DNA of 64,000 bases from Phycisphaerae bacterium (GTDB taxonomy: Bacteria > Planctomycetota > Phycisphaerae > Sedimentisphaerales > Anaerobacaceae), in assembly GCA_028714255.1 (NCBI GenBank), contig JAQTMR010000001.1, positions 124,001 through 188,000 of the forward strand. Direction: 5' to 3'. The position numbers and the translations under genes were made by a program. Below the pieces are notes generated by a model that saw only the letters and a list, made by a program, of their open reading frames with translations, was not told where the DNA came from and did no database searches. This document shows, in pieces, positions 1 through 64,000 of the stretch (position 1 is the stretch's first letter; the number at the start of each line of letters is the position of its first letter).

Positions 1-426
1 AAGGAACGGCAGGAATGGCATCCGTGCCAGATGCCGGAGAATTTACTGAAAAGAATTATAGCGGTAAGCAGCAACAGAGGTGATTGCGTGCTCGACCCGT
101 TCAGCGGTTCGGGGACAACTTTGGCGGCGGCGAAACAATTGGGCAGAAACTACACCGGCGTGGAAATATCCAAAAAGTATGTCGAGAACGCCAAAAAGCG
201 TCTGGCTGAATTGAAAGAGGAAAATCGCAGCAACCTGTTTTTCTGTCCCGCTGAATTAGGCGAGTTGAGACGGCTTGCGGGCGAGATGGAAATACCCGTG
301 CGGAAAATAGCAGATGATAAAGAACTTTTGGAACTTTTCACAAAACAATTCGGTTTCAGGATGGATAACGGAAAAAACTATAACGCTGAGAAGGTGGCGG
401 CGGTTTTGGGAGAGTTAGCAGGTTGA
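1..426 (+). CDS. DNA methyltransferase, C-terminal part (5' end outside window)
   Basis: The reading frame is open from base 1 and encodes KERQEWHPCQ before the first in-window Met at 31, so the gene starts upstream. The stretch 'VLDPFSGSGTT' is the S-adenosylmethionine-binding motif of N4-cytosine/N6-adenine DNA methyltransferases, and the preceding 'MPENLLKRII' matches the usual lead-in to that motif. The 'GVEISKKYVENAKKRL' segment fits the next strand and helix of the fold. The catalytic (D/S)PP(Y/W) motif is not in the visible part. A tail of about 60 residues follows the domain. The stop overlaps the first codon of lnt by 4 bp. No restriction enzyme is visible, so restriction-modification versus an orphan regulatory methylase cannot be decided. 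Confidence 0.85.
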   Translation, partial: KERQEWHPCQMPENLLKRIIAVSSNRGDCVLDPFSGSGTTLAAAKQLGRNYTGVEISKKYVENAKKRLAELKEENRSNLFFCPAELGELRRLAGEMEIPVRKIADDKELLELFTKQFGFRMDNGKNYNAEKVAAVLGELAG

Positions 427-2180
427 AAAGTGCAGGTATGAAGAAATTTTTGCTGGTTCGACAAGCTCACCACGGGTTAGTTTTGGTTGCGCTTGTTGGC
501 AGTAGTGTAATGCTGACGGTGATACAGTCGCCTTTTAACGTATCAGCGCTGGCGTGGGTGTCGCTGGTGCCTTTTATTTGGGCGTGCCGGCCAAAGGTAA
601 AAATCAAACCCTTACTTATTACGGCGTATATAATTTCACTTTGTTACTGGCTCGGGAACCTGTACTGGATATATCCTGTAACGCCTACGGGGTGGGTCGC
701 GTTTTGTATGTACACGGCACTGCTTTGGCCAATGCTGGTAGTTTGTCTGCGGTATTGCAGGGAGAAAAAGATACCACTGGTTCTGGCTGTACCGGTTTTG
801 ATTGTCGGGGCGGAGCGATTACAGGGGCTTTTCCTGGGCGGATTCTTCTGGCGGTTTCTGGCACACAGCCAATACACCAATATCACGCTGATTCAGATAG
901 CGGACATATTCGGCGCGGCGGGAGTTTCGTTTTTGGTAGCGATGGTCAACGCAATGGCGGCGGAACTGATAATAGCGGCTGAGGAGAAAAAGATTTTCAA
1001 AATCGGCATTTTTTTGAAAGTCGGTTTAGTGTGCGGCCTAATGGCAGCGACTATCTTTTACGGACGGCACAGGATAGCTGAGTCGGAGAAATACATCGAA
1101 GCTGGGCCTATGGTAGCATCGGTACAGACAAATGTTCCGCAATCGGTCAAGAAATCGCATATGGCTTCGGAGGAAATACTCGATGAGCTACTGCAAAACA
1201 GCAATGCAAGCGCCAAAGCAGGTGCGGAATTAGTAGTCTGGCCCGAGACAATGGTGCAGGCGATGCTGGACCCGAAGATACTGGCTTTTTTGCCCCCTTC
1301 TGAAAGCGACAGGCTTTTCGACGAGATTCTTCGCGCACACTCGAGGAACACTGCGTATGTGCTTGCGGGGGCATACGGAGGCACGGTAGGAACGAATGAC
1401 GATGGGACAGTCTATTTAGCCAAACGATATAACTCGGCATTTTTGTACAGGCCCGATGGGACGCAGGCGAAGGAACAATACAGCAAGATTCATTTGGTAG
1501 CATTCGGGGAATATATTCCGTTTAAGGCAAGTCTTCCGCTAATATTTAAGCTGATGATGAAATTTACGCCTTATGACTACGATTATACGCTGGATGCGGG
1601 GAGCGAATATACCGTTTTCGAGATGGCAGGCAAGGAAGGACAGGTTTATAGATTCAGCGCGATGATTTGTTATGAGGACGCTGTGCCTGCGATTGCGAGA
1701 AGATTGGCAATAAATAAAAAGGGGGAAAAAAACATCGACTGGCTTGTCAATATAAGCAACGACGGATGGTTCGTACGATTCAAAGACGGATTCGACAAGC
1801 TCACCGCAGGCGGCAAAACTTACCCGAGCACAGAATTAAGTCAGCACGCAGCGGTTTGCGTTTTCAGGGCGGTCGAGAACCGGCTGGCTGTGGTGCGAAG
1901 CGTTAATACTGGAATAAGCTGTTTTATAGATACTCTCGGCCAAATAAGAAACGGGTATGTCGCAGGGTCTTTACCACATCGGGCGATGGCGAGGACGGGT
2001 ATGAGCGGCTGGCTGGTCGATAGAGTGCTGATAGATAAAAGAACCACCTTTTTCAGCAGACACGGGCAATGGCTGGATTTTTGTTGCGCAGTCTGCTTTG
2101 TTTGTCTAATGATAATGCCGGGGTTAGGTCGATTTCTTCTTAGAAAAGGGCCAAAAAACAATAGAAAGGCAGAAAGATGA
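423..2180 (+). CDS. lnt: apolipoprotein N-acyltransferase
   Basis: Lnt transfers the third acyl chain onto the N-terminal cysteine of lipoproteins in the inner membrane. The N-terminal third is a run of hydrophobic segments and includes the family signature 'GNLYWIYPVTPTGW'. The C-terminal nitrilase-like domain carries 'VVWPET' (catalytic Glu), 'YSKIHLVAFGEYIP' (catalytic Lys), 'MICYED' (catalytic Cys) and 'NISNDGWF'. At 585 residues it is somewhat longer than the family norm. Start: TTG at 423 overlaps the upstream stop (TTGA); ATG at 438 is the alternative. Two short stretches look inserted: 'LVRQAHHG' near the N-terminus and 'GFDKLTAGG' after 'SNDGWFVRFKD'. Both are encoded by the same 15-nt repeat in different frames. 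Downstream it overlaps the HEAT lipoprotein by ATGA, so the genes are probably translationally coupled. Confidence 0.95.
   Translation: MKSAGMKKFLLVRQAHHGLVLVALVGSSVMLTVIQSPFNVSALAWVSLVPFIWACRPKVKIKPLLITAYIISLCYWLGNLYWIYPVTPTGWVAFCMYTALLWPMLVVCLRYCREKKIPLVLAVPVLIVGAERLQGLFLGGFFWRFLAHSQYTNITLIQIADIFGAAGVSFLVAMVNAMAAELIIAAEEKKIFKIGIFLKVGLVCGLMAATIFYGRHRIAESEKYIEAGPMVASVQTNVPQSVKKSHMASEEILDELLQNSNASAKAGAELVVWPETMVQAMLDPKILAFLPPSESDRLFDEILRAHSRNTAYVLAGAYGGTVGTNDDGTVYLAKRYNSAFLYRPDGTQAKEQYSKIHLVAFGEYIPFKASLPLIFKLMMKFTPYDYDYTLDAGSEYTVFEMAGKEGQVYRFSAMICYEDAVPAIARRLAINKKGEKNIDWLVNISNDGWFVRFKDGFDKLTAGGKTYPSTELSQHAAVCVFRAVENRLAVVRSVNTGISCFIDTLGQIRNGYVAGSLPHRAMARTGMSGWLVDRVLIDKRTTFFSRHGQWLDFCCAVCFVCLMIMPGLGRFLLRKGPKNNRKAER
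457..471 (+). repeat. short interspersed repeat, copy 1 in lnt
   Basis: TTCGACAAGCTCACC lies within the lnt coding sequence and is read as (V)RQAHH. The identical 15-mer recurs at 1791-1805 in the same gene and the same orientation but in another reading frame. Confidence 0.7.
1791..1805 (+). repeat. short interspersed repeat, copy 2 in lnt
   Basis: Second exact copy of TTCGACAAGCTCACC, read here as FDKLT between the conserved Lnt motifs 'SNDGWF' and 'QHAAVCVFRAVEN'. The local spacing between those motifs looks enlarged relative to my recollection of typical Lnt proteins. Confidence 0.7.
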
Positions 2181-3193
2181 AGAATACGTTTTACGCAGTT
2201 ATAGCTTGCGCCGTGTTTATTTTCGGCTGTGAAGAATCTTTGCAGAATAGTTATGCCCCGGTTCCCGGCGGCCCGGTAGAGGAGCTCATACCTGAAGCGG
2301 ACCGAATTATCCAGGAAGGTTTAGCTGATGCCAACTCGTTAATCAGAGCCAACACCATTGAAATTGTCGCGGCAACGAGACAAATCAAACTGATGCCTAA
2401 AGTTGAGCGATTGATGCAGGACGATTTTGTGCTGGTCAGGTTCGCATCTGTTTTGGCAGTTGGGGATATGGAATACTCTTTTGCGAGAAATTCAGTAAAA
2501 CGACTACTGAAAGATACAGATGAGAACGTGAGAATCGCGGCTGACTACGCGATGAGCAAATTCGGGGCCGGCGGCAAGTTTGAACTCGTTCGCAAAGCAA
2601 TAGCGAGCGAAGACCAAACCGTCAGGGCCAACGCTGTTTTGCTGCTGGGTAAAAGCGGCGACAAAAACTCTCTGAAGGTTTTGTACTGGGCGCTACGCAA
2701 CCATGATTCGGATGACAAGGTCAGATTTCAAGCGGCAGAGGCGATAGCAAGACTGGGCGATGAACGAATATATCCGAAGTTGTGGGCGATGCTTATAAGC
2801 GTTTATGCTGATGACAGAGTTATGGGGGTAAGGGCAATGGGGGCACTGGGTACGACAGAAGCGAAAAACGCTCTTATTACTATGCTGGACGACGATTTGC
2901 CTGAGGTTCGGCTGGTAGCAGCGGAGCAGCTTGGTATGCTCGGCGAGACGACAGGGGAAGCCGAGGTCCTTAAAGTTTTTATGAAAAATATCACTGCGGA
3001 GATGGATAAAGAGGAAATCGAACGCATTCATACGCTGGCGGCACTGGCGATAGGGCAAATCGGCACGACAAGCCTAACAGAATTCCTTCCTCAACTGCTA
3101 AAAGACGAGTCAAAACGGGTACGTATTGCAGCAGCGAAAGCCGTTATACAGTGCACAAGAAAAAACCAATCCGGCGGGAAAACATCCCTTTAA
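2177..3193 (+). CDS. HEAT-repeat lipoprotein
   Basis: The N-terminus 'MKNTFYAVIACAVFIFGC' is a lipoprotein signal with a lipobox-like FGC at residue 18, so the mature protein is probably membrane anchored. The rest consists of tandem helical HEAT/PBS-lyase-type repeats of about 30 residues, for example 'VRANAVLLLGKSGD', 'VRFQAAEAIARLGD', 'VMGVRAMGALG' and 'VRLVAAEQLGMLGE'. Such repeats form protein-binding solenoids; no catalytic residues are apparent. ATGA overlap with lnt and the preceding purine-rich 'gaaaggcagaaag' fix the start. Its position directly after lnt and before the mre genes suggests an envelope role, but the partner is unknown. Confidence 0.8.
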   Translation: MKNTFYAVIACAVFIFGCEESLQNSYAPVPGGPVEELIPEADRIIQEGLADANSLIRANTIEIVAATRQIKLMPKVERLMQDDFVLVRFASVLAVGDMEYSFARNSVKRLLKDTDENVRIAADYAMSKFGAGGKFELVRKAIASEDQTVRANAVLLLGKSGDKNSLKVLYWALRNHDSDDKVRFQAAEAIARLGDERIYPKLWAMLISVYADDRVMGVRAMGALGTTEAKNALITMLDDDLPEVRLVAAEQLGMLGETTGEAEVLKVFMKNITAEMDKEEIERIHTLAALAIGQIGTTSLTEFLPQLLKDESKRVRIAAAKAVIQCTRKNQSGGKTSL

Positions 3194-3280
3194 TCGGCAG
3201 GTCAAATACCGGCTGTTAATCATTTCTGCTCATTTTATCCGTCTTTATAGGACTTTGCCAAATAAGGGCATAAAAATAAC

Positions 3281-3309
3281 TTGACCTTTTTCGGTCATTA
3301 TGTTAATTT
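3281..3309 (+). promoter_or_regulatory. weak candidate promoter for the coiled-coil/mre cluster
   Basis: TTGACC, a 17-nt spacer and TAATTT lie about 75 nt upstream of the TTG start at 3385, in the 191-bp gap after the HEAT gene. The -10 match is poor. Confidence 0.3.
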
Positions 3310-3384
3310 TACGGCGTAAAAGCACGATGTATAACCTATGGATACTGGTTGTAATTTTAAGCAGAATAGTGAAAGGGTCTGGTC

Positions 3385-4260
3385 TTGAGTCCACTTACTA
3401 AGATTTTAATAGTTTTATTGACATTAGCCTCAATTTTTCTCTGCGGCATTGTGGTAACTTATGTCGCCAACGCCGACAATTACCGGCAGCAATATAACAA
3501 CTTAAGGACCGATAATGACAGCTTAAGCAGAAAAGCTGAGGACTTAACTAAACAAATAAACGAGAAAATTGAGCAAAAAAAGCAGGCTGAAGACAAGCTA
3601 AACCGTGAAATCGCCTCGTTGAAAGCAGAAAAGGGCGAATTACAAACCAACCTCGATAATGCTGAAAGAGAGAAAGCCGCCCTGCTGCAGAAAGTAAACA
3701 GCTGGACAAGCATAACACAGGATTTCTACCAAACCACAGATAAGCAGGGACAGCTATTGAAAAACACCCTCGAAGAGCTGAATAAAATTCAGGCAGAACA
3801 AATCAGTCAGCGCAAAGAACTGAATGAAACCACATCTGCCCTGGTTGAGAAGATGGCAATAATAGATACACTTGGAGCAGAAAATAAACGGTTACTGGAA
3901 GAGAAGACGGAATTGCAAAGCAAGTTAGACCAGTTTCTACAACCCGTCGGCAAAGTTTCATCGGGAACAGTACCGGTGACGCCGAGAGGAGATACGGCCC
4001 GGCCTGCCATGACTACTATGGGAAGTGAAATCGCCCTTCAAGGATTGGTAACCGCAGTGGATTTGAAAAATTCTATGGCGACCATATCGATAGGCACGGC
4101 AGACGGAGTCAAGGAAGGTATGAAATTCCATGTGACCCGCAGTGAGGTCTTTGTCTGCGATATCCTTATCATAGACGCAGATGTCGAAGAAGCCGTCGGC
4201 GTTCTGGAACTCGTGCAGCAACAACCAAGCGTCGGTGATACGGTATCCACTAATTTATAA
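3385..4260 (+). CDS. coiled-coil membrane protein upstream of mreB
   Basis: One N-terminal transmembrane helix (about residues 5-28, 'ILIVLLTLASIFLCGIVV') is followed by a long Lys/Glu/Gln-rich coiled coil (about 30-185), a Pro/Thr-rich linker, and a small C-terminal domain, 'GLVTAVDLKNSMATISIGTADGVKEGMKF...VGDTVSTNL'. That last part resembles the small beta domain at the end of FlgT-like and some cell-wall proteins, which is a resemblance by eye only. The start is TTG preceded by 'gaaaggg'. Position immediately before the mre genes suggests a structural role in elongation or envelope spacing. I cannot name a family with confidence. Confidence 0.75.
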   Translation: MSPLTKILIVLLTLASIFLCGIVVTYVANADNYRQQYNNLRTDNDSLSRKAEDLTKQINEKIEQKKQAEDKLNREIASLKAEKGELQTNLDNAEREKAALLQKVNSWTSITQDFYQTTDKQGQLLKNTLEELNKIQAEQISQRKELNETTSALVEKMAIIDTLGAENKRLLEEKTELQSKLDQFLQPVGKVSSGTVPVTPRGDTARPAMTTMGSEIALQGLVTAVDLKNSMATISIGTADGVKEGMKFHVTRSEVFVCDILIIDADVEEAVGVLELVQQQPSVGDTVSTNL

Positions 4261-4313
4261 ATTTGTTTGTAATCTTTAAGATAACCCCTTTAGAAACTAT
4301 ATGAGGTTAAAAT

Positions 4314-4460
4314 ATGAGCCCCGACGGACCAAGAGCAGCAACGTCCAATAATCTCTATACGATTATCCTCGCATTAGCATTTTTCGTAGTTCTGGCCACC
4401 GCAGCACTGGTAGCATATAAATGCTACTCTCAATACGGAACAATAATAAATATTCCGTAG
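4314..4460 (+). CDS. small single-pass membrane protein (48 aa), not in the ORF track
   Basis: ATG at 4314 follows 'tgaggttaaaat' (AGG ribosome-binding site) and opens 48 codons ending in TAG. The peptide has a polar head 'MSPDGPRAATSNN', one strongly hydrophobic helix (about residues 19-35) and a short tail 'KCYSQYGTIINIP'. It lies between the coiled-coil protein and mreB on the same strand with short gaps, so it is probably co-transcribed. No family recognised; a role with the Mre apparatus is inferred from position alone. Confidence 0.6.
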   Translation: MSPDGPRAATSNNLYTIILALAFFVVLATAALVAYKCYSQYGTIINIP

Positions 4461-4535
4461 CCCGCGATTGACTATTGACAATCCAGCCTTTAGTATATAC
4501 AAATAGTCAACAAAAAAGCAAGAAGGGACTCAAAA

Positions 4536-5591
4536 GTGCTCTGGGATACAATCTTAGGCTGGTTTAGTATAGATATGGGCATTGACCTCGGCACGTGCTC
4601 TACGCTGGTCTGTGTCCGCGATAAAGGCATCGTTCTGAACGAACCTTCCGTAGTTGCAGTTCGCAAAGGCACCAATATCGTCCTAAACAACGGTGAGGCA
4701 GTAGGTCTGGTCGCACGTGAAATGCTGGGCAAAACGCCCGGCTCGATTACCGCAATACGACCTATGAAAGACGGGGTAATCAGCGATTTCGAAATCACCG
4801 AGGCGATGCTTGGTTATTTCATCAGGAAAGTCCACGGCCGAGGCGGTCTAATCAAACCGCGAGTAGTGATAGCAGTACCAAGCGGAATAACAGCGGTGGA
4901 ACGGCGTGCAGTTATAGACAGCGCCGAACGCGCAGGAGCGCGAAAAGTTTATTTAGTCAATGAGCCAATGGCAGCAGGCATAGGGGCGGGACTACCCATC
5001 ACCGACCCAACTGCCTCAATGATTGTCGATATCGGCGGCGGAACAACGGAAGTAGCAATAATAAGTCTGGCGGACATCGCGACCTGCGAATCAATCCGCG
5101 TCGGCGGCGACGATATGGACGAGGCGGTGATTAATCATCTCAAAAAGACCTACAATTTGCTCATCGGTGAGCCAAGAGCCGAAAAAGTGAAGATACAAAT
5201 CGGTTCCGCCGCCCCACTGGAAGAGGAATTGACGATGGAGGTAGCCGGCCGAGATACGATTTCGGGTCTGCCGAGAAAAATTGTCGTAACAAGCGAGGAA
5301 ATCCGTGAGGCCCTGCGTGAACCGATTGCGGCAATCATAGACGCCGTTACGGGGACACTTGAAAAGGCTGAGCCTGAACTGGCAGCCGATTTGATAGACA
5401 ACGGAGTTTGTATCTGCGGCGGCGGGTCACTGCTGCGTGGAATGGACACCGTGCTGGCGAATGCAACAGGTCTAAAGGTCGAGCGAGCAGAGGACCCATT
5501 AAGTTGTGTAGCCCGTGGTACCAGCGTATATCTGGAAAATCTGGAGTTGTGGAAAGACACGATGGACCATAACGAGTACAGCTGGGACTAA
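4536..5591 (+). CDS. mreB: rod-shape-determining protein MreB
   Basis: MreB is the bacterial actin that forms membrane-associated filaments directing lateral wall synthesis. The actin-fold ATP motifs are present: phosphate-1 'IDLGTCSTLVCV', 'VNEPMAAGIGAGLP', phosphate-2 'MIVDIGGGTTEVAIIS', and the adenosine motif 'GVCICGGGSLLRG'. Length 351 is normal. Start is GTG with 'agaaggga' about 9 nt upstream. The first gene of a canonical mreBCD-mrdA order, which implies a rod or elongating cell rather than a typical coccoid planctomycete; that last point is inference. Confidence 0.97.
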   Translation: MLWDTILGWFSIDMGIDLGTCSTLVCVRDKGIVLNEPSVVAVRKGTNIVLNNGEAVGLVAREMLGKTPGSITAIRPMKDGVISDFEITEAMLGYFIRKVHGRGGLIKPRVVIAVPSGITAVERRAVIDSAERAGARKVYLVNEPMAAGIGAGLPITDPTASMIVDIGGGTTEVAIISLADIATCESIRVGGDDMDEAVINHLKKTYNLLIGEPRAEKVKIQIGSAAPLEEELTMEVAGRDTISGLPRKIVVTSEEIREALREPIAAIIDAVTGTLEKAEPELAADLIDNGVCICGGGSLLRGMDTVLANATGLKVERAEDPLSCVARGTSVYLENLELWKDTMDHNEYSWD

Positions 5592-5714
5592 AGGGTCCCC
5601 GTTTTGCGAAAGCAGCGTAAAATGGGAACAGAAAAGTGATATTAACAATTCGCACTACGCAGGGCGACAGAGGGTGCAGCGGTATCCCATCAGAAAAACA
5701 GACGACCAACAAAT

Positions 5715-6539
5715 ATGGCAAGGCAGCAAACCAAAGTTTGGGTTCCTAAACGCAAGAGAAGGCGTCTGGAGTTGCCATCTCAAAAAATGCTGTTCACATG
5801 GCTCATGTTAGGCGGGATTATCTTTCTGCTGGCGCCACAGAATGTGACAAGTAAATTTCAATTCGCTTTTGCTCGTATTTTCCGCTGGCCATTAAGTATC
5901 GGTAGAAATATTACGCTTTCGGCACGGATGGAGCCTCAGCTTACGGACGTAGTCAGCCGGCGAAAATACAACCAGCTCCAAAATTATCTGGCGAATGTTA
6001 CAGAGGAGCTTAACTGCGAGCATCAAAAGGCAGAGGAGCTCTCCGGGCTGCGCAACAGACATCCCATGGAAGGAGCCGGTCTGATGCTTGCGGAGGTAAT
6101 TACAGCTTCTGCCGACGGGTTTATTATTAACCGCGGCCAAAACGACGGTCTGCAAAAAGGTCAATTTGTGCTCGGCGACAACAGCATCATCGGAACCATA
6201 TCCGATGTTTCGCTTCGCACCGCCAAGGTTGAGCTGATTACAGAGACCACATCCAACACAGCGGTACAAATAGGAGAATTAAAAACAGTACTCGAGGGTG
6301 ACGGCAAAAATTCGGCGAGGGTACAATTAGTCTCGACAAAGCACAAAATCAATATCGGCGACAACGTTTATGCGTGTAAAAAGCCCGGGCTACTGGACGC
6401 CCCTATAATTATAGGGACAGTGTCGCAATACAGCAGGAGCAAAGAGAACCCGCTGCTGTGGGACATAACGGTCACGCCCGCCTGTAACATACAAGAGCTA
6501 AACGATGTGGCAGTGATTATAATGAACCCGCAAAAGTAA
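5715..6539 (+). CDS. mreC: rod-shape-determining protein MreC
   Basis: MreC is a bitopic membrane protein that links MreB to the periplasmic wall machinery. A basic N-terminus is followed by one transmembrane helix (about residues 28-42), a coiled-coil stretch ('RKYNQLQNYLANVTEELNCEHQKAEEL'), and the two-beta-barrel domain with 'ADGFIINRGQNDGLQKGQFVL' and 'IIGTISDVSLRTAKVELIT', typical of the family. Length 274 is normal. It follows mreB after 123 nt and precedes mreD by 26 nt. Confidence 0.93.
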   Translation: MARQQTKVWVPKRKRRRLELPSQKMLFTWLMLGGIIFLLAPQNVTSKFQFAFARIFRWPLSIGRNITLSARMEPQLTDVVSRRKYNQLQNYLANVTEELNCEHQKAEELSGLRNRHPMEGAGLMLAEVITASADGFIINRGQNDGLQKGQFVLGDNSIIGTISDVSLRTAKVELITETTSNTAVQIGELKTVLEGDGKNSARVQLVSTKHKINIGDNVYACKKPGLLDAPIIIGTVSQYSRSKENPLLWDITVTPACNIQELNDVAVIIMNPQK

Positions 6540-6565
6540 CGAAGGATTTTTGCTGAGGACACAAG

Positions 6566-7063
6566 ATGCGATGGCTCAGGTTTGCAGTTCTTATCTCTTT
6601 AGTTACGGTGCTGCAGGCAGGCCTATCCGATATAATCGCTGTCAGCCGATTGAACATCAAGCCTGATTTACTGTTAATTCTTGTGGTTTTCTTTGCTATC
6701 CACTATAACCAGCCGGAGGCAATCATAGCAGCTTTCGCAGCGGGATTCGCAGCCGATATTATCGGTTCGGCAATGGGGACACGAATAATCAGTTTCGGTC
6801 TTTTCGGCACTCTGCTGGCATATCTTAGCAGTGTAATCTCCATCAAGAAAATGCCATATCAGTCACTTGTGATATTTATCTGCGGTCTTTTGACGGGCGT
6901 GACGGGGCATCTTTTAACGCTTATTAAGGGCCAGCCGACGGCGACTAATGCCTACGCGATTATCTTCTGGACATCCGCATATTCAAGCTTATTGGGGCCA
7001 TTTTTGTTCTTGCCAACAGCGTGGTGGATGCGTATAAAAACACATCGCTACGAGCGGCATTAA
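6566..7063 (+). CDS. mreD: rod-shape-determining protein MreD
   Basis: A 165-residue polytopic membrane protein with about five hydrophobic segments. 'RLNIKPDLLLILVVFFAI' followed by 'AAFAAGFAADIIGSAMGTRIISFGLFGTLLAYL' matches the MreD pattern. Identity rests on this pattern together with its position between mreC and mrdA. Confidence 0.88.
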   Translation: MRWLRFAVLISLVTVLQAGLSDIIAVSRLNIKPDLLLILVVFFAIHYNQPEAIIAAFAAGFAADIIGSAMGTRIISFGLFGTLLAYLSSVISIKKMPYQSLVIFICGLLTGVTGHLLTLIKGQPTATNAYAIIFWTSAYSSLLGPFLFLPTAWWMRIKTHRYERH

Positions 7064-7117
7064 ATCCGCGTCCGGTGAACGGCGAGGCGTATCCGAGCAA
7101 AAGGCGAGAAAAGTACG

Positions 7118-9250
7118 ATGTACCGTAAGCAAATTAAAATTTTTGTAATCTTAAGCATAGTTTTTTTGGTTATCTTCCTATTTCGGCTGGCACAAATGCA
7201 ACTGTTCTCCGGCTCGTTCTACCGGGACAAAATTGCAAGACTAAAGCTTCAAAAAAGCGATATTCGGCAGCTCAAGACGGTCCGGGGCAGAATACTCGAC
7301 AGAAACGGCAAAGTATTGGCTGTCGATGAGCCGAGGTTTCAACTTTATATAAATTACGACCTTACCTGTTTTATGGACGAGCGAGTCAGGGAATGTAAGC
7401 TGTTAACAGCTTCCGGCAAAGATGATGCGGAAACAGCAACAGCCAAAGCGCAGGAAAAGATTAACGACGGGCTGGCAGATTTAAACCAGATAATCGATAA
7501 ATGCGCCCAACTCGGAGGAGTCAAGGCTTCGGAGATAAAAGCCGAGATACAAAAAATAAATGATACTATCTGGAACCGGCGAACGTTTCAGGCGTGGCGA
7601 AACAATTTTCCGAAGTCGGAAGTTTTCGGGGACTATAAAAACATAATCAGCATTCCGGATTATGTCGCAACAGCGGATTTCGAAAAGAAAGAACCGAACT
7701 CAATCGAGCGGCTCCGGCTTATCAACAAAGTCGATATTGCCGAGATGCACAGGAACTGGCCCCTGGCGGAGTTAAAAACTGACGATGATATTTTTACCGC
7801 GCAAATAGAGTTTTCCGATATCGAGGGTGTTGGAATTCTGGCAAAGGGGGAACGGTTCTACCCGTTCGGTTCGGCAGCGGCTCAAACAATAGGCTGGGTA
7901 GGCCCGGCGACACAAGAAGCGGACAGGCAGCTTTTCACAGATGATAAATTATCGAGGTATCTGGACGGCGAGGTTTGCGGACGAGAGGACGGCGTCGAGT
8001 ATGCCTGCGAAAGTATTCTTCGCGGCAAACGTGGTGAAATTGTCTATGACATAGACCGGGAGCTGATAGACGAAACCAACGCCCGGTTCGGCAGGGACGT
8101 TTCGCTGACATTAGACATCGAACTTCAGCAGAAAACAGAGAAGTATATTACTGACTGCGGATACAATCCTAATTGCCGGTCGCCGATGGCGGCAGTGGTA
8201 ATCGAAGTGGCAAGCGGAGATATTCTTGCACTTGTTTCGACGCCTTGTTTCGACCTGAACCGTATCAGGTTCGACTACGGCAGTATCGCCAATGACCCCA
8301 ATGAGCCTTTGCGAAATCGGGCGATAAACAAACAGTATCCGCCGGGCTCGGTTATAAAGCCGGTGATACTCACAGCGGGTATGGAATCGGGCAAAATCAC
8401 GGCAGATGAGGTTATATCCTGCCCTGCCGAAGCGGCACCGAAGGGCTGGCCGAACTGCTGGATATACAATAAATATAAGTGGACCGGCCACGATGATATG
8501 TGGACAAACAACGCCCGCAACGCGATTAAAGGCAGCTGCAATATTTATTTTTCCCATCTTGCCGACAGGATTGACCCGCTGGTTTTGCAACGGTGGCTGT
8601 TCAAGTTCGGCTACGGCCATAAATTGCCGCTCATCGCTGGTGACTCATCGCTCGCACAAACCAAAGATGAGGCACGGGACCTGAGGCAGGTGACAGGTCA
8701 AATATCTACAACCCCGGCAGCAGGTGACATCTTGTCTGCCGAGCAGTTACCCTCGATTGACAGGAGCGAAATGAGACACTTCGGCATAGGGCAGGGAAAT
8801 ATGCGAGCCACGCCTTTGCAGGTGGCAAATGCAATGGCCACCATTGCGCGGGGCGGCGTATATAAGCCGCCTCGACTTATTCTAACTCAAGACGAGGGAC
8901 GCAAGACGAGGGACGAGGGACGAAATTTAGGAATATCGGCGGAAACTTTAAGGGTCGTTTATGACGGGATGTACGCCGTGGTTAACGAACCAAGTGGAAC
9001 GGCTTATAACGAATTCGCCTCGTCCGGCTTTGCCCAGCAGGGTATAAACATTTACGGCAAGACAGGGTCAACGGAAGCGCCCGAAAACGCGTGGTTCGGC
9101 GGTTTTGCCGAGGACAGTACCGGCAAAAAAATAGCAATTGCGGTATTGGTCGAAGGCGGCCAGCACGGCTCGAGTGACGCCGCTCCTTTGGCCCGTAACA
9201 TTATCCAGTTCTGTATCGAGACGGGACACATCGGTCTGATTCAACATTAA
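7118..9250 (+). CDS. mrdA: penicillin-binding protein 2 (elongasome transpeptidase)
   Basis: A class B PBP that cross-links peptidoglycan during elongation. It has an N-terminal membrane anchor (about residues 7-27), a dimerisation/pedestal region with 'VRGRILDRNGKVLAVDEP', and the transpeptidase domain with SxxK 'PGSVIKPV', SxN 'KGSCNIYF' and KTG 'YGKTGSTEAP'. At 710 residues it is longer than most PBP2 proteins, with a hydrophilic insertion between about residues 95 and 200. A short Asp/Glu/Arg/Gly stretch, 'QDEGRKTRDEGRN', encoded by a tandem GACGAGGGACG repeat, lies just before the KTG region. Last gene of the mre cluster, converging on ftsI with a 39-bp gap. Confidence 0.94.
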   Translation: MYRKQIKIFVILSIVFLVIFLFRLAQMQLFSGSFYRDKIARLKLQKSDIRQLKTVRGRILDRNGKVLAVDEPRFQLYINYDLTCFMDERVRECKLLTASGKDDAETATAKAQEKINDGLADLNQIIDKCAQLGGVKASEIKAEIQKINDTIWNRRTFQAWRNNFPKSEVFGDYKNIISIPDYVATADFEKKEPNSIERLRLINKVDIAEMHRNWPLAELKTDDDIFTAQIEFSDIEGVGILAKGERFYPFGSAAAQTIGWVGPATQEADRQLFTDDKLSRYLDGEVCGREDGVEYACESILRGKRGEIVYDIDRELIDETNARFGRDVSLTLDIELQQKTEKYITDCGYNPNCRSPMAAVVIEVASGDILALVSTPCFDLNRIRFDYGSIANDPNEPLRNRAINKQYPPGSVIKPVILTAGMESGKITADEVISCPAEAAPKGWPNCWIYNKYKWTGHDDMWTNNARNAIKGSCNIYFSHLADRIDPLVLQRWLFKFGYGHKLPLIAGDSSLAQTKDEARDLRQVTGQISTTPAAGDILSAEQLPSIDRSEMRHFGIGQGNMRATPLQVANAMATIARGGVYKPPRLILTQDEGRKTRDEGRNLGISAETLRVVYDGMYAVVNEPSGTAYNEFASSGFAQQGINIYGKTGSTEAPENAWFGGFAEDSTGKKIAIAVLVEGGQHGSSDAAPLARNIIQFCIETGHIGLIQH
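8891..8922 (+). repeat. tandem GACGAGGGACG repeat inside mrdA
   Basis: Three closely spaced copies of the core ACGAGGGACG sit in frame and encode 'DEGRKTRDEGR', a charged stretch unlike the flanking PBP2 sequence. Confidence 0.7.
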
Positions 9251-9268
9251 AGCGTCCACAGGACACTG

Positions 9269-9286
9269 CCCTTGGCGTCCCAAGGG
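9269..9286. other. stem-loop between convergent mrdA and ftsI
   Basis: CCCTTGG-CGTC-CCAAGGG forms a perfect 7-bp stem with a 4-nt loop in the 39-bp gap where the two operons converge. There is no U-run on either side, so intrinsic termination is possible but unproven. Confidence 0.4.
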
Positions 9287-9289
9287 GAC

Positions 9290-10993
9290 TTACAGTGGAT
9301 GTTTTTCGAGGTAGGTGAGGGTTTTTTCGAGTATTCCAGCGACGACGGGGGCAGCGACAGTTCCGCCAGTGTAGCCCTTGTGCAGGGCGACGTTGGGTTT
9401 GCGAATTGAAACGAGAACAACTACTTTTGGGTCCTCGGCAGGCGCTCCGCCTATAAAAGAAGCGATAAACTCGGTATTCGAATATCCCCGCCGATTGCTG
9501 TTGGCGACGTTAGCGGTTCCGGTCTTACCGAAGACCTGCCATTTTTCCAGTTTGGCTTTTTTGCCGGTGCCTTTTTCGTTATTAACTACCTCTACGAGAG
9601 CATCTGTAACAATCCATTTGGCAACTTCGGGCTTGATAACAAAGCCTGTAGAGGGCTGTGGGTGTTTTATTTCAATAATTTTTCCATCGTTATCGACCAT
9701 CGCTTTGACGAGGAATGGCTGAACGGCACGGCCTTCGTTGGCAAGTATGCAGAAGGCCCGAACTAATTGAAGCGCAGTAACGGAAATTTCCTGTCCGAAA
9801 GGTATTCGAGTCACGCTATAACCGGTCCAGTTCTGCACGGGCGCCAACAAACCCGGTGCCTCGCCCTGCAGTTCAAGGGCGGTTTCCTGGCCGAAGCCGA
9901 AGCGTTTCATACCATCGTAGAGCTTTTTTTTGCCAAGTTTTTGTCCGATTTTGGCCATTCCTATATTGCTGGAAACAGTAAGAATTTCTCCGACGGTGAG
10001 GCTCCCATAGCTGTGCCCACCATACTCGCTGATACGTCCGAAGCCCTTGCCGTGATAGCTTCCCTGCTCGCAGAATATTTTTTCGTTCTTGTTAACGACA
10101 CCAGCGTCGATAGCAATCGCAGCAATAACCGGCTTTATGATACTGCCGGGCTCATACTGGTCATTTATGGCGTGATTGAGCAATCTATTCGGCTTAGTTG
10201 AGCGAACGTTATTGGGGTCAAAATCGGGCAGCGAGACAAACGCCAAAATCGCTCCTGTTTTTGCATCAGCGATAACCGCAATAGCCGATTCAGCCTGGTA
10301 GGCGAGGTATTGCTTCATCAGCTCGGCCCTGGCAAATTGCTGGATGGCGGAATCAAGGGTCAAAACAATACCGATGCCATCGGTTACAACGGCATCCTGC
10401 TGCTTTAGCCGAATAGGCCGACGAGAGGCATCAGCCAAAAAAATCTCCTGCCCGGCTGAGCCGCCAAGCTCTTTGTCGTATTGCAGTTCTATGCCGGCTA
10501 AACCCTGGTTGTCGATACTGGTAAAACCAACAACATGCGAAGCGAGAGAACCCACCGGATAATGTCTTCGCCAATTCGACTGAACGCCGATGCCATAAAT
10601 TCGAGCGGCCCGGCTGCACTGATTTGCATCGGCACCGACTTTGATTTTGACAAAGCCCGGATTTTTACTGTCGGTGATAATCTTACAGATTTCGTGAGCG
10701 CCCATATCGAGTATGGGGGCGAGTTCGTTGGAAGTCTCTTTAGGGTCTTTTATAACCCTGGGCTCGGCAAAAATGGTTTGGATTTTATTGCTTGCGGCAA
10801 GTACCCTCGCCCGACGGTCGAGAATCGCGCCGCGCTGGGGCTTTTGGGTTATTAGACTTTGCTGCTGTCTGTCACAGGCGGCAATATAATCACGGGTTTT
10901 AAAAAACTGGAGATAAAAACACCGCCCCGCCAGTGACAAGAATGCCACAATCAGGAGAACAAACAAGAGGATGATAATCCGAACGTTTCTCAA
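9290..10993 (-). CDS. ftsI: penicillin-binding protein 3, septal transpeptidase FtsI
   Basis: A class B PBP for division-septum peptidoglycan. It has an N-terminal transmembrane helix (about residues 5-25), the pedestal signature 'RGAILDRRARVLA', and transpeptidase motifs SxxK 'PGSIIKPV', SxN 'VSSNIGMA' and KTG 'FGKTGTAN'. Length 567 is usual. It is 5 bp downstream of the FtsL-like gene, as in dcw clusters. Unlike most dcw clusters, no murE/murF/mraY follow: the operon ends here against mrdA. Confidence 0.94.
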   Translation of the reverse strand: MRNVRIIILLFVLLIVAFLSLAGRCFYLQFFKTRDYIAACDRQQQSLITQKPQRGAILDRRARVLAASNKIQTIFAEPRVIKDPKETSNELAPILDMGAHEICKIITDSKNPGFVKIKVGADANQCSRAARIYGIGVQSNWRRHYPVGSLASHVVGFTSIDNQGLAGIELQYDKELGGSAGQEIFLADASRRPIRLKQQDAVVTDGIGIVLTLDSAIQQFARAELMKQYLAYQAESAIAVIADAKTGAILAFVSLPDFDPNNVRSTKPNRLLNHAINDQYEPGSIIKPVIAAIAIDAGVVNKNEKIFCEQGSYHGKGFGRISEYGGHSYGSLTVGEILTVSSNIGMAKIGQKLGKKKLYDGMKRFGFGQETALELQGEAPGLLAPVQNWTGYSVTRIPFGQEISVTALQLVRAFCILANEGRAVQPFLVKAMVDNDGKIIEIKHPQPSTGFVIKPEVAKWIVTDALVEVVNNEKGTGKKAKLEKWQVFGKTGTANVANSNRRGYSNTEFIASFIGGAPAEDPKVVVLVSIRKPNVALHKGYTGGTVAAPVVAGILEKTLTYLEKHPL

Positions 10994-10998
10994 TTTTT

Positions 10999-11229
10999 TT
11001 AATGGTCTGTTTTATTACGGTCAAGACGGTGCGAGACAGCAGCGGGATTAATTAAATTTTCCAGCCGAATCTGCTTCTGCCAAAGCTGCTGTTTCAGCCG
11101 GTTTTGCTCGGCCGTGCACTTACAAATTTTATAGAAGATGCGATTGTCGGCACTGCGAATAAAAACGGTAAGGATTAAGACAGCCGTGAAGCAGAAAACA
11201 ACAAAAACAAAATAAAACCGTGATTTCAT
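10999..11229 (-). CDS. FtsL-like division protein (76 aa)
   Basis: A short basic N-terminus, one transmembrane helix (about residues 6-25) and a periplasmic leucine-zipper-like coiled coil ('EQNRLKQQLWQKQIRLENL') match the architecture of FtsL. Sequence conservation in this family is too low to prove identity, so the call depends on topology and on position between rsmH and ftsI, where ftsL normally sits. Confidence 0.65.
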   Translation of the reverse strand: MKSRFYFVFVVFCFTAVLILTVFIRSADNRIFYKICKCTAEQNRLKQQLWQKQIRLENLINPAAVSHRLDRNKTDH

Positions 11230-11288
11230 ACGGCATTATGGATAATTAATAACGGATAAATCAACAAACAATAATCAAACGACAAACA

Positions 11289-12146
11289 TCATTTGGCCGG
11301 TATTTTCAATTTCATTCCAACGGAAAGATTGTCCTCGCCATCCAGAACAGAAGCGTTTAGTTTGGCTATTTCGCGATAGCGATTGCCGTCTCCGAGGCAC
11401 TCGGAGGCAATCTGCCACAGGCTGTCACCTTCCTGCACAACATGCCAGTTGGTCTGTTCCTGTCGTTGCGGCCGATAGTCATTAGCCAAAAGGCTTCTGC
11501 TTCCGATAGATTCAACCTTTGCAAACTCCTTCTCGGAAAAAACTTCTGCTACCTTGCCTTTGTCCTGTAGTGAAACCGACAAAGGCGGTATGATAAGCTT
11601 TTGCCCAATACTGATTTCATCAGGTGATTTCAATAACTTGCGATTGGCTTGGAATATCCCGGCGATATTTATTTTTTTGTTGCCCTGCTCGGAGCCATAA
11701 AATTTCAGGGCTATACTGGCGAGACTATCGCCTTTGCTGACAACATAAACTTTTGGAGAAACAGTTTCGTTCGAACTGGTTTTCGGGCTCTCATCTTTTG
11801 CAGCCACAGCCTGTGCCGCAGCAGTAATCGCCTGCTCTGCCATAGTTTCTTTTATAACTATAGCAGGGGAACTTTCCGGCACCACCGGCGTAAGACGAAC
11901 ATCCTGATTGCCGGCGTAAGGAGAAGTAATCTCCGAGGGTTTTTTCCAAACCAAGCTTCTGGGGTTTATAACCTCGCGCTCTTTGGCTGCGATAGCCGGG
12001 GGATTATTCTGCTGACTGACCATCTTTGTAGTCAGCTCATTATTGTTTTCGTTTTCGTTAAAGCTCGGCAGGCCATTAATTATAAGTGCGATTATGAATA
12101 TGAAGACCAAGCCTAACAACAATCCAATTTTAGCATCAGAGGCCAT
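11289..12146 (-). CDS. LysM-domain membrane protein in the dcw operon
   Basis: One N-terminal transmembrane helix (about residues 7-25, 'IGLLLGLVFIFIIALIING') is followed by a long low-complexity linker and two LysM modules: 'YVVSKGDSLASIALKFYG...ISIGQKLIIPP' (about 132-190) and 'HVVQEGDSLWQIASECLG...LSVGMKLKIP' (about 233-285). LysM binds peptidoglycan or N-acetylglucosamine polymers. Its place between rsmH and the ftsL-like gene, which is not part of the classical dcw order, suggests a wall-binding division or septum factor. No catalytic domain is present. Confidence 0.85.
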   Translation of the reverse strand: MASDAKIGLLLGLVFIFIIALIINGLPSFNENENNNELTTKMVSQQNNPPAIAAKEREVINPRSLVWKKPSEITSPYAGNQDVRLTPVVPESSPAIVIKETMAEQAITAAAQAVAAKDESPKTSSNETVSPKVYVVSKGDSLASIALKFYGSEQGNKKINIAGIFQANRKLLKSPDEISIGQKLIIPPLSVSLQDKGKVAEVFSEKEFAKVESIGSRSLLANDYRPQRQEQTNWHVVQEGDSLWQIASECLGDGNRYREIAKLNASVLDGEDNLSVGMKLKIPAK

Positions 12147-12193
12147 AAACGAAACTCCTTTTTCTTGATTACGGGCAGTTTACAATTTTCGAT

Positions 12194-13168
12194 TCACGAC
12201 TTTTGAGCAATTCTTAATTTTGCACTTCTGGCTCTCGGGTTTTCCACGATTTCCTGCCTTGAGGGCACAATCGGCTTTTTCGTGCAATCGGAGTAAACGT
12301 TCTCCTTTTTGTTTTGCTTAAAATTATTCTTAACTAATCTATCTTCGAGACTATGATAACTAATGATCGCAATATGTCCACTTTTATTCAGCAATTTCGG
12401 CGCTACATCAAGCAGTTTTTCGAGGTTCTCGAGTTCGTTGTTGACTGCGATTCTCAGGGCCTGAAAGGTTCTGGTAGCCGGATGTATCCTTGTCCATTTT
12501 TTTCCGCCCGGCCTCTGAAGCGCTTTGCAAACTATCGCCGCCAACTGGGCGGTAGTGGTTATCGGCCGGCCCTGACGAAGCCCGACGATAAACCGAGCAA
12601 TGCGACGCGAGGCCCTGTCCTGGCCAAATTTGTAAATCAAATCAGCCAGGGACTTCTCGTCTGATTTATTAACTATATCGGCAGCAGTGGTGTTTAATCT
12701 TTCGTCGATTCTCATATCAAGCGGTGAATCCATCTGAAAACTTAACCCCATTTTGGCGTCGGCCAACTGCGATGAGCAAAGCCCCAAATCGGCCAATATA
12801 AAATCGACTTTTTCTATATGCTGCGCGGAAAGCTGTTCGCTGATTTGGGAAAAATTGCCACGAATCAAAATTACTCTGCACTGCAGGTCTTTTAGTTTTA
12901 AATGGGCCCTTTGGATAGAATCTTTATCGACATCCAGGCCAATGAGAACACCCTCAGGGCCCAACTTTCTGCCGAACAGGAAACTATGACCTCCTTGTCC
13001 TATGGTCGCATCGACCATTACCCCATCCGTGGGCAAGTTTATCTGCTCGGCTAAAGTTCCTGCAAGAACCGGAATGTGTGCAACTCTCGAACTATTCACT
13101 TCTAAATCAGCAAGCTCTGAACCATCCCTGTTCAGAGCAAACCCCTTATAGGGTCTGGTATTGTGCAT
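12194..13168 (-). CDS. rsmH: 16S rRNA (cytosine-1402 N4) methyltransferase RsmH/MraW
   Basis: Methylates N4 of C1402 in the 30S P-site region. Visible family motifs are 'HIPVL', the SAM-binding 'MVDATIGQGGHS', 'GLDVDKDSI', 'FILADLGLCSSQL', 'PLDMRID' and 'ISYHSLEDRLVKN' near the C-terminus. There is an extra N-terminal stretch of about 30 residues before 'HIPVL'. Length 324 is normal. The start codon lies at the base of a perfect hairpin (13167-13194) whose loop holds the only Shine-Dalgarno-like sequence, so translation may be controlled. Confidence 0.95.
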   Translation of the reverse strand: MHNTRPYKGFALNRDGSELADLEVNSSRVAHIPVLAGTLAEQINLPTDGVMVDATIGQGGHSFLFGRKLGPEGVLIGLDVDKDSIQRAHLKLKDLQCRVILIRGNFSQISEQLSAQHIEKVDFILADLGLCSSQLADAKMGLSFQMDSPLDMRIDERLNTTAADIVNKSDEKSLADLIYKFGQDRASRRIARFIVGLRQGRPITTTAQLAAIVCKALQRPGGKKWTRIHPATRTFQALRIAVNNELENLEKLLDVAPKLLNKSGHIAIISYHSLEDRLVKNNFKQNKKENVYSDCTKKPIVPSRQEIVENPRARSAKLRIAQKS

Positions 13169-13194
13169 AGCGTTTCTCTCTTTCTAAACGCTAT
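13167..13194 (-). promoter_or_regulatory. hairpin enclosing the rsmH ribosome-binding site
   Basis: On the coding strand ATAGCGTTT and AAACGCTAT pair perfectly (9 bp) around the 10-nt loop AGAAAGAGAG. The A and T of the rsmH ATG are the last paired bases, and the purine loop is the only plausible Shine-Dalgarno. Such a layout could expose or limit ribosome access. Confidence 0.6.
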
Positions 13195-13203
13195 ATGTCA
13201 ATT

Positions 13204-13413
13204 TTAGCCTACGGCTACGGCGTTTCTGCGTGTCTTAAGGTTTCTAACAGCAGATGAAAACTCAATACCGGAAAAAATGCTGTCGAGCTTCTTTAGCCGA
13301 TCCAGCCTTTCGGTAAGAATTTCCAGCGAGGCAAGGGTTTGCTCGTCCACCGCACTTTCGCCTGTAAGAGTTTTTTCCACAATACGACAATGATTCAAAT
13401 CCATTCCAATCAT
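13204..13413 (-). CDS. small hypothetical protein between mraZ and rsmH (69 aa)
   Basis: The ORF track begins this frame at 13545, inside mraZ. The better start is ATG at 13413, 20 bp after the mraZ stop, with a strong GAGGTGGAG ribosome-binding site just upstream. The product, 'MIGMDLNHCRIVEKTL...' to '...RRNAVAVG', is charged and probably helical, with no recognised domain or signal peptide. It is likely co-transcribed with mraZ and rsmH. Confidence 0.6.
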   Translation of the reverse strand: MIGMDLNHCRIVEKTLTGESAVDEQTLASLEILTERLDRLKKLDSIFSGIEFSSAVRNLKTRRNAVAVG

Positions 13414-13433
13414 ATTTGTCTCCACCTCAGAAG

Positions 13434-13907
13434 TTAAATTTCCCTGCTTTCCTTCTGCAAGACGACCTGCCTTGCCTGTAACATCTGTTTCTGGTATTGA
13501 GCCATGTTGTCCGAAAGATATTGTTCCCAATCCTGGCTGTTCCACAACTCGATATGGTCTCTGACGCCAACGAGGGTAACGTTGTCTTTCAGGCCTGCCC
13601 TTTTTCTCAATCTCTCGGTCAAAAGCAGCCTGCCCTGCCTATCGAGCTCGACCTTCTCGGTCAAGGCAAAGCTCATTCTCTCGAACGCCACGGTTTCATC
13701 TGGCGCGGTAGTAGCGGGCGCAATAGCAAGGGCAATCCGCTCGAAATACTTTTCGGGATATAAAGAAAGTATGCCGTTGGCTCCGAGGACAATATAGAAA
13801 TTGCTGCCATGGTCATCGGCATCAATCTGGTTTCGCAGCTTGTTGGAGACGAGAACTCTGCTCTTGCCGTCGATTACGTGTTCATATTCGCCTGTTAACA
13901 AAAGCAT
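13434..13907 (-). CDS. mraZ: transcriptional regulator MraZ
   Basis: MraZ is the AbrB-like DNA-binding protein that heads dcw clusters and usually regulates its own operon. 'MLLLTGEYEHVIDGKSRVLVSNKLRNQI' is the first half-site (the family's 'D.KgR..iP.k.R' pattern) and 'VELDRQGRLLLTERLRKRAGL' is the second. The start is set at the ATG at 13907: the longer track start (GTG 13952) would lie across the -10 region of the promoter identified here. A C-terminal tail beyond the second half-site is rich in Gln. Confidence 0.93.
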   Translation of the reverse strand: MLLLTGEYEHVIDGKSRVLVSNKLRNQIDADDHGSNFYIVLGANGILSLYPEKYFERIALAIAPATTAPDETVAFERMSFALTEKVELDRQGRLLLTERLRKRAGLKDNVTLVGVRDHIELWNSQDWEQYLSDNMAQYQKQMLQARQVVLQKESREI

Positions 13908-13942
13908 GGTATTTGTCCCACTAAAAGAGTTAACAATGGGAA

Positions 13943-13970
13943 ATCCTACCACTTACTACCACTTTGTCAA
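13943..13970 (-). promoter_or_regulatory. mraZ/dcw operon promoter with MraZ-type direct repeats
   Basis: On the minus strand TTGACA (13965-13970), a 16-nt spacer and TAGGAT (13943-13948) form a sigma-70-type promoter. Between them lie two tandem 10-bp units, AGTGGTAGTA and AGTGGTAGGA (13944-13963), i.e. GTGGT repeated with 5-nt spacing. In E. coli MraZ binds TGGGN repeats with 5-nt spacers upstream of mraZ, so an autoregulatory operator is the natural reading. Confidence 0.75.
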
Positions 13971-14219
13971 CGCACAAAATCCTTTTTTTACAAAATTTTA
14001 TTATAGGACTACTGGCGTGAGCAATTCTCCAGGGGAGAGAAGTGACCTAAGCCCCTGTTATAGCTTGAGTTAGCAATCTACAAAGCCCTAAATCGCACAT
14101 CCTAAGCACTAAACAAATAATATTAAAATTTCTCGGACTACAACTTATATAGCTTGTCTGTTTATAAAATTTGAGTTTAGGCGGTTGGGAGCCAAGTAAT
14201 TAGAAGTTAGAAGGGACAA

Positions 14220-14290
14220 AGCGGGTGAAGGGAATCGAACCCTCGTGACCAGCTTGGAAGGCTGGAGCTTTACCACTAAGCTACACCCGC
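14220..14290 (-). tRNA. tRNA-Gly (anticodon TCC)
   Basis: The reverse strand folds as a cloverleaf: acceptor GCGGGTG/CACCCGC, D-arm GCTT...AAGC, anticodon stem CCAGC/GCTGG around CTTCCAA (anticodon TCC), and a T-arm with GGTTCGATTCC. Discriminator is U, usual for tRNA-Gly. CCA is not encoded. Confidence 0.95.
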
Positions 14291-14293
14291 GAG

Positions 14294-14380
14294 TTTTATT
14301 TACTATTTACTATTTATGATTTATTATTTAATATCCGTCTTTAGATTGTAAATAATCAATAGTAAATAATCAATAATCAA
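14294..14380. repeat. AT-rich imperfect repeats between tRNA-Gly and proA
   Basis: Reiterated units of the type TTTACTA/TTTATGA on one side and AATCAATAGTAAATAATCAA on the other make up most of the 95-bp gap. The two halves are partly inverted relative to each other. The rest of the 13971-14385 interval holds only the tRNA; I see no gene in it. Confidence 0.45.
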
Positions 14381-14385
14381 ATGTT

Positions 14386-15672
14386 ATGAGTATAGCAGAT
14401 ATAGCAAAACAGGCCAAGAAGGCCTCGATTCAATTAGCGGCGGTCAAAAGCGGCGTTAAAAACACGGCTTTGGCAGAGATTGCCAAGGCCCTGAAGCAAA
14501 ACAGCAGCAAAATCATCACCGCCAATAAAAAAGATTTGGCTGACGCGGAGAAGAACAAACTTGCTGCCCCCCTGCTGAAACGGCTGAAGTTCGATGAAAG
14601 TAAAATCGCTGATGTTGCCGCAGGGATTGAGAGTCTAATTAAGTTAGATGACCCGGTGGGTGCAACCCTCTCAGCGACCGAGCTTGATAAAGGGCTGGAA
14701 CTTTACAAGGTCAGTTGTCCGATAGGGGTAATCGGAGTTATATTCGAATCCCGGCCCGATGCGCTCGTGCAAATATCGACGCTCTGCTTAAAAAGCGGCA
14801 ACGCAGTCCTACTGAAAGGCGGAAGTGAAGCACAGAATACAAACAAGGCATTAGCTGATACTATCAGGGCGGCTGGGGAACAGGCGGGTTTGCCGAAAGG
14901 ATGGCTGGGGTTGATGGAAACGCGCAGCGAGGTCGCGGAAATACTGAAAATGGACGAATACATCGATTTGCTCATACCTCGCGGCAGCAATGAGTTTGTC
15001 CGGCATATAATGGACAATACAAATATACCGGTGCTCGGCCATGCTGATGGGATATGTCATGTTTATGTTGACGGAGAAGCCAACCTGGGTATGGCTGTAA
15101 AAATCACTGTCGATTCCAAGTGCCAGTACGTTGCAGTCTGCAACGCAGCGGAGACGCTGCTGGTACATAAAGGAATGGCACACCAATTTCTACCGAAGAT
15201 AAAAGCTGCGCTAGAACAAGAAGGCGTTGAGATTCGCGGCTGTGAAAAAACAGCTTCGATAATAAAGGTAAAGCAGGCTAATGAGAAAGACTGGTCAACG
15301 GAATATCTCGATTATATTATCTCGATAAAGGTTGTGGATGGCCTTGATGAGGCAATCGAGCATATAAATCGTTACGGGTCACATCATACCGATACGATTG
15401 TCACAGCCAATAAGGAAAAAGCCAAAAAGTTTATGGAGCTGGTTGATTCGGCAAATGTGTTCTGGAATGCCAGCACAAGGTTTAGCGACGGCTACCGCTA
15501 CGGACTCGGAGCTGAGGTAGGCATAAGCACTACAAAGATTCACTCTCGCGGGCCGGTCGGACTGGAAGGGCTTGTGATTTATAAATGGAAGCTATTAGGC
15601 TCAGGTCAGGCCGTGGCAGATTACTCAGGCAAAAACGCAAAAAAATTTATCCACAAAAAACTTAACCACTGA
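14386..15672 (+). CDS. proA: glutamate-5-semialdehyde dehydrogenase (gamma-glutamyl phosphate reductase)
   Basis: Second step of proline biosynthesis: NADPH-dependent reduction of gamma-glutamyl phosphate. 'GVIFESRPDALVQISTLCLKSGNAVLLKGGSEA' is the family signature, and 'DSKCQYVAVCNAAETLLVH' contains the catalytic cysteine region of this ALDH-superfamily enzyme. 'NASTRFSDGYRYGLGAEVGIST' near the C-terminus is also diagnostic. Length 428 is normal. proB lies about 1 kb downstream on the same strand, separated by a DUF805 gene on the opposite strand that sits between inverted repeats. Confidence 0.96.
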   Translation: MSIADIAKQAKKASIQLAAVKSGVKNTALAEIAKALKQNSSKIITANKKDLADAEKNKLAAPLLKRLKFDESKIADVAAGIESLIKLDDPVGATLSATELDKGLELYKVSCPIGVIGVIFESRPDALVQISTLCLKSGNAVLLKGGSEAQNTNKALADTIRAAGEQAGLPKGWLGLMETRSEVAEILKMDEYIDLLIPRGSNEFVRHIMDNTNIPVLGHADGICHVYVDGEANLGMAVKITVDSKCQYVAVCNAAETLLVHKGMAHQFLPKIKAALEQEGVEIRGCEKTASIIKVKQANEKDWSTEYLDYIISIKVVDGLDEAIEHINRYGSHHTDTIVTANKEKAKKFMELVDSANVFWNASTRFSDGYRYGLGAEVGISTTKIHSRGPVGLEGLVIYKWKLLGSGQAVADYSGKNAKKFIHKKLNH

Positions 15673-15695
15673 TTACACAGATTTCACTGATTTGA
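15664..15695. repeat. inverted interspersed repeat, left copy flanking the DUF805 gene
   Basis: The sequence beginning AACCACTGATTACACAGATT just after the proA stop is closely matched, in reverse complement, by 16535-16567 on the other side of the DUF805 gene. Confidence 0.7.
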
Positions 15696-15710
15696 TTGAG
15701 GCAAAAATCC

Positions 15711-15735
15711 TGCCCTGAGCGAAGTCGAAGGGGCA
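15711..15735. repeat. palindromic interspersed repeat (CCCTTCGACTTCGCTCAGGG family)
   Basis: TGCCCTGAGCGAAGTCGAAG plus GGGCA; its reverse complement shares CCTTCGACTTCGCTCAGG with the copy embedded in proB (17186-17208), and a variant occurs at 16621-16642. Confidence 0.75.
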
Positions 15736-15812
15736 CAGAATTCACATAAAGTTTAATAAGTAAACGGTAGCTGTCCCCATTTATTAATTTACCATTTATC
15801 CTTAAATGACTT

Positions 15813-16415
15813 TTATACGGCTGCGCCATACCTGTTGTTGCCAGGAGTTCCCTTTATGAAGCCGAGACAGAATATGGCAAGTAGTCCGCCAATAAACGGG
15901 ATGAGATTAATCAGGCTCATCCATCCAGTTGAACCCAAGTCATGCCACCGCTTCACTTGTGTGGCGATCATAATCCACAAGAAGGGAATCAAAACAACGA
16001 TACCAATTCCACCGATAGTATCTTCCAGCACAGAGAATACTCCAGCGAAAAACGCAAAAAGAGCCAATGTGGAAAGATAAACGGCCCAAAACTTGGCTCG
16101 ACCGATTCGGCCATTGAATGAGAACAAGATCTCTGTTATGGGCATCGATACTACATTTTCTGCTTTTCGGTTCCCCTCGTTAAACGAAAGTTGCTGAGAA
16201 GAGTGCGCGTGGGCTTCCAGTTGTTCCTCTGGATTGTAAGACTCTTTTCTGGGCAAAGAACCGCTACTGTAGACCGATGTAACTACACTTCTCTCGGTGG
16301 GGGGCAGAGGTGCGTCGCACATTTCATGACAAGTCGGACACTCGAAAAATCCGCCAAGTTCTGCTTCTGTGACCTCGAACGAACAATTGCAATATTCGCA
16401 GATGTGCTTTGGCAT
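15813..16415 (-). CDS. DUF805 membrane protein with N-terminal zinc ribbon
   Basis: The N-terminus 'CEYCNCSF...FFECPTCHEMC' has two CxxC pairs of a zinc-ribbon type. After a linker of about 60 residues comes a DUF805 domain (about 93-200) beginning 'FSFNGRIGRAKFWAVYL', with about four membrane helices, the typical 'QVKRWHDLGSTGWM' and the terminal 'GTPGNNRYG'. DUF805 has no established biochemical function. The gene splits proA from proB, is on the opposite strand, and lies between inverted repeats, which points to insertion into an ancestral pro operon. Confidence 0.88.
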   Translation of the reverse strand: MPKHICEYCNCSFEVTEAELGGFFECPTCHEMCDAPLPPTERSVVTSVYSSGSLPRKESYNPEEQLEAHAHSSQQLSFNEGNRKAENVVSMPITEILFSFNGRIGRAKFWAVYLSTLALFAFFAGVFSVLEDTIGGIGIVVLIPFLWIMIATQVKRWHDLGSTGWMSLINLIPFIGGLLAIFCLGFIKGTPGNNRYGAAV

Positions 16416-16738
16416 AATGAAATCTCCTTTAAAATAAAGTCTTGAAATCAGGGGACGCCATATTTATTTCTTTTACAATACATAAAGCATACCCTCTGAT
16501 TATTAAATTATAGCAGCTATCCAGGCATTGTCAAAAAAATCCGTGCAATCTGTGAAACCAGTGGTTAAAATAATACAAGTAGGCGGGGCAAGCCCCGCCA
16601 TACGAATGAGATTGCTTCGCTCCTTCGACGCTGCTCAGGACAGGTCCGCTCGCAATGACCCCGAAGCAGGCTTCGGGGCTAAACGATAAGGAAGAACCCC
16701 GCCATAAATGGCAGGGCTAAATATTTCTGCGGTGAAAT
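16416..16738. repeat. repeat-rich intergenic region between DUF805 gene and proB
   Basis: No gene seen. It holds the right inverted repeat (16535-16567), a GGCGGGGC/GCCCCGCC hairpin (16582-16599), a CCTTCGACGCTGCTCAGGAC variant (16622-16641), and a second GC-rich stretch with CCCCGAAG...CTTCGGGG (16658-16678). The proB ribosome-binding region abuts it. Confidence 0.7.
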
Positions 16739-17863
16739 ATGCGTGACTTTACAAAGACAAAACGAGTTGTGATAAAAATCGGGACGAATGTCCTGACGAA
16801 AAACAGCGGCATTGACACCAATTACGTTGGGCAGGTCGCAGGGCAGGTAGATAAACTGCTTAAATCAGGCAAGCAAGTCGTCATTATAACCAGCGGAGCG
16901 ATAGGTATGGGAGCGGGACAACTGGCTCTCGCGGAAAGGCCAACGAATATAAGGATGCGGCAGGCGTGTGCGGCAATAGGCCAGCCGATGCTGATGGCTG
17001 AATATCGAAAGGCGTTTGAACAATTCGGCGTTGCCGTTGCGCAGGTGCTTTTAACCGCGGAGGTGCTAAATAACCGAAAGACCTATCTGAACCTGCGGAA
17101 TTCGATAGAGACGCTTTTGAAACTCGGCGTTGTGCCGATATTGAATGAAAACGACAGCATATCAACTGCTGAAATCGGCGGCGATCCTTCGACTTCGCTC
17201 AGGACAAGTTTCGGCGATAATGACCGGCTAAGTGCGCTTGTCGCAAGTAAAATTGACGCTGATTTACTTATTATGCTAAGTGACATCGATTCACTCTACG
17301 ATAAAGACCCGAAGAAATACCCAAGCGCAAAGCCTATAGAGACGGTTTTCGAGATTACGGAAGATATTCTCAAAAGCGCGGGCGGCAAAGGCAGTAAATT
17401 CAGCGCTGGCGGTATGAAGGCGAAAATAGAGGCGGCGAAAGTTGCTTCGAACGCGGGTTGCCGAATAGTTTTAGCGGACGGCAGAAGTAAAAACGTTATC
17501 GAACGAATTATCGCGGGCGAAATAATCGGTACGGTTTTTATGCCTAAAAGGAAATTGAGCAACCGCGCGAGATGGATACTGAACAGCACTACCGAAGGCG
17601 TTATAAATATCGATGAAGGCGCGATGAAGGCTGTTAAGAGCCGAAAGAGCCTGCTGCCGAGCGGAATAAAGTCCATCCAGGGGACGTTTAATGCGGGTGA
17701 TGTCATCCGGTTAAACGACAAGGCAAAGGCAGTGACTAATTTCAGCAGTACCGAACTGGAATCGCTTGCCGGTAAACATACGAGCGAAATAAGAAAACAG
17801 CTCGGCACAAAGCGCAGGGATGTGGTGGCGATACCGGAAGATATTGTATTCGTGGATTATTAA
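16739..17863 (+). CDS. proB: glutamate 5-kinase with C-terminal PUA domain
   Basis: First step of proline biosynthesis: ATP-dependent phosphorylation of glutamate, normally inhibited by proline. The amino-acid kinase domain has 'VVIKIGTNVLT', 'VVIITSGAIGMG', 'PILNENDSIS' and 'FGDNDRLSALVASKIDADLLIMLSDIDSLY'. A PUA domain fills the last ~90 residues ('LPSGIKSIQGTFNAGDVI'). Length 374 is normal. Between 'NENDSISTAEI' and 'FGDND', at the active-site loop, sits 'GGDPSTSLRTS', encoded by the CCTTCGACTTCGCTCAGGAC repeat; related kinases run almost directly from one motif to the other. The frame is intact, so the enzyme is probably made. Confidence 0.95.
   Translation: MRDFTKTKRVVIKIGTNVLTKNSGIDTNYVGQVAGQVDKLLKSGKQVVIITSGAIGMGAGQLALAERPTNIRMRQACAAIGQPMLMAEYRKAFEQFGVAVAQVLLTAEVLNNRKTYLNLRNSIETLLKLGVVPILNENDSISTAEIGGDPSTSLRTSFGDNDRLSALVASKIDADLLIMLSDIDSLYDKDPKKYPSAKPIETVFEITEDILKSAGGKGSKFSAGGMKAKIEAAKVASNAGCRIVLADGRSKNVIERIIAGEIIGTVFMPKRKLSNRARWILNSTTEGVINIDEGAMKAVKSRKSLLPSGIKSIQGTFNAGDVIRLNDKAKAVTNFSSTELESLAGKHTSEIRKQLGTKRRDVVAIPEDIVFVDY
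17186..17208 (+). repeat. interspersed repeat inserted in the proB coding sequence
   Basis: CCTTCGACTTCGCTCAGGAC followed by AAG is read in frame as 'PSTSLRT'. The same core is found in the flanking intergenic DNA at 15711-15735 (inverted) and, degenerate, at 16622-16641. Confidence 0.8.
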
Positions 17864-17895
17864 CCACTCGTTTAAATGTCACTTCTGCGGGAAAC

Positions 17896-17921
17896 TGGAT
17901 TCCCGCTTTCGCGGGAATGAC
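17896..17921 (+). repeat. 26-nt palindromic repeat, intergenic copy
   Basis: Core TTCCCGCTTTCGCGGGAA. All 26 nt are the exact reverse complement of 52818-52843, where the repeat is translated near the N-terminus of PriA. Confidence 0.85.
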
Positions 17922-17945
17922 AATAGCAGGAGGTGAGGTTAAATC

Positions 17946-18791
17946 GTGATACGATTTAAATGCATATACTGCGGGCAGAAGATACTGTCGCAGGAGGACG
18001 GAGCCTGCAAGAAAGCTAAATGTCCAAAGTGTAATCATCTGGTGGTCGTTCCCCGGACAACTAAAGGCAGGCCGGCACTTAACGCTGACACTTCGGAAAA
18101 GATGCAACAAATAAATGAGGAGCTTGCCACATTGGGCATCTCACAGGGGCAGTCCAGTGACGTGGCCCAGGTTTACAGAGAAAGTGCCGGCTGGCTCGTT
18201 CCCACATATGACGAGCTGTCGCTGTTTCTTATGGCGGCGACATTCATCCTGCTGAGCATTACTAATGATACAATGCGGGAGCAGATAGGCAACTGGCTAA
18301 CATCAAGCCGTGACATTCGAATACACCTGCTATTTGTGGTTTTTCTGGGGGGAATAGCCCTTAGCCTGTATCACGCTTTCACCAAAAGTGAAAAAAGCAG
18401 TGCCGAGAAAATAGTTATGATGCTTTTCGCAGTAATAGCAAACGCGGGCACAGGTATGGTATCCGGATGGTATGTGATAAAAAACGGCGATGTTCACAAC
18501 TTGCAGCTTATTTTCCCGATATGGAATATAATCAACGGCGTTTTACTGCTGATTATGCTGCGCTTCGGGATTATCAATGAAGAATGTATAAGCGACCGTG
18601 ACACCACATTTTTTCAGGTTCTTCTCGGGCTGACGGCTGTCATAATAATCTTTCTTATCTGTCATTTTGTCCTGGAATTGTATTGGGCGATTACTTTTTC
18701 AATATGCATCGTCTATGCCACCAGTTTCGACAAAGCCCTGCAAAGTGTCCTGCCCGGTTTGACGTGCGAAGAGAGCGAACCGTCATCCTGA
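17946..18791 (+). CDS. zinc-ribbon membrane protein, hypothetical
   Basis: GTG start with a strong AGGAGGTGAGG ribosome-binding region upstream. The N-terminus 'FKCIYCGQKI...KCPKCNHLVVVP' is a CxxC...CxxC zinc ribbon. The rest is about six hydrophobic segments (about residues 92-110, 122-142, 155-180, 190-210, 222-245, 250-265), with no catalytic motif. It differs from the DUF805 protein in its membrane part but shares the zinc-ribbon-plus-membrane plan. Function unknown. Confidence 0.8.
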   Translation: MIRFKCIYCGQKILSQEDGACKKAKCPKCNHLVVVPRTTKGRPALNADTSEKMQQINEELATLGISQGQSSDVAQVYRESAGWLVPTYDELSLFLMAATFILLSITNDTMREQIGNWLTSSRDIRIHLLFVVFLGGIALSLYHAFTKSEKSSAEKIVMMLFAVIANAGTGMVSGWYVIKNGDVHNLQLIFPIWNIINGVLLLIMLRFGIINEECISDRDTTFFQVLLGLTAVIIIFLICHFVLELYWAITFSICIVYATSFDKALQSVLPGLTCEESEPSS

Positions 18792-18824
18792 CCACATTTA
18801 TCCAATAAGTACTGCTGTTTATAA

Positions 18825-18853
18825 TTGACAAAAACCCGTCGATAATCGATAAT
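18825..18853 (+). promoter_or_regulatory. promoter of tRNA-Leu
   Basis: TTGACA, 17-nt spacer, GATAAT, ending 10 nt before the first base of the tRNA. Near-consensus elements and ideal distance. Confidence 0.75.
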
Positions 18854-18863
18854 TTGCCCAAAG

Positions 18864-18947
18864 GCCGAAGTGGCGGAACTGGCAGACGCGCGGGATTCAA
18901 AATCCCGTCCTGGCAACAGGGTGAGGGTTCAATTCCCTCCTTCGGCA
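18864..18947 (+). tRNA. tRNA-Leu (anticodon CAA)
   Basis: Acceptor GCCGAAG/CTTCGGC with discriminator A; anticodon stem CGGGA/TCCCG around TTCAAAA (anticodon CAA); long variable arm TCCTGGCAACAGGGTG typical of class II tRNAs; T-arm GAGGGTTCAATTCCCTC. CCA is not encoded. Confidence 0.95.
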
Positions 18948-19042
18948 TTGTAATTTAGCGTATGGCGTCCGGGATATAACGGGTAAAAACTCGAAAATAC
19001 GAAACTCGCGCCGACAACAACCGACAGGTTTTAGAAAGGCCT

Positions 19043-19783
19043 TTGATGCTTTTGAAGGAAAGACTCGAATCCGCAGGGAATTGGCTATTCAAGTGGAGAA
19101 GCTTCCTGCCGTTGCTTACAATAGGTCTTTTCCTAATCGCTATGCGAACTCTTTCATCTGCTCAAAGTAAAAATAACCAGGACCTGGTATGGGAAGGTAT
19201 TTCCTTTGCGATTTCACTGTTCGGGCTGGCAATTAGATTTTATATCGCCGGTGAAATTCCGAAAGGGACATCCGGCAGAACAACAAACAAGCCAAAGGCG
19301 AGGTCTCTAAATACTACGGGAATGTATTCTGTGGTCAGGAATCCGCTGTACCTCGGCAACTTTTTCGTATGGTTCGGTTTTTCAATGTTTCCCCACTCCT
19401 TGTTTTTAGTCATAATACTTACTTTTCTTTTCTTTATTTACTACAAGCTGATAATTTTAGCGGAAGAAAAAGTTCTGCGCGAGAAATTCGGCAGTGCGTT
19501 CGATGAATGGGCACAGAAAACGCCGGCGTTGTTTCCACGATTTAGAAACTGGCGGAAAGCGTCTTTGCCCTTTTCACTAAAAGCCGCGATTAAAAGGGAA
19601 TACTCAACTTTCTTTGCAATAATAGCTGCTTTTACCTGCCTGGAAATAGGCGAAGATTTTTTCCGTGTCGGCAAACTGGTATTTGACCCGGTGTGGACAA
19701 CGATATTCTTCGCGGGGCTGTTCACATACGTAATACTGCGAGCCTTGAAAAAGAAGGGGTTTCTGAATGTTGAAGGAAGATAA
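19043..19783 (+). CDS. isoprenylcysteine/phospholipid methyltransferase-like membrane protein
   Basis: A 246-residue integral membrane protein with helices at about 20-37, 52-73 and 108-140 and the ICMT/PEMT-type signature 'GMYSVVRNPLYLGNFFVWFG' followed by 'AEEKVLREKFGSAFDEWAQKTPALFP'. This RNP(L/M)Y...EE...Y/F pattern binds S-adenosylmethionine in membrane methyltransferases. An extra C-terminal membrane region (about 185-240) is present. Substrate unknown. A second member of the family follows 69 bp downstream. Confidence 0.82.
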   Translation: MMLLKERLESAGNWLFKWRSFLPLLTIGLFLIAMRTLSSAQSKNNQDLVWEGISFAISLFGLAIRFYIAGEIPKGTSGRTTNKPKARSLNTTGMYSVVRNPLYLGNFFVWFGFSMFPHSLFLVIILTFLFFIYYKLIILAEEKVLREKFGSAFDEWAQKTPALFPRFRNWRKASLPFSLKAAIKREYSTFFAIIAAFTCLEIGEDFFRVGKLVFDPVWTTIFFAGLFTYVILRALKKKGFLNVEGR

Positions 19784-19852
19784 TACACAACCCTGACCAC
19801 AGCCTTTGGTCTTTATATTAAACACACAGATATTATAGAAAGATTTTGGCCT

Positions 19853-20479
19853 ATGAGCACAAGCGTAAATAAACTACTATTCAATATCGCACGCCAACGG
19901 ATAACGGTTTCCCGCATTTTCGGCGTCCTGGTCCTGCTGCTTATACTTTTTACGACACCTTCCTTCAGCCGGGATAGTTTGACGGATACAGTCCTTGGAA
20001 TGTCGGGCTTATTTTTGCTTACGATTTGCAGCGTCGGCAGATTATGGGCATTGTTATACATCAGCGGTTACAAGAAGCTCGAGCTTATCACGGAAGGCCC
20101 CTACTCGATGGTGCGGCACCCTTTATATGTCTTCAGTCTCATAGGAGCAATCGGCATCGGATTAGCATCAAAAAACATCCTTGTTCTTGCAGCACTAGTT
20201 ATTTTCTATCTGTTGTATTATCCTCTGACAATTATTGTGGAGGAAAGAAAGCTGGTGGACAAGTTCGACCAGGGATACCTTGATTACATCAAGCGCACGC
20301 CACGATTTTTGCCCAAATTATCACTGTACAAGGGCAATGTCCAATATCAAATAAATGCTGATGTTTACGTAAAAAAGATGATATTCGGGATGTGGTTCAT
20401 CTGGATTTATATTATTCTGAACATCATAGAAATACTCCAACAGAGCGGCCACATACCTGTGTTTTTAAGAGTACCGTAG
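19853..20479 (+). CDS. second isoprenylcysteine/phospholipid methyltransferase-like protein
   Basis: Same signature as its neighbour, 'GPYSMVRHPLYVFSLIG' and 'VEERKLVDKFDQGYLDYIKRTPRFLP', within 208 residues and about five membrane segments. Overall identity to the upstream gene looks low outside the motifs, so this is an old duplication or two independent members rather than a recent copy. Substrate unknown. Confidence 0.8.
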   Translation: MSTSVNKLLFNIARQRITVSRIFGVLVLLLILFTTPSFSRDSLTDTVLGMSGLFLLTICSVGRLWALLYISGYKKLELITEGPYSMVRHPLYVFSLIGAIGIGLASKNILVLAALVIFYLLYYPLTIIVEERKLVDKFDQGYLDYIKRTPRFLPKLSLYKGNVQYQINADVYVKKMIFGMWFIWIYIILNIIEILQQSGHIPVFLRVP

Positions 20480-20596
20480 AGTTTAAGGCAGGAACAGCGT
20501 ATTTGATAAAAGTTTTGCGGCTTTCTTTCGCCTTAAAATCCTATTAGACAGAAAGTTTAGTTTAACATCCTGTGCAGGTAATGGGCAGTTTTTCGA

Positions 20597-20625
20597 TTGA
20601 CGCTGGAGAATTGGGGATTTACTAT
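20597..20625 (+). promoter_or_regulatory. candidate promoter of the Mla-type transporter genes
   Basis: TTGACG, 17-nt spacer, TACTAT, about 100 nt upstream of the ATG at 20730, in a 250-bp gap with no other gene. Confidence 0.5.
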
Positions 20626-20729
20626 TAGCAGCATATAACGTGCAGCAAATAGCGTATCGTTTCCTGCTCACGCTGGGAGGACAAAATCCGCCCCGCCTAT
20701 AGCAGGCAACAAGTTTGGAGAAAAAGAAT

Positions 20730-21542
20730 ATGATTGGGGCGATCGGAGCTAATACGGTAGAAGACGTCAGTGATATAGGCCGATTCGGCAGGTTTGCCTG
20801 GCGGGCTATAAAAGCATGCGGGTGGAGCATAGGCAGGACGGCAACGTATCCGTTGATATGGGTACAAATGAATATAATCGGCGTTCGCAGCGTGCCGATT
20901 GTAATGATAACGGGGGCGTTCGTAGGAATGATACTGGCGGTACAGGCATACGACCAGCTTGCTGGTATGGGGCTGGAAGAACATTTGGGAGTTTTGATTA
21001 ACATCTCGGTCGTCAAAGAGCTGGGTCCTGTTCTTACGGCGGTGATGCTGGCGGGACGGGTCGGCGGGGCTTTGACAGCCGAGCTTGGGACAATGAACGT
21101 CACCGAGCAGATAGATGCGGTCAGGAGCATGGGGACCGACCCTGTAAAGTATCTGGTTGCACCGCGACTTCTGGCGTGTCTTTTTCTTACGCCAGTACTG
21201 ATTATCTATGCGGATTTGCTCGGAGTATTGGGTGGATATTTCATAGGGGTTATTCAGTTAGGAATTAATAGTCAGGGGTATTGGGACTTTAGCGCATACG
21301 GAGTAGATATGTGGGACGTAGCCGTCGGCGTTATAAAGGGATTTTTCTTCGGTGCGGCTATTGCCGTAATCAGTTGTTATAAGGGATTTACGTGCAAGGA
21401 AGGTGCGCACGGCGTAGGGCAGGCGTGCACAGAGGCGTTTGTTACCAGCTTTATGGCTATATTGGCGCTGGATTTTGCACTGGCAGTAGTTTTTAAGGCG
21501 ATTTACAATACATTCTGGCCCATGAAAAGTCTTGTAGGGTAA
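20730..21542 (+). CDS. MlaE-family lipid ABC transporter permease
   Basis: MlaE-type permeases move phospholipids or other lipids between the inner and outer membranes. Conserved segments are 'IGVRSVPIVMITGAFVGMILAVQAYDQL', 'ELGPVLTAVMLAGRVGGALTAELGTMNVTEQIDAVRSMGTDPVKYLVAPRLLA' and 'FFGAAIAVISCYKGF'. Start at ATG 20730 is preferred over the track's TTG 20715 because GGAG lies 9 nt upstream of it. The ATPase follows after 32 bp. The MlaD substrate-binding subunit usually next in such operons is not here. Confidence 0.93.
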   Translation: MIGAIGANTVEDVSDIGRFGRFAWRAIKACGWSIGRTATYPLIWVQMNIIGVRSVPIVMITGAFVGMILAVQAYDQLAGMGLEEHLGVLINISVVKELGPVLTAVMLAGRVGGALTAELGTMNVTEQIDAVRSMGTDPVKYLVAPRLLACLFLTPVLIIYADLLGVLGGYFIGVIQLGINSQGYWDFSAYGVDMWDVAVGVIKGFFFGAAIAVISCYKGFTCKEGAHGVGQACTEAFVTSFMAILALDFALAVVFKAIYNTFWPMKSLVG

Positions 21543-21574
21543 AAAAACAAAAAAGTAGAGAAGCAAAAGCGGAA

Positions 21575-22432
21575 ATGGAAAACGGCGAGCATAATAATCA
21601 GACCGCAGATGGAAACGGCAACGGTATAATCGTTATTAAAAACCTTACCAAGAAATTCGGTGACAATATCGTCCTGGATAATATTTCTCTGTCGATAGAG
21701 AAAGGCAAGACGACTGTGGTAATCGGGCCGAGCGGATGTGGCAAGACTGTTTTGATAAAGAATTTCATAGTGCTGCTTCGGCCGAGCTCGGGCGAGATTT
21801 ATTTCAAGAACAAACGAATTGATAATCTGCCTGAGAGGGAATTAAACACCATACGCATTCATTACGGTTTTCTTTTTCAGGGAGGAGCATTGTTCGACAG
21901 TCTCAGCGTTGCCGAGAATATAATGTTTCCGATAAGGCAGCATTATAACACGACCGATTGGGGGCATGTCGAGGATGTCATCAAGACCAAACTGGCGATG
22001 GTCGGCCTGGATGGTTTTCAGAATTATTATCCCGCTAATCTTTCCGGAGGTCAGAAAAAAAGGGTGGCATTGGCAAGGGCTATTGCGCTGAATCCGGAGG
22101 TGATTTTGTATGATGAGCCGACGACCGGGCTGGACCCGATTCGCGCAGATATAATCAACGAGCTTGTTTTGAAGCTTCAAAGAGAACTCGGCGCGACAAC
22201 GGTCGTAGTTACCCACGATATGACAAGCGCTTACAAGATAGCGGACCGAATCATTATGCTTCATAACGGCAAAATTATTGCCGACGGTGATGCCGAGCAT
22301 ATTCGTAATCATCCCCATCCCGTAGTTCAGCAATTTATCACCGGCCAGGTCAGCGAAGACGACCTCGCAGTCCTGCGCGCAAGCGGCAGTGTCGCCAAGG
22401 CCCAGTTCCTGCCTCGCGATTTTAAGGAATAA
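21575..22432 (+). CDS. MlaF-family ABC transporter ATP-binding protein
   Basis: ATPase partner of the MlaE-type permease. Walker A 'GPSGCGKT', Q-loop 'FLFQGGALFDSLSVAENIMFP', signature 'LSGGQKKRVALARAIALNPEVILYDEPTTGLDP' with Walker B, and H-loop 'VVVTHDM'. The 'GALFDSLSV' segment is typical of the MlaF/Ttg2A group. Length 285, with a C-terminal extension of about 25 residues. The next gene begins 8 bp after the stop. Confidence 0.94.
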   Translation: MENGEHNNQTADGNGNGIIVIKNLTKKFGDNIVLDNISLSIEKGKTTVVIGPSGCGKTVLIKNFIVLLRPSSGEIYFKNKRIDNLPERELNTIRIHYGFLFQGGALFDSLSVAENIMFPIRQHYNTTDWGHVEDVIKTKLAMVGLDGFQNYYPANLSGGQKKRVALARAIALNPEVILYDEPTTGLDPIRADIINELVLKLQRELGATTVVVTHDMTSAYKIADRIIMLHNGKIIADGDAEHIRNHPHPVVQQFITGQVSEDDLAVLRASGSVAKAQFLPRDFKE

Positions 22433-22440
22433 CAAAAGCG

Positions 22441-25308
22441 ATGAGCAAAAAACTGGAGGACGCGGCTGACGATTTGTCCAAAGTTGTGCGGGGAGATGTT
22501 TTTGCCGACATATTACACAGGGCGGCATATTCCAGCGACGCGAGCATTTATCAGATAACTCCCGGATGTGTTGTTGCGCCTCGTGATGCTACGGACGTGG
22601 CATCTGTTGTGAAGTACGCATTTGCCCACGGCATACCAATAGCAGCTCGCGGAGCGGGCAGCGGGGTAGCCGGCGAGTCGCTGTGCAGCGGCATAGTCTT
22701 CGATATGAAGCGGTATATGAACAAAATTATCAGCGTGGATGACGAGGGAGCAATTGCGGTCTGTGAGCCCGGTGTGGTGCTGGACGATTTGAATAATTGT
22801 CTGGCAGATTACGGCAGGAAAATCGGGCCTGACCCATCAAGCAGTAATCGAGCGACAATAGGCGGCTGCGTAGCCAATAATGCCACAGGGTCGCATTCGC
22901 TCGAATACGGCCATATCGGCGGCTTCGTGGAAAGTATTGAGGCAGTTCTGGCTGACGGCAGTGTAGTTGAGTTCGAAAATAATTTCGACCCGGCAGGGGG
23001 AAAAAACGAGAAACTTGCTTCTATCGCGAAGAGATGCGAATCTGTTCTTTCGGGCAGCGATGCGGTCATAACGAAAGCGATGCCAGCAACAAAACGAAAT
23101 CGCAGCGGGTACACAATAGCCGGGGTTTGTCATAACGGCAAGATTGATATGGCCCGGTTATTAGCAGGCTCGGAGGGAACGCTGGCTATTTTTACTAAAA
23201 TCACGCTCAGGACTGTTGCGTTACCTAAAGCAAAAGGTCTGCTGCAGCTTGAGTTCGATTCATTCGAAAAGATGGCCAGGGCCGTGCCAATTATAGTTGA
23301 CAGCGGGGCATCGGCGTGCGAGCTGATGGACAGGACTTTGATTGATATGGCGATTGAGGCGTTGCCCGAATACCGTGATATTTTGCCAAGCGGCGGGGTT
23401 GTTGTTCTGTTGGTTGAGCATACCGGCGAGACGGCGGAGCAGGTAAGGAAAAAAATAGAAGCTACCGATTTGAAAGTCGGGGAATCGGCCTGCGGGCGCG
23501 AGATTATTTTTGAGCCGGGACAACAGAAACGCTTGTGGAAGTCACGCAAGGATGCCGGGCCGCTGCTTTATAGAAAAAGGGGCAGAAAACATCCGGCGGA
23601 ATTTATGGAAGACACGTCTGTGGAATACACTCAGCTTTGGGAATACATCCGCGGGCTGCAAAATATTGCGAAAAAGTACGATTTTGCCGTGTCGTTCTTC
23701 GGCCATGCCGGCGACGGCGAGCTGCATCTTCGGCCATATCTGGATTTGAGCGACCCCGCGGAAGTGGAAAAAATGCGGTCGATTGCAAATGATGTTTTCG
23801 AGCTTGCGTGGTCGTTAGGCGGAACAATCAGTGGAGAGCACGCAGTCGGGCTGGTGAGGGCGTCTTTTCTGCGAAGGCAATATGGAAATGAATATTATCA
23901 ACTGCTCTGCGAAATCAAAAAGATATTCGACCCCGAAGATATAATGAATCCCGGCAAAATTATCAATCCCGACGAAGATATTATGGTCAAGAATTTGAGA
24001 GCGGGACATAAAATCTCGCCGGAGATAATAAAATCGAAATCGCTTTTAGATGGCTCTGAACTCGAGCAGGAGCTTGACCAATGCTATGGGTGCGGGCTGT
24101 GCCTGAGCAGGGAATCCGATTTGCGGATGTGCCCGGTTTATCGTGCGATGGGTGAGGAATTAGGCGGCTCGCGGGCGAAGGTCAATGTACTTCGTTTTTG
24201 GGCGAGCGGCCAGTTTAAGAAGGGAGATTTTGAATCGCCGGAGTTCAGAAAGTTTCTGGATTTATGTATGAACTGCAAGGCGTGTTCGCGAGAATGTCCG
24301 GCAGGGGTCGATATTTCCAGATTGATGGCTGCGGCAAGAGCGGAATATGTAAGCAGGCGGGGACTGAGACGTGCGGAGCTGGCATTGAGCTGCAACCGGT
24401 ATCTAAGTATTTTGGGCGGTATTTTTTCGCCGATTTCAAATTTCTTTATGCGGCTTTCGATTTTCAAATGGTTTTTGGAGAAAATTTCCGGGATAGACCG
24501 GCGAAGAAAGATGCCTTCTTTTACGGGCAGGTCGTTTTTGAGAGCCGGGCGGAAATATCTGGAGGCCTCCAAGCCAATTGAGAAACCGCTTGAAAAAATA
24601 GCCTATTTTGTGGACACATACGCAAATTATAACGACCACGAGCTTGGGTTTGCGGTACTTGAAGTTCTGCGGCACAATGACATCGAGGTAATTTTGCCGA
24701 AGCAACGGCCCGCGCCGCTGCCGGCGATTGTATATGGAAACATAAAGACGGCACGCAAGGATTTGGCATATAGTGTAAAGTACTTAACCAAAGCGGTTCG
24801 AGACGGATACAAGATTGTGTGTTCAGAACCGAGCGCCGCGTTGTGCCTGAAAGAGGAGTTGAGGTATTTTGTTGCAGATGAAGATGCGCAGCTTATTTCG
24901 GACAATACGTATGAGCTTATGAGCTATCTTTTGGATTTGTTCAAACAAAACAAGTTGAAACCGGTTAAGAATCACATATCGCAGGGTTTTGCTTATCATC
25001 AGCCTTGCCATTTGTATGCTCTCGGTGAAGGTCGGGCTGGAATTGAGCTTTTGAAAAGGCTATGTTCCGTAGAGATAGCGGAGCTTGACGCCGGCTGCTG
25101 CGGGATAGCGGGGACGTTCGGAATGCAGAAAAAAAATTACGAGCTTTCTACACAAATATCTGCGAGACTGAAGGAAGCGATTGAAAAGTCATCTATGGAA
25201 ACCATCCTTACCGAATGCGCCGCATGCAAGATGCAGATAGAACATATAAGCAAAGTTGCGGTGGTGCACCCCATAAAACTGCTCGCGGAAGCATATAGAA
25301 GTGCGTAA
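22441..25308 (+). CDS. FAD-linked oxidase / 4Fe-4S / CCG-domain oxidoreductase (D-lactate dehydrogenase or glycolate-oxidase type)
   Basis: A 955-residue fusion. Residues about 40-235 form a PP-loop FAD-binding domain ('GIPIAARGAGSGVAGESLC', 'GPDPSSSNRATIGGCVANNATGSHS'), about 240-520 an FAD-linked oxidase C-terminal domain ('GHAGDGELHLRPYLDL', 'GTISGEHAVGL', 'DPEDIMNPGKI'). Next are two 4Fe-4S motifs, 'CYGCGLCLSRESDLRMCP' and 'CMNCKACSRECPAG', then CCG-type domains ending 'DAGCCGIAGTFGM'. The architecture matches large soluble D-2-hydroxyacid dehydrogenases (GlcD plus GlcF fused). Exact substrate cannot be told. It starts 8 bp after the transporter ATPase, so co-transcription is likely even though the roles seem unrelated. 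Confidence 0.88.
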   Translation: MSKKLEDAADDLSKVVRGDVFADILHRAAYSSDASIYQITPGCVVAPRDATDVASVVKYAFAHGIPIAARGAGSGVAGESLCSGIVFDMKRYMNKIISVDDEGAIAVCEPGVVLDDLNNCLADYGRKIGPDPSSSNRATIGGCVANNATGSHSLEYGHIGGFVESIEAVLADGSVVEFENNFDPAGGKNEKLASIAKRCESVLSGSDAVITKAMPATKRNRSGYTIAGVCHNGKIDMARLLAGSEGTLAIFTKITLRTVALPKAKGLLQLEFDSFEKMARAVPIIVDSGASACELMDRTLIDMAIEALPEYRDILPSGGVVVLLVEHTGETAEQVRKKIEATDLKVGESACGREIIFEPGQQKRLWKSRKDAGPLLYRKRGRKHPAEFMEDTSVEYTQLWEYIRGLQNIAKKYDFAVSFFGHAGDGELHLRPYLDLSDPAEVEKMRSIANDVFELAWSLGGTISGEHAVGLVRASFLRRQYGNEYYQLLCEIKKIFDPEDIMNPGKIINPDEDIMVKNLRAGHKISPEIIKSKSLLDGSELEQELDQCYGCGLCLSRESDLRMCPVYRAMGEELGGSRAKVNVLRFWASGQFKKGDFESPEFRKFLDLCMNCKACSRECPAGVDISRLMAAARAEYVSRRGLRRAELALSCNRYLSILGGIFSPISNFFMRLSIFKWFLEKISGIDRRRKMPSFTGRSFLRAGRKYLEASKPIEKPLEKIAYFVDTYANYNDHELGFAVLEVLRHNDIEVILPKQRPAPLPAIVYGNIKTARKDLAYSVKYLTKAVRDGYKIVCSEPSAALCLKEELRYFVADEDAQLISDNTYELMSYLLDLFKQNKLKPVKNHISQGFAYHQPCHLYALGEGRAGIELLKRLCSVEIAELDAGCCGIAGTFGMQKKNYELSTQISARLKEAIEKSSMETILTECAACKMQIEHISKVAVVHPIKLLAEAYRSA

Positions 25309-25361
25309 CAGAACAAGGTGAAAGACAAAAACAGAAGTTAATTGCCGGGGACAGGAATATT

Positions 25362-26201
25362 CTATGGGATATAATCCTGGAGTTTGCGGTAATACAGGAT
25401 TTCGGTGTTTTTCATCAGCTCAAGTCCCTTTATCCAGCCTAATGTTATTAAAGCTATGCTGACTAATATGACACTGAGCGCAAGGGCCATATCGAAGGCA
25501 AGTTTTTTCGAAAAGACAACAAGCAGTATAAAAGCAAAGGGCACCAGGAGTACAGAGAGCTTAGTAAGGACAATAAGCATTATAACCGCAACGATTACTA
25601 AAAAGGCAATTTCCGGATAATTTTCGAGATACGGTTTAAAAACCGTATAGATATCCAGATTGGTTTTAAAGAATGTCGGCAAACCTTTCCAGAGCAATAA
25701 TATGCCCGAGACCAGCGTACAAGGTCCAAGTGTAGTGCATATCATAACAAAGGTAGCCAGCCATTCGCGATGTATCTTATCGTCTTGAGACGCTTTTTCG
25801 TTAATTATAATATTTGCCCGCCTTAATCTTTTAGTTACATCCCATCGGCGTCGCTTTCCTTTCGGTATATCAGGGAAAACATCTTCCCATCTTTCACCTG
25901 CAAGGCATCTATACAACCATCTCAAGGGAAACCGAGGTTTAAAATAATCCGCTGTTTTTACAATATGGAGCAAAGAGAAGATTTGCTGGAGACAGTAGCC
26001 AACGGCATAGGCCAGGCCTATTGCAATAATATAGAATATGATATTAGCTGATTTAGGAACGATGTTGATGTTGACTGAATTTTTTGAGACATCTATTTTG
26101 CCCCAAACGTATAAAAAGCTAAGTATGACCGAAGCTCCGCCTATGATATAAGTTATATCCCTAATGATGAAATTTCTAAACGACTTAGCCAGTTTGCTCA
26201 T
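25362..26201 (-). CDS. hypothetical multi-pass membrane protein
   Basis: 279 residues with about six hydrophobic segments (about 15-32, 48-70, 150-170, 198-218, 220-235, 238-255) and a basic cytoplasmic loop 'KGKRRRWDVTKRLRRAN' around residues 114-130. No recognised domain. It lies 27 bp upstream of the 3' side of the cysteine synthase gene order (cysteine synthase is farther upstream on the same strand), so the two may be co-transcribed. Confidence 0.65.
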   Translation of the reverse strand: MSKLAKSFRNFIIRDITYIIGGASVILSFLYVWGKIDVSKNSVNINIVPKSANIIFYIIAIGLAYAVGYCLQQIFSLLHIVKTADYFKPRFPLRWLYRCLAGERWEDVFPDIPKGKRRRWDVTKRLRRANIIINEKASQDDKIHREWLATFVMICTTLGPCTLVSGILLLWKGLPTFFKTNLDIYTVFKPYLENYPEIAFLVIVAVIMLIVLTKLSVLLVPFAFILLVVFSKKLAFDMALALSVILVSIALITLGWIKGLELMKNTEILYYRKLQDYIP

Positions 26202-26228
26202 AAAAGTTTTTCCTTCGCATCGATTATT

Positions 26229-27140
26229 CTATGGCGGACATTTGGCACAGATAGAACGGAATAGGGTCGTGCTCAGGTAGCGGTCGCCACGGTCAGGCAA
26301 GATAACGACAATCGTACCGGAGGACATATCTTCAGCTATGTGCAAAGCGCCGGCGACGGCTGCGCCGCTGGACATTCCAACGAAAATTCCTTCTTCAGCA
26401 GCAAGGCTGCGGGTAGCTTCAAAGGCCCGGTCATCATCAATGGTGATTTTTTCATCCAAAACCTCCGGGGCGTAAATCTCAGGGACAATAGATTCTTTCA
26501 TATTCTTGAGCCCCTGTATTGTATGACCTTCGGGCGGCTCGACTCCGACGACTTTGGTGCCCGGTTTTTTCTCTTTGAAGAACATCTTCAGGCCCATCAG
26601 GGTCCCTGTCGTCCCCATGCCGGCGACAACTATGTCAATCTCTCCGTTGGTCTGGGAGAGAATTTCCGGGCCGGTTGTCTCATAATGGGCAAGGATATTA
26701 TTCTCATTGGCGAACTGGTTGGGCATATAATACTTGCCCGGCTCGGCGTCGAGGAGTTGATGAGCCTTTCTAATGGAGCCATCGGTACCCTCTTTAGCAG
26801 GTGTAAGGACGACCTCAGCGTTTAATGCCTGCAAGATATGCTGTCTTTCTATGCTGACACATTCAGGCATACAAAGTTTGACCCGATACCCTTTTGCGGC
26901 GCCAATCATAGCCAAAGCGATTCCAGTATTTCCAGATGTCGGCTCGAGTATAATTTTGTTTTTTGTTAACTGGCCGGCTTCTTCGGCCTTTTTTATCATC
27001 CAGTATGCGGGGCGGTCTTTGATGGAGCCGCCGGGGTTAGCGCCTTCATACTTTCCAAAGATTCTGACTTTGGGATTTTTGCTGTTCAGCTTGTTAAGCT
27101 CCACAAGCGGCGTATTACCAATGGCCGATAATATGCTCAT
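26229..27140 (-). CDS. cysK: cysteine synthase (O-acetylserine sulfhydrylase), PLP-dependent
   Basis: Makes cysteine from O-acetylserine and sulfide. 'GNTPLVEL', 'GANPGGSIKDRPAYWMI' (Schiff-base Lys), 'PTSGNTGIALAMIGAAKGY' (substrate loop) and 'GMGTTGTLMG' (phosphate cradle) are all present; 'GIFVGMSSGAAVAGAL' is near the C-terminus. At 303 residues it is full length. CysK versus CysM assignment is not certain from sequence alone. Divergent from the AmrS-type radical SAM gene across a 131-bp gap. Confidence 0.92.
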   Translation of the reverse strand: MSILSAIGNTPLVELNKLNSKNPKVRIFGKYEGANPGGSIKDRPAYWMIKKAEEAGQLTKNKIILEPTSGNTGIALAMIGAAKGYRVKLCMPECVSIERQHILQALNAEVVLTPAKEGTDGSIRKAHQLLDAEPGKYYMPNQFANENNILAHYETTGPEILSQTNGEIDIVVAGMGTTGTLMGLKMFFKEKKPGTKVVGVEPPEGHTIQGLKNMKESIVPEIYAPEVLDEKITIDDDRAFEATRSLAAEEGIFVGMSSGAAVAGALHIAEDMSSGTIVVILPDRGDRYLSTTLFRSICAKCPP

Positions 27141-27203
27141 AAAAATCTATCTCCTGCCAAATCTACTTATATACAGTCAAATCGACCCAAATATCCAACA
27201 ACA

Positions 27204-27231
27204 TTGATTTATTTGGATTATTTTATATATT
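27204..27231 (+). promoter_or_regulatory. candidate promoter of the AmrS-type gene
   Basis: TTGATT, 16-nt spacer, TATATT about 40 nt before the ATG at 27272. Confidence 0.45.
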
Positions 27232-27271
27232 GAATTGCAGGAAATAAAGTTAATTTGGCGGGAAACCGGTT

Positions 27272-28309
27272 ATGGCATCAGCAAAAGAAAACCTCAAAGA
27301 AGCAGTGTTATGGGACACAGCAGAAGATAGAAAAGTTCGGTGCAAGCTGTGCAGCTGGAAGTGCATGATAGCTGACGGCGAATTGGGCAGGTGCTGTGTA
27401 CGCAAAAATATAAATGGCGTATTGTACTCGCTAAACTATCGTAAGGTTTGCTCAGCTAATCCCGACCCGATTGAGAAAAAGCCGTTGTTTCATTTTCAGC
27501 CCGGCTCAAGCACTTTTTCCATCGCCACGATGGGCTGTAATTTCCGCTGTGAGTTTTGCCAGAACTGGCAGATAAGCCAAGCAGCTATTGAAGATGGTGG
27601 GATTGAGGGACAAGCAATCAGCCCGGAGCAAATAGTTGCATCGGCTGTTCGCTGCGGATGCAAATCAATCGCCTATACCTATACCGAGCCAACGATTTTT
27701 ATGGAGCTGTGCAATGACTGTGGACGACTGGCAAAAGAACAAGACCTGGCAAATATTTTTGTCAGTAACGGCTACCTGACCACAGAGGCGATTGATTTTG
27801 CCAAAGACTGGCTTGACGGGATAAACATCGACTTAAAGGCGTTCAGTGAGGATTATTACAAAAAGTTGTGCAAGGCGCATCTGAAGCCGGTGCTCGAAGC
27901 GATTAAATACATCGCGAAGGAAACAAACATCTGGCTCGAGATTACGACTTTATTGATTCCGGGCGAGAATGATTCCGACGACGAGTTGAAAAATCTCGCC
28001 GAGTTTATCGTCAACGAGGCCGGTGCTGATGTCCCCTGGCATATCAGTCGATTCCATCCGCAATATAAGTATCAGGATTCCGCACCAACGCCGATGAAGG
28101 CCCTTGAGCGCGCCGAAAGAATAGGAAAAGAAGCTGGGCTGCATTATGTATATACTGGTAATGTGCCGGGGTCTAAATCAGAAAGCACTTTTTGTTATAA
28201 CTGCGGGAGAGTGCTAATTGAACGTATCGGTTACCAAATATCAGCCAACCATATAAAGAATTGCTGCTGTCCGGACTGCGAGACGAAAATAGCCGGTTTT
28301 GGACTTTAG
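27272..28309 (+). CDS. amrS: AmmeMemoRadiSam-system radical SAM enzyme
   Basis: Radical SAM protein of the PflA-like group. 'MGCNFRCEFCQNWQIS' carries the CxxxCxxC cluster motif. Upstream 'CKLCSWKCMIADGELGRCCVR' and the downstream 'CYNCGRVLIER...CCCPDCETKI' are extra cysteine motifs of the AmrS family, and 'YTYTEPTIFMELCND' is characteristic. Length 345 is normal. The usual partners AMMECR1 and MEMO1 (AmmeMemo) are not in this window, so the gene is an orphan here; the reaction of the system is not established. Its stop is 2 bp from the convergent DUF134 gene that ends the ORP-like operon. Confidence 0.9.
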   Translation: MASAKENLKEAVLWDTAEDRKVRCKLCSWKCMIADGELGRCCVRKNINGVLYSLNYRKVCSANPDPIEKKPLFHFQPGSSTFSIATMGCNFRCEFCQNWQISQAAIEDGGIEGQAISPEQIVASAVRCGCKSIAYTYTEPTIFMELCNDCGRLAKEQDLANIFVSNGYLTTEAIDFAKDWLDGINIDLKAFSEDYYKKLCKAHLKPVLEAIKYIAKETNIWLEITTLLIPGENDSDDELKNLAEFIVNEAGADVPWHISRFHPQYKYQDSAPTPMKALERAERIGKEAGLHYVYTGNVPGSKSESTFCYNCGRVLIERIGYQISANHIKNCCCPDCETKIAGFGL

Positions 28310-28311
28310 TA

Positions 28312-28689
28312 TTATTGCCCGCGGCCTCGACAATGGCCTCGACCGTGCCGGCCCCGGCGAAAACGATGCGGGGGCGAGCCAATGGCCTCCGGAGGAACAC
28401 TGAGTTTGACCGAGCCTCCCTGTATTGAGAGGGCTTTTCCATTGACCAGGGCGTCGGCAATTTTTTTATGCGCGGACTCGATGATTCTGCCGAAGGTCTG
28501 CCGGGAAATATTCATTTTCTCCGCAGCCTGTTCCTGATAAAGGCCCTGCAGGTCAGCCAGTCGGATTGCTTCAAGTTCATCAACGGTTAGTATGGTACAC
28601 TGCAATACCGACAAGGGGATGCCCTGAGGTTTGTAGTAGTTGACCTGCGGCAGGCAACCAATGCGTCGGCAATTTATTGGTCTTGGCAT
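28312..28689 (-). CDS. DUF134 helix-turn-helix protein, last gene of the ORP-like operon
   Basis: '[10 protein letters not shown]' at the start and '[48 protein letters not shown]' (about residues 33-81) match DUF134, a small family with a sigma-70 region 4-like helix-turn-helix common in anaerobes. The C-terminal '[16 protein letters not shown]' is Arg/Gly-rich. It is the only DNA-binding candidate in the operon and so the best guess for the protein that reads the palindrome upstream of the first gene; this is inference. Confidence 0.88.
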
Positions 28690-28711
28690 ATCAGACTTCC
28701 GTTTTTATTCC

Positions 28712-29908
28712 CTATAAATTAATTCGGGTCCCTACAGAGCAAATAAAACACCTATCAGGAAAGACCTCTTTAAATTTTTCTATAGCTTTAACGCCTGTGC
28801 AATGGCACGGGCCTATTTTTTGTACTTGATATTGCCTGAAAGCTTCAATTGTGTACTCAATCCGTTCTAAAGAAGCATTCAAAAGATGCATCCCGCCTAT
28901 AACAGCATAAATACGGTCCTGGCCTGTTAGTTTTGTAACATAATTTAAGGTATTAACCACGCCGGAATGAGCACAGCCAAAAACAACAATTAATCCATTA
29001 GGGGATTTAATAAATAATGCCTGGTCATCCAGAAGGTTATCCGGAGTATAACAGCTTTCGTCAACAAAGAACGCTCCGCCAACATCTTCAAAATCATTTT
29101 TTCGAGGAATCTGACCGGTTAGTGTAACACCGTTACATAGCTGTAAGGGTTTTTCTGTCCAGATGGCTTTATAATTTTTAACAGCTTGTTTTGCGGCCTC
29201 CGGCATACCAATTGACCGTATTTTAGAATCTTTACAGCTATACTTTGATTTTATTGCTGCCGGGTGAATATAGATAACTGCACGCGGGTTAAGTTCAAGC
29301 ACATCAGACAGGCCACCTGTGTGGTCGTAATGACCATGACTTATCACGATTGCATCAGCTTCAGCTAAATTAACGCTGAGTTCTTTTGCGTTTCTCATAA
29401 GCAAGTCACTTTGTCCTGTATCGAAAAGAATTCGCTTGTCCCCATATTCAAGCCATAGTGACAATCCGTGCTCGGCTCCGATGCTTTCAGAGGCATTGTT
29501 ATCTACAAGTGTTGTAATAGTAACCGTATTTGCTTTGACGGCGCTTTTAAAAACATAGTTCATAATCGCTTTATGGAGCACCGAAGCAGCAAGGTTGGAA
29601 CAATGATACTTATGAACAGGAAGGCCTCCGAGAGCATCTGCCACCTGTTCGTCTGTCAGTTCGCTCACATCGTCAAGATGTTTTCCCATCGCAAGCTCGG
29701 TCATCATACTACAGCATGCAATCGCCGCAGGACAGCCAAAAACCTTATATTTGATATCTGCCAGATGCTCATCGGAAACTTTTATCCATACCTGAATCAT
29801 GTCCCCGCATTCTTCTGAGCCGATTGTTCCCACACCATCAGCATCCGGGATTTCTCCGATATTTCGAGGGTTCATAAAATGTTCGAGCACCTTGTCTGTA
29901 TATTGCAT
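28712..29908 (-). CDS. IscU/NifU-type scaffold fused to a metallo-beta-lactamase-fold hydrolase
   Basis: Residues 1-125 are an IscU-type Fe-S scaffold with the ligand set intact: 'CGD' (C34, D36), 'VFGCPAAIACC' (C59) and 'HKYHC' (C103). Residues about 128-398 are a metallo-beta-lactamase fold of the DHPMRP-synthase-like group, with 'LFDTGQSDLL' and the metal motif 'SHGHYDHTGGL' (H191, H193, D195, H196). Later histidines are in 'FGCAHSGVVNT' and 'CHCTGVKA'. The reading frame is continuous across the join, and the second half begins at 'TVTITTLVDNN', which is where a free-standing enzyme of this type would start. It follows the NifX-like gene by 15 bp. Confidence 0.88.
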   Translation of the reverse strand: MQYTDKVLEHFMNPRNIGEIPDADGVGTIGSEECGDMIQVWIKVSDEHLADIKYKVFGCPAAIACCSMMTELAMGKHLDDVSELTDEQVADALGGLPVHKYHCSNLAASVLHKAIMNYVFKSAVKANTVTITTLVDNNASESIGAEHGLSLWLEYGDKRILFDTGQSDLLMRNAKELSVNLAEADAIVISHGHYDHTGGLSDVLELNPRAVIYIHPAAIKSKYSCKDSKIRSIGMPEAAKQAVKNYKAIWTEKPLQLCNGVTLTGQIPRKNDFEDVGGAFFVDESCYTPDNLLDDQALFIKSPNGLIVVFGCAHSGVVNTLNYVTKLTGQDRIYAVIGGMHLLNASLERIEYTIEAFRQYQVQKIGPCHCTGVKAIEKFKEVFPDRCFICSVGTRINL

Positions 29909-29923
29909 GGGGACAGTACCTAT

Positions 29924-30262
29924 TTAATGGTCGCAGATATTTTGGCCGCATTTTAACTCGCCGGACAGGTATTGGGATATAAGTTCCTGCGGTTCATTAT
30001 CCGGTGCGCCAACTACGATTTGAATATTGTTTTCTGTGAATAATTGGTGTGCTCTTTGGCCCATTCCGCCGGCAATTATCAGTTCGACATGCAACCCTGC
30101 GAGCCATTTCGGCAAGACACCCGGCTCATGCGCCGGCGGGACTACTAATTCCTGGCTCTTGATAGTTTTGCTATCGTTGTCAACATCAATAATAGCGAAC
30201 TGCTCACAATGGCCAAAATGCTGTGATAATTTACCGGCTGTTAATGGAATTGCTATTCTCAT
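29924..30262 (-). CDS. NifX/NifB-type (dinitrogenase Fe-Mo cofactor) family protein, ORP-like 1
   Basis: 'MRIAIPLTAGKLSQHFGHCEQFAII' and 'IIAGGMGQRAHQLFTENNIQIVVGA' are the family hallmarks. These roughly 12-kDa proteins carry metal-sulfur clusters; the Desulfovibrio orange protein (ORP), which holds a Mo-Cu-S cluster, is a member. This copy ends in 'ELKCGQNICDH', a Cys-rich tail. Four bp downstream of mrp. Whether it binds Mo, Cu or Fe cannot be told from sequence. Confidence 0.9.
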   Translation of the reverse strand: MRIAIPLTAGKLSQHFGHCEQFAIIDVDNDSKTIKSQELVVPPAHEPGVLPKWLAGLHVELIIAGGMGQRAHQLFTENNIQIVVGAPDNEPQELISQYLSGELKCGQNICDH

Positions 30263-30266
30263 TTTG

Positions 30267-31055
30267 TTATGCCTCCTTATTTATTTGAGTTTGAGTTATA
30301 GATATTGTTAACGGTTCAAACGCGTTTTTAAGAGCCTGCGTTGTTAGATTATGGTTATTTGACAGGACAAAAGGTTCCCCTGAATCACAGGCATTAACCA
30401 AATCAGCATTCAAAGGAATACTTCCAAGGAATGGGACGTTAAAATCACTGGTCAGTTGTTCGCCCCCATTACTTTTGAATATGTCTGTCCTTTTATTGCA
30501 GTGCGGACAAATAAAGCCGCTCATATTTTCAATAACTCCCAGAACCGGCAGATTCAACTGCCTGCAAAATGTAATACACTTTTTAACATCGACGACGGAA
30601 AGCTGTTGGGGAGTGGTGACAACAACAGCACCGTCAGGATTGTCCAACAGTTGAACTATTGACAACGGCTCATCACCGGTGCCGGGCGGGCAATCGACTA
30701 CGAGATAGTCAAGATTGCTCCATGAAACATCCGTTACAAACTGCTTTATAACGTTGTGTTTCATCGGCCCTCGCCAAATCAGGGCGCTGCTTTCTTCCTG
30801 TAACAAGAAGCCAACACTCATTACCTCAAGCGTGTCACTATATGAAACAGGTTTAATTTTATCGCCATCTGCATGAAGGCCTTTGTTGTTGAGATTTAAC
30901 AGCTTAGGTACGCTCGGCCCATGAATATCTATATCCAACAAACCAACATTTTTACCCTGCATCGACAGCCAGGCGGCGAGGTTGACAGCAATAGTGCTTT
31001 TGCCAACGCCGCCTTTCCCGCTTAAAACAAGAATTTTGTGTTTTATATTTTCCAT
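30267..31055 (-). CDS. Mrp/NBP35-family P-loop ATPase
   Basis: Fe-S cluster carrier ATPase of the Mrp/ApbC group. Walker A with the deviant Lys 'GKGGVGKST', 'LLDIDIHGPS', 'VVDCPPGTGDEP', and the CxxC pair 'FICPHCNKR' that bridges a 4Fe-4S cluster at the dimer interface. The start is placed at ATG 31055, which overlaps the stop of the upstream MinD-type gene (TAATG), rather than at the track's 31100. Operon partner of both NifX-like proteins. Confidence 0.93.
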   Translation of the reverse strand: MENIKHKILVLSGKGGVGKSTIAVNLAAWLSMQGKNVGLLDIDIHGPSVPKLLNLNNKGLHADGDKIKPVSYSDTLEVMSVGFLLQEESSALIWRGPMKHNVIKQFVTDVSWSNLDYLVVDCPPGTGDEPLSIVQLLDNPDGAVVVTTPQQLSVVDVKKCITFCRQLNLPVLGVIENMSGFICPHCNKRTDIFKSNGGEQLTSDFNVPFLGSIPLNADLVNACDSGEPFVLSNNHNLTTQALKNAFEPLTISITQTQINKEA

Positions 31056-31960
31056 TATTTTATTTGCCCTGTGCTTAACATATCTATTGTGGATTGCCAT
31101 AGCGACACTATTTGTTCTCTTAGCTGGTTGTTTGAATGTTCGACAACACTTTTGGCGGCGAGCTGTGCCTTGGTTACTTCGGTATCGTAAGAAATCTTAC
31201 CAATTACATTCAGGCTTCTTTTGCCGGCTTTTTTCTCGATTGCTTCTGTGATATCGGGGTTGATGTCATACTTGTTGACGCAAATTGCAGTCTGGATTCC
31301 GAAATGCCCGGTTAATTCAATAACTCTATCGAGGTCGTGCTGACCTGATAGAGTCGGCTCGGTAACAACCAATACTAAATCCGCTCCGGTGATAGAGGCG
31401 ATAACCGGACAGCCAATGCCGGGCGAACCATCCACAATTATGAAGTCCTTATTCTGCTCGGTTGCGATTCGTTTCGCTTCTTTCCGAATTAAGCTGACGA
31501 GCTTGCCGCTGTTTTCTTCGGCGATTCCGAGCCTGGCGTGTACCATAGGGCCAAACCTCGTATCTGATATAAACCATTGGCCGTTAACGGCATCTTCGAA
31601 TTCTATCGCATTAACCGGACAGAATTCCACACATACCTTACATCCTTCGCACGCAACGGGGTCAATCGTGTAAGTTCTTTCAGCTACTTCATTGGCTGGG
31701 CCGTTGAATACGGCAGCGTCGAAATTGCAAACTTCCTCGCATCTTTCGCAGCCGATACACTTCTCGGTGACAACCGAAGCCCTTTTTCCGCCGGAGAAAT
31801 CTGAACTTTGCTCTATTTTCGGCTGTAAAATCAAATGCAAATCCGCAGCATCGACATCGCAATCGGCCAGCACGGCATTTTCAGCAAGTGCGGCAAATGA
31901 CGCAACAATGCTCGTTTTTCCGGTTCCACCCTTACCACTTATAACAATAATTTCTTTCAC
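31055..31960 (-). CDS. MinD-type ATPase with inserted ferredoxin domain, copy B
   Basis: Walker A 'SGKGGTGKTS' is followed by two 4Fe-4S motifs, 'CIGCERCEEVCNF' and 'CEGCKVCVEFCPV' (about residues 68-108), then the rest of the P-loop fold ('IIVDGSPGIGCPV'). COG1149-type proteins of this plan are paired in the Desulfovibrio ORP complex. GTG start directly after the stop of the paralogue upstream. Length 301. Confidence 0.92.
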   Translation of the reverse strand: MKEIIVISGKGGTGKTSIVASFAALAENAVLADCDVDAADLHLILQPKIEQSSDFSGGKRASVVTEKCIGCERCEEVCNFDAAVFNGPANEVAERTYTIDPVACEGCKVCVEFCPVNAIEFEDAVNGQWFISDTRFGPMVHARLGIAEENSGKLVSLIRKEAKRIATEQNKDFIIVDGSPGIGCPVIASITGADLVLVVTEPTLSGQHDLDRVIELTGHFGIQTAICVNKYDINPDITEAIEKKAGKRSLNVIGKISYDTEVTKAQLAAKSVVEHSNNQLREQIVSLWQSTIDMLSTGQIK

Positions 31961-32812
31961 TTATGAAACCTTTATCGCTTTTGTAAAATCGGCAAAGTAA
32001 TGTTCGTATTCAGGTAATACGTCTATCATCATTTGGCCGGTCGAGTATGCTTCGGCGATACGTCGGTCATCCGGCAACTTCAGGCAAATGTTTATATTCT
32101 CTGCTCCGCAGTATTTCTCTACATCGTCATCGCCAATGTCACAACGGTTGATGGCAACAGCAAATGGCAGCTTCATTTTCCTGACCAAATCAACGGCCAG
32201 TTTCAAATCGTTTAAGCCAAACGGCGTCGGCTCAGTAACAAGCAGAACCAAATCCGCACCCTTGACAGCCTCGACCACGGGACAGGATGTACCCGGCGGG
32301 ACGTCAATTATCGCCAGGCAATCCTTTTTTACATATTTTTTTACTTCTCTTATCAGAGACGGCGTTCGCACGTGGCCGATGCGCAATCTGCCTTGAATAA
32401 AATCGATACCATCGGCATTTCCAATTTCGACATCTCCGATGTTAAGCGGTTTGGGCTTGATTGCATCGGCTGGACAGACACGCATACATCCGCCGCAGGA
32501 ATGGCAAAGCTGCTCGAAGGTCAGCACATTTTCTTTTATGCAGATTATGGCGCTATACTGGCAGATTTCGCCGCATTTACCGCAGGCGGTGCATTTTTCC
32601 AAATCGACTTCGGGTACGTCTATCGCAATATCCCGGCGTTGGTCGATTTTCGGCTTTAAGAAAATATGGCCGTTCGGCTCTTCGACATCGCAATCGAGGT
32701 ACTGAACCGGCCGGCCTAAACCGGCAGTATATTGGGCAAGATTAGCAGCAATAGTGGTCTTGCCTGTGCCGCCCTTGCCGCTGGCAACGGCGATGACGAA
32801 ATCGGTCGGCAT
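31961..32812 (-). CDS. MinD-type ATPase with inserted ferredoxin domain, copy A
   Basis: Paralogue of the next gene: Walker A 'SGKGGTGKTT', 'CTACGKCGEICQY' and 'CHSCGGCMRVCPA' 4Fe-4S motifs, and 'AIIDVPPGTSCPV'. Length 283. The two copies differ clearly in sequence, so they probably form a heterodimer rather than being redundant; that is inference from the ORP precedent. It starts 1 bp after the NifX-like gene. Confidence 0.92.
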   Translation of the reverse strand: MPTDFVIAVASGKGGTGKTTIAANLAQYTAGLGRPVQYLDCDVEEPNGHIFLKPKIDQRRDIAIDVPEVDLEKCTACGKCGEICQYSAIICIKENVLTFEQLCHSCGGCMRVCPADAIKPKPLNIGDVEIGNADGIDFIQGRLRIGHVRTPSLIREVKKYVKKDCLAIIDVPPGTSCPVVEAVKGADLVLLVTEPTPFGLNDLKLAVDLVRKMKLPFAVAINRCDIGDDDVEKYCGAENINICLKLPDDRRIAEAYSTGQMMIDVLPEYEHYFADFTKAIKVS

Positions 32813-32813
32813 A

Positions 32814-33182
32814 TTATTTACCTACTCCAAAATGCGGTTCTACGTTCGGGCCTGGGGCTTCAGCCAATTTGCCGTTTTTGAAAAGTTCAACGGCTTCTGC
32901 CACCGTCGCCGTTGCGCCAGTGAACAATTTGACGCCTGCGGCAGTTAAGGTGTGTTCAGCATTAGGACCACAATTGCCTGTCAGGACGGCTTCGGCGCCG
33001 GCATCGATTACAACTTTGGCCGAATTAATTCCGGCGCCGCCGGCAGCAGCAATATTTTCATTTTCAATAACATTAAAATCCATCGTTTCGGTGTCGATGA
33101 TGATGAAACAAGCTGCTCTTCCGAATCGCGGGTCAACCTGTGAATCAAGTGTTTTCCCAATTGAGGTAATTGCGATCTTCAT
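32814..33182 (-). CDS. NifX/NifB-type family protein, ORP-like 2
   Basis: 'MKIAITSIGKTLDSQVDPRFGRAACFIIIDTETM' and 'GINSAKVVIDAGAEAVLTGNCGPNAEHTL' fit the dinitrogenase iron-molybdenum cofactor family closely; this is the more typical orange-protein-like of the two copies in the operon. 122 residues. It lies directly before the paired MinD ATPases, matching the gene partnership of known ORP loci. Confidence 0.92.
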   Translation of the reverse strand: MKIAITSIGKTLDSQVDPRFGRAACFIIIDTETMDFNVIENENIAAAGGAGINSAKVVIDAGAEAVLTGNCGPNAEHTLTAAGVKLFTGATATVAEAVELFKNGKLAEAPGPNVEPHFGVGK

Positions 33183-33240
33183 AATTTATCCTTTCCAAGA
33201 CGGAGAATGGGCTTGCTGTTTGCAGAGCGCAGATTAACCG

Positions 33241-33549
33241 TCAGCATTTTTTTAATTTGTCTATCATCTCCTGAACTTCTTCGGCGCCGTCCTCATACAG
33301 TTTTTTCTCATCCGGGGCCAGCTCATACAGAAGACGTAAAAATTCGCCGGCATGAACACGTTCTTCGTCAGCGATATCCACAAGTACGGCCTTTGCCAAT
33401 TTATTGTCTGTGGACTCAGCCAACTGCATATACAACTGAATGGCTTCGTATTCTGCAGAAACCATAAAGCGTATTGCCCGAATTAACTCGGTATCAGTAA
33501 GTTTTTTTGCGTTTGCTATTCCGCTGAATGGATTTCCAAATTCCGGCAT
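33241..33549 (-). CDS. ferritin-like / rubrerythrin-related diiron protein (102 aa)
   Basis: Two helices carry carboxylate/His ligands, 'AEYEAIQLYMQLAE' and 'DIADEERVHAGEFLRLL' (ExxH), the half-site pattern of ferritin-like proteins. At 102 residues it has only one helical pair, so a diiron site would need a dimer, as in encapsulated-ferritin-type proteins. No encapsulin shell gene or cargo peptide is visible. Likely role: iron storage or peroxide protection within the operon. Confidence 0.82.
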   Translation of the reverse strand: MPEFGNPFSGIANAKKLTDTELIRAIRFMVSAEYEAIQLYMQLAESTDNKLAKAVLVDIADEERVHAGEFLRLLYELAPDEKKLYEDGAEEVQEMIDKLKKC

Positions 33550-33573
33550 AATTTATTCCCCTTTCCTTTTTTC

Positions 33574-35271
33574 TCAAAATCCTGTACAAAATTCATCTTT
33601 TAACTGTCTGGCGGTTTTGCCTTCGGGCATTTGCTCACCTGTCATCGCCAAATACGTCGAGTAGCCACCCGGTATATGATTGGTATCAAAACCCTTTTGC
33701 TTCAAAATGCGCGTGGCGATATAACTTCTAATACCAACAGCACAATAAACGCTGATGATTTTATCTTTAGGCAATTCGTCTATCCTCTGGCGTAATTGAT
33801 TTACCGGTATGTTCACCGCAGTTGGTATGCCCCCCTGCTTGAGTTCTGAAGGCGAACGGACATCAAGCAATAATACATTCGGGTCCGAAGGTTCGAAATC
33901 CTTCACCAAAGCCGTGCCGTCAAGTATGTTGCCCGCTGCGTAGCCGGCCATATTCACAGCGTCCTTGCCGCTGCCGTATGGCGGAGCGTAAGCTAATTCA
34001 AGCTCCTGCAAATCAAAAACGCTCATACCCGCGCGTATCGCGGTGGCAAAGACATCGATTCTTTTATCAACGCCGTCTTTGCCGATTATCTGTACGCCAA
34101 GCACTTTGCCGGCGGGTTTGCTGAATAGCATTTTTATGTGCATCTGCTGGGCACCGGGGTAATAACCAACGTGATTGGCTGGATGTATATAAACCTTTTC
34201 GTAGTCGATATCAGCTTTTTTTAAATCCTTCTCGGATGCCCCTGTCATACCAACGGTCAATTCAAAAACCTTCAAGATTGCGGTGCCTTGTGTGCCTTTG
34301 TATTTAACGTCCCGGCCGCAGATATTGTCGGCTGCTATCCTGCCCTGCTTGTTTGCCGGGCCCGCCAGCGGTACCAGACAAGACCTTTTTAACACAAAGT
34401 TCTGGACTTCAATTGCATCACCAATGGCAAAAATATCAGGGTCGCTGGTTTGCAGGCTCTCATTTACTTTTATTCCGCCGGTGCTGCCTATCTCCAAACC
34501 TGATTCTTTGGCCAATTTGGTTTCCGGCTTTACGCCTATAGCAAGCACAGCCATATCGCAGCAAACTTTCATGCCTGATTTTAAGTCAACAAACAATTTC
34601 GAATCACTCTCTTGAAAACCTGCTACTGCATCACTAAGCCATAATGCAACGCTCCGGCTCTGCAGATGCTCATGCAGAAGATTTGCCATTTCTTTATCAA
34701 GGGGAGGTATTACCTGGTCGAGCATTTCGACAATAGCAACGAGCAGGCCCTGTGCCCTCAGGTTCTCTGCCATTTCCAGGCCGATGTACCCACCACCTAC
34801 AACTACCGCACGTTTCGGCTTCCGCTCTTCGATAAATTTACTGATTGCGTCTGCATTCGGTATGTTTCGCAGCGTGAATATCCGAGGCGACTCAATCCCC
34901 GGTATAGGCGGTCTCGCAGGTTCTGCACCGGGGGACAGTATTAACTTGTTATACTTTTCCGTATAGACATCCCCGGAGGATAAGTCCTTTATATTCAACT
35001 CTTTACGTTTGCGGTCAATTACCGTTACTTCACTGTTGACTCTAACATCGATGTTAAATCTGGCCTTAAATTTCTCCGGCGTTTGAACAAGTAAATCATC
35101 GCGGTTTTTTATTGTCTGGCCTATGTAATACGGCAGGCCGCAATTGGCAAACGAGATATACTTTCCTCTTTCGAATAATATTATTTCCGCCTCTTCGTCA
35201 AGACGGCGCAACCTCGCTGCTGCGGATGCGCCTCCGGCGACTCCGCCGACAATCAGAACTTTCCTTGCCAT
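33574..35271 (-). CDS. CoA-disulfide reductase / persulfide reductase with C-terminal rhodanese domain
   Basis: Flavoprotein disulfide reductase of the single-cysteine class: FAD motif 'VLIVGGVAGGASAAARLRRL', active Cys44 in 'SFANCGLPYYIG', NAD motif 'AVVVGGGYIGLEMAENLR', and 'IFAIGDAIEV'. Residues about 460-565 form a rhodanese domain with active Cys in 'VYCAVGIRSY'. CoADR-Rhd fusions reduce CoA persulfide, polysulfide or CoA disulfide. Length 565 is typical. In this operon it could supply or remove sulfane sulfur for cluster building. Confidence 0.92.
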   Translation of the reverse strand: MARKVLIVGGVAGGASAAARLRRLDEEAEIILFERGKYISFANCGLPYYIGQTIKNRDDLLVQTPEKFKARFNIDVRVNSEVTVIDRKRKELNIKDLSSGDVYTEKYNKLILSPGAEPARPPIPGIESPRIFTLRNIPNADAISKFIEERKPKRAVVVGGGYIGLEMAENLRAQGLLVAIVEMLDQVIPPLDKEMANLLHEHLQSRSVALWLSDAVAGFQESDSKLFVDLKSGMKVCCDMAVLAIGVKPETKLAKESGLEIGSTGGIKVNESLQTSDPDIFAIGDAIEVQNFVLKRSCLVPLAGPANKQGRIAADNICGRDVKYKGTQGTAILKVFELTVGMTGASEKDLKKADIDYEKVYIHPANHVGYYPGAQQMHIKMLFSKPAGKVLGVQIIGKDGVDKRIDVFATAIRAGMSVFDLQELELAYAPPYGSGKDAVNMAGYAAGNILDGTALVKDFEPSDPNVLLLDVRSPSELKQGGIPTAVNIPVNQLRQRIDELPKDKIISVYCAVGIRSYIATRILKQKGFDTNHIPGGYSTYLAMTGEQMPEGKTARQLKDEFCTGF

Positions 35272-35330
35272 ATAATAGTTCCTATCCTTTTAATTTGTAT
35301 TCAGGTCTTTCAGACCAAGGCTAACGACTG

Positions 35331-35690
35331 TTACTTTTTATTTTCTGCTTCGAGTTGCCCTATTCGCTCTTTTATTTCGCCAAGGGCATCCTGGAAATAA
35401 TCAGCCTGTTGTTTCAGGCCCGCAAGCTCCTGCTCGGCCGTCATTGCCGGGGCAAACGGCGCACCGCCATAAGCGTATGGGTCCACAACGCCGCCCCATG
35501 CAGGCCCGCCGAAACCGGCTCTTGCCCGTCCGAAACCTCGGCCTCGACCGCCGCCTCTTCCCCGGCCCCAGTAACCTCGTCCGCCGACTGGATTCATAAC
35601 ACCAGGTGCCGGATAGCCGGCACAGTAACCAACAGCTCTTCCTGTCATCGGTCCCATACCAGCAGGACCTGTTCCGTCTCCACGTGGCAT
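35331..35690 (-). CDS. DUF5320-like Gly/Arg-rich protein with C-terminal coiled coil
   Basis: 'MPRGDGTGPAGMGPMTGRAVGYCAGY' is the hallmark start of DUF5320 proteins, followed by a Gly/Arg-rich middle ('GGGRGRGFGRARAGFGG') and a helical tail 'LAGLKQQADYFQDALGEIKERIGQLEAE'. Such proteins accompany NifX/Mrp genes in many anaerobes; function unknown. First gene of the ten-gene operon, 76 nt from the -10 element, with AAGGAG just before ATG. Confidence 0.85.
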   Translation of the reverse strand: MPRGDGTGPAGMGPMTGRAVGYCAGYPAPGVMNPVGGRGYWGRGRGGGRGRGFGRARAGFGGPAWGGVVDPYAYGGAPFAPAMTAEQELAGLKQQADYFQDALGEIKERIGQLEAENKK

Positions 35691-35765
35691 AATAAATCTC
35701 CTTTCTTATAAGTTTTATTCGTTATAAGCTGCGACTTTGTTCTTCATCTATAAACCTATGTTTAT

Positions 35766-35797
35766 ATTATACGGCAATTATGGGCATATGCCCATAA
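35766..35797 (-). promoter_or_regulatory. ORP-like operon promoter overlapped by a perfect 20-bp palindrome
   Basis: On the minus strand the -10 is TATAAT (35766-35771) and, 17 nt upstream, TGGGCA (35789-35794) serves as -35. The -35 and half the spacer are inside TTATGGGCATATGCCCATAA (35778-35797), a perfect 20-bp inverted repeat. A dimeric regulator bound there would cover the -35. It is the only strong promoter seen ahead of the ten minus-strand genes. Confidence 0.8.
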
Positions 35798-35901
35798 TAA
35801 ATCCAGAAAAAACCGGCAAAAATGTGAGATTTTTTAAATAGTCCCCGTTTTTTGGGTGTTAAGGGGCTTACTGCTGTTGCCAGCGGGTTCTTAATTACAG
35901 T

Positions 35902-36624
35902 TTACAGCCAGTTCACGCCCTCTTTGCCTTTTAGCAGCATCTTGAAGACATCCCGCGTCATAGGAATATTATAGTCATAAGAGGCCAGAATACTCGAATC
36001 AGTAACATCAATAACCCTTACGGTCAGGTAAACCCTGTCCGAAGCTGCTGCATAGGTGCCGACGACTACTGCTCGCGCATTGTGCTTAGCACTGATGTCG
36101 GACAATTCACGACTGAGCAAAAATTCTCCCGAGCCTTCCTTGATAAAAACTGTCGTGCGCAGCTTCATCTCCATGGCGGTGTAGCCAAGCTGTTTGAACC
36201 GTGACGAGATTTGTTCGGAAACCATTCTGCCGAAAGTGGAAGACTGGCTCAAATCATCGACGTTGACAAGACTTGCGACCAGAAGAGGGCTGGTTTTGGG
36301 CATATCCTTCGGCAATTTTCCAATGAGGTATTCCGCGGCTTTATAATTAGCAGCGGTAACAACATCCTCATTCACATCGACAAGCCTTATATTGTTTGCA
36401 GCGGCAGCCAAAAGTACTTCGTGTTCGGCTTTTTCCCTCTCTGTGAGGTCCTTGAGCATTTCCATTTTGGCTTCATCACGGGCTTTGCGCAATTCATAGC
36501 TGTCGTATTTCGATTCAGAAATATCGAGAGCTGACTTTGTGGTTTTGGCAGGTGCATCGCCACAGCCGGCAATTACACAGCAAATCAAGACCAGTAATGT
36601 CGATTTCACAATATATTTAGCCAT
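35902..36624 (-). CDS. FlgO-domain lipoprotein
   Basis: Signal peptide with lipobox 'VLICCVIAGC', so a lipid-anchored envelope protein. Residues about 95-240 match the FlgO-type domain: 'SPLLVASLVNVDDLSQSSTFGRMVSEQISSRFKQLGY' and 'AVVVGTYAAASDRVYLTVRVIDVTDSSILASYDYNI'. FlgO itself is an outer-membrane flagellar lipoprotein, but the domain is widespread outside flagella and no flagellar genes are near. Preceded by its own promoter. Confidence 0.82.
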   Translation of the reverse strand: MAKYIVKSTLLVLICCVIAGCGDAPAKTTKSALDISESKYDSYELRKARDEAKMEMLKDLTEREKAEHEVLLAAAANNIRLVDVNEDVVTAANYKAAEYLIGKLPKDMPKTSPLLVASLVNVDDLSQSSTFGRMVSEQISSRFKQLGYTAMEMKLRTTVFIKEGSGEFLLSRELSDISAKHNARAVVVGTYAAASDRVYLTVRVIDVTDSSILASYDYNIPMTRDVFKMLLKGKEGVNWL

Positions 36625-36653
36625 TGGGAACAGCCTCCATTATTTTTTATCAT

Positions 36654-36683
36654 ATTGTATAGATATTAATTTGGTTATGTCAA
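36654..36683 (-). promoter_or_regulatory. promoter of the FlgO-domain lipoprotein gene
   Basis: TTGACA (36678-36683), 18-nt spacer, TACAAT (36654-36659) on the minus strand, about 30 nt before the ATG. Confidence 0.55.
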
Positions 36684-36783
36684 GTTTTTTCGAAAAGCTA
36701 AATGTTTAGCAGCCAACCGAAGCGACAGAAAATTCGTGCAATTAATACGGTTTCGGGCTAAAATCAGCAGCCAGAAAGTAATT

Positions 36784-37941
36784 ATGAAGATAATAGCAGA
36801 TGCAAATATTCCGTTTGTGAAGGATTGCTTCTCGTCCATCGGTGAAGTCGAGCTTTTTCCCGGCCGGCAGATAACACGAGACATTGTCGGTGATGCCGAG
36901 TGTTTATTGGTTCGCAGCGTAACAAGGGTGGATTCGGACTTATTGGCCGGCAGCAAAATCCGCTTCGTGGGGACAGCTACCATCGGTTTTGACCACATAG
37001 ATATCGAATATCTGGCGAAAAATAATATAAATTTCGCATCGGCGCCGGGGTCGAACGCAAATTCCGCGGCGGAATATGTTATTGCGGGGTTGTTCGAAAT
37101 CGGACGAAAATATAAAATAAAGCTGGAGGGTAAATCAATAGGCATTGTAGGCGTGGGCAATGTCGGCCGTAATGTTGCCAAGAAGTGTGCAGCATTGGGT
37201 ATGAAGGTATTGCTGAACGACCCGCCTTTACAGCGAGCAAGCGGTGACGCTAAATATCTGCCTTTGGAAAAACTTCACGGCTGCGATTTCATAACGTTTC
37301 ATACGCCGTTGACCTTCGAGGGGATTGACAAGACTTTTCATTTAGCCGGTGAAAAGTTTTTCAAGTCACTAAAGGCTGGATGCGTTTTTTTTAATGCCTC
37401 TCGCGGCGGAGTTGTTGATACAGAGGCGCTGAAAGAATCGATTCGGTCAGGTCAACTGGAGACCACCATTCTTGACGTATGGGAGAATGAGCCGAATATC
37501 GATACCGGGCTTCTGGAAATGGTCGATATCGGCACGCCACACATAGCAGGTTATTCGCTGGACGGGAAAATCACAGGAATGATTATGATATACAACGCGG
37601 CGTGTGAATACTTCGGATTCAAGACGAAGTTCGATGTCGAGGATTTTTCACCTCAGCCGGACGTCCTGCAATTGAAGATAAATCCGAACAGCAGGGATGA
37701 GCAGGATTTGCTGCGTGGGGTTGTCGAAAAGATTTATAAAATCAGAGAAGATGACTCGAAGCTTCGGCTGATTTTAGATGTGCCGGCGGGAAAAAGAGGG
37801 AAGTTTTTCGATGATTTGCGAAAAAATTATTCTGTGCGAAGAGAATTTCAAAATACGGAAATAATAGCCACAGAGAACACAGAGGTCACAGAGAGTTTAA
37901 GTAGAAAGTTAGAAGGTATAGGATTCAAAGTTAAAAAGTGA
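36784..37941 (+). CDS. pdxB: 4-phosphoerythronate dehydrogenase (PdxB)
   Basis: Second step of the DXP-dependent pyridoxal phosphate pathway. 'MKIIADANIPFVKDCF' is the typical PdxB start, so the ATG at 36784 is chosen over the track's 36736. NAD motif 'IGIVGVGNVGRNVAKK', catalytic region 'DFITFHTPLTFEG', 'NASRGGVVDTEAL' and 'GTPHIAGYSLDGK' follow. The C-terminal region contains 'IIATENTEVTESL', encoded by a repeat also found in priA. Its stop overlaps the folP start (GTGA). Confidence 0.92.
   Translation: MKIIADANIPFVKDCFSSIGEVELFPGRQITRDIVGDAECLLVRSVTRVDSDLLAGSKIRFVGTATIGFDHIDIEYLAKNNINFASAPGSNANSAAEYVIAGLFEIGRKYKIKLEGKSIGIVGVGNVGRNVAKKCAALGMKVLLNDPPLQRASGDAKYLPLEKLHGCDFITFHTPLTFEGIDKTFHLAGEKFFKSLKAGCVFFNASRGGVVDTEALKESIRSGQLETTILDVWENEPNIDTGLLEMVDIGTPHIAGYSLDGKITGMIMIYNAACEYFGFKTKFDVEDFSPQPDVLQLKINPNSRDEQDLLRGVVEKIYKIREDDSKLRLILDVPAGKRGKFFDDLRKNYSVRREFQNTEIIATENTEVTESLSRKLEGIGFKVKK
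37867..37885 (+). repeat. coding repeat in pdxB shared with priA
   Basis: GCCACAGAGAACACAGAGG occurs here and, as the exact reverse complement, at 52624-52642. Relative to the host genes both are in sense orientation but in different frames: 'ATENTE' here, 'GHREHRG' in PriA. Confidence 0.8.
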
Positions 37942-38792
37942 CAAATAATGCAAAAATAGTCGAATGGCCAAGGGGACGTCTGGATTTTTCAGCTGGCTGT
38001 GTCGTAATGGGGGTTTTGAATGTTACGCCGGACTCGTTCAGCGACGGGGGAAAGTTTCTCGACAGCAATAAAGCCATTGAGCACGGCCTGAAAATGGCTG
38101 CTGACGGCGCTGCGATAATAGATATTGGCGGGGAATCGACCCGGCCAGGCTCGGCTTCGGTGTCAACTGAAGAACAGATAAGACGGGTTGTGCCGGTAAT
38201 AGAGGCGATTGCGAAAAAAGTCGGCGTACCGATTAGTATCGATACGCACAATTACGAGGTTGCCAAAGCAGCTATTGATGCGGGGGCGGCGATGATAAAT
38301 GACATTACCGCCTTGAGCGATAAACGGATGGCCGAATTAGCAGCCGAGAGAAGCGTGCCGGTTGTCCTGATGCATATACAGGGGACGCCTGCAACGATGC
38401 AGATTGAGCCAAAATACAAAGATGTGGTTGGCGAGGTTCTCCTGTTTCTCTTGGAGCGGGCAAAGCTGGCGGAGCAATTCGGGATTGCTAAGAATATGAT
38501 TTTTATTGACCCGGGGATTGGATTCGGCAAAACAACCGAGCATAATCTTTTGCTTTTGAGAGGTCTTGACAGGTTTGTCGATAGCGGCTATCGTATTTGC
38601 ATCGGGACAAGCCGAAAGAGTTTTATCGGTAAGATAATCGGCAAGGAAAAGCCGGCAGAAAGAATATTCGGCACAGCGGCAACGGTGACTTTGTGTGCCG
38701 AGGCTGGAGTTTCGATTGTTCGTGTCCACGATGTAGCTGAAATGGTGGACGTGGTAAAAATAACAAATGCAGTAAAGAATATGAAGGTGTGA
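37938..38792 (+). CDS. folP: dihydropteroate synthase
   Basis: Condenses p-aminobenzoate with the pterin diphosphate in folate synthesis. 'VMGVLNVTPDSFSDGG', 'DIGGESTRPGS', 'ISIDTHNYEVAKAAIDAGA', 'IFIDPGIGFGKTTEHN' and 'IGTSRKSFIG' are the family motifs in order. Length 284 is normal. GTG start overlaps the pdxB stop. The final 'VRVHDVAEMVDVVKI' is conserved. Confidence 0.95.
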   Translation: MTNNAKIVEWPRGRLDFSAGCVVMGVLNVTPDSFSDGGKFLDSNKAIEHGLKMAADGAAIIDIGGESTRPGSASVSTEEQIRRVVPVIEAIAKKVGVPISIDTHNYEVAKAAIDAGAAMINDITALSDKRMAELAAERSVPVVLMHIQGTPATMQIEPKYKDVVGEVLLFLLERAKLAEQFGIAKNMIFIDPGIGFGKTTEHNLLLLRGLDRFVDSGYRICIGTSRKSFIGKIIGKEKPAERIFGTAATVTLCAEAGVSIVRVHDVAEMVDVVKITNAVKNMKV

Positions 38793-38793
38793 T

Positions 38794-38967
38794 ATGAGTA
38801 TAAGCAGTCACTTAGGTATTATTTTGCTGATAATCGTCGGAACACTAACAATCATCGGCGTTGCCGTTATAGCTGCGATTGAAACAAAGCGGATGGAGAA
38901 AGGACAATCGTCCCTAATATCGAACCTGTCAAAAAAGAAAGACGATAAAGCGGAAGAAAAATCGTAA
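38794..38967 (+). CDS. small single-pass membrane protein (57 aa), not in the ORF track
   Basis: ATG 1 bp after the folP stop, preceded by 'gaaggtg' as ribosome-binding site. One hydrophobic helix (about residues 7-29, 'GIILLIIVGTLTIIGVAVIAAI') is followed by a highly charged tail 'KKKDDKAEEKS'. Coupled to folP. In some planctomycete genomes a membrane (FtsH or cyclase) gene follows folP, but I cannot assign this peptide to a family. Confidence 0.6.
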   Translation: MSISSHLGIILLIIVGTLTIIGVAVIAAIETKRMEKGQSSLISNLSKKKDDKAEEKS

Positions 38968-38982
38968 TATAAGAAAGTCTTT

Positions 38983-41427
38983 TTAGATAAACTCTAAAGC
39001 GATTTTGAGAGCTTCGTCGGTATTTTTGACGAAGGCGAATTTGAGGCCTTTTTGGGCTTCTTTGGGGACTTCGGGGATGTCTTTCTTGTTACGTGCGGGC
39101 AGGATGACGGTTTTTATGCCTGCCTGTTTTGCAGCTAAGATTTTTTCCTTCAAGCCGCCAATCGGCAAGACCAAACCACGCAAGGTTATTTCACCGGTCA
39201 TTGCGACATCGGGCCGAACTGCTTTTCCCAATAACAATGAAACCAGCGAAGTGAACATTGCTACGCCTGCGCTTGGACCGTCTTTGGGAATAGCTCCTGC
39301 GGGGACGTGGATGTGATAGTCGAATTTTCTGAATCTGTCAGGTTCGATATTCAGTTTCTTGGCGTTTGCTTTTACGACTGAGAAGGCGGCCTGTGCGCTT
39401 TCCTTCATAACATCTCCGATATGACCTGTAAGCTGCAAGATTCCCTTGCCGGGCATAGAGGCAGATTCGATAAAAAGCAGCTCTCCGCCGACCGGTGTAA
39501 AAGCAAGTGCTGTTGCGACGCCGGGTATTCCTGTTCGCAGTGCCAATTCGGATTCGAATTGCGGCGGGCCGAGGATTGCTGTGAGGTCTTTTTTGCCGAT
39601 AGCAGCTTTTCTTCTTTTAGATTTCGCAATCTGGGTGGTGACGGCCCTGCAAACAGCGGCTATATTCCTTTCGAGGTTTCGGACTCCTGCCTCACGAGTG
39701 TAATCGCGAATTATCGCGTGGGCTGCTTCGTCTTTTATGGTCAGGTTAGTCTTCTTCAGGCCGTGCTCTTTCAACTGACGCGGAATGAGATATTTTTTCG
39801 CGATTTTAAGTTTCTCATTTTCGGTGTAGCCCGGCAGCTCGATAACTTCCATTCTGTCGCGCAGCGCCGGCGGGACCGGCTCGGTATAATTCGCCGTGCC
39901 GATGAACATAACAGAGGACAAATCGAATGGCTGGTCAAGATAATGGTCTGAGAAGCTGAAATTCTGCTCCGGGTCGAGAACTTCCAATAGCGCGCTCGAA
40001 GGGTCACCCCTGAAATCAGCGCCGATTTTGTCCAGCTCATCGAGCATAAATACGGGATTTCTACTCTGGCACTTTCTCAACTCTTGCAGGATTCGGCCCG
40101 GCAAGGCGCCGATGTAGGTTCTCCGATGTCCGCGAATATCAGCTTCGTCTCTTATTCCGCCGAGCGATATGCGGATGAATTTTCTCTCCATCGCACGAGC
40201 GATGGATTTCCCGAGCGATGTTTTACCAACACCCGGCGGGCCGACAAAACAAAGTATAGGGCTTTTGCCTGTGGGATTCAGCTTGCGGACGGCGAGAAAT
40301 TCGAGGATGCGTTTTTTTACCTTCTTCAGGTCGTAATGGTCGGCGTTGAGTATTCGCTCGGCCTTGTTGATATCCAGCCGGTCTTTTGTTTCGACCGACC
40401 ATGGCAGTTCGCAAACCCAGTCCAGATATGTTCGGATAACGCTGTATTCGGGTGAAGCAGGAGGTATTTTGCTCAATCTATCGAGTTCACGAATCGCTTC
40501 GGCCTCGACTTTTTCGGGCATCTTGGCTTTTTTGATACTTTTGTCGATTTGCTTTAACTCTTCTGTCTTCAGGTCACCCTTGCCAAGCTCGGACTGGATG
40601 GCTTTTAGCTGTTCCTGTAAGAAGTATTCGCGCTGATTTTTGTCCACGGCCTCTCTTACCCGGCCCTGGATTTTATGACTAAGTTCGAGGACTTCCAGAT
40701 TAGCCGCCAGAGCAGCGGATATTTCTTCAAGGCGTTTGGCAGCGTCAAGCTGCTCAAGCAACTGCTGTTTTTTGTCGGTCTTAAGGTTCAGGTTGGCCGC
40801 GAGGAAATCTGCCAGAGCAGAAGGGTTTTCTATATTTTCCAGCAGTACTGATGCCTCTTCGGGGATATTTGGACTTAATCCTATGACTCGATTTGCCGTC
40901 TGGCGGACGCTGACCATAAGCGCCTGGAGTTGTTTTGTCATCTTTGTATGGACACGGAGCGGCCGAACCAAGGCCCTTAGATACGGCTCCGTGGCTACCG
41001 ATTTAACGATTTTGAAACGGACTATGCCGTGGACTATGATGTTAATCGAACCTTGCGGAATTTTTATTACTTTCAGGACCGATGCGACTGTACCAACGGA
41101 GTAGATATCGTTAAAATCCGGATTGTCGGTTTCAGGGTTGTGCTGCGTAACAAGGCCTATGAGGGAGCCACTGGGTTCGATGTCGGCAAGCAGATTTTTA
41201 CTTCTCTGACGTCCGACTGCCAACGGCATTACCGTACCCGGATAGGCAACTATATTTCGAATCGGCAAAATACCGATTGTGTCCGGCAGCTTGAGTTGGT
41301 GGTTCTGCTCATGCAATTCTGCGTTCTCGTCGTGTAAATATCGCTCAAGGCCTATGGGGTCTTCTACGGCCGATTCGATAGGCCAACCGCTACCTGCAAA
41401 TAATAAATTCATGAAGTTATCCGGCAT
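38983..41427 (-). CDS. lon: ATP-dependent protease La (Lon)
   Basis: N-terminal LON substrate-binding domain ('LPDTIGILPIRNIVAYPGTVMPLAVGR'), helical linker, AAA+ module with Walker A 'GPPGVGKTSLGK' and Walker B 'VFMLDELDKIG', and a C-terminal Ser-Lys protease with 'PKDGPSAGVAMFT' (Ser) and 'GEITLRGLVLPIGGLKEKILAA' (Lys). 814 residues, standard for LonA. Lon degrades misfolded and regulatory proteins in the cytoplasm. No CIRCE-type heat-shock operator is visible upstream. Confidence 0.97.
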   Translation of the reverse strand: MPDNFMNLLFAGSGWPIESAVEDPIGLERYLHDENAELHEQNHQLKLPDTIGILPIRNIVAYPGTVMPLAVGRQRSKNLLADIEPSGSLIGLVTQHNPETDNPDFNDIYSVGTVASVLKVIKIPQGSINIIVHGIVRFKIVKSVATEPYLRALVRPLRVHTKMTKQLQALMVSVRQTANRVIGLSPNIPEEASVLLENIENPSALADFLAANLNLKTDKKQQLLEQLDAAKRLEEISAALAANLEVLELSHKIQGRVREAVDKNQREYFLQEQLKAIQSELGKGDLKTEELKQIDKSIKKAKMPEKVEAEAIRELDRLSKIPPASPEYSVIRTYLDWVCELPWSVETKDRLDINKAERILNADHYDLKKVKKRILEFLAVRKLNPTGKSPILCFVGPPGVGKTSLGKSIARAMERKFIRISLGGIRDEADIRGHRRTYIGALPGRILQELRKCQSRNPVFMLDELDKIGADFRGDPSSALLEVLDPEQNFSFSDHYLDQPFDLSSVMFIGTANYTEPVPPALRDRMEVIELPGYTENEKLKIAKKYLIPRQLKEHGLKKTNLTIKDEAAHAIIRDYTREAGVRNLERNIAAVCRAVTTQIAKSKRRKAAIGKKDLTAILGPPQFESELALRTGIPGVATALAFTPVGGELLFIESASMPGKGILQLTGHIGDVMKESAQAAFSVVKANAKKLNIEPDRFRKFDYHIHVPAGAIPKDGPSAGVAMFTSLVSLLLGKAVRPDVAMTGEITLRGLVLPIGGLKEKILAAKQAGIKTVILPARNKKDIPEVPKEAQKGLKFAFVKNTDEALKIALEFI

Positions 41428-41500
41428 TCTATTAATATCGGTTATTTTTAGAACAAGATATGATAATAAATGATTAAAGGAACTAATACAAAAATAATAA

Positions 41501-41528
41501 AGCCGGTTTTGGTACAGTAAAACCGGCT
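41501..41528. other. stem-loop between xerC/D and lon
   Basis: AGCCGGTTTT and AAAACCGGCT pair perfectly (10 bp) around an 8-nt loop. On the minus strand it is followed by TTTATTATTTTT, so it may act as a backup terminator behind the stronger one at 41596-41630. A weak TTGTAT-17-TATTAT promoter for lon (41463-41491) lies immediately downstream. Confidence 0.5.
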
Positions 41529-41595
41529 ACGCGGCATACAAACCCCAATATTGACGGCCCTGTTATCATCCCGGAATCTATTCCGTGAAGTGTTC

Positions 41596-41630
41596 AAAAA
41601 AAAGCCCCAACCACAAATACGGGTTGGGGC
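41596..41630 (-). terminator. rho-independent terminator after xerC/D
   Basis: On the minus strand GCCCCAACC-(9 nt)-GGTTGGGGC is followed by eight T residues, a textbook intrinsic terminator 36 bp past the recombinase stop. Confidence 0.88.
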
Positions 41631-41665
41631 ATTAAATCTTTTTAGACTGTGACGCGATAACGAAC

Positions 41666-42694
41666 TTACAAATTATTTTCGCCGTTGTCTTCTTCGCCGC
41701 CTCTCGGGTGGGCGTGTTCGTAAACCTCTTTTAGCTTTTTCGTAGTAAGATGCGTATAGACCTGAGTGGTCGAAAGCGACTGATGACCAAGCAACTCCTG
41801 AACGCTTCTCAAATCAGCGCCATTATTCAACATATGCGTTGCGAAGCTATGCCGCAATGTATGGGGACTAATTGAGATGTCCAGGCCGGCCAGTTTGAGA
41901 TATTTGTCCATCTTGCGGCGAACACTGCGGGCACTAAGGCGCCGGCCATGCTTGTTAACGAAAAGAACTTTCGAATCGAAATTCGGCGTGCTCTGCGCCC
42001 TTTTATTTCGGAACTCCATATAGTGCTGAATCACCTGCAAAGCAGAGGTGCCTATGGGGACAATTCTTTCCTTTTTGCCTTTTCCCCTGATATGCACCAC
42101 TTCACCGAGGAAGTCCACATCGTCCATATTTAAAGCGACAAGCTCGCTGACTCTCACGCCGGTGCTGTAAAGCGTTTCCATAATAGCCCTGTCCCTCGCA
42201 CCAAGCCAGTTGTCCATTGGTGGTATCTCGAGCAGTCTTTTTACCTCTTCGTATTCGAGGAAGCGAGGCAGCTTTTTCTCCTGCTTGGGAGTTCTAACCG
42301 CCATAACAGGATTGGATGTGAGCTGATTTCTTTTAACAAGGAACTTGTAGAAGCTGCGCAACGTAGCAAGTTTCCGTGCTATGGTTGCCTTGGAATATTG
42401 TTTCTCATTCAGAAAGGCCAGATATGCCCTGACGGAATTGACATCTACCGAAAGAAGCAGCTGGTCCAGCCTGATACTTGTCTGCGTAGCCACAGCGGTA
42501 GCGGTGCCCATCTGGTGTCCGCCCGCCGAGATATGCTCCTCGGCGTGCAGGCCGCTGTCAGAGCCGCCGACAAGGAACTGGCTAAACTGCTCCAGGTCCG
42601 CACCATAACACTTGGCCGTATGCGGGGAAAATCGCTTTTCAAATTTCAGGTAATTCAAAAAATCATGGACAATTACGTTTTCTTCCATAATCAC
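41666..42694 (-). CDS. tyrosine recombinase of the XerC/XerD family
   Basis: N-terminal SAM-like core-binding domain ('FLNYLKFEKRFSPHTAKCYGADL', 'VRAYLAFLNEKQYSKATIARKLATLRSFYKFL') and catalytic domain with 'STGVRVSELVAL' (Arg I), 'HTLRHSFATHML' (HxxR) and 'LLGHQSLSTTQVYTH' ending in the nucleophile Tyr. Xer proteins resolve chromosome dimers at dif. There is an insertion of about 40 residues ('GGSDSGLHAEEHIS...') within the N-terminal domain, which makes it longer (342) than typical ~300. No phage or integron genes are nearby, so a housekeeping role is likely. Confidence 0.93.
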   Translation of the reverse strand: MIMEENVIVHDFLNYLKFEKRFSPHTAKCYGADLEQFSQFLVGGSDSGLHAEEHISAGGHQMGTATAVATQTSIRLDQLLLSVDVNSVRAYLAFLNEKQYSKATIARKLATLRSFYKFLVKRNQLTSNPVMAVRTPKQEKKLPRFLEYEEVKRLLEIPPMDNWLGARDRAIMETLYSTGVRVSELVALNMDDVDFLGEVVHIRGKGKKERIVPIGTSALQVIQHYMEFRNKRAQSTPNFDSKVLFVNKHGRRLSARSVRRKMDKYLKLAGLDISISPHTLRHSFATHMLNNGADLRSVQELLGHQSLSTTQVYTHLTTKKLKEVYEHAHPRGGEEDNGENNL

Positions 42695-42781
42695 ACCTAC
42701 CTATTCAAATGGTCTTTATTTAGAATCTTGTAAAATAAAAGTTTTCTTAACTTTTCAAAATCGCCGGTTACACCTGTGAGA

Positions 42782-43054
42782 CTACTGCGTTTGGGAATCC
42801 CCCTGCAAAATGGGGTTCTCTTCGCCTAAAATATTGTCTGCCTGATTAATGAGCGATTGTGCCAGTTTGAAACTAAGCACTGCCGCATCAAACCAATCGA
42901 AATTCGTCCGTTTATCCTTTACCTGTTCGACCAGGGCATCGAGAAGCTTATCTTCACTTCCGCTATCGTAACGGAATATAAACTTCTCTGTTCCTTTGTT
43001 TAAAACCAATTGCTGCTTCTTTTTTTTCACCGCTGAATTTCCACAAATGCCCAA
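42782..43054 (-). CDS. small hypothetical protein upstream of xerC/D (90 aa)
   Basis: No family recognised. A basic patch 'VKKKKQQ' is followed by a soluble, probably alpha-helical region ('DKLLDALVEQVKDKRTNFDWFDAAVLSFKLAQSLINQADNIL'). The TTG start of the track is doubtful; an in-frame GTG eight codons on ('AVKKKK') is an alternative. Eighty-seven bp separate it from xerC/D. The 275 bp upstream (43055-43329) hold no convincing gene. Confidence 0.55.
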   Translation of the reverse strand: MGICGNSAVKKKKQQLVLNKGTEKFIFRYDSGSEDKLLDALVEQVKDKRTNFDWFDAAVLSFKLAQSLINQADNILGEENPILQGDSQTQ

Positions 43055-43329
43055 ATTTTTTATCGGTCTAAAAGTCGATAACTCATCCGGCTGCAGCTCA
43101 ATGCCTATGCCGAGACGAGCAACTGAATTCCGATTTTCTCGCTAAACGTGATAAAATCGAAGCTTTAGAAAACGCTACAACGCTTTTATCGGCCAATAAG
43201 ACATCCGTCTTTACAAAATTGGATATGAATTCGGCAAATTAGGAACAAAACCGCTAAATTTTTATTGGTCTGTCCCAACCGGCAGGAACTTGTCTATCCT
43301 TAGACTACTTTGACACCGCTCAGAATGCG

Positions 43330-44262
43330 TTAATTTGCCTTGAAAAAGGTTATCCCGCCCTTTCTCTCGGAATCAAGACCCCCATGTTGTTGTAGGAAAA
43401 CAATATATTTTAAGGCTTCATTTCGGCTCATGCCCAGAGCCGAGCATATGTCACTCAGCGAACAAGGCCTGCGTTTCAGCATTGATAACAGGGCTTCTGC
43501 CTTATCTCCAACTTGTCTGGTCTGGTGCGGCAGCGCAAAATCAGCTATAACTTCGCAGTTCTCCCCCAACTTCTCGGCTATTGCCTGCAACTTTTTGGCA
43601 TCGAGACTTTTGATGCCAGGTTCAGCTGTAGGACGCACGGCTGTATTAAGCTGAACCTTATCGGGACGGATACGGCCTATGGCACTTTTGATTTTTGCAA
43701 TCTGCTCATTATCAGTATTAAAACCCTCGATAATAAACACTTCGAGCCATATCCGACCGGTGAATTCTTTTCTAAATGCGCATAAACCTGAAATCAGCTC
43801 TTCAATACTTAATCCGGGATGCGGACGATTTATCCGCTGGAAGGCTTGTTCGTCTCCAGCATCCAGGGAAGGTAAAACCACATCGGCCTTTGCGCAATCC
43901 GCCCGAACATCCTGTTTGCACAGCAGTGTGCCATTGGTTAATATGGCCACAGGGATATTGGTTATTTTCTTTATGCCGTCTATAAGCTCTCCGAGTCGAG
44001 AGTTCAATGTCGGCTCGCCGGAACCGCCGATAGTAATGAAATCAGCCTCTAACCCCTCGGCTAATTTGTCTCTAAGCTCAGCCAAAATCGCCTCAACCGG
44101 CACGAAGTCGCCGCGTCGAAGGGTCTTTTGGGTGGTTCCGCCGAGCTGGCAATAAACGCAGTCCAGCGTGCAGACCTTAAACGGCACAACATCGATACCG
44201 AGACTTCGCCCCAGCCGACGTGAAGGCACCGGGCCATAAAGATATTTTTTTTTCTCGACCAT
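43330..44262 (-). CDS. radical SAM protein with C-terminal winged-helix-like domain
   Basis: 'YLYGPVPSRRLGRSLGIDVVPFKVCTLDCVYCQLG' is the signature of COG0731-type radical SAM proteins, with CxxxCxxC cluster ligands. 'FITIGGSGEPTLNSRLGELI' and 'ILTNGTLL' continue the core fold. The last ~55 residues ('LLSMLKRRPCSLSDICSALGMSRNEALKYIVFLQQHGGL') look like a winged helix. Substrate unknown. Last gene of the leuS-kdsA operon, 6 bp after kdsA. Confidence 0.87.
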   Translation of the reverse strand: MVEKKKYLYGPVPSRRLGRSLGIDVVPFKVCTLDCVYCQLGGTTQKTLRRGDFVPVEAILAELRDKLAEGLEADFITIGGSGEPTLNSRLGELIDGIKKITNIPVAILTNGTLLCKQDVRADCAKADVVLPSLDAGDEQAFQRINRPHPGLSIEELISGLCAFRKEFTGRIWLEVFIIEGFNTDNEQIAKIKSAIGRIRPDKVQLNTAVRPTAEPGIKSLDAKKLQAIAEKLGENCEVIADFALPHQTRQVGDKAEALLSMLKRRPCSLSDICSALGMSRNEALKYIVFLQQHGGLDSERKGGITFFKAN

Positions 44263-44268
44263 TTTTAT

Positions 44269-45093
44269 CTACTTTCGCACGACCTCGGATATTTTTTTGC
44301 ACACGCACAATAAATCTTCGAGCCAGGCGATAGGCATAATGCAGGCGGCATCTGATTTTGATTTTTTAGGCTCGGTGTGCACCTCGACAAAAAGTCCATT
44401 CGCACCGGCGGCAACCGCAGCTTTGGCAAGTATCGGAGCCATCTCTCGTCGGCCCGCGCTCGCATCGCCGAGTCCGCCGGGCTGTTGGGTGCTATGCGTC
44501 GCATCGAAAACAACCGGACAACCCAACTTCTTCATAGTATCAATGGCGGTCATATCGTTGACAAGCCGATTGTAGCCAAAAAATGTTCCCCGCTCGGTAA
44601 GTATTATTTTTTCGTTTCCGCAGGCGCGAACCTTTTCCAGCGCATTTTTCATCTCATCGGGCGAAATGAACTGGCCCTTCTTGATGTTTACGGGTTTTCC
44701 AGTCTGCCCACAGGCACAAAGCAAATCAGTCTGCCTGCACAAAAAGGCTGGCACCTGCAGACAATCAACAACTTTACTGACAACGCCGGCCTGCCCCGGC
44801 TCGTGCACATCGGTCATAACAGGCAAACCAGTCTCCTTGCGAACTGCGGCAAGAATCTCCAGCCCTTTCTCCAGACCGGGTCCGCGAAAACTGCTTATGC
44901 TGGAGCGATTGGCCTTGTCGAAACTCGCCTTGAAAATTATTTCCACACCGCTTTTGGCGGCGATTTTGACAAGCTGCTCGGCAATACCAAGACAAACATC
45001 TTTGCTTTCAATAACACAAGGCCCCGCTATTGCAAACAAAGGCGCATCCAAACCAATATCAACATTACCAATTTTGAATTTCATTATCTTCAT
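44269..45093 (-). CDS. kdsA: 3-deoxy-8-phosphooctulonate (KDO 8-P) synthase
   Basis: Joins phosphoenolpyruvate and arabinose 5-phosphate to KDO 8-phosphate for lipopolysaccharide core. 'FAIAGPCVIESKD', 'FKASFDKANRSSISSFRGPGLEKGL', 'TDVHEPGQ', and 'VVFDATHSTQQPGG' are family motifs. Length 274 is standard. Presence of KdsA supports an LPS-bearing outer membrane. Confidence 0.96.
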   Translation of the reverse strand: MKIMKFKIGNVDIGLDAPLFAIAGPCVIESKDVCLGIAEQLVKIAAKSGVEIIFKASFDKANRSSISSFRGPGLEKGLEILAAVRKETGLPVMTDVHEPGQAGVVSKVVDCLQVPAFLCRQTDLLCACGQTGKPVNIKKGQFISPDEMKNALEKVRACGNEKIILTERGTFFGYNRLVNDMTAIDTMKKLGCPVVFDATHSTQQPGGLGDASAGRREMAPILAKAAVAAGANGLFVEVHTEPKKSKSDAACIMPIAWLEDLLCVCKKISEVVRK

Positions 45094-45103
45094 ATATTCA
45101 ATC

Positions 45104-46048
45104 TCATCCCAATGCTCTGATAATCCTTGTCCTTATCCCTGCGGGCTTTGCGCCTTCCGGAACAATACAATTTACCGCCTGCGGTATCACTTTAATCTGC
45201 ACCGGCAACGCAGGGCCGGGGTCACCATCAATTTCAGTATCTATACCGGTACTCTGCGAACTTACAGAAATCTCCTTGCCCTTACGATAGATAACGTCTG
45301 AACAACCAACGTCCCGCTTGAAAACCGTAAATATCGAATGCTTGGCCAGATGCAAACGGGATGCACATTTATAAATACATACATCCAGCAACCCATCGCT
45401 GAAATCGGCATAGTGCAGTATCTGAAGCCCTACTGCGTATCTCGAGATATTCCCGACAAAAACCAGGCCGGGGCCGTCGAAAATTTCTTCGCCGTCCACT
45501 ATGACTTTCATCGCTTCGAATTTGTAATCCCAAAACGTCCTCCACATCGGCCAGAAGTAATCGAAGTAATCTATATGTCCCTTGCGCCGCTCGCTGACGC
45601 GTCTGACCACCTGGCCGTCGAAACCGAAACCGGCTATCGAAGTAAAACATTTTCCGTTTACATTTCCCAGGTCCAAAGGCCGAATGAACCAGCCCTCGAA
45701 CGCCTTTATTATTGTTTCTAATTTTTCATCAAAACCTAATTCATTTGCCAGCAAATTCTCCGTCCCGCCGGGTATTATCAGCAACGGCTTGTCGCTGCCT
45801 TCCAGTCCGTGCGCAACCTCTCTGATGGTGCCGTCGCCGCCGACAACTACAACCATCGCACAATCGTAATCCACAGCCACATCCGTGGCCACTTCACAGG
45901 CATTGGCCAAGGAAGTAGTCAGGCTGACCTTGACTTTGTATCCTTTTTTCACAAGGTATTCCTCGAACTGTCGGCAGACCAGCTTTCGACCGGTCGCACC
46001 GGATTTGGGATTTACGATATAGGCAATATATCCGTCGTCTGGTTTCAT
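45104..46048 (-). CDS. diacylglycerol/sphingosine-type lipid kinase
   Basis: 'YIVNPKSGATGRK' at the start and 'VVVGGDGTIREVAHGLEGSDKPLLIIPGGTENLLANELG' form the nucleotide-binding site of the DAGK catalytic family; 'SIAGFGFDGQVVRRV' and 'DGLLDVCIY' also match. 314 residues. The exact lipid (diacylglycerol, undecaprenol or other) is not decidable from sequence. Within the leuS-kdsA operon. Confidence 0.88.
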   Translation of the reverse strand: MKPDDGYIAYIVNPKSGATGRKLVCRQFEEYLVKKGYKVKVSLTTSLANACEVATDVAVDYDCAMVVVVGGDGTIREVAHGLEGSDKPLLIIPGGTENLLANELGFDEKLETIIKAFEGWFIRPLDLGNVNGKCFTSIAGFGFDGQVVRRVSERRKGHIDYFDYFWPMWRTFWDYKFEAMKVIVDGEEIFDGPGLVFVGNISRYAVGLQILHYADFSDGLLDVCIYKCASRLHLAKHSIFTVFKRDVGCSDVIYRKGKEISVSSQSTGIDTEIDGDPGPALPVQIKVIPQAVNCIVPEGAKPAGIRTRIIRALG

Positions 46049-46059
46049 GTTCTAATTTT

Positions 46060-46617
46060 TTATAAAAGAGCCTCTGTTTCCTCCCTGCCGGATTCTCGCA
46101 GTTTTTCCTCCATCAACGACGCATAACTTTCCGAAACAATCGGCAAATCCGACATATCTAACCTCCTCTGCACATCAGCTATTTTTTGCTCATCAGGTCC
46201 TTCTATCTCAACGAAAGTGCCTAACAACGGCAATTCATCCAGAGCCACTTCGCACCCGCCGAACTGCCAGGTTCGACGTTTTTTCTCGAACACAATCGCT
46301 TTATTATAGCCTATCTGTAAAAGCAGTTTTTCTACCGAATCGCCGTTTTTAATTTCAATCTCTATCTCCTGCCTCTTTTTGAACTGGTTCTTTTCCTTCG
46401 CGCCTTTATAAATCAAAAAAAATCTTTCGCTTTCACCGGCAAGCCGCCGCCGCAGCCGAAGGCATCGGTCGCCTTTTTTAAGAGTTGCGTTTGTATCATC
46501 AAAATAGGTATCTCTCTGCAGCTGCTCCTGCCTGAATTCGGCACCAAGGCTGTCCAGCTTTTCCGCTATTTCCTTCAGCGAATCGACTTTTATTTTTGCT
46601 TCGATTTCGATATGCAT
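46060..46617 (-). CDS. CYTH-domain protein, class IV adenylate cyclase (CyaB) type
   Basis: 'HIEIEAKIKV' carries the ExExK signature; 'QRDTYFDD', 'LRLRR', 'KGAKEKNQFKKRQEIEIEI' and 'FVEIEGPDEQ' complete the triphosphate-tunnel pattern. Members hydrolyse or cyclise triphosphates: CyaB makes cAMP, others are thiamine- or tripolyphosphatases. 185 residues is CyaB-like. Which reaction applies here is open. Confidence 0.85.
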   Translation of the reverse strand: MHIEIEAKIKVDSLKEIAEKLDSLGAEFRQEQLQRDTYFDDTNATLKKGDRCLRLRRRLAGESERFFLIYKGAKEKNQFKKRQEIEIEIKNGDSVEKLLLQIGYNKAIVFEKKRRTWQFGGCEVALDELPLLGTFVEIEGPDEQKIADVQRRLDMSDLPIVSESYASLMEEKLRESGREETEALL

Positions 46618-46648
46618 TTGGCAATCACTGAATTCAAAATGGGTCTTT

Positions 46649-47146
46649 TTAGAGCTGGGCCTTTATCGCATCCAGCCGTTTTTTTGCGCCCGCCTGTTCA
46701 CCTTCAGAATCAAAAAACTTGCTCAGTTTATCACAGGCATATTCGCTGCAATACGCACAATTCTCAAGACCCTTTTCACTTGCGCATTTCTTTATTTGGC
46801 AGTTCCGGCAATCGGAATACAATCTTCCGCTCTGTACTTTGCACCCGTCGCAGTCAGTAATTTCTTCTACCCGTTTTTCTTCGCCGAGGTATTTCTTGAT
46901 AGCGATGACAATCTGCTCCCTCATTTCCCTTTGTTTTTCAGGATTTTTTTCTCTCGTCGCAAGATAAATCTGGCACGTGACACAATTTAGCCCGCAATAT
47001 GCAATCATTTCCGGAGACATCTTTTCACTTGCTCCTTTTTTGGACTGATTATTACAGCCGAGAAGACCAAGACCTCCCACTGCCAGTCCTGCCGCTGTGC
47101 CCGCCCCACGCACAAGAAAGCATCTTCTACTGCATCCACCGCTCAT
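46649..47146 (-). CDS. DUF3795 protein with Tat-like lipoprotein signal
   Basis: The N-terminus 'SRRCFLVRGAGTAAGLAVGGLGLLGC' combines a twin-arginine motif with a lipobox, pointing to Tat export and lipid anchoring. The remainder is a Cys-rich DUF3795 domain: 'AYCGLNCVTCQIYLATR', 'CDGCKV', 'CRNCQIKKCASEKGLENCAYC'. DUF3795 is thought to bind zinc or an Fe-S cluster; no activity is established. Tat export would suit a protein that folds around its metal first. Between leuS and the CYTH gene, 15 and 31 bp gaps. Confidence 0.85.
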   Translation of the reverse strand: MSGGCSRRCFLVRGAGTAAGLAVGGLGLLGCNNQSKKGASEKMSPEMIAYCGLNCVTCQIYLATREKNPEKQREMREQIVIAIKKYLGEEKRVEEITDCDGCKVQSGRLYSDCRNCQIKKCASEKGLENCAYCSEYACDKLSKFFDSEGEQAGAKKRLDAIKAQL

Positions 47147-47161
47147 TGCGAAGACTCCTTT

Positions 47162-49717
47162 CTAAACGACAATATTAACCAGCCGGGACTTGATGATAAT
47201 AATTTTTCTGGGTTCTTTTCCGCCCAAGGCTTTTTTAACATTTTCACAGGCCAGGGCCTTTTGTTTTATCTGTTCTTCGTCCGCATCTGCGGCAACAACT
47301 ATTTTGTCTTTTATCTTACCATTAACCTGAATCGCCAGTTCAATCTCTCTTTCTTTTATAAGCTCTTTATCGTATTCCGGCCAGGGCTGATAGGCCAAAG
47401 TATCCGTATGGCCCAACCTCTCCCAAAGCTCTTCAGCAATATGTGGCGCAAACGGAGCAAGAACCATAATAAACTTTTCAATAGCAGCTTTAGGCCTGAT
47501 TTCCTGTTTGCTCAGGTGATTTACAAAAATCATCATCTGGCTGATAGCGGTATTAAAACCAAAACATTCAATATCATTGCCAACTTTCTTAATAGTCTGA
47601 TGCAGCAATCGCAGTGTTGCCTCGTCAGCATCGGCATCTTTGACCGCTTCGGCAAGCTCTCCGGTATCCTCATCAACAATCATTCGCCAGACTCTTTGCA
47701 GGAACCGATATACGCCCTCAACACCCTGCATATTCCAAGGCTTTGTTGCCTCCAACGGCCCCATAAACATCTCATAAAGCCTTGTCGAATCGGCGCCGTA
47801 ATCGGCAACGACCTTGTCCGGATTAACGACATTGCCCCGGCTCTTGCTCATCTTTTGGCCGTCCCCGCCTAAAATCATCCCCTGATTAATCAGCTTTTTA
47901 AACGGCTCTTTGGTGCTGACGTAACCGAGGTCGTAAAGAAGCTTGTGCCAGAACCTCGCGTATAAAAGATGCAATACCGCATGCTCTGCGCCGCCGATAT
48001 ACAAATCAACCGGCATCCAGTATTTTTCTTTTTTCACGTCCCAACCCTGCTGAGCATTTTCCGGGTCAAGGTAACGCAGATAATACCAGCAGCTTCCCGC
48101 CCATTGAGGCATCGTATTGGTTTCACGCTTTGCCACCGAACCGTCAGGCATCGTGACATTGACCCAATCCGAGATATTAGCCAGCGGCGACTCGCCTGTG
48201 CCGCAGGGTTTATAGTTCTTAACTTCCGGCAACTCCAAAGGCAAATACTGTTCTGTCAGTGTAACGATACCATCTTTAGTGTGCAAAAGCGGGAAAGGCT
48301 CACCCCAATATCGTTGCCTGCTGAAAAGCCAGTCGCGCAGCTTATAATTAACCGCCTCTTTGCCGAGACCTTTTTCAGCGAGCCAGTTTGTAATCTGCTC
48401 TTTAAATTTTGCCGTTGGCAGGCCGTTAAATTCCCCGCTATTTATCGCGATACCATCACCCGCGAAGCACAACTTACCTTCTTTTACAAGTTTTGTCTGC
48501 TCAGCGTCTTCCGGCTCGACAACCTGGATAATTTCAAGATTAAACTTTTTCGCGAACTCGAAATCGCGGTCATCATGCGCGGGAACCGCCATAATCGCGC
48601 CGGTACCGTAACTGATTAAGACATAATCCGCAATCCAAACCGGTATTTTTTCATTGTTGACAGGATTGATTGCATAAGCGCCCGTAAATTCGCCTGTTTT
48701 TTCTTTGGCTAAATCTGTCCTGTCGAGGTCACTTTTACGAGCGGCGTCTTCACGATACTTTTTAACTGCATCTTTTTTATCCTTTGTTGTGATGACATCC
48801 ACAAGAGGATGTTCCGGCGCAAGCACCATATAGGTAGCGCCAAAGAGCGTATCAGGCCGGGTAGTAAAAACACGAATGTTTTCGTTGAAACCGTCAACTT
48901 TGAAATCGACTTCTGCACCGATGCTCTTGCCAATCCAGTCTGTCTGGAGCTTTTTGATTGATTCGGGCCAATCAGCCTCGGCCAAATCGTCGAGCAGCCG
49001 TTCAGCGAATTTGGTTATTCGCAGCATCCACTGCCGCATCGGCTTTCTGATTACAGGATGTCCCCCTCGTTCACTTACTCCGCCGATTACTTCTTCATTA
49101 GCCAGAACTGTCCCCAGAACCGGACACCAGTTCACCGCCATTTCGCCCTCATAAGCAAGACGATACTCATCTATATATTTTTGTCTCTCGGTCTTGCTCA
49201 AACCGGCTGGAATCGGCAACTGCTCAATCGGCTTTGCCTTCTGCTCAGCCTCGTCGAAGTAGCTATTGAAGAATTTCAAAAATATCCACTGCGTCCATTT
49301 GTAATATTTCGGGTCGGTGGTATTAACTTCCCTGTCCCAATCATAACTAAAACCAAGCGATTTGATTTGCCGGCGCATACCATCGATATTTTTCTGCGTC
49401 GTTTGCGCCGGATGTGTTCCGGTTTCAACAGCATATTGCTCCGCGGGCAGACCAAACGCGTCCCAGCCCATAGGGTGCAGTACGTTAAAGCCTTTCATCC
49501 GCTTATAACGGGCCATAATGTCACTGGCCGTATAACCTTCCGGATGGCCGACGTGCAAACCGGCTGCGCTGGGGTAAGGAAACATATCGAGAACGTAATA
49601 CTTGGGCCCTGAGTTGTCGCCATCTTTGGCCTTAAAAGTTTTGTTCTCTTCCCAGAACCGCTGCCACTTCTTTTCAATCTCGTTAAAATTATAACCGCCT
49701 TTTTTCTCGTCCATCAT
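47162..49717 (-). CDS. leuS: leucyl-tRNA synthetase
   Basis: Class I aminoacyl-tRNA synthetase. HIGH-type motif '[17 protein letters not shown]', CP1 editing domain ('[20 protein letters not shown]', '[13 protein letters not shown]'), KMSKS in '[15 protein letters not shown]', anticodon-binding region and C-terminal domain ('[20 protein letters not shown]'). 851 residues, normal for bacteria. Second gene of an operon running fmdB to the radical SAM gene. Confidence 0.98.
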
Positions 49718-49748
49718 TTCCTGCTCTACCGTTTCATATCTGCCAGTA

Positions 49749-49958
49749 TTATCCTCTCGAATGAGGACAGGTGTTATCGCTGCAGCCGAAGCATTTTTTT
49801 GATTGTCCTTCTTTGACCTGCGCTGAAAATACCGAAATCTGTTTTGTCAACTCACTGCTGCCGCAATGCGGACAGACCCTCGACTGTTTGCTGTCTCGCA
49901 GCTCAAGAAATTCGCTTATCTTATTACACTTAATACACTTATATTCGAAAATCGGCAT
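49749..49958 (-). CDS. FmdB-family zinc-ribbon protein
   Basis: '[20 protein letters not shown]...[18 protein letters not shown]' is the FmdB-type zinc ribbon with two CxxC pairs; a further Cys-rich tail '[12 protein letters not shown]' follows. 69 residues. FmdB was proposed as a regulatory protein in methylotrophs, but the family role is not settled. First gene of the leuS operon, 31 bp upstream of leuS. Confidence 0.9.
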
Positions 49959-49982
49959 ATCAAGCCCTTATTAATAAAAAAA

Positions 49983-50057
49983 TCGGGGTGACTGGATTCG
50001 AACCAGCGACCTCTGCGTCCCGAACGCAGCGCTCTAGCCAAACTGAGCTACACCCCG
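49983..50057 (-). tRNA. tRNA-Pro (anticodon CGG)
   Basis: Acceptor CGGGGTG/CACCCCG with discriminator A, D-arm GCTC...GAGC, anticodon stem CTGCG/CGCAG around TTCGGGA (anticodon CGG), and T-arm CTGGTTCGAATCCAG. Promoter on the minus strand: TTGTAA (50096-50101), 17-nt spacer, TATATT (50073-50078). Confidence 0.95.
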
Positions 50058-50108
50058 AAAACCACGGCCCAAAATATAACATAAATGTTCCAGAATTACA
50101 ACAAGCCT

Positions 50109-50366
50109 TCAATCTACATTTAAAATACCGGCCAATTTCTTCTTTTCCCAGGAACCTCGAGTGCTTTTGAGGTATAATTCCCGCTGTGCGGCAGAAGACC
50201 TGTCCGGATGAGATTCGTTATAAACCAATCTCCAGGGGCCATTTTGTTGAGTGTATTTCCCTCCCCGTTTGGTATTATGTTCGTTAATCCTCCGAGTCAA
50301 GTTGTCAGTGTGGCCAATGTAAAGTTTATTTGTTTTAAGACTATGAAGTATATACACGTAATACAT
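50109..50366 (-). CDS. GIY-YIG nuclease-family protein
   Basis: 'YYVYILHSLKTNKLYIGHTDNLTRRINEHN' is a GIY-YIG motif (YVYIL...YIG) with the catalytic Arg in 'LTRRINEHN'; 'GPWRLVYNE' and a later Glu in 'QRELYLKS' complete the domain. 85 residues from ATG 50366 (GTG 50372 is possible). Single-domain members are common in bacteria and their targets are mostly unknown. It lies between a tRNA-Pro gene and a decayed copy of that gene. Confidence 0.85.
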   Translation of the reverse strand: MYYVYILHSLKTNKLYIGHTDNLTRRINEHNTKRGGKYTQQNGPWRLVYNESHPDRSSAAQRELYLKSTRGSWEKKKLAGILNVD

Positions 50367-50393
50367 GAGCACACACTCGTGGGATTATAGCAA

Positions 50394-50444
50394 AACCAGC
50401 GACCTTCCCCAAGGGACGCTCTAGCCAAACTGAGCTACACCCCG
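50394..50444 (-). pseudogene. decayed tRNA-Pro copy, 3' end missing
   Basis: The minus strand begins CGGGGTGTAGCTCAGTTTGG and matches the intact tRNA-Pro for the first 28 bases. It then has a degenerate anticodon arm with 'CTTGGGGAAGG' (perhaps a former GGG isoacceptor), regains 'GGTCGCTGGTT', and stops matching; the T-arm and acceptor 3' strand are gone. A promoter with the same geometry as the intact gene survives upstream: TTGCAA (50486-50491), 17-nt spacer, TATGCT (50463-50468). Confidence 0.8.
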
Positions 50445-50492
50445 AAAAATATCGAAGCTAAAAGCATAGCACATAATTTCCCGAATTGCAAG

Positions 50493-52880
50493 TTACAATA
50501 GGTTGACAGGGTCTATATCTATGGCGACCTTGACCGCCGGGCGAACCTGGCCAATGCAGGCCCGCAGACTCGTAAATAATCGCTGTACAGTCTCCGCCCG
50601 CGGCGCCTGGATAATTATCTGCATCCTGTGGAACTGCTGTATCCTGCTTATCACCGCCGGCATCGGCCCCTTGACAGTTACTTTCAGACCGTCCCGTTTT
50701 ATAATATTATCTATTTTCCCCCGTATCGCATTAGAGGCGGTCTGGAGTCTGTCGAAATTTCTGTCCCGCATAATCATCCCGGCCATCCGCCAGAACGGCG
50801 GCAAATTACAAGCCTTGCGATGCTTTAATTCCTCTTTGATAAACCCGTCAAAATCATTCTTGAGCGCAAACTGTATCGCAGGCTGGCCAGGCAAAAATGT
50901 CTGAAGAAATACTACGCCTTCTTTAGCAGAGCGTCCCGCCCGGCCGGCTACTTGAGAAATCAACTGGAAAGTCCGCTCGTTCGCCCTGAAATCCGGCAGA
51001 TAAAGCGACGTATCGGCGCTGATAATGCCCACCAGCGTCACGTTCGGAAAATGCAGACCCTTTGCCAGCATTTGCGTCCCGGCCAATATATCTATTTTGC
51101 CTTCGCTAAAGTCTCTTAGAACCCGGTAATAGTCTCCCCCTGCCATAGAATCGCTGTCAACACGTGAGATATGTGCCCTGGGAAATTTTCCTGCCAGCTC
51201 ACCTTCCAGCCGCTGCGAACCAAACCCAATCATTGCGAACCCGCCTTTGCATACAGGACACTTCTCCGGCACAAGCGTCTGCGCCCCGCAATGGTGACAG
51301 ATTGCGAAACCGTAATCGATGTGTTTACCTGTAACCGTTCGCATTCGGCCGGTGTCCCGCTGTGGCGATTTATGAAACGTCAATGTTACATCGCAATTCC
51401 GGCAGCGCAGCGTATATTTGCACGATGGACAAAACACAAAATTACTGTAACCGCGCCTGTTCAAAAGCAAAATCGCCTGCTCACCCCTGGCGAGCACTTT
51501 CTCCAGTTGCTCGGCAAGCGGCTCGGAAATCAAATTTACACCTTCCTTTGAGTGAAACTCATCCCGCAAATCGACGAGTCTCATTTCAGGAAAGGCAAGA
51601 TTCATCACCCTTTTCGGCAAACGCACCAGACCGAAATGCTTTTTGCTTTGGCTGTTAAACAGTGTCTCCAGCGACGGCGTAGCGCTTCCTAAAATGCAAT
51701 GAGCGTTTGATAACTGCGCCCGCTTTATCGCTACGTCACGCGCATTATATCGAGGAGCCGTATCCTGCTTGAAGCTCGGCTCATGCTCTTCATCTACAAC
51801 AATAAGGCCGAGCTTCGACAATGGCGCAAAAACCGCCGAGCGGGCGCCAATAACCACATCTGCTTCGCCGCTCCTTATCTTATGCCACTGCACGTTGCGC
51901 TGAGCAGCAGTCAGGCCCGAATGCATCACCGCTATTTTTTCGAACCTTGAGCTGAACCGCTGAACGGTTTGAGCGGTAAGGGCGATTTCCGGAAGCAGAA
52001 CAATAGCGTTTTTGCCCTTTTGCAAAACCGACTCAATCGACCTTATATAAAGCTCCGTCTTGCCGCTGTCGGTAACACCGTGCAAAAGCGTAACGCCGAA
52101 CACACCTGAATCTATCTCGGCGTTGAAATGGGTCATCGCCTTCTGCTGGTCCCCGTTTAATACGACCCTGTCGGTTTTTACCACCATCCCCGCGGGAATA
52201 ACAGGCAAAGACTTTAATACAGTCTTGCGCACTATTTTAATGACCTGCTTCTCGGCCAACTTCTTTATAACAGCATTTGTGCAGCCAACCTCCGTCAGCA
52301 AATCCTGCAATTCCAAAGCCGAGGCTGAATTAAAAGCGTTCTTCCCCTTCAAGTATTCGACAATCTGTTTTTGTTTCCTGCCCCTTAATTTCCCGATTGT
52401 CTCCTCGACACCGTCGGCAAGATAAATTTGTTTTTCTGTTTTGGCGCCCGTTCCTTTTTTCACCGCCCCCGGCACCATCGCGGAAAGAACCTGACCAAGG
52501 GGACAAACATAATAACCGCTAATCCACCTCGCCAGCTCCAACAAGGCAGCATCCAGCAAAGGCTCTTTATCAATTACCCCGTGAATTCCTTTTAATTTAA
52601 ATTCTTTTTTCTTTCTCTGTGGCCCTCTGTGTTCTCTGTGGCCAAAATCAACTTCGACACAAAAACCTTTTTCGAGTTTATTGCTTCTGCCGAACGGAGC
52701 TTCAACCCGCTGTCCAGCTTCAATAGGCCAAAGCTTGTCGGGTACAAGATAATCGAACTCGGTATCTACACCCACCTCGAACGCCACACGGATAATATGA
52801 CTACAAACCGCCCCTTTGTCATTCCCGCGAAAGCGGGAATCCACTTCCTCAAACAAACTATCTGTATCGAATCTGACCAT
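50493..52880 (-). CDS. priA: primosomal replication restart helicase PriA
   Basis: 3'-5' helicase that reloads the replisome at stalled forks. 3'BD domain with 'TEFDYLVPDKLWPIEAGQRVEAPFG', Walker A 'GVTDSGKTELYI', 'VVDEEHEPSFK' (DEEH), 'GSATPSLE', zinc-binding cysteines ('CPSCKYTLRCRNCDVTLTFHK', 'CHHCGAQ', 'CPVC') and 'GRAGRSAKEG'. 795 residues. The first ~24 residues contain 'VDSRFRGND' from a palindromic repeat with no usable start codon between it and the conserved domain, and 'GHREHRGPQRKKKEF' interrupts the 3'BD domain at about residues 80-95. Confidence 0.95.
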   Translation of the reverse strand: MVRFDTDSLFEEVDSRFRGNDKGAVCSHIIRVAFEVGVDTEFDYLVPDKLWPIEAGQRVEAPFGRSNKLEKGFCVEVDFGHREHRGPQRKKKEFKLKGIHGVIDKEPLLDAALLELARWISGYYVCPLGQVLSAMVPGAVKKGTGAKTEKQIYLADGVEETIGKLRGRKQKQIVEYLKGKNAFNSASALELQDLLTEVGCTNAVIKKLAEKQVIKIVRKTVLKSLPVIPAGMVVKTDRVVLNGDQQKAMTHFNAEIDSGVFGVTLLHGVTDSGKTELYIRSIESVLQKGKNAIVLLPEIALTAQTVQRFSSRFEKIAVMHSGLTAAQRNVQWHKIRSGEADVVIGARSAVFAPLSKLGLIVVDEEHEPSFKQDTAPRYNARDVAIKRAQLSNAHCILGSATPSLETLFNSQSKKHFGLVRLPKRVMNLAFPEMRLVDLRDEFHSKEGVNLISEPLAEQLEKVLARGEQAILLLNRRGYSNFVFCPSCKYTLRCRNCDVTLTFHKSPQRDTGRMRTVTGKHIDYGFAICHHCGAQTLVPEKCPVCKGGFAMIGFGSQRLEGELAGKFPRAHISRVDSDSMAGGDYYRVLRDFSEGKIDILAGTQMLAKGLHFPNVTLVGIISADTSLYLPDFRANERTFQLISQVAGRAGRSAKEGVVFLQTFLPGQPAIQFALKNDFDGFIKEELKHRKACNLPPFWRMAGMIMRDRNFDRLQTASNAIRGKIDNIIKRDGLKVTVKGPMPAVISRIQQFHRMQIIIQAPRAETVQRLFTSLRACIGQVRPAVKVAIDIDPVNLL
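52624..52642 (-). repeat. coding repeat in priA shared with pdxB
   Basis: On the priA sense strand GCCACAGAGAACACAGAGG, identical to pdxB 37867-37885, read here as 'GHREHRG' followed by 'PQRKKKEF'. Confidence 0.8.
52818..52843 (-). repeat. 26-nt palindromic repeat, copy inside the priA N-terminus
   Basis: Exact reverse-complement match to 17896-17921 with core TTCCCGCTTTCGCGGGAA on the priA sense strand; translated as 'VDSRFRGND'. Confidence 0.85.
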
Positions 52881-52936
52881 AGTTTGCCGGTGTTTTTCAG
52901 CAAAATTTCTCTTTAGCTATATACGGCATTATCCCC

Positions 52937-52964
52937 TTGACGCCACTAACAAGGCCGCTATAAT
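52937..52964 (+). promoter_or_regulatory. strong plus-strand promoter in the priA upstream gap
   Basis: TTGACG (52937-52942), 16-nt spacer, TATAAT (52959-52964). No plus-strand protein gene follows; a terminator hairpin begins about 20 nt after the -10. Confidence 0.7.
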
Positions 52965-52970
52965 CGAAAT

Positions 52971-53034
52971 CGCTTTTTCATTTTAGCCCCTGCTTTTTCC
53001 TTTTCTCCTCCCTCAACAAAGCAGGGGCTTTTTC
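52971..53034 (+). ncRNA. candidate small RNA with anti-Shine-Dalgarno loop
   Basis: From the predicted start near 52971 to the terminator U-run is about 64 nt. The RNA would be a short leader, then a 12-bp stem AGCCCCTGCTTT/AAAGCAGGGGCT with the 21-nt pyrimidine-rich loop 'ttccttttctcctccctcaa'(c), then TTTTT. The CUCCUCCCU in the loop is complementary to Shine-Dalgarno sequences, as in some known CU-rich-loop regulatory RNAs. No ORF fits. Confidence 0.5.
52985..53034 (+). terminator. intrinsic terminator forming the 3' end of the candidate small RNA
   Basis: 12-bp perfect stem (52985-52996 with 53018-53029) followed by T5 on the plus strand; the minus strand has no U-run, so it is not a terminator for the downstream minus-strand genes. 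Confidence 0.75.
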
Positions 53035-53073
53035 GCAGGCCCTTTACCTGTACCTACGTGACTTAAATACGCC

Positions 53074-53241
53074 TTATTCCTTCGAGTTCGTCTTTAAATG
53101 CTTCAAATGTTCTTCCGCAACACGCTTAGTATTGCTGGCAGCACGCCAGGCTGCCCTGTCTTTTTAGTATAAAGCGATAACAACTTTCTCTCGTCCCTTG
53201 GCAATTTCATGATAATTCCTTCCAAGCAAATCTTTCTTCAT
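53074..53241 (-). pseudogene. possible broken small ORF
   Basis: From ATG 53241, 25 codons ('MKKDLLGRNYHEIAKGREKVVIALY') meet an in-frame TAA and then 29 more codons ('KDRAAWRAASNTKRVAEEHLK...') to a second TAA. Charged, coding-like composition on both sides of the stop suggests a decayed gene, but no family is recognised. Otherwise 53040-53283 is empty. Confidence 0.3.
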
Positions 53242-53283
53242 CCTCTGGTTTCTTTGCTTTTTGCGGGATCTTCTTGATCTTTT

Positions 53284-53826
53284 TTAATCATAAAAGCCAA
53301 GAACAATCCATCTTATCAGTTTATAAACAGACAATCCAACAAGCCAAATAGTAACCAATGTGCAAAAAAAACCAATAACCCCGCCCGCTAAAAATGCTAA
53401 CACGCATATGCTTTCCATTCTTTCCTCTGACAAGTTTACCCAAAATCCATTTCTCAACTCTCTAATTTCTTCTTCTGCAGTTTGTTGTACTAGGTCGGAG
53501 AACATTCCCTGACCGCGTGGTTCTTTTACAAGTACAGCACTTTTTGGCATCCACTTTTTTTTAGGAGTGGTCGCCATTTCATCCAATGTTTTGCGCTCAC
53601 CTTCTTTTTTAAATTCATCAGGAGGAACCGAGAAATCGAGGCCTTTCAGTGCCTTGGGTGGTAGAATACCATATTTCTCTTTATACTGTCCTTCCTTCCA
53701 CTGTAAGTAACTTCGTGCATTATCACGCTCATCGAGAACTAACCCAACGGCGCAAAACGCGCAAAAGATAGCGCCGACTACAGACAAAACAAGTGTAATC
53801 CTCCAAAATCCACGCTTTAGATTCAT
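53284..53826 (-). CDS. hypothetical membrane protein (180 aa)
   Basis: One N-terminal hydrophobic helix (about residues 10-31), a hydrophilic middle of about 100 residues, and one or two C-terminal helices (about 140-175, 'ICVLAFLAGGVIGFFCTLVTIWLVGLSVYKLI'). No domain recognised. Eighty-two bp downstream of the lipoprotein gene on the same strand. Confidence 0.65.
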   Translation of the reverse strand: MNLKRGFWRITLVLSVVGAIFCAFCAVGLVLDERDNARSYLQWKEGQYKEKYGILPPKALKGLDFSVPPDEFKKEGERKTLDEMATTPKKKWMPKSAVLVKEPRGQGMFSDLVQQTAEEEIRELRNGFWVNLSEERMESICVLAFLAGGVIGFFCTLVTIWLVGLSVYKLIRWIVLGFYD

Positions 53827-53908
53827 AGTATATCACTCCTTTCCCAACTTTGTTTCCGCTTAGTATGCCTTTAACCGCCATTTCCAAAACAAACTGTTAA
53901 CCTGATAT

Positions 53909-54667
53909 TTACTCATACATGATATTTTTGATTTCATCGAAGTCCTTACACAATTTCGCGACTTTTTCATCTACTCTTTCGGGATTTACATTGTTGTCAT
54001 AACGGAATCTATCACTACAAAAATAATAACCTTCTCCGAAATATTTGAGAATCTCGATAATGCCTGCTGAATACACCACAGGTTCACAAACGCTTTTGAA
54101 ACAATTCTTGCTTATGTACCCTAATCTATACAATGACAAGGCATTAAGGAGATAGTGGCTCACATTACGATAAGCATCAGTCATTGCATCATCCACAGAC
54201 GGTTTCATTCCTAACCTATTTTCGGTTGCCTCTCGATTTTTCTCCATCTTCTCCAGCTCGGGGATATATTCCTCGATTTTAATTACATCATCCTGCATAT
54301 TTTCAGAAAAACCCTCTTTAACCAAGACAAGAAACAACTGGCCTTCCGCAGACAGCTTGGTTTCTTTCGCACTCTCGGCGGCCGCTTTGGCACTCTTTTT
54401 AGCAAAACAAGCAGTTATAGCAGCAACTATAGCAGCCGCCACGGTCGCAACAGCAGCTATTGAAGAAGCAACAAATGCCCCAATTACAATTTCATCAGGG
54501 ACCATTCTTATCGGCAATGGTTTTTCATCATGGGCCATGACCCTCACCGACAGTCCCTGCTCCGATGTTACGTTAGTTTCGGTCTTGAGTTTCATCGCTG
54601 TCGGCCCTTTACCGCTGCAGCCGGCGAGCAAACAAGCCAGCGCCACAAGAAAAATTGTTTTTCCCAT
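53909..54667 (-). CDS. hypothetical lipoprotein with an internal membrane helix
   Basis: Start placed at ATG 54667 (track 54712) because 'MGKTIFLVALACLLAGC' is then a clean lipoprotein signal with lipobox LAGC, and AAGGGG lies upstream. A second strongly hydrophobic, Ala/Val-rich helix occurs at about residues 62-88, followed by a soluble helical domain of about 160 residues. No family recognised. Own promoter at 54703-54731. Confidence 0.65.
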   Translation of the reverse strand: MGKTIFLVALACLLAGCSGKGPTAMKLKTETNVTSEQGLSVRVMAHDEKPLPIRMVPDEIVIGAFVASSIAAVATVAAAIVAAITACFAKKSAKAAAESAKETKLSAEGQLFLVLVKEGFSENMQDDVIKIEEYIPELEKMEKNREATENRLGMKPSVDDAMTDAYRNVSHYLLNALSLYRLGYISKNCFKSVCEPVVYSAGIIEILKYFGEGYYFCSDRFRYDNNVNPERVDEKVAKLCKDFDEIKNIMYE

Positions 54668-54702
54668 TTTTACTTTACCCCTTAATTCTATCTTCGCCTG
54701 CG

Positions 54703-54731
54703 ATTGTCCCACTTTGAAACAGCTATGTCAA
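54703..54731 (-). promoter_or_regulatory. promoter of the hypothetical lipoprotein gene
   Basis: TTGACA (54726-54731), 17-nt spacer, GACAAT (54703-54708) on the minus strand, about 30 nt before the ATG at 54667. Confidence 0.5.
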
Positions 54732-54744
54732 CAATGCCTTTCTC

Positions 54745-54773
54745 TTGAGTTTTACAGCTTCCACGCGTAGAAT
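54745..54773 (+). promoter_or_regulatory. promoter of the uvrB operon
   Basis: TTGAGT, 17-nt spacer, TAGAAT, placing transcription start about 15 nt before the uvrB ATG. No LexA-type box (CTGT-N8-ACAG or GAAC-N4-GTTC) is apparent. Confidence 0.55.
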
Positions 54774-54794
54774 AAATTGTTTTGAGGCTGTCGA

Positions 54795-56833
<2,039 letters not shown>

Positions 56834-56837
<4 letters not shown>

Positions 56838-57706
56838 AACAACTGAACATCACAGAAGCACGCCAGCTAATCAAAATGGCCATTGAGGAAGACCTCGGCA
56901 GCGGCGATATAACCAGCGAACTGCTCTTTAAAGACGACGTAATTGCAAAAACAAACATCATATCCCGCGAGGAAATAGTGGTATGCGGAATGGGTATCGC
57001 CAGGGAAATCCTAACCTGTTTCGACAAAAGACTAAAACTAAAAGTTAACGTAAAGGATGGCCAGGTAGCTTATGTCGGATGCAAAATCGCCACAATCGAA
57101 GGCCCATTGCGCTCTATGCTGAGCGCCGAGCGGGTTATGCTCAATTTCCTGCAGCGGCTAAGCGGCATAGCTACGACAACGCGCAAATTTGTCCGTGCGG
57201 TCGAAGGGACAAAGGCGAAAATCTACGACACCCGCAAAACAATGCCCGGCTGGCGAACTCTCGAAAAGTATGCCGTCCGTTGCGGTGGAGGACATAATCA
57301 CAGGCTGGGATTGTATGATGCTGTGCTGATTAAAGATAACCATCTGGCGCAGCTCGGCAGAAAATTCTATCCGAAGCTGAAAAAAATAATCGAACGCGCC
57401 AAAAAAATAAAGGGCGCCAAATTTATCGCCGTCGAGGTTGACCACGTCGATGACCAGCTCAATTACGTCTTAAAGATTCCCGGCGTCGACATCGTGCTGC
57501 TCGACAACATGGGCCAATGGCAGTTAAAACACGCCATCGATATGAGAAACAAAATGTGCCGCAAAGGCAAAAGGCCGTTACTTGAGGCATCGGGAAATAT
57601 AACACTGAACAGCGTTTCAGCTATCGCTCAGTGCGGCATTGACAGAATCGCCATAGGCGAAATCACTCACTCCGCAAGGGCCGTCGATATCGCAGTTGAC
57701 AGTTGA
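56834..57706 (+). CDS. nadC: nicotinate-nucleotide diphosphorylase (carboxylating)
   Basis: Quinolinate phosphoribosyltransferase of de novo NAD synthesis. 'EEDLGSGDITSELLF', 'AERVMLNFLQRLSGIATTTRKFV', 'IYDTRKTMPGWRTLEKYAVRCGGGHNHRLGLYDAVLIKDNH', and the C-terminal 'LEASGNITLNSVSAIAQCGIDRIAIGEITHSA' are diagnostic. 290 residues. birA starts 3 bp after its stop. Confidence 0.96.
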
Positions 57707-57709
57707 CCT

Positions 57710-58498
57710 ATGGCCGGTACGAAAAACGAAAATCTCGACCCTGACAGGATAAAAGTAAATACCATGCGTATCGGCAGAAAAATCCTCGTCTATAATCGCA
57801 CATCGAGCACAAATGACATCGCCGCCGAATACGCAAAAAACAAGGAAAACAACGGCCTTGCAATCTTCGCCGAAGAGCAAACCGCCGGCCGCGGCAGAAC
57901 AGGAGCCAAATGGCTCAGCGGCCATTCTGACAGCGTCCTTTGTTCAGTCCTTTTAACTTCCTGCAAGTGTAATCCTGAACTGCTCTCGCTGGCCTGTTCC
58001 GTAGCTGTCGCCGAGGCCGTCGGCAAAATCGCTCATACCCACGCAAAAATCAAATGGCCAAACGATATAATCTTAAACGGCAAAAAAGCCGCGGGTATTA
58101 TGGTCGAGTCAAAAAAGGTTAACGGCAGCACCGCTTACATCATCGGAATAGGAATAAACTGTCACCAAAAGAAAGCTTCCTTCCCACGCGAACTGCAAAC
58201 AACCGCAACAAGCATCGACATCGAGAGCCGCTCAACATGCGACCGCATCTCGCTGGCAAAAAGATTGCTTTCATCGTTAGACCATTGGCTCGAAATAGCG
58301 GAAGACACAAGTAAAAAAATAATAGACCGCTGGCGCAAACTAAACACCCTGCTGAACCAGAGAATAACTGTTATCTACAACGGCAGGAAATACACCGGCA
58401 ACTGCATCGGCATTGACCCCGAAAAAGGCCTGATTCTCCAGCTCGACCGAGGCGGCGTAAGAATGTTCCACGCCGCTCAAACCACCATCGCAAAATGA
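57710..58498 (+). CDS. birA: biotin-[acetyl-CoA-carboxylase] ligase
   Basis: Activates biotin and attaches it to carboxyl-carrier proteins. 'STNDIAAEYA', 'EEQTAGRGRTGAKWLSGHSDSVLCSVLL' (biotinyl-AMP loop), 'IKWPNDIILNGKKAAGIMVESKK' (catalytic Lys region), and C-terminal SH3-like region are present. No N-terminal helix-turn-helix, so this is the monofunctional type without repressor activity. 262 residues. Confidence 0.94.
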   Translation: MAGTKNENLDPDRIKVNTMRIGRKILVYNRTSSTNDIAAEYAKNKENNGLAIFAEEQTAGRGRTGAKWLSGHSDSVLCSVLLTSCKCNPELLSLACSVAVAEAVGKIAHTHAKIKWPNDIILNGKKAAGIMVESKKVNGSTAYIIGIGINCHQKKASFPRELQTTATSIDIESRSTCDRISLAKRLLSSLDHWLEIAEDTSKKIIDRWRKLNTLLNQRITVIYNGRKYTGNCIGIDPEKGLILQLDRGGVRMFHAAQTTIAK

Positions 58499-58543
58499 TT
58501 ACTGCCTGTTCCTCTTTCTGCATTTTTTTGTTATATTATTGCA

Positions 58544-60052
58544 GTGTTAACAATAGCCCAGAAAACTAAAAACGCCGGTTTACATGTCATAGATTCCGGT
58601 CTTGCCGGTTACAAAGACGTACTTCAGCAACAGCGCCGGCTTTGCGAAGAAAGGCAGCAGGGAAAAATACCAAATACCGTTTTAATCGCTGAGCATCATC
58701 CTGTTATCACACTCGGCGCCAGGCAAAGTGCCAATAAACTGCTGACCAGCCGGGATGAACTGATGCAGAAACAAATCGATGTAGTTGATATACGCCGAGG
58801 CGGCGGAGTTACAGCCCACAATCCCGGCCAACTGGTTTTTTATCCAATCCTGAATCTGCGAGAGCTCGGGTTGGACATCAGCGAATATATCAGAAAACTC
58901 GAAGAGATAGGAATAGAACTACTCGCACAATTAAACATCACCAGCCAAAGACGAGAAGGTTTCCCCGGCTTATGGGTAAATGACAGGAAAATCGCTTCCA
59001 TCGGCGTGCGCGTATCAAAATTCATTACCTATCACGGCATGGCAATAAACATCCAAAATGACTTGGGCATCTTCAGCCACATTGTACCCTGCGGCCTTGA
59101 CGAAGTGGAAATGACCTCGGTGCTGAATGAAACCGAAATCAGATACTCGATGAATGAAGTTAAAAACCAATTGTCTGACATTCTTAAAAGCCATTTCAGT
59201 CGGCGAAGATTACCGCCTTGGCTGAAAAGACCACTGCCGGCAGGCGATAAATATATCTCCACCGAAACAGTTTTAAACTCTCTCGGCATAAATACGATAT
59301 GCAGCAATGCCAATTGTCCCAATCGGGGCCAGTGCTGGTCTAAAGGTACAGCGACGGTATTGATTCTTGGCGATACCTGCACACGCAATTGCAAATTTTG
59401 CTCCGTAGCCTGCGGTAAACCCCTCCCGCCTGACCTGACCGAGCCGGCAAGAATAGCCGAGATGGCCGAACAATTAGAAACTAAATACCTCATAATAACC
59501 AGCGTCAACCGTGACGACTTGCCTGATGGCGGCGCAGGCCATTTTCGAGATTGTATCGAAGAAGTAAGAAGTAGATGCCCGAATATAAAATTTGAAATAC
59601 TAACACCCGACTTCCGTAACTGTCAGGTCCATGCTGTGGAAATTTTAGCTGGTGCCCTGCCATTCGTATTCGCGCACAATATTGAAACCGTCCCCTCTCT
59701 ATATCGAAAAGCTCGCACCGGCGGAAACTACCAACGCTCCCTAAACCTGCTAAAATTAGCCAGGCAAACTTACGCAAACACCGCAACAAAATCCTCAATT
59801 ATGCTCGGATTAGGAGAAACCGATACCGAGGTCGAGCAAACCTTAATAGATTTGCGAAACGTCGGCTGTGATAAAATCACTATCGGCCAATACCTTAAAC
59901 CATCGAAAGATTCGCTCGAAGTCACCGAATACATACCGCCCGCGAAATTCGACTGGTGGAGACAACGAGCGATTGAGCTTGATTTTAAGTGGGTTATCTC
60001 CGCCCCCTTTGCCCGCAGCTCATACCTCGCGGAAAAAAGAACGCTTTTGTGA
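58544..60052 (+). CDS. fused octanoyltransferase LipB - lipoyl synthase LipA
   Basis: One 502-codon frame encodes both steps of lipoate synthesis. Residues about 1-218 are LipB: 'RGGGVTAHNPGQLVFYPI', Lys149 in 'DRKIASIGV' and the acyl-accepting Cys183 in 'HIVPCGLDE'. Residues about 225-502 are LipA: auxiliary-cluster motif CxxxxCxxxxxC (C253, C258, C264), radical SAM motif CTRNCKFC (C279, C283, C286), and the C-terminal 'ARSSYLAE'. All catalytic residues are kept and no internal stop or start-like break is evident at the join. GTG start, 45 bp after birA. The enzyme transfers octanoyl from ACP to E2/GcvH domains and then inserts two sulfurs. Confidence 0.95.
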   Translation: MLTIAQKTKNAGLHVIDSGLAGYKDVLQQQRRLCEERQQGKIPNTVLIAEHHPVITLGARQSANKLLTSRDELMQKQIDVVDIRRGGGVTAHNPGQLVFYPILNLRELGLDISEYIRKLEEIGIELLAQLNITSQRREGFPGLWVNDRKIASIGVRVSKFITYHGMAINIQNDLGIFSHIVPCGLDEVEMTSVLNETEIRYSMNEVKNQLSDILKSHFSRRRLPPWLKRPLPAGDKYISTETVLNSLGINTICSNANCPNRGQCWSKGTATVLILGDTCTRNCKFCSVACGKPLPPDLTEPARIAEMAEQLETKYLIITSVNRDDLPDGGAGHFRDCIEEVRSRCPNIKFEILTPDFRNCQVHAVEILAGALPFVFAHNIETVPSLYRKARTGGNYQRSLNLLKLARQTYANTATKSSIMLGLGETDTEVEQTLIDLRNVGCDKITIGQYLKPSKDSLEVTEYIPPAKFDWWRQRAIELDFKWVISAPFARSSYLAEKRTLL

Positions 60053-60165
60053 TGTAATCGAGGAATCAAAAGGCTCGGTTGTGCACATGGGATGTTTCGG
60101 CATAGACATGTTAGTCCGAAAAAATGCCGAAAATTTTAAAAAAATGGGTTTCTGCCCGAATTTTC

Positions 60166-60194
60166 TTGACATTCCAGATTAGGGAGGGTACACT
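60166..60194 (+). promoter_or_regulatory. promoter of the dockerin-type secreted protein gene
   Basis: TTGACA, 17-nt spacer, TACACT, giving a 5' leader of about 180 nt before the ATG at 60381. Apart from the small ORF at 60241 nothing else is seen in the 60053-60380 gap. Confidence 0.55.
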
Positions 60195-60240
60195 TTGTAG
60201 AGTTGAGTAAGTTTGTTATCATGGCTTGCAGGTGGGAGTA

Positions 60241-60360
60241 ATGAAAAGAAGGAAAGAGAGAATTAGTTTTACTCATAGCCGAAACGAGCCCCCCCACCTT
60301 CTATTTTCCTCAACATCAGTCCCCGCAATTTTAAATCTAAACGTATTAAACTTATATTAA
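60241..60360 (+). CDS. possible leader peptide (39 aa)
   Basis: ATG after 'aggtgggagta' opens 39 codons ('MKRRKERISFTHSRNEPPHLL...') that end 20 bp before the downstream ATG, inside the transcribed leader of that gene. Basic N-terminus, no homology recognised. Could be a chance ORF. Confidence 0.3.
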   Translation: MKRRKERISFTHSRNEPPHLLFSSTSVPAILNLNVLNLY

Positions 60361-60380
60361 TATTCTTGGAGGAGTTGAGA

Positions 60381-61073
60381 ATGAAAAAGTTAATCACAAT
60401 TTGTGCAGTAGTAATCTTGGTCCTTGGCTCAAATGCTATCGGAGCTGGAATTACAGGAACCTCAGGCACAACAACATTGCATGACAGATCTTATACCACA
60501 GGTTTGTTCTTTGCAGTCAATGTGTATTACGAGGCCTTTGATGGTCTGGACGCCAATGACCCCCTCGGAATCACACCTGGTAAAAAACAGTATGCCTACA
60601 TTCTCGAGTACATAGAAGGAAATGAGTACCTTTCGCGTCTCGATGTGGAAAGTACCGGCGGCGTACCGCTGCTGGAAACAGGTACAAGCACTAACGGAAC
60701 GGTCAACGGTGTTTCCCCGGGGACAGTGCCCCCTATAATTAATGTGATTATCCCGCTTCCGTCGGGCAATCCTGCGGCAAGATTTTACTATTCGCCGGGG
60801 CTCGCTGGAGTGGGAACCAAATCTGTCATCATGGTTTACACGGCAAGTGACACATCTGATGTCGGCATGGTTTTGGCCGGAGTAACTGATACAGGTCTTA
60901 GTGATGCTGGCGAGGTCATCGGGCCCGTTCCACAGCCGTCTTGTACGTTTGTTCTGGCCGGAGATATGGACGATGACTGCAAGGTAGATTTTTATGACTT
61001 TGCCATTATGGCTGAGAACTGGTTAATCGACTGTCAGGCGAATCCTTCCGATCCCGCCTGTGTGCCTAAATAA
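60381..61073 (+). CDS. secreted protein with C-terminal dockerin-like motif
   Basis: Start at ATG 60381 with TTGGAGGAG upstream is preferred over the track's TTG 60366. 'MKKLITICAVVILVLGSNAIGAG' is a signal peptide. The middle ~170 residues are beta-rich and Gly/Thr-rich, with no recognised fold. The end 'GDMDDDCKVDFYDFAIMAENWLIDCQ' is a Ca-binding dockerin-type half repeat typical of large protein sets in Phycisphaerae-like planctomycetes. Probably extracellular or cell-surface; partner unknown. Confidence 0.82.
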   Translation: MKKLITICAVVILVLGSNAIGAGITGTSGTTTLHDRSYTTGLFFAVNVYYEAFDGLDANDPLGITPGKKQYAYILEYIEGNEYLSRLDVESTGGVPLLETGTSTNGTVNGVSPGTVPPIINVIIPLPSGNPAARFYYSPGLAGVGTKSVIMVYTASDTSDVGMVLAGVTDTGLSDAGEVIGPVPQPSCTFVLAGDMDDDCKVDFYDFAIMAENWLIDCQANPSDPACVPK

Positions 61074-61109
61074 AAAGCAAATTCGGAAACAATATATCAG
61101 GCAAAAAGG

Positions 61110-61145
61110 AATCCCGTTATGGATTTGACCATCCATAACGGGATT
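61110..61145. other. long perfect stem-loop after the dockerin gene
   Basis: AATCCCGTTATGGAT and ATCCATAACGGGATT pair over 15 bp around a 6-nt loop, 36 bp past the stop. No U-run follows, so it may be a transcript-stabilising or rho-type end rather than an intrinsic terminator. Confidence 0.65.
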
Positions 61146-61261
61146 GTATTAGTGTAGGCAATTGTCACCGGCCTTACCAACAATACCACTATATCAATAA
61201 AACCACTACAAAGCAGCTTTTAGATAAACACAACATTAACACCCTTATAAACTTTTCTTAT

Positions 61262-61290
61262 TTGACAGCACAATCTTTTTATAGTCTAAT
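61262..61290 (+). promoter_or_regulatory. promoter of carB
   Basis: TTGACA, 17-nt spacer, TCTAAT, about 60 nt before the ATG at 61351. A dedicated promoter implies carB is not in an operon with carA here. Confidence 0.65.
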
Positions 61291-61350
61291 CCCCCGCGAC
61301 AAATTTGTAACTTTTTTGGTGGAATACCCCGAAAAATAGGAGAATTTTCA

Positions 61351-64000
61351 ATGCCGAAACGAAAAGACATAAAAAAAGTTATGATTATTGGTTCCGGCCC
61401 CATTATCATCGGCCAAGCCTGCGAATTTGATTATTCCGGCACACAGGCCTGCAAGGCCCTTCGCAAATTAGGCTACCAGATAATCCTGGTCAATTCCAAT
61501 CCTGCCACCATTATGACCGACCCCGGTATGGCTGACATAACATATATTGAGCCGCTCAATCTCCAGACTATGACAAAAATCATCGAAGCCGAACGCCCTG
61601 ACGCCTTGCTGCCCAACCTCGGAGGCCAGAGCGCTCTTAACCTCTCTTCAGAACTCGCCCACGCAGGCATTCTCAAAAAATATGGCGTCAAAGTAATCGG
61701 CGTTCAGATAGACGCCATCAAGCGAGGCGAGGACCGCGGCGCATTCAAGGAGACAATGAACCGGCTCGGAATCGATATGCCGAAAAGCGAGTTGGCTGTC
61801 ACCGTAGAAGAGGCTGAAAAAATCGCCGACAAAATGGGATTTCCCGTCGTTATTCGCCCCGCTTACACTATGGGAGGCACAGGCGGAGGACTTGTCTATA
61901 ATCTCGAAGAGCTGCAAACGGTAGCCGCTAGAGGACTTTCCGCAAGTCTCGTCGGGCAAATTCTCGTCGAGGAGTCCGTTTTGGGATGGGAGGAATTGGA
62001 ACTCGAAGTCGTCCGTGATGCGAAGAGCCAAAAGATAACCGTCTGCTTTATCGAAAATGTTGACGCTATGGGCGTACACACCGGCGACTCATACTGCACC
62101 GCACCGATGCTTACCATCGACCCGGAACTGCAAAAACGTCTGCAGAAATACTCCTATGATATTGTTGACGCCATCGAGGTCATCGGCGGCACAAATATAC
62201 AATTCGCTCACGACCCCAAAACCGACCGCGTAGTCGTAATCGAAATCAACCCAAGAACCTCACGCTCATCGGCGCTCGCCTCAAAAGCTACCGGCTTCCC
62301 AATTGCTCTTGTCTCCTCGATGCTCGCCGGCGGCATGACAATGGACGAGATTCCATACTGGAGAGACGGAACCCTTGAGAAATATACACCATCGGGCGAT
62401 TATGTGGTTGTCAAATTCGCCAGATGGGCGTTCGAGAAATTCAAAGGCGTCGAGGACAAGCTCGGAACACAGATGCAGGCCGTCGGCGAAGTAATGAGCA
62501 TCGGCAAAAATTACAAAGAGGCATTCCAAAAGGCCATCCGCTCGCTTGAGACCGGCAGATACGGATTGGGTTTTGCAAAAAATTTCAATAAACTATCTCT
62601 TGATGAGCTGATGAAACTCGTCAGCACCGCAACCAGCGAACGCCAGTTCATTATGTATGAAGCGCTCCGCAAGGGAGCCGATATCGATGCCCTGTGCGAA
62701 AAAACGTATATCAAACGATGGTTCATCGAACAAATGGCCGAGCTTGTCCAGCTCGAAGAGGAAATCCTCAAATTTAAGGGAAAACAGTTACCCGACAAGT
62801 TGCTAACACAGGCTAAAAAAGACGGCTTCGCAGACCGCTATCTTGCCAAGCTGCTCGGTATTACAGAAGATAAAATCCGCAAACAGCGCACGTCACTTGG
62901 TGTTGTCGAGGCATGGGAGCCTGTACCCGTCAGCGGCGTGGAAAATGCAGCTTATTATTTCTCCACTTACAACGCACCTGACAGCGTTAGTGTAAGCAAA
63001 AACCGCAAGATAATGGTTCTGGGAGGCGGGCCGAACCGCATCGGCCAGGGAATCGAATTTGATTACTGCTGTGTACACGCCGCCTTCGCTCTGCGAGATG
63101 AGGGCTTTGAAACGATTATGGTCAATTGCAATCCCGAAACCGTCTCAACCGATTACGATACCTCTGATAAACTCTACTTCGAGCCGCTTACAGTTGAAGA
63201 CGTATTGAGCATCTATGAAAAGGAAAAACCCGAAGGCGTCATCGTCCAGTTCGGAGGTCAAACCCCGCTTAACATAGCAAGCGAACTCGAACAGGCAGGT
63301 GTCAAAATAATCGGCACCTCGCCGGATGCGATAGATTTAGCTGAAGACCGCGACCGATTCCGCAAAATGATGGAAAAGCTCGGTATCCCTATGGCCAAAT
63401 CCGGAATGGCAAGCAACCTTGACGAGGCCCTTGCTATCGCCAAACAGATTGGCTATCCGCTGATGGTTCGGCCATCTTATGTCCTCGGCGGACGCGGCAT
63501 GGAAGTCGTCCACGACAAGGAAATGCTGCAGCAGTACGTCACCGCCGCCGTTGAGATAACGCCGGAAAGACCCATCCTGATTGATAAGTTCCTCGAAAAC
63601 GCCACCGAAGCCGAGGCCGACGCCATTGCCGACGGCACCGATGCCTTTGTACCCGCGGTTATGGAGCACATCGAGCTGGCCGGTATCCATTCCGGCGATT
63701 CAGCCTGCGTGATTCCTCCTGTCAGCATCCCTAAAAAACATCTTGATACCATCCGTGAATACACCAGAAAAATAGCAATAGAACTAAATGTCGTCGGCCT
63801 GATGAATATGCAGTATGCCATTGCCAATGATGTTGTCTATGTCCTCGAAGCCAACCCGCGCGCATCGAGAACAGTGCCGCTGGTCTCCAAGGTCTGCGGA
63901 ATCTCGATGGCTCGGCTGGCTACACAGATTATGCTCGGGAAAAAACTCTCTGACCTCAACATAAAGCAAAGAAAAGTCCCGCACTTCGGCGTAAAAGAAG
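61351..64000 (+). CDS. carB: carbamoyl-phosphate synthase large subunit, 3' end outside window
   Basis: Not in the ORF track because it runs off the window; 883 codons are visible. ATG after 'taggagaattttca'. 'VMIIGSGPIIIGQACEFDYSGTQACKALRKLGY', 'GGTGGGLVYN', 'VIEINPRTSRSSALASKATGFPIA' mark the first ATP-grasp (carboxyphosphate) half; 'MVLGGGPNRIGQGIEFDYCCVHAAFALRDEGF' and 'LEANPRASRTVPLVSKVCGI' mark the second (carbamate) half. The enzyme makes carbamoyl phosphate for pyrimidines and arginine. The allosteric domain is beyond the edge. carA is not in view. Confidence 0.97.
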   Translation, partial: MPKRKDIKKVMIIGSGPIIIGQACEFDYSGTQACKALRKLGYQIILVNSNPATIMTDPGMADITYIEPLNLQTMTKIIEAERPDALLPNLGGQSALNLSSELAHAGILKKYGVKVIGVQIDAIKRGEDRGAFKETMNRLGIDMPKSELAVTVEEAEKIADKMGFPVVIRPAYTMGGTGGGLVYNLEELQTVAARGLSASLVGQILVEESVLGWEELELEVVRDAKSQKITVCFIENVDAMGVHTGDSYCTAPMLTIDPELQKRLQKYSYDIVDAIEVIGGTNIQFAHDPKTDRVVVIEINPRTSRSSALASKATGFPIALVSSMLAGGMTMDEIPYWRDGTLEKYTPSGDYVVVKFARWAFEKFKGVEDKLGTQMQAVGEVMSIGKNYKEAFQKAIRSLETGRYGLGFAKNFNKLSLDELMKLVSTATSERQFIMYEALRKGADIDALCEKTYIKRWFIEQMAELVQLEEEILKFKGKQLPDKLLTQAKKDGFADRYLAKLLGITEDKIRKQRTSLGVVEAWEPVPVSGVENAAYYFSTYNAPDSVSVSKNRKIMVLGGGPNRIGQGIEFDYCCVHAAFALRDEGFETIMVNCNPETVSTDYDTSDKLYFEPLTVEDVLSIYEKEKPEGVIVQFGGQTPLNIASELEQAGVKIIGTSPDAIDLAEDRDRFRKMMEKLGIPMAKSGMASNLDEALAIAKQIGYPLMVRPSYVLGGRGMEVVHDKEMLQQYVTAAVEITPERPILIDKFLENATEAEADAIADGTDAFVPAVMEHIELAGIHSGDSACVIPPVSIPKKHLDTIREYTRKIAIELNVVGLMNMQYAIANDVVYVLEANPRASRTVPLVSKVCGISMARLATQIMLGKKLSDLNIKQRKVPHFGVKE

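Follow-up and report, generated by a model that had tools for sequence, protein, structure and literature searches.

The 64-kb stretch of DNA analysed here (the window) carries a perfect palindrome ahead of an operon that ends with a gene for a DUF134 protein. This arrangement raises the question of whether the palindrome is an operator and, if so, which protein reads it and to what effect. The initial annotation had guessed that the DUF134 protein binds the palindrome and thereby regulates its own operon.

The palindrome and the operon behind it

In a scan of the whole 64-kb window, TTATGGGCATATGCCCATAA (positions 35778-35797) proved self-complementary over its full 20 bp. It is the sole perfect palindrome of at least 20 bp in the window, against 0.17 expected under a first-order Markov model, and its initial description as a perfect 20-bp palindrome is confirmed. 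No second copy was found in the 64-kb window at up to three mismatches. Across the whole 2.4-Mb genome, the 14-bp core of TTATGGGCATATGCCCATAA has no further match at 0 or 1 mismatches, and at 2 mismatches it matches 6 places, compared with 1 for the reversed control. The palindrome lies 87 bp ahead of the first gene of a ten-gene operon on the minus strand, in which Pfam confirms DUF5320 as the first gene and DUF134 as the last.

Predicted operator and operon genes (gene assignments from Pfam):
35778..35797, no strand assigned: candidate operator, perfect palindrome TTATGGGCATATGCCCATAA, from its self-complementarity and its conservation beside DUF134 operons
35331..35690, minus strand: DUF5320 protein, first gene
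33574..35271, minus strand: CoA-disulfide-reductase-like flavoprotein with a rhodanese domain
33241..33549, minus strand: rubrerythrin/ferritin-like protein
32814..33182, minus strand: NifX-like (Nitro_FeMo-Co) protein 1
31961..32812, minus strand: MinD-like ATPase with a ferredoxin domain 1
31055..31960, minus strand: MinD-like ATPase with a ferredoxin domain 2
30267..31100, minus strand: Mrp/NBP35-type iron-sulfur carrier ATPase
29924..30262, minus strand: NifX-like protein 2
28712..29908, minus strand: fusion of NifU_N and metallo-beta-lactamase
28312..28689, minus strand: DUF134 (PF02001) helix-turn-helix protein, proposed repressor, with the helix SRQTFGR that contains Arg63 and Arg68

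The window DUF134 is a PF02001 member that scores 82.9 bits against a curated Pfam cut-off of 27. Its distal position, noted in the initial annotation, holds for the window but not for many other phyla, where DUF134 comes first and follows the operator immediately.

Occurrence of the proposed operator beside DUF134

The initial annotation had also suggested checking whether the motif and DUF134 co-occur. This was done in 60 genomes of the same family, with DUF134 called at a score above 70 bits and the motif defined as the degenerate TTATNNGCATATGCNNATAA with at most one mismatch. DUF134 was present in 32 genomes and the motif in 28; 27 genomes have both, 5 DUF134 only, 1 the motif only and 27 neither (Fisher p = 6e-11). 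Retention of the motif in genomes without DUF134 was considered and rejected: it was seen in 1 of 28, a genome that is 69% complete. Conversely, orthologous operons that keep DUF134 were examined for loss of the palindrome, and it was found to be present. Same-family operons with available upstream DNA have the operator in front, with two mismatches at loci L066 and L069; where the fetched stretch lacks it, the contig ends or the site lies just beyond the stretch.

Similar results were obtained further afield. Among 198 genomes from the phylum of a Syntrophaceae relative, 64 have DUF134, as do 23 of the 28 motif-bearing genomes (p = 6e-9). Five motif matches in a Desulfobacterota-type set, all from genomes that lack DUF134, have the look of chance hits. 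In twenty genomes from other phyla there are 0-3 sites each, and the reversed control is near zero.

Scanning genome contigs with the DUF134 profile yielded 80 loci from Planctomycetota, Desulfobacterota, Spirochaetota, Nitrospirota, Omnitrophota, Zixibacteria, Elusimicrobiota, Latescibacterota, Aminicenantes, Ignavibacteria, Chlorobi and Bacteroidales. At most of these loci DUF134 is preceded by the palindrome or a close variant, as a rule 15-40 nt ahead of the start, and in many phyla the site stands directly upstream of DUF134 or heads the operon that contains it. An operator lies within 140 nt of the start, usually at 15-40 nt, in 87 of 168 non-redundant DUF134 genes, as against at most 18 of 6000 random control stretches after removal of strict matches, since these are the operators themselves. 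A palindromic site upstream of the regulator's own transcription unit is conserved among relatives. Operator variants also accompany DUF134 genes on plasmids of clostridia, spirochaetes and gammaproteobacteria, enterobacteria among them, several as tandem pairs. A prediction was tested on 16 Chlorobi/Bacteroidota loci at which DUF134 does not stand beside a site, by adding ~4-11 kb of upstream DNA. An operator with G at position 5 was found in 12 of the 16; none was found in the ~4-11 kb examined at the other 4.

The expectation of 0.17 palindromes of this length per window would leave some room for chance, or for a structural palindrome (an RNA hairpin or terminator) with no protein partner. 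Such a reading is nevertheless vanishingly unlikely and is already refuted by the conservation of both sequence and position across phyla. Furthermore, the palindrome overlaps the promoter rather than the transcript, is followed by no T-run and is nearly absent from relatives that lack DUF134.

Several loci depart from the common pattern. For the DUF134 subfamily with the helix SRPTVTRM (e.g. L207, L209 and L326), no motif was found in the upstream DNA examined. Upstream of the divergent DUF134 genes at L211, L214, L227 and L235 stand different palindromes, perfect or nearly so (TTATGCTCAAATGAGCATAA, TTTTGAGAATATTCTCAAAA, ATATGAATATATATTCATAT and TTTTGAAATATATTTCAAAA), which suggests that the recognition code has further branches. 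In a Nitrospiraceae genome (L198; G078:C93:60461 and 61265), two operator-like sites ~800 bp apart flank a NifX-like gene, and the two DUF134 genes of that genome are 7-12 kb from these sites. The DUF134-NifX units of enterobacterial plasmids (Citrobacter, Klebsiella, E. coli and others; L185, L186 and L188) often have two tandem operator-like sites, ~23-30 bp apart and ~50 nt upstream of DUF134; genes for a PaaI thioesterase and a SLAC1 channel often come next.

Covariation of palindrome bases with the DUF134 helix

AlphaFold models the helix-turn-helix region of the 125-residue window protein with a pLDDT of ~95, with helices at residues 36-47, 52-58 and 63-83, and gives its tail, which is probably disordered, low confidence. 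As the recognition helix spans residues 63-83 in this model, it carries both Arg63 and Arg68. Proteins with the helix SRxTFGR pair with TTATGRGC half-sites, and those with SRQTFGN pair with TTATTRGC.

This relationship was examined in 111 non-redundant DUF134-operator pairs. Arg68 is accompanied by G at operator position 5 in at least one half-site (75 of 76) and Asn68 by T in both half-sites (32 of 32), position 5 having been left out of operator scoring except through self-complementarity. Ser, Thr or His at residue 67 goes with A at position 7 (6/6) and Gly67 with G (93/96); position 7 was used in the scoring, which was biased against A. With the helix residues masked in tree building, the residue and base traits still show seven joint changes. 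Restricting the comparison to well-supported branches leaves three independent pairs, all in agreement, which are too few for significance alone (sign test p = 0.25). One exception is the Chlorobiaceae genome G072, which combines a T-type operator with Arg68 as its only DUF134 type; a second, Asn68 DUF134 that could explain the T-type operator was looked for in this genome and not found. A C-terminal CxxC...CxxC zinc-ribbon-like domain occurs in 26 of 38 Asn68 proteins (for example L049, L062 and L038) and in 60 of 125 Arg68 proteins.

Covariation between an operator base and a recognition-helix residue of DUF134 suggests that DUF134 itself is the binder and that residue 68 makes a base-specific contact with base 5. 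The palindrome core by itself does not reveal which protein recognises it, and DUF134 binding is a prediction; a different regulator, conserved in the same organisms, might instead bind the site and leave DUF134 a passenger of the operon. This is highly unlikely: besides the covariation, the operator tracks DUF134 across phyla and onto plasmids, and DUF134 and NifX are the genes found most regularly behind it. Taken with its recurrence beside DUF134 in many phyla, the covariation makes the palindrome very probably a DUF134 site. Conserved upstream sites, co-occurrence and covariation together lend strong support to the initial guess of autoregulation, and there is a high probability that the palindrome is the operator of the operon's own DUF134, which would act as a dimeric helix-turn-helix protein and repress the NifX/Mrp/DUF5320 operons that encode it.

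Among solved structures, the folds closest to DUF134 are those of sigma region 4 and the DNA-bound DNA-binding domain of DeoR. Compared with DeoR, the DUF134 helix-turn-helix gives a sequence E-value of 0.007 and a Foldseek E-value of 0.086, with 40% identity over 40 residues at 0.7 A. In the 3.7-A full-length complex of Bacillus subtilis DeoR, R39 touches the G of the TTGAAC half-site and R34 a T, contacts that were assigned with caution owing to the resolution (PMC11229326). The alignment and the shared five-residue spacing of the two arginines map R39 and R34 of DeoR, a SorC family member, to Arg68 and Arg63 of DUF134, which may be their equivalents. The operators are also alike, since the TGAA-6-TTCA spacing of the DeoR operator ATTGAACAAAATTTCAAT equals that of the DUF134 operator. 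The resemblance extends to a DUF134 variant, SRPTFSR, whose operator is TTATGAACATATGTTCATAA and which is similar to the DeoR helix SRPTVSR; the ATTGAA-6-TTCAAT of DeoR is spaced as in TGAA-CATATG-TTCA, the operator of SRPTF[ST]R variants. In contrast with DeoR, which has a C-terminal sugar-phosphate effector-binding domain, DUF134 proteins lack such a domain, comprise ~100-160 residues, often end in a CxxC pair and belong to operons of NifX/Mrp cluster proteins. Sigma-70/ECF region 4 shares the helix-turn-helix fold and a weak profile similarity (E = 1e-5 for TIGR02937, short of the cut-off of that profile), but reads an asymmetric -35 element within RNA polymerase, whereas the site of DUF134 is palindromic and lies next to or across the core promoter.

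Promoter geometry, regulon and proposed mechanism

The palindrome was initially described as overlapping a -35 element. The hexamers concerned, TGGGCA (35794-35789) and TATAAT (35771-35766), do exist on the minus strand 17 nt apart, but the operator of relatives normally lies between the -35 and the -10 elements; promoter-like sites in the scan that returned these hexamers are no commoner than in shuffled sequence.

Candidate promoter elements:
35766..35794, minus strand: TGGGCA-17-TATAAT, the promoter initially proposed, common to the window and a same-genus relative (L051) only
35800..35805, minus strand: TGGATT, candidate -35 ending 2 nt before the operator, a 3/6 match, proposed from the geometry of relatives
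35777..35782, minus strand: CATAAT, candidate -10 from the right arm of the operator, with a 17-nt spacer to TGGATT

Relatives with Arg68 proteins have TTGACA at the spot that TGGATT occupies in the window, and in most of them the right operator arm reads TATAAT or CATAAT. Of the 58 Arg68 cases in which a -35 can be recognised, 40 have a TTGACA whose end lies 1-3 nt ahead of the operator, and in the commonest layout the palindrome occupies the 17-bp spacer between -35 and -10. As the operator of relatives normally lies within the spacer and supplies the -10, TGGGCA/TATAAT is probably not the ancestral promoter. For Asn68 proteins, TTGACA stands 19-21 nt before the operator in 23 of 29 cases, so that the operator falls over the -10 and the start. 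Overlap of operator and core promoter, as judged by promoter consensus only, was thus found in both layouts and suggests repression; a DUF134 dimer bound as predicted would block either window promoter.

MerR-type operators are palindromes between -35 and -10, in spacers of 19-20 bp that need distortion. The DUF134 palindrome resembles them in its position but not in its spacer, which is 17 bp in the commonest Arg68 arrangement. DUF134 might bind the palindrome and activate the operon, either by contacting RNA polymerase in the manner of sigma region 4, the -35 binder that its helix-turn-helix resembles, or by MerR-like distortion of a spacer that holds the operator. Activation of either kind appears very unlikely: sigma-70 already finds its ideal spacing in the 17 bp, which speaks for repression rather than the MerR-type mechanism, many relatives have near-consensus TTGACA and TATAAT that need no help, and the Asn68 operators, over the -10 and the start, are hardly placed for an activator. 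Physical binding, dimerisation and repression rather than activation are what we infer.

It is proposed that a DUF134 dimer sets one recognition helix into each TTATGRGC half-site, using the invariant Arg63 and the class-specific Arg68, the latter reading the G at half-site position 5. Bound over the core promoter, the dimer would block RNA polymerase, and the operon would be self-repressed until DUF134 was released by a signal, which might be iron-sulfur, molybdenum or thiol status.

The genes behind operators are mainly those for DUF134 and NifX-like proteins, with MinD/Mrp, DUF5320 and NifU-MBL proteins, and in some cases TrmO, methyltransferases and ARMT1-like proteins. In a Syntrophaceae genome, a second operator precedes a separate CoA-disulfide-reductase-like gene, a homologue of the second gene of the window operon. 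In some genomes the regulon extends beyond autoregulation, since genes other than that for DUF134 also stand behind operators, as at L105 (6585), where the gene is CoA-disulfide-reductase-like, and at L138 and L148. At L125, L135, L138 and L148, TrmO-like (tRNA methyltransferase O) genes come immediately after DUF134-type operators and precede DUF134, and TrmO_N was found in 8 of 62 other genes scanned.

Open PMC papers yielded neither an operator nor a function for PF02001 (DUF134/UPF0251/COG1342), and no account of the palindrome as an operator; those that truly name the family mention it in passing only, and most of the remaining matches look like names of the DUF134x type or unrelated strings. 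DUF134/UPF0251 is widely distributed and annotated in bacteria and archaea, with no function or operator assigned in the literature searched. It is likely that DUF134 represents a widespread, unrecognised autorepressor family whose members range from Planctomycetota to conjugative plasmids of enterobacteria and control metal-cluster genes of the NifX/Mrp type by a code that can be read: base 5 is set by residue 68 (Arg-G, Asn-T), and base 7 is influenced by residue 67. An operator, a specificity residue and a predicted regulon (NifX-like proteins, Mrp/MinD carriers, DUF5320, CoA-disulfide-reductase-like proteins and sometimes TrmO) make the role of DUF134 directly testable. Sequence may then suffice to read the DUF134 regulon for uncultured phyla and plasmids alike, and the DUF134 operator would offer a way into the job of NifX/ORP-like operons.
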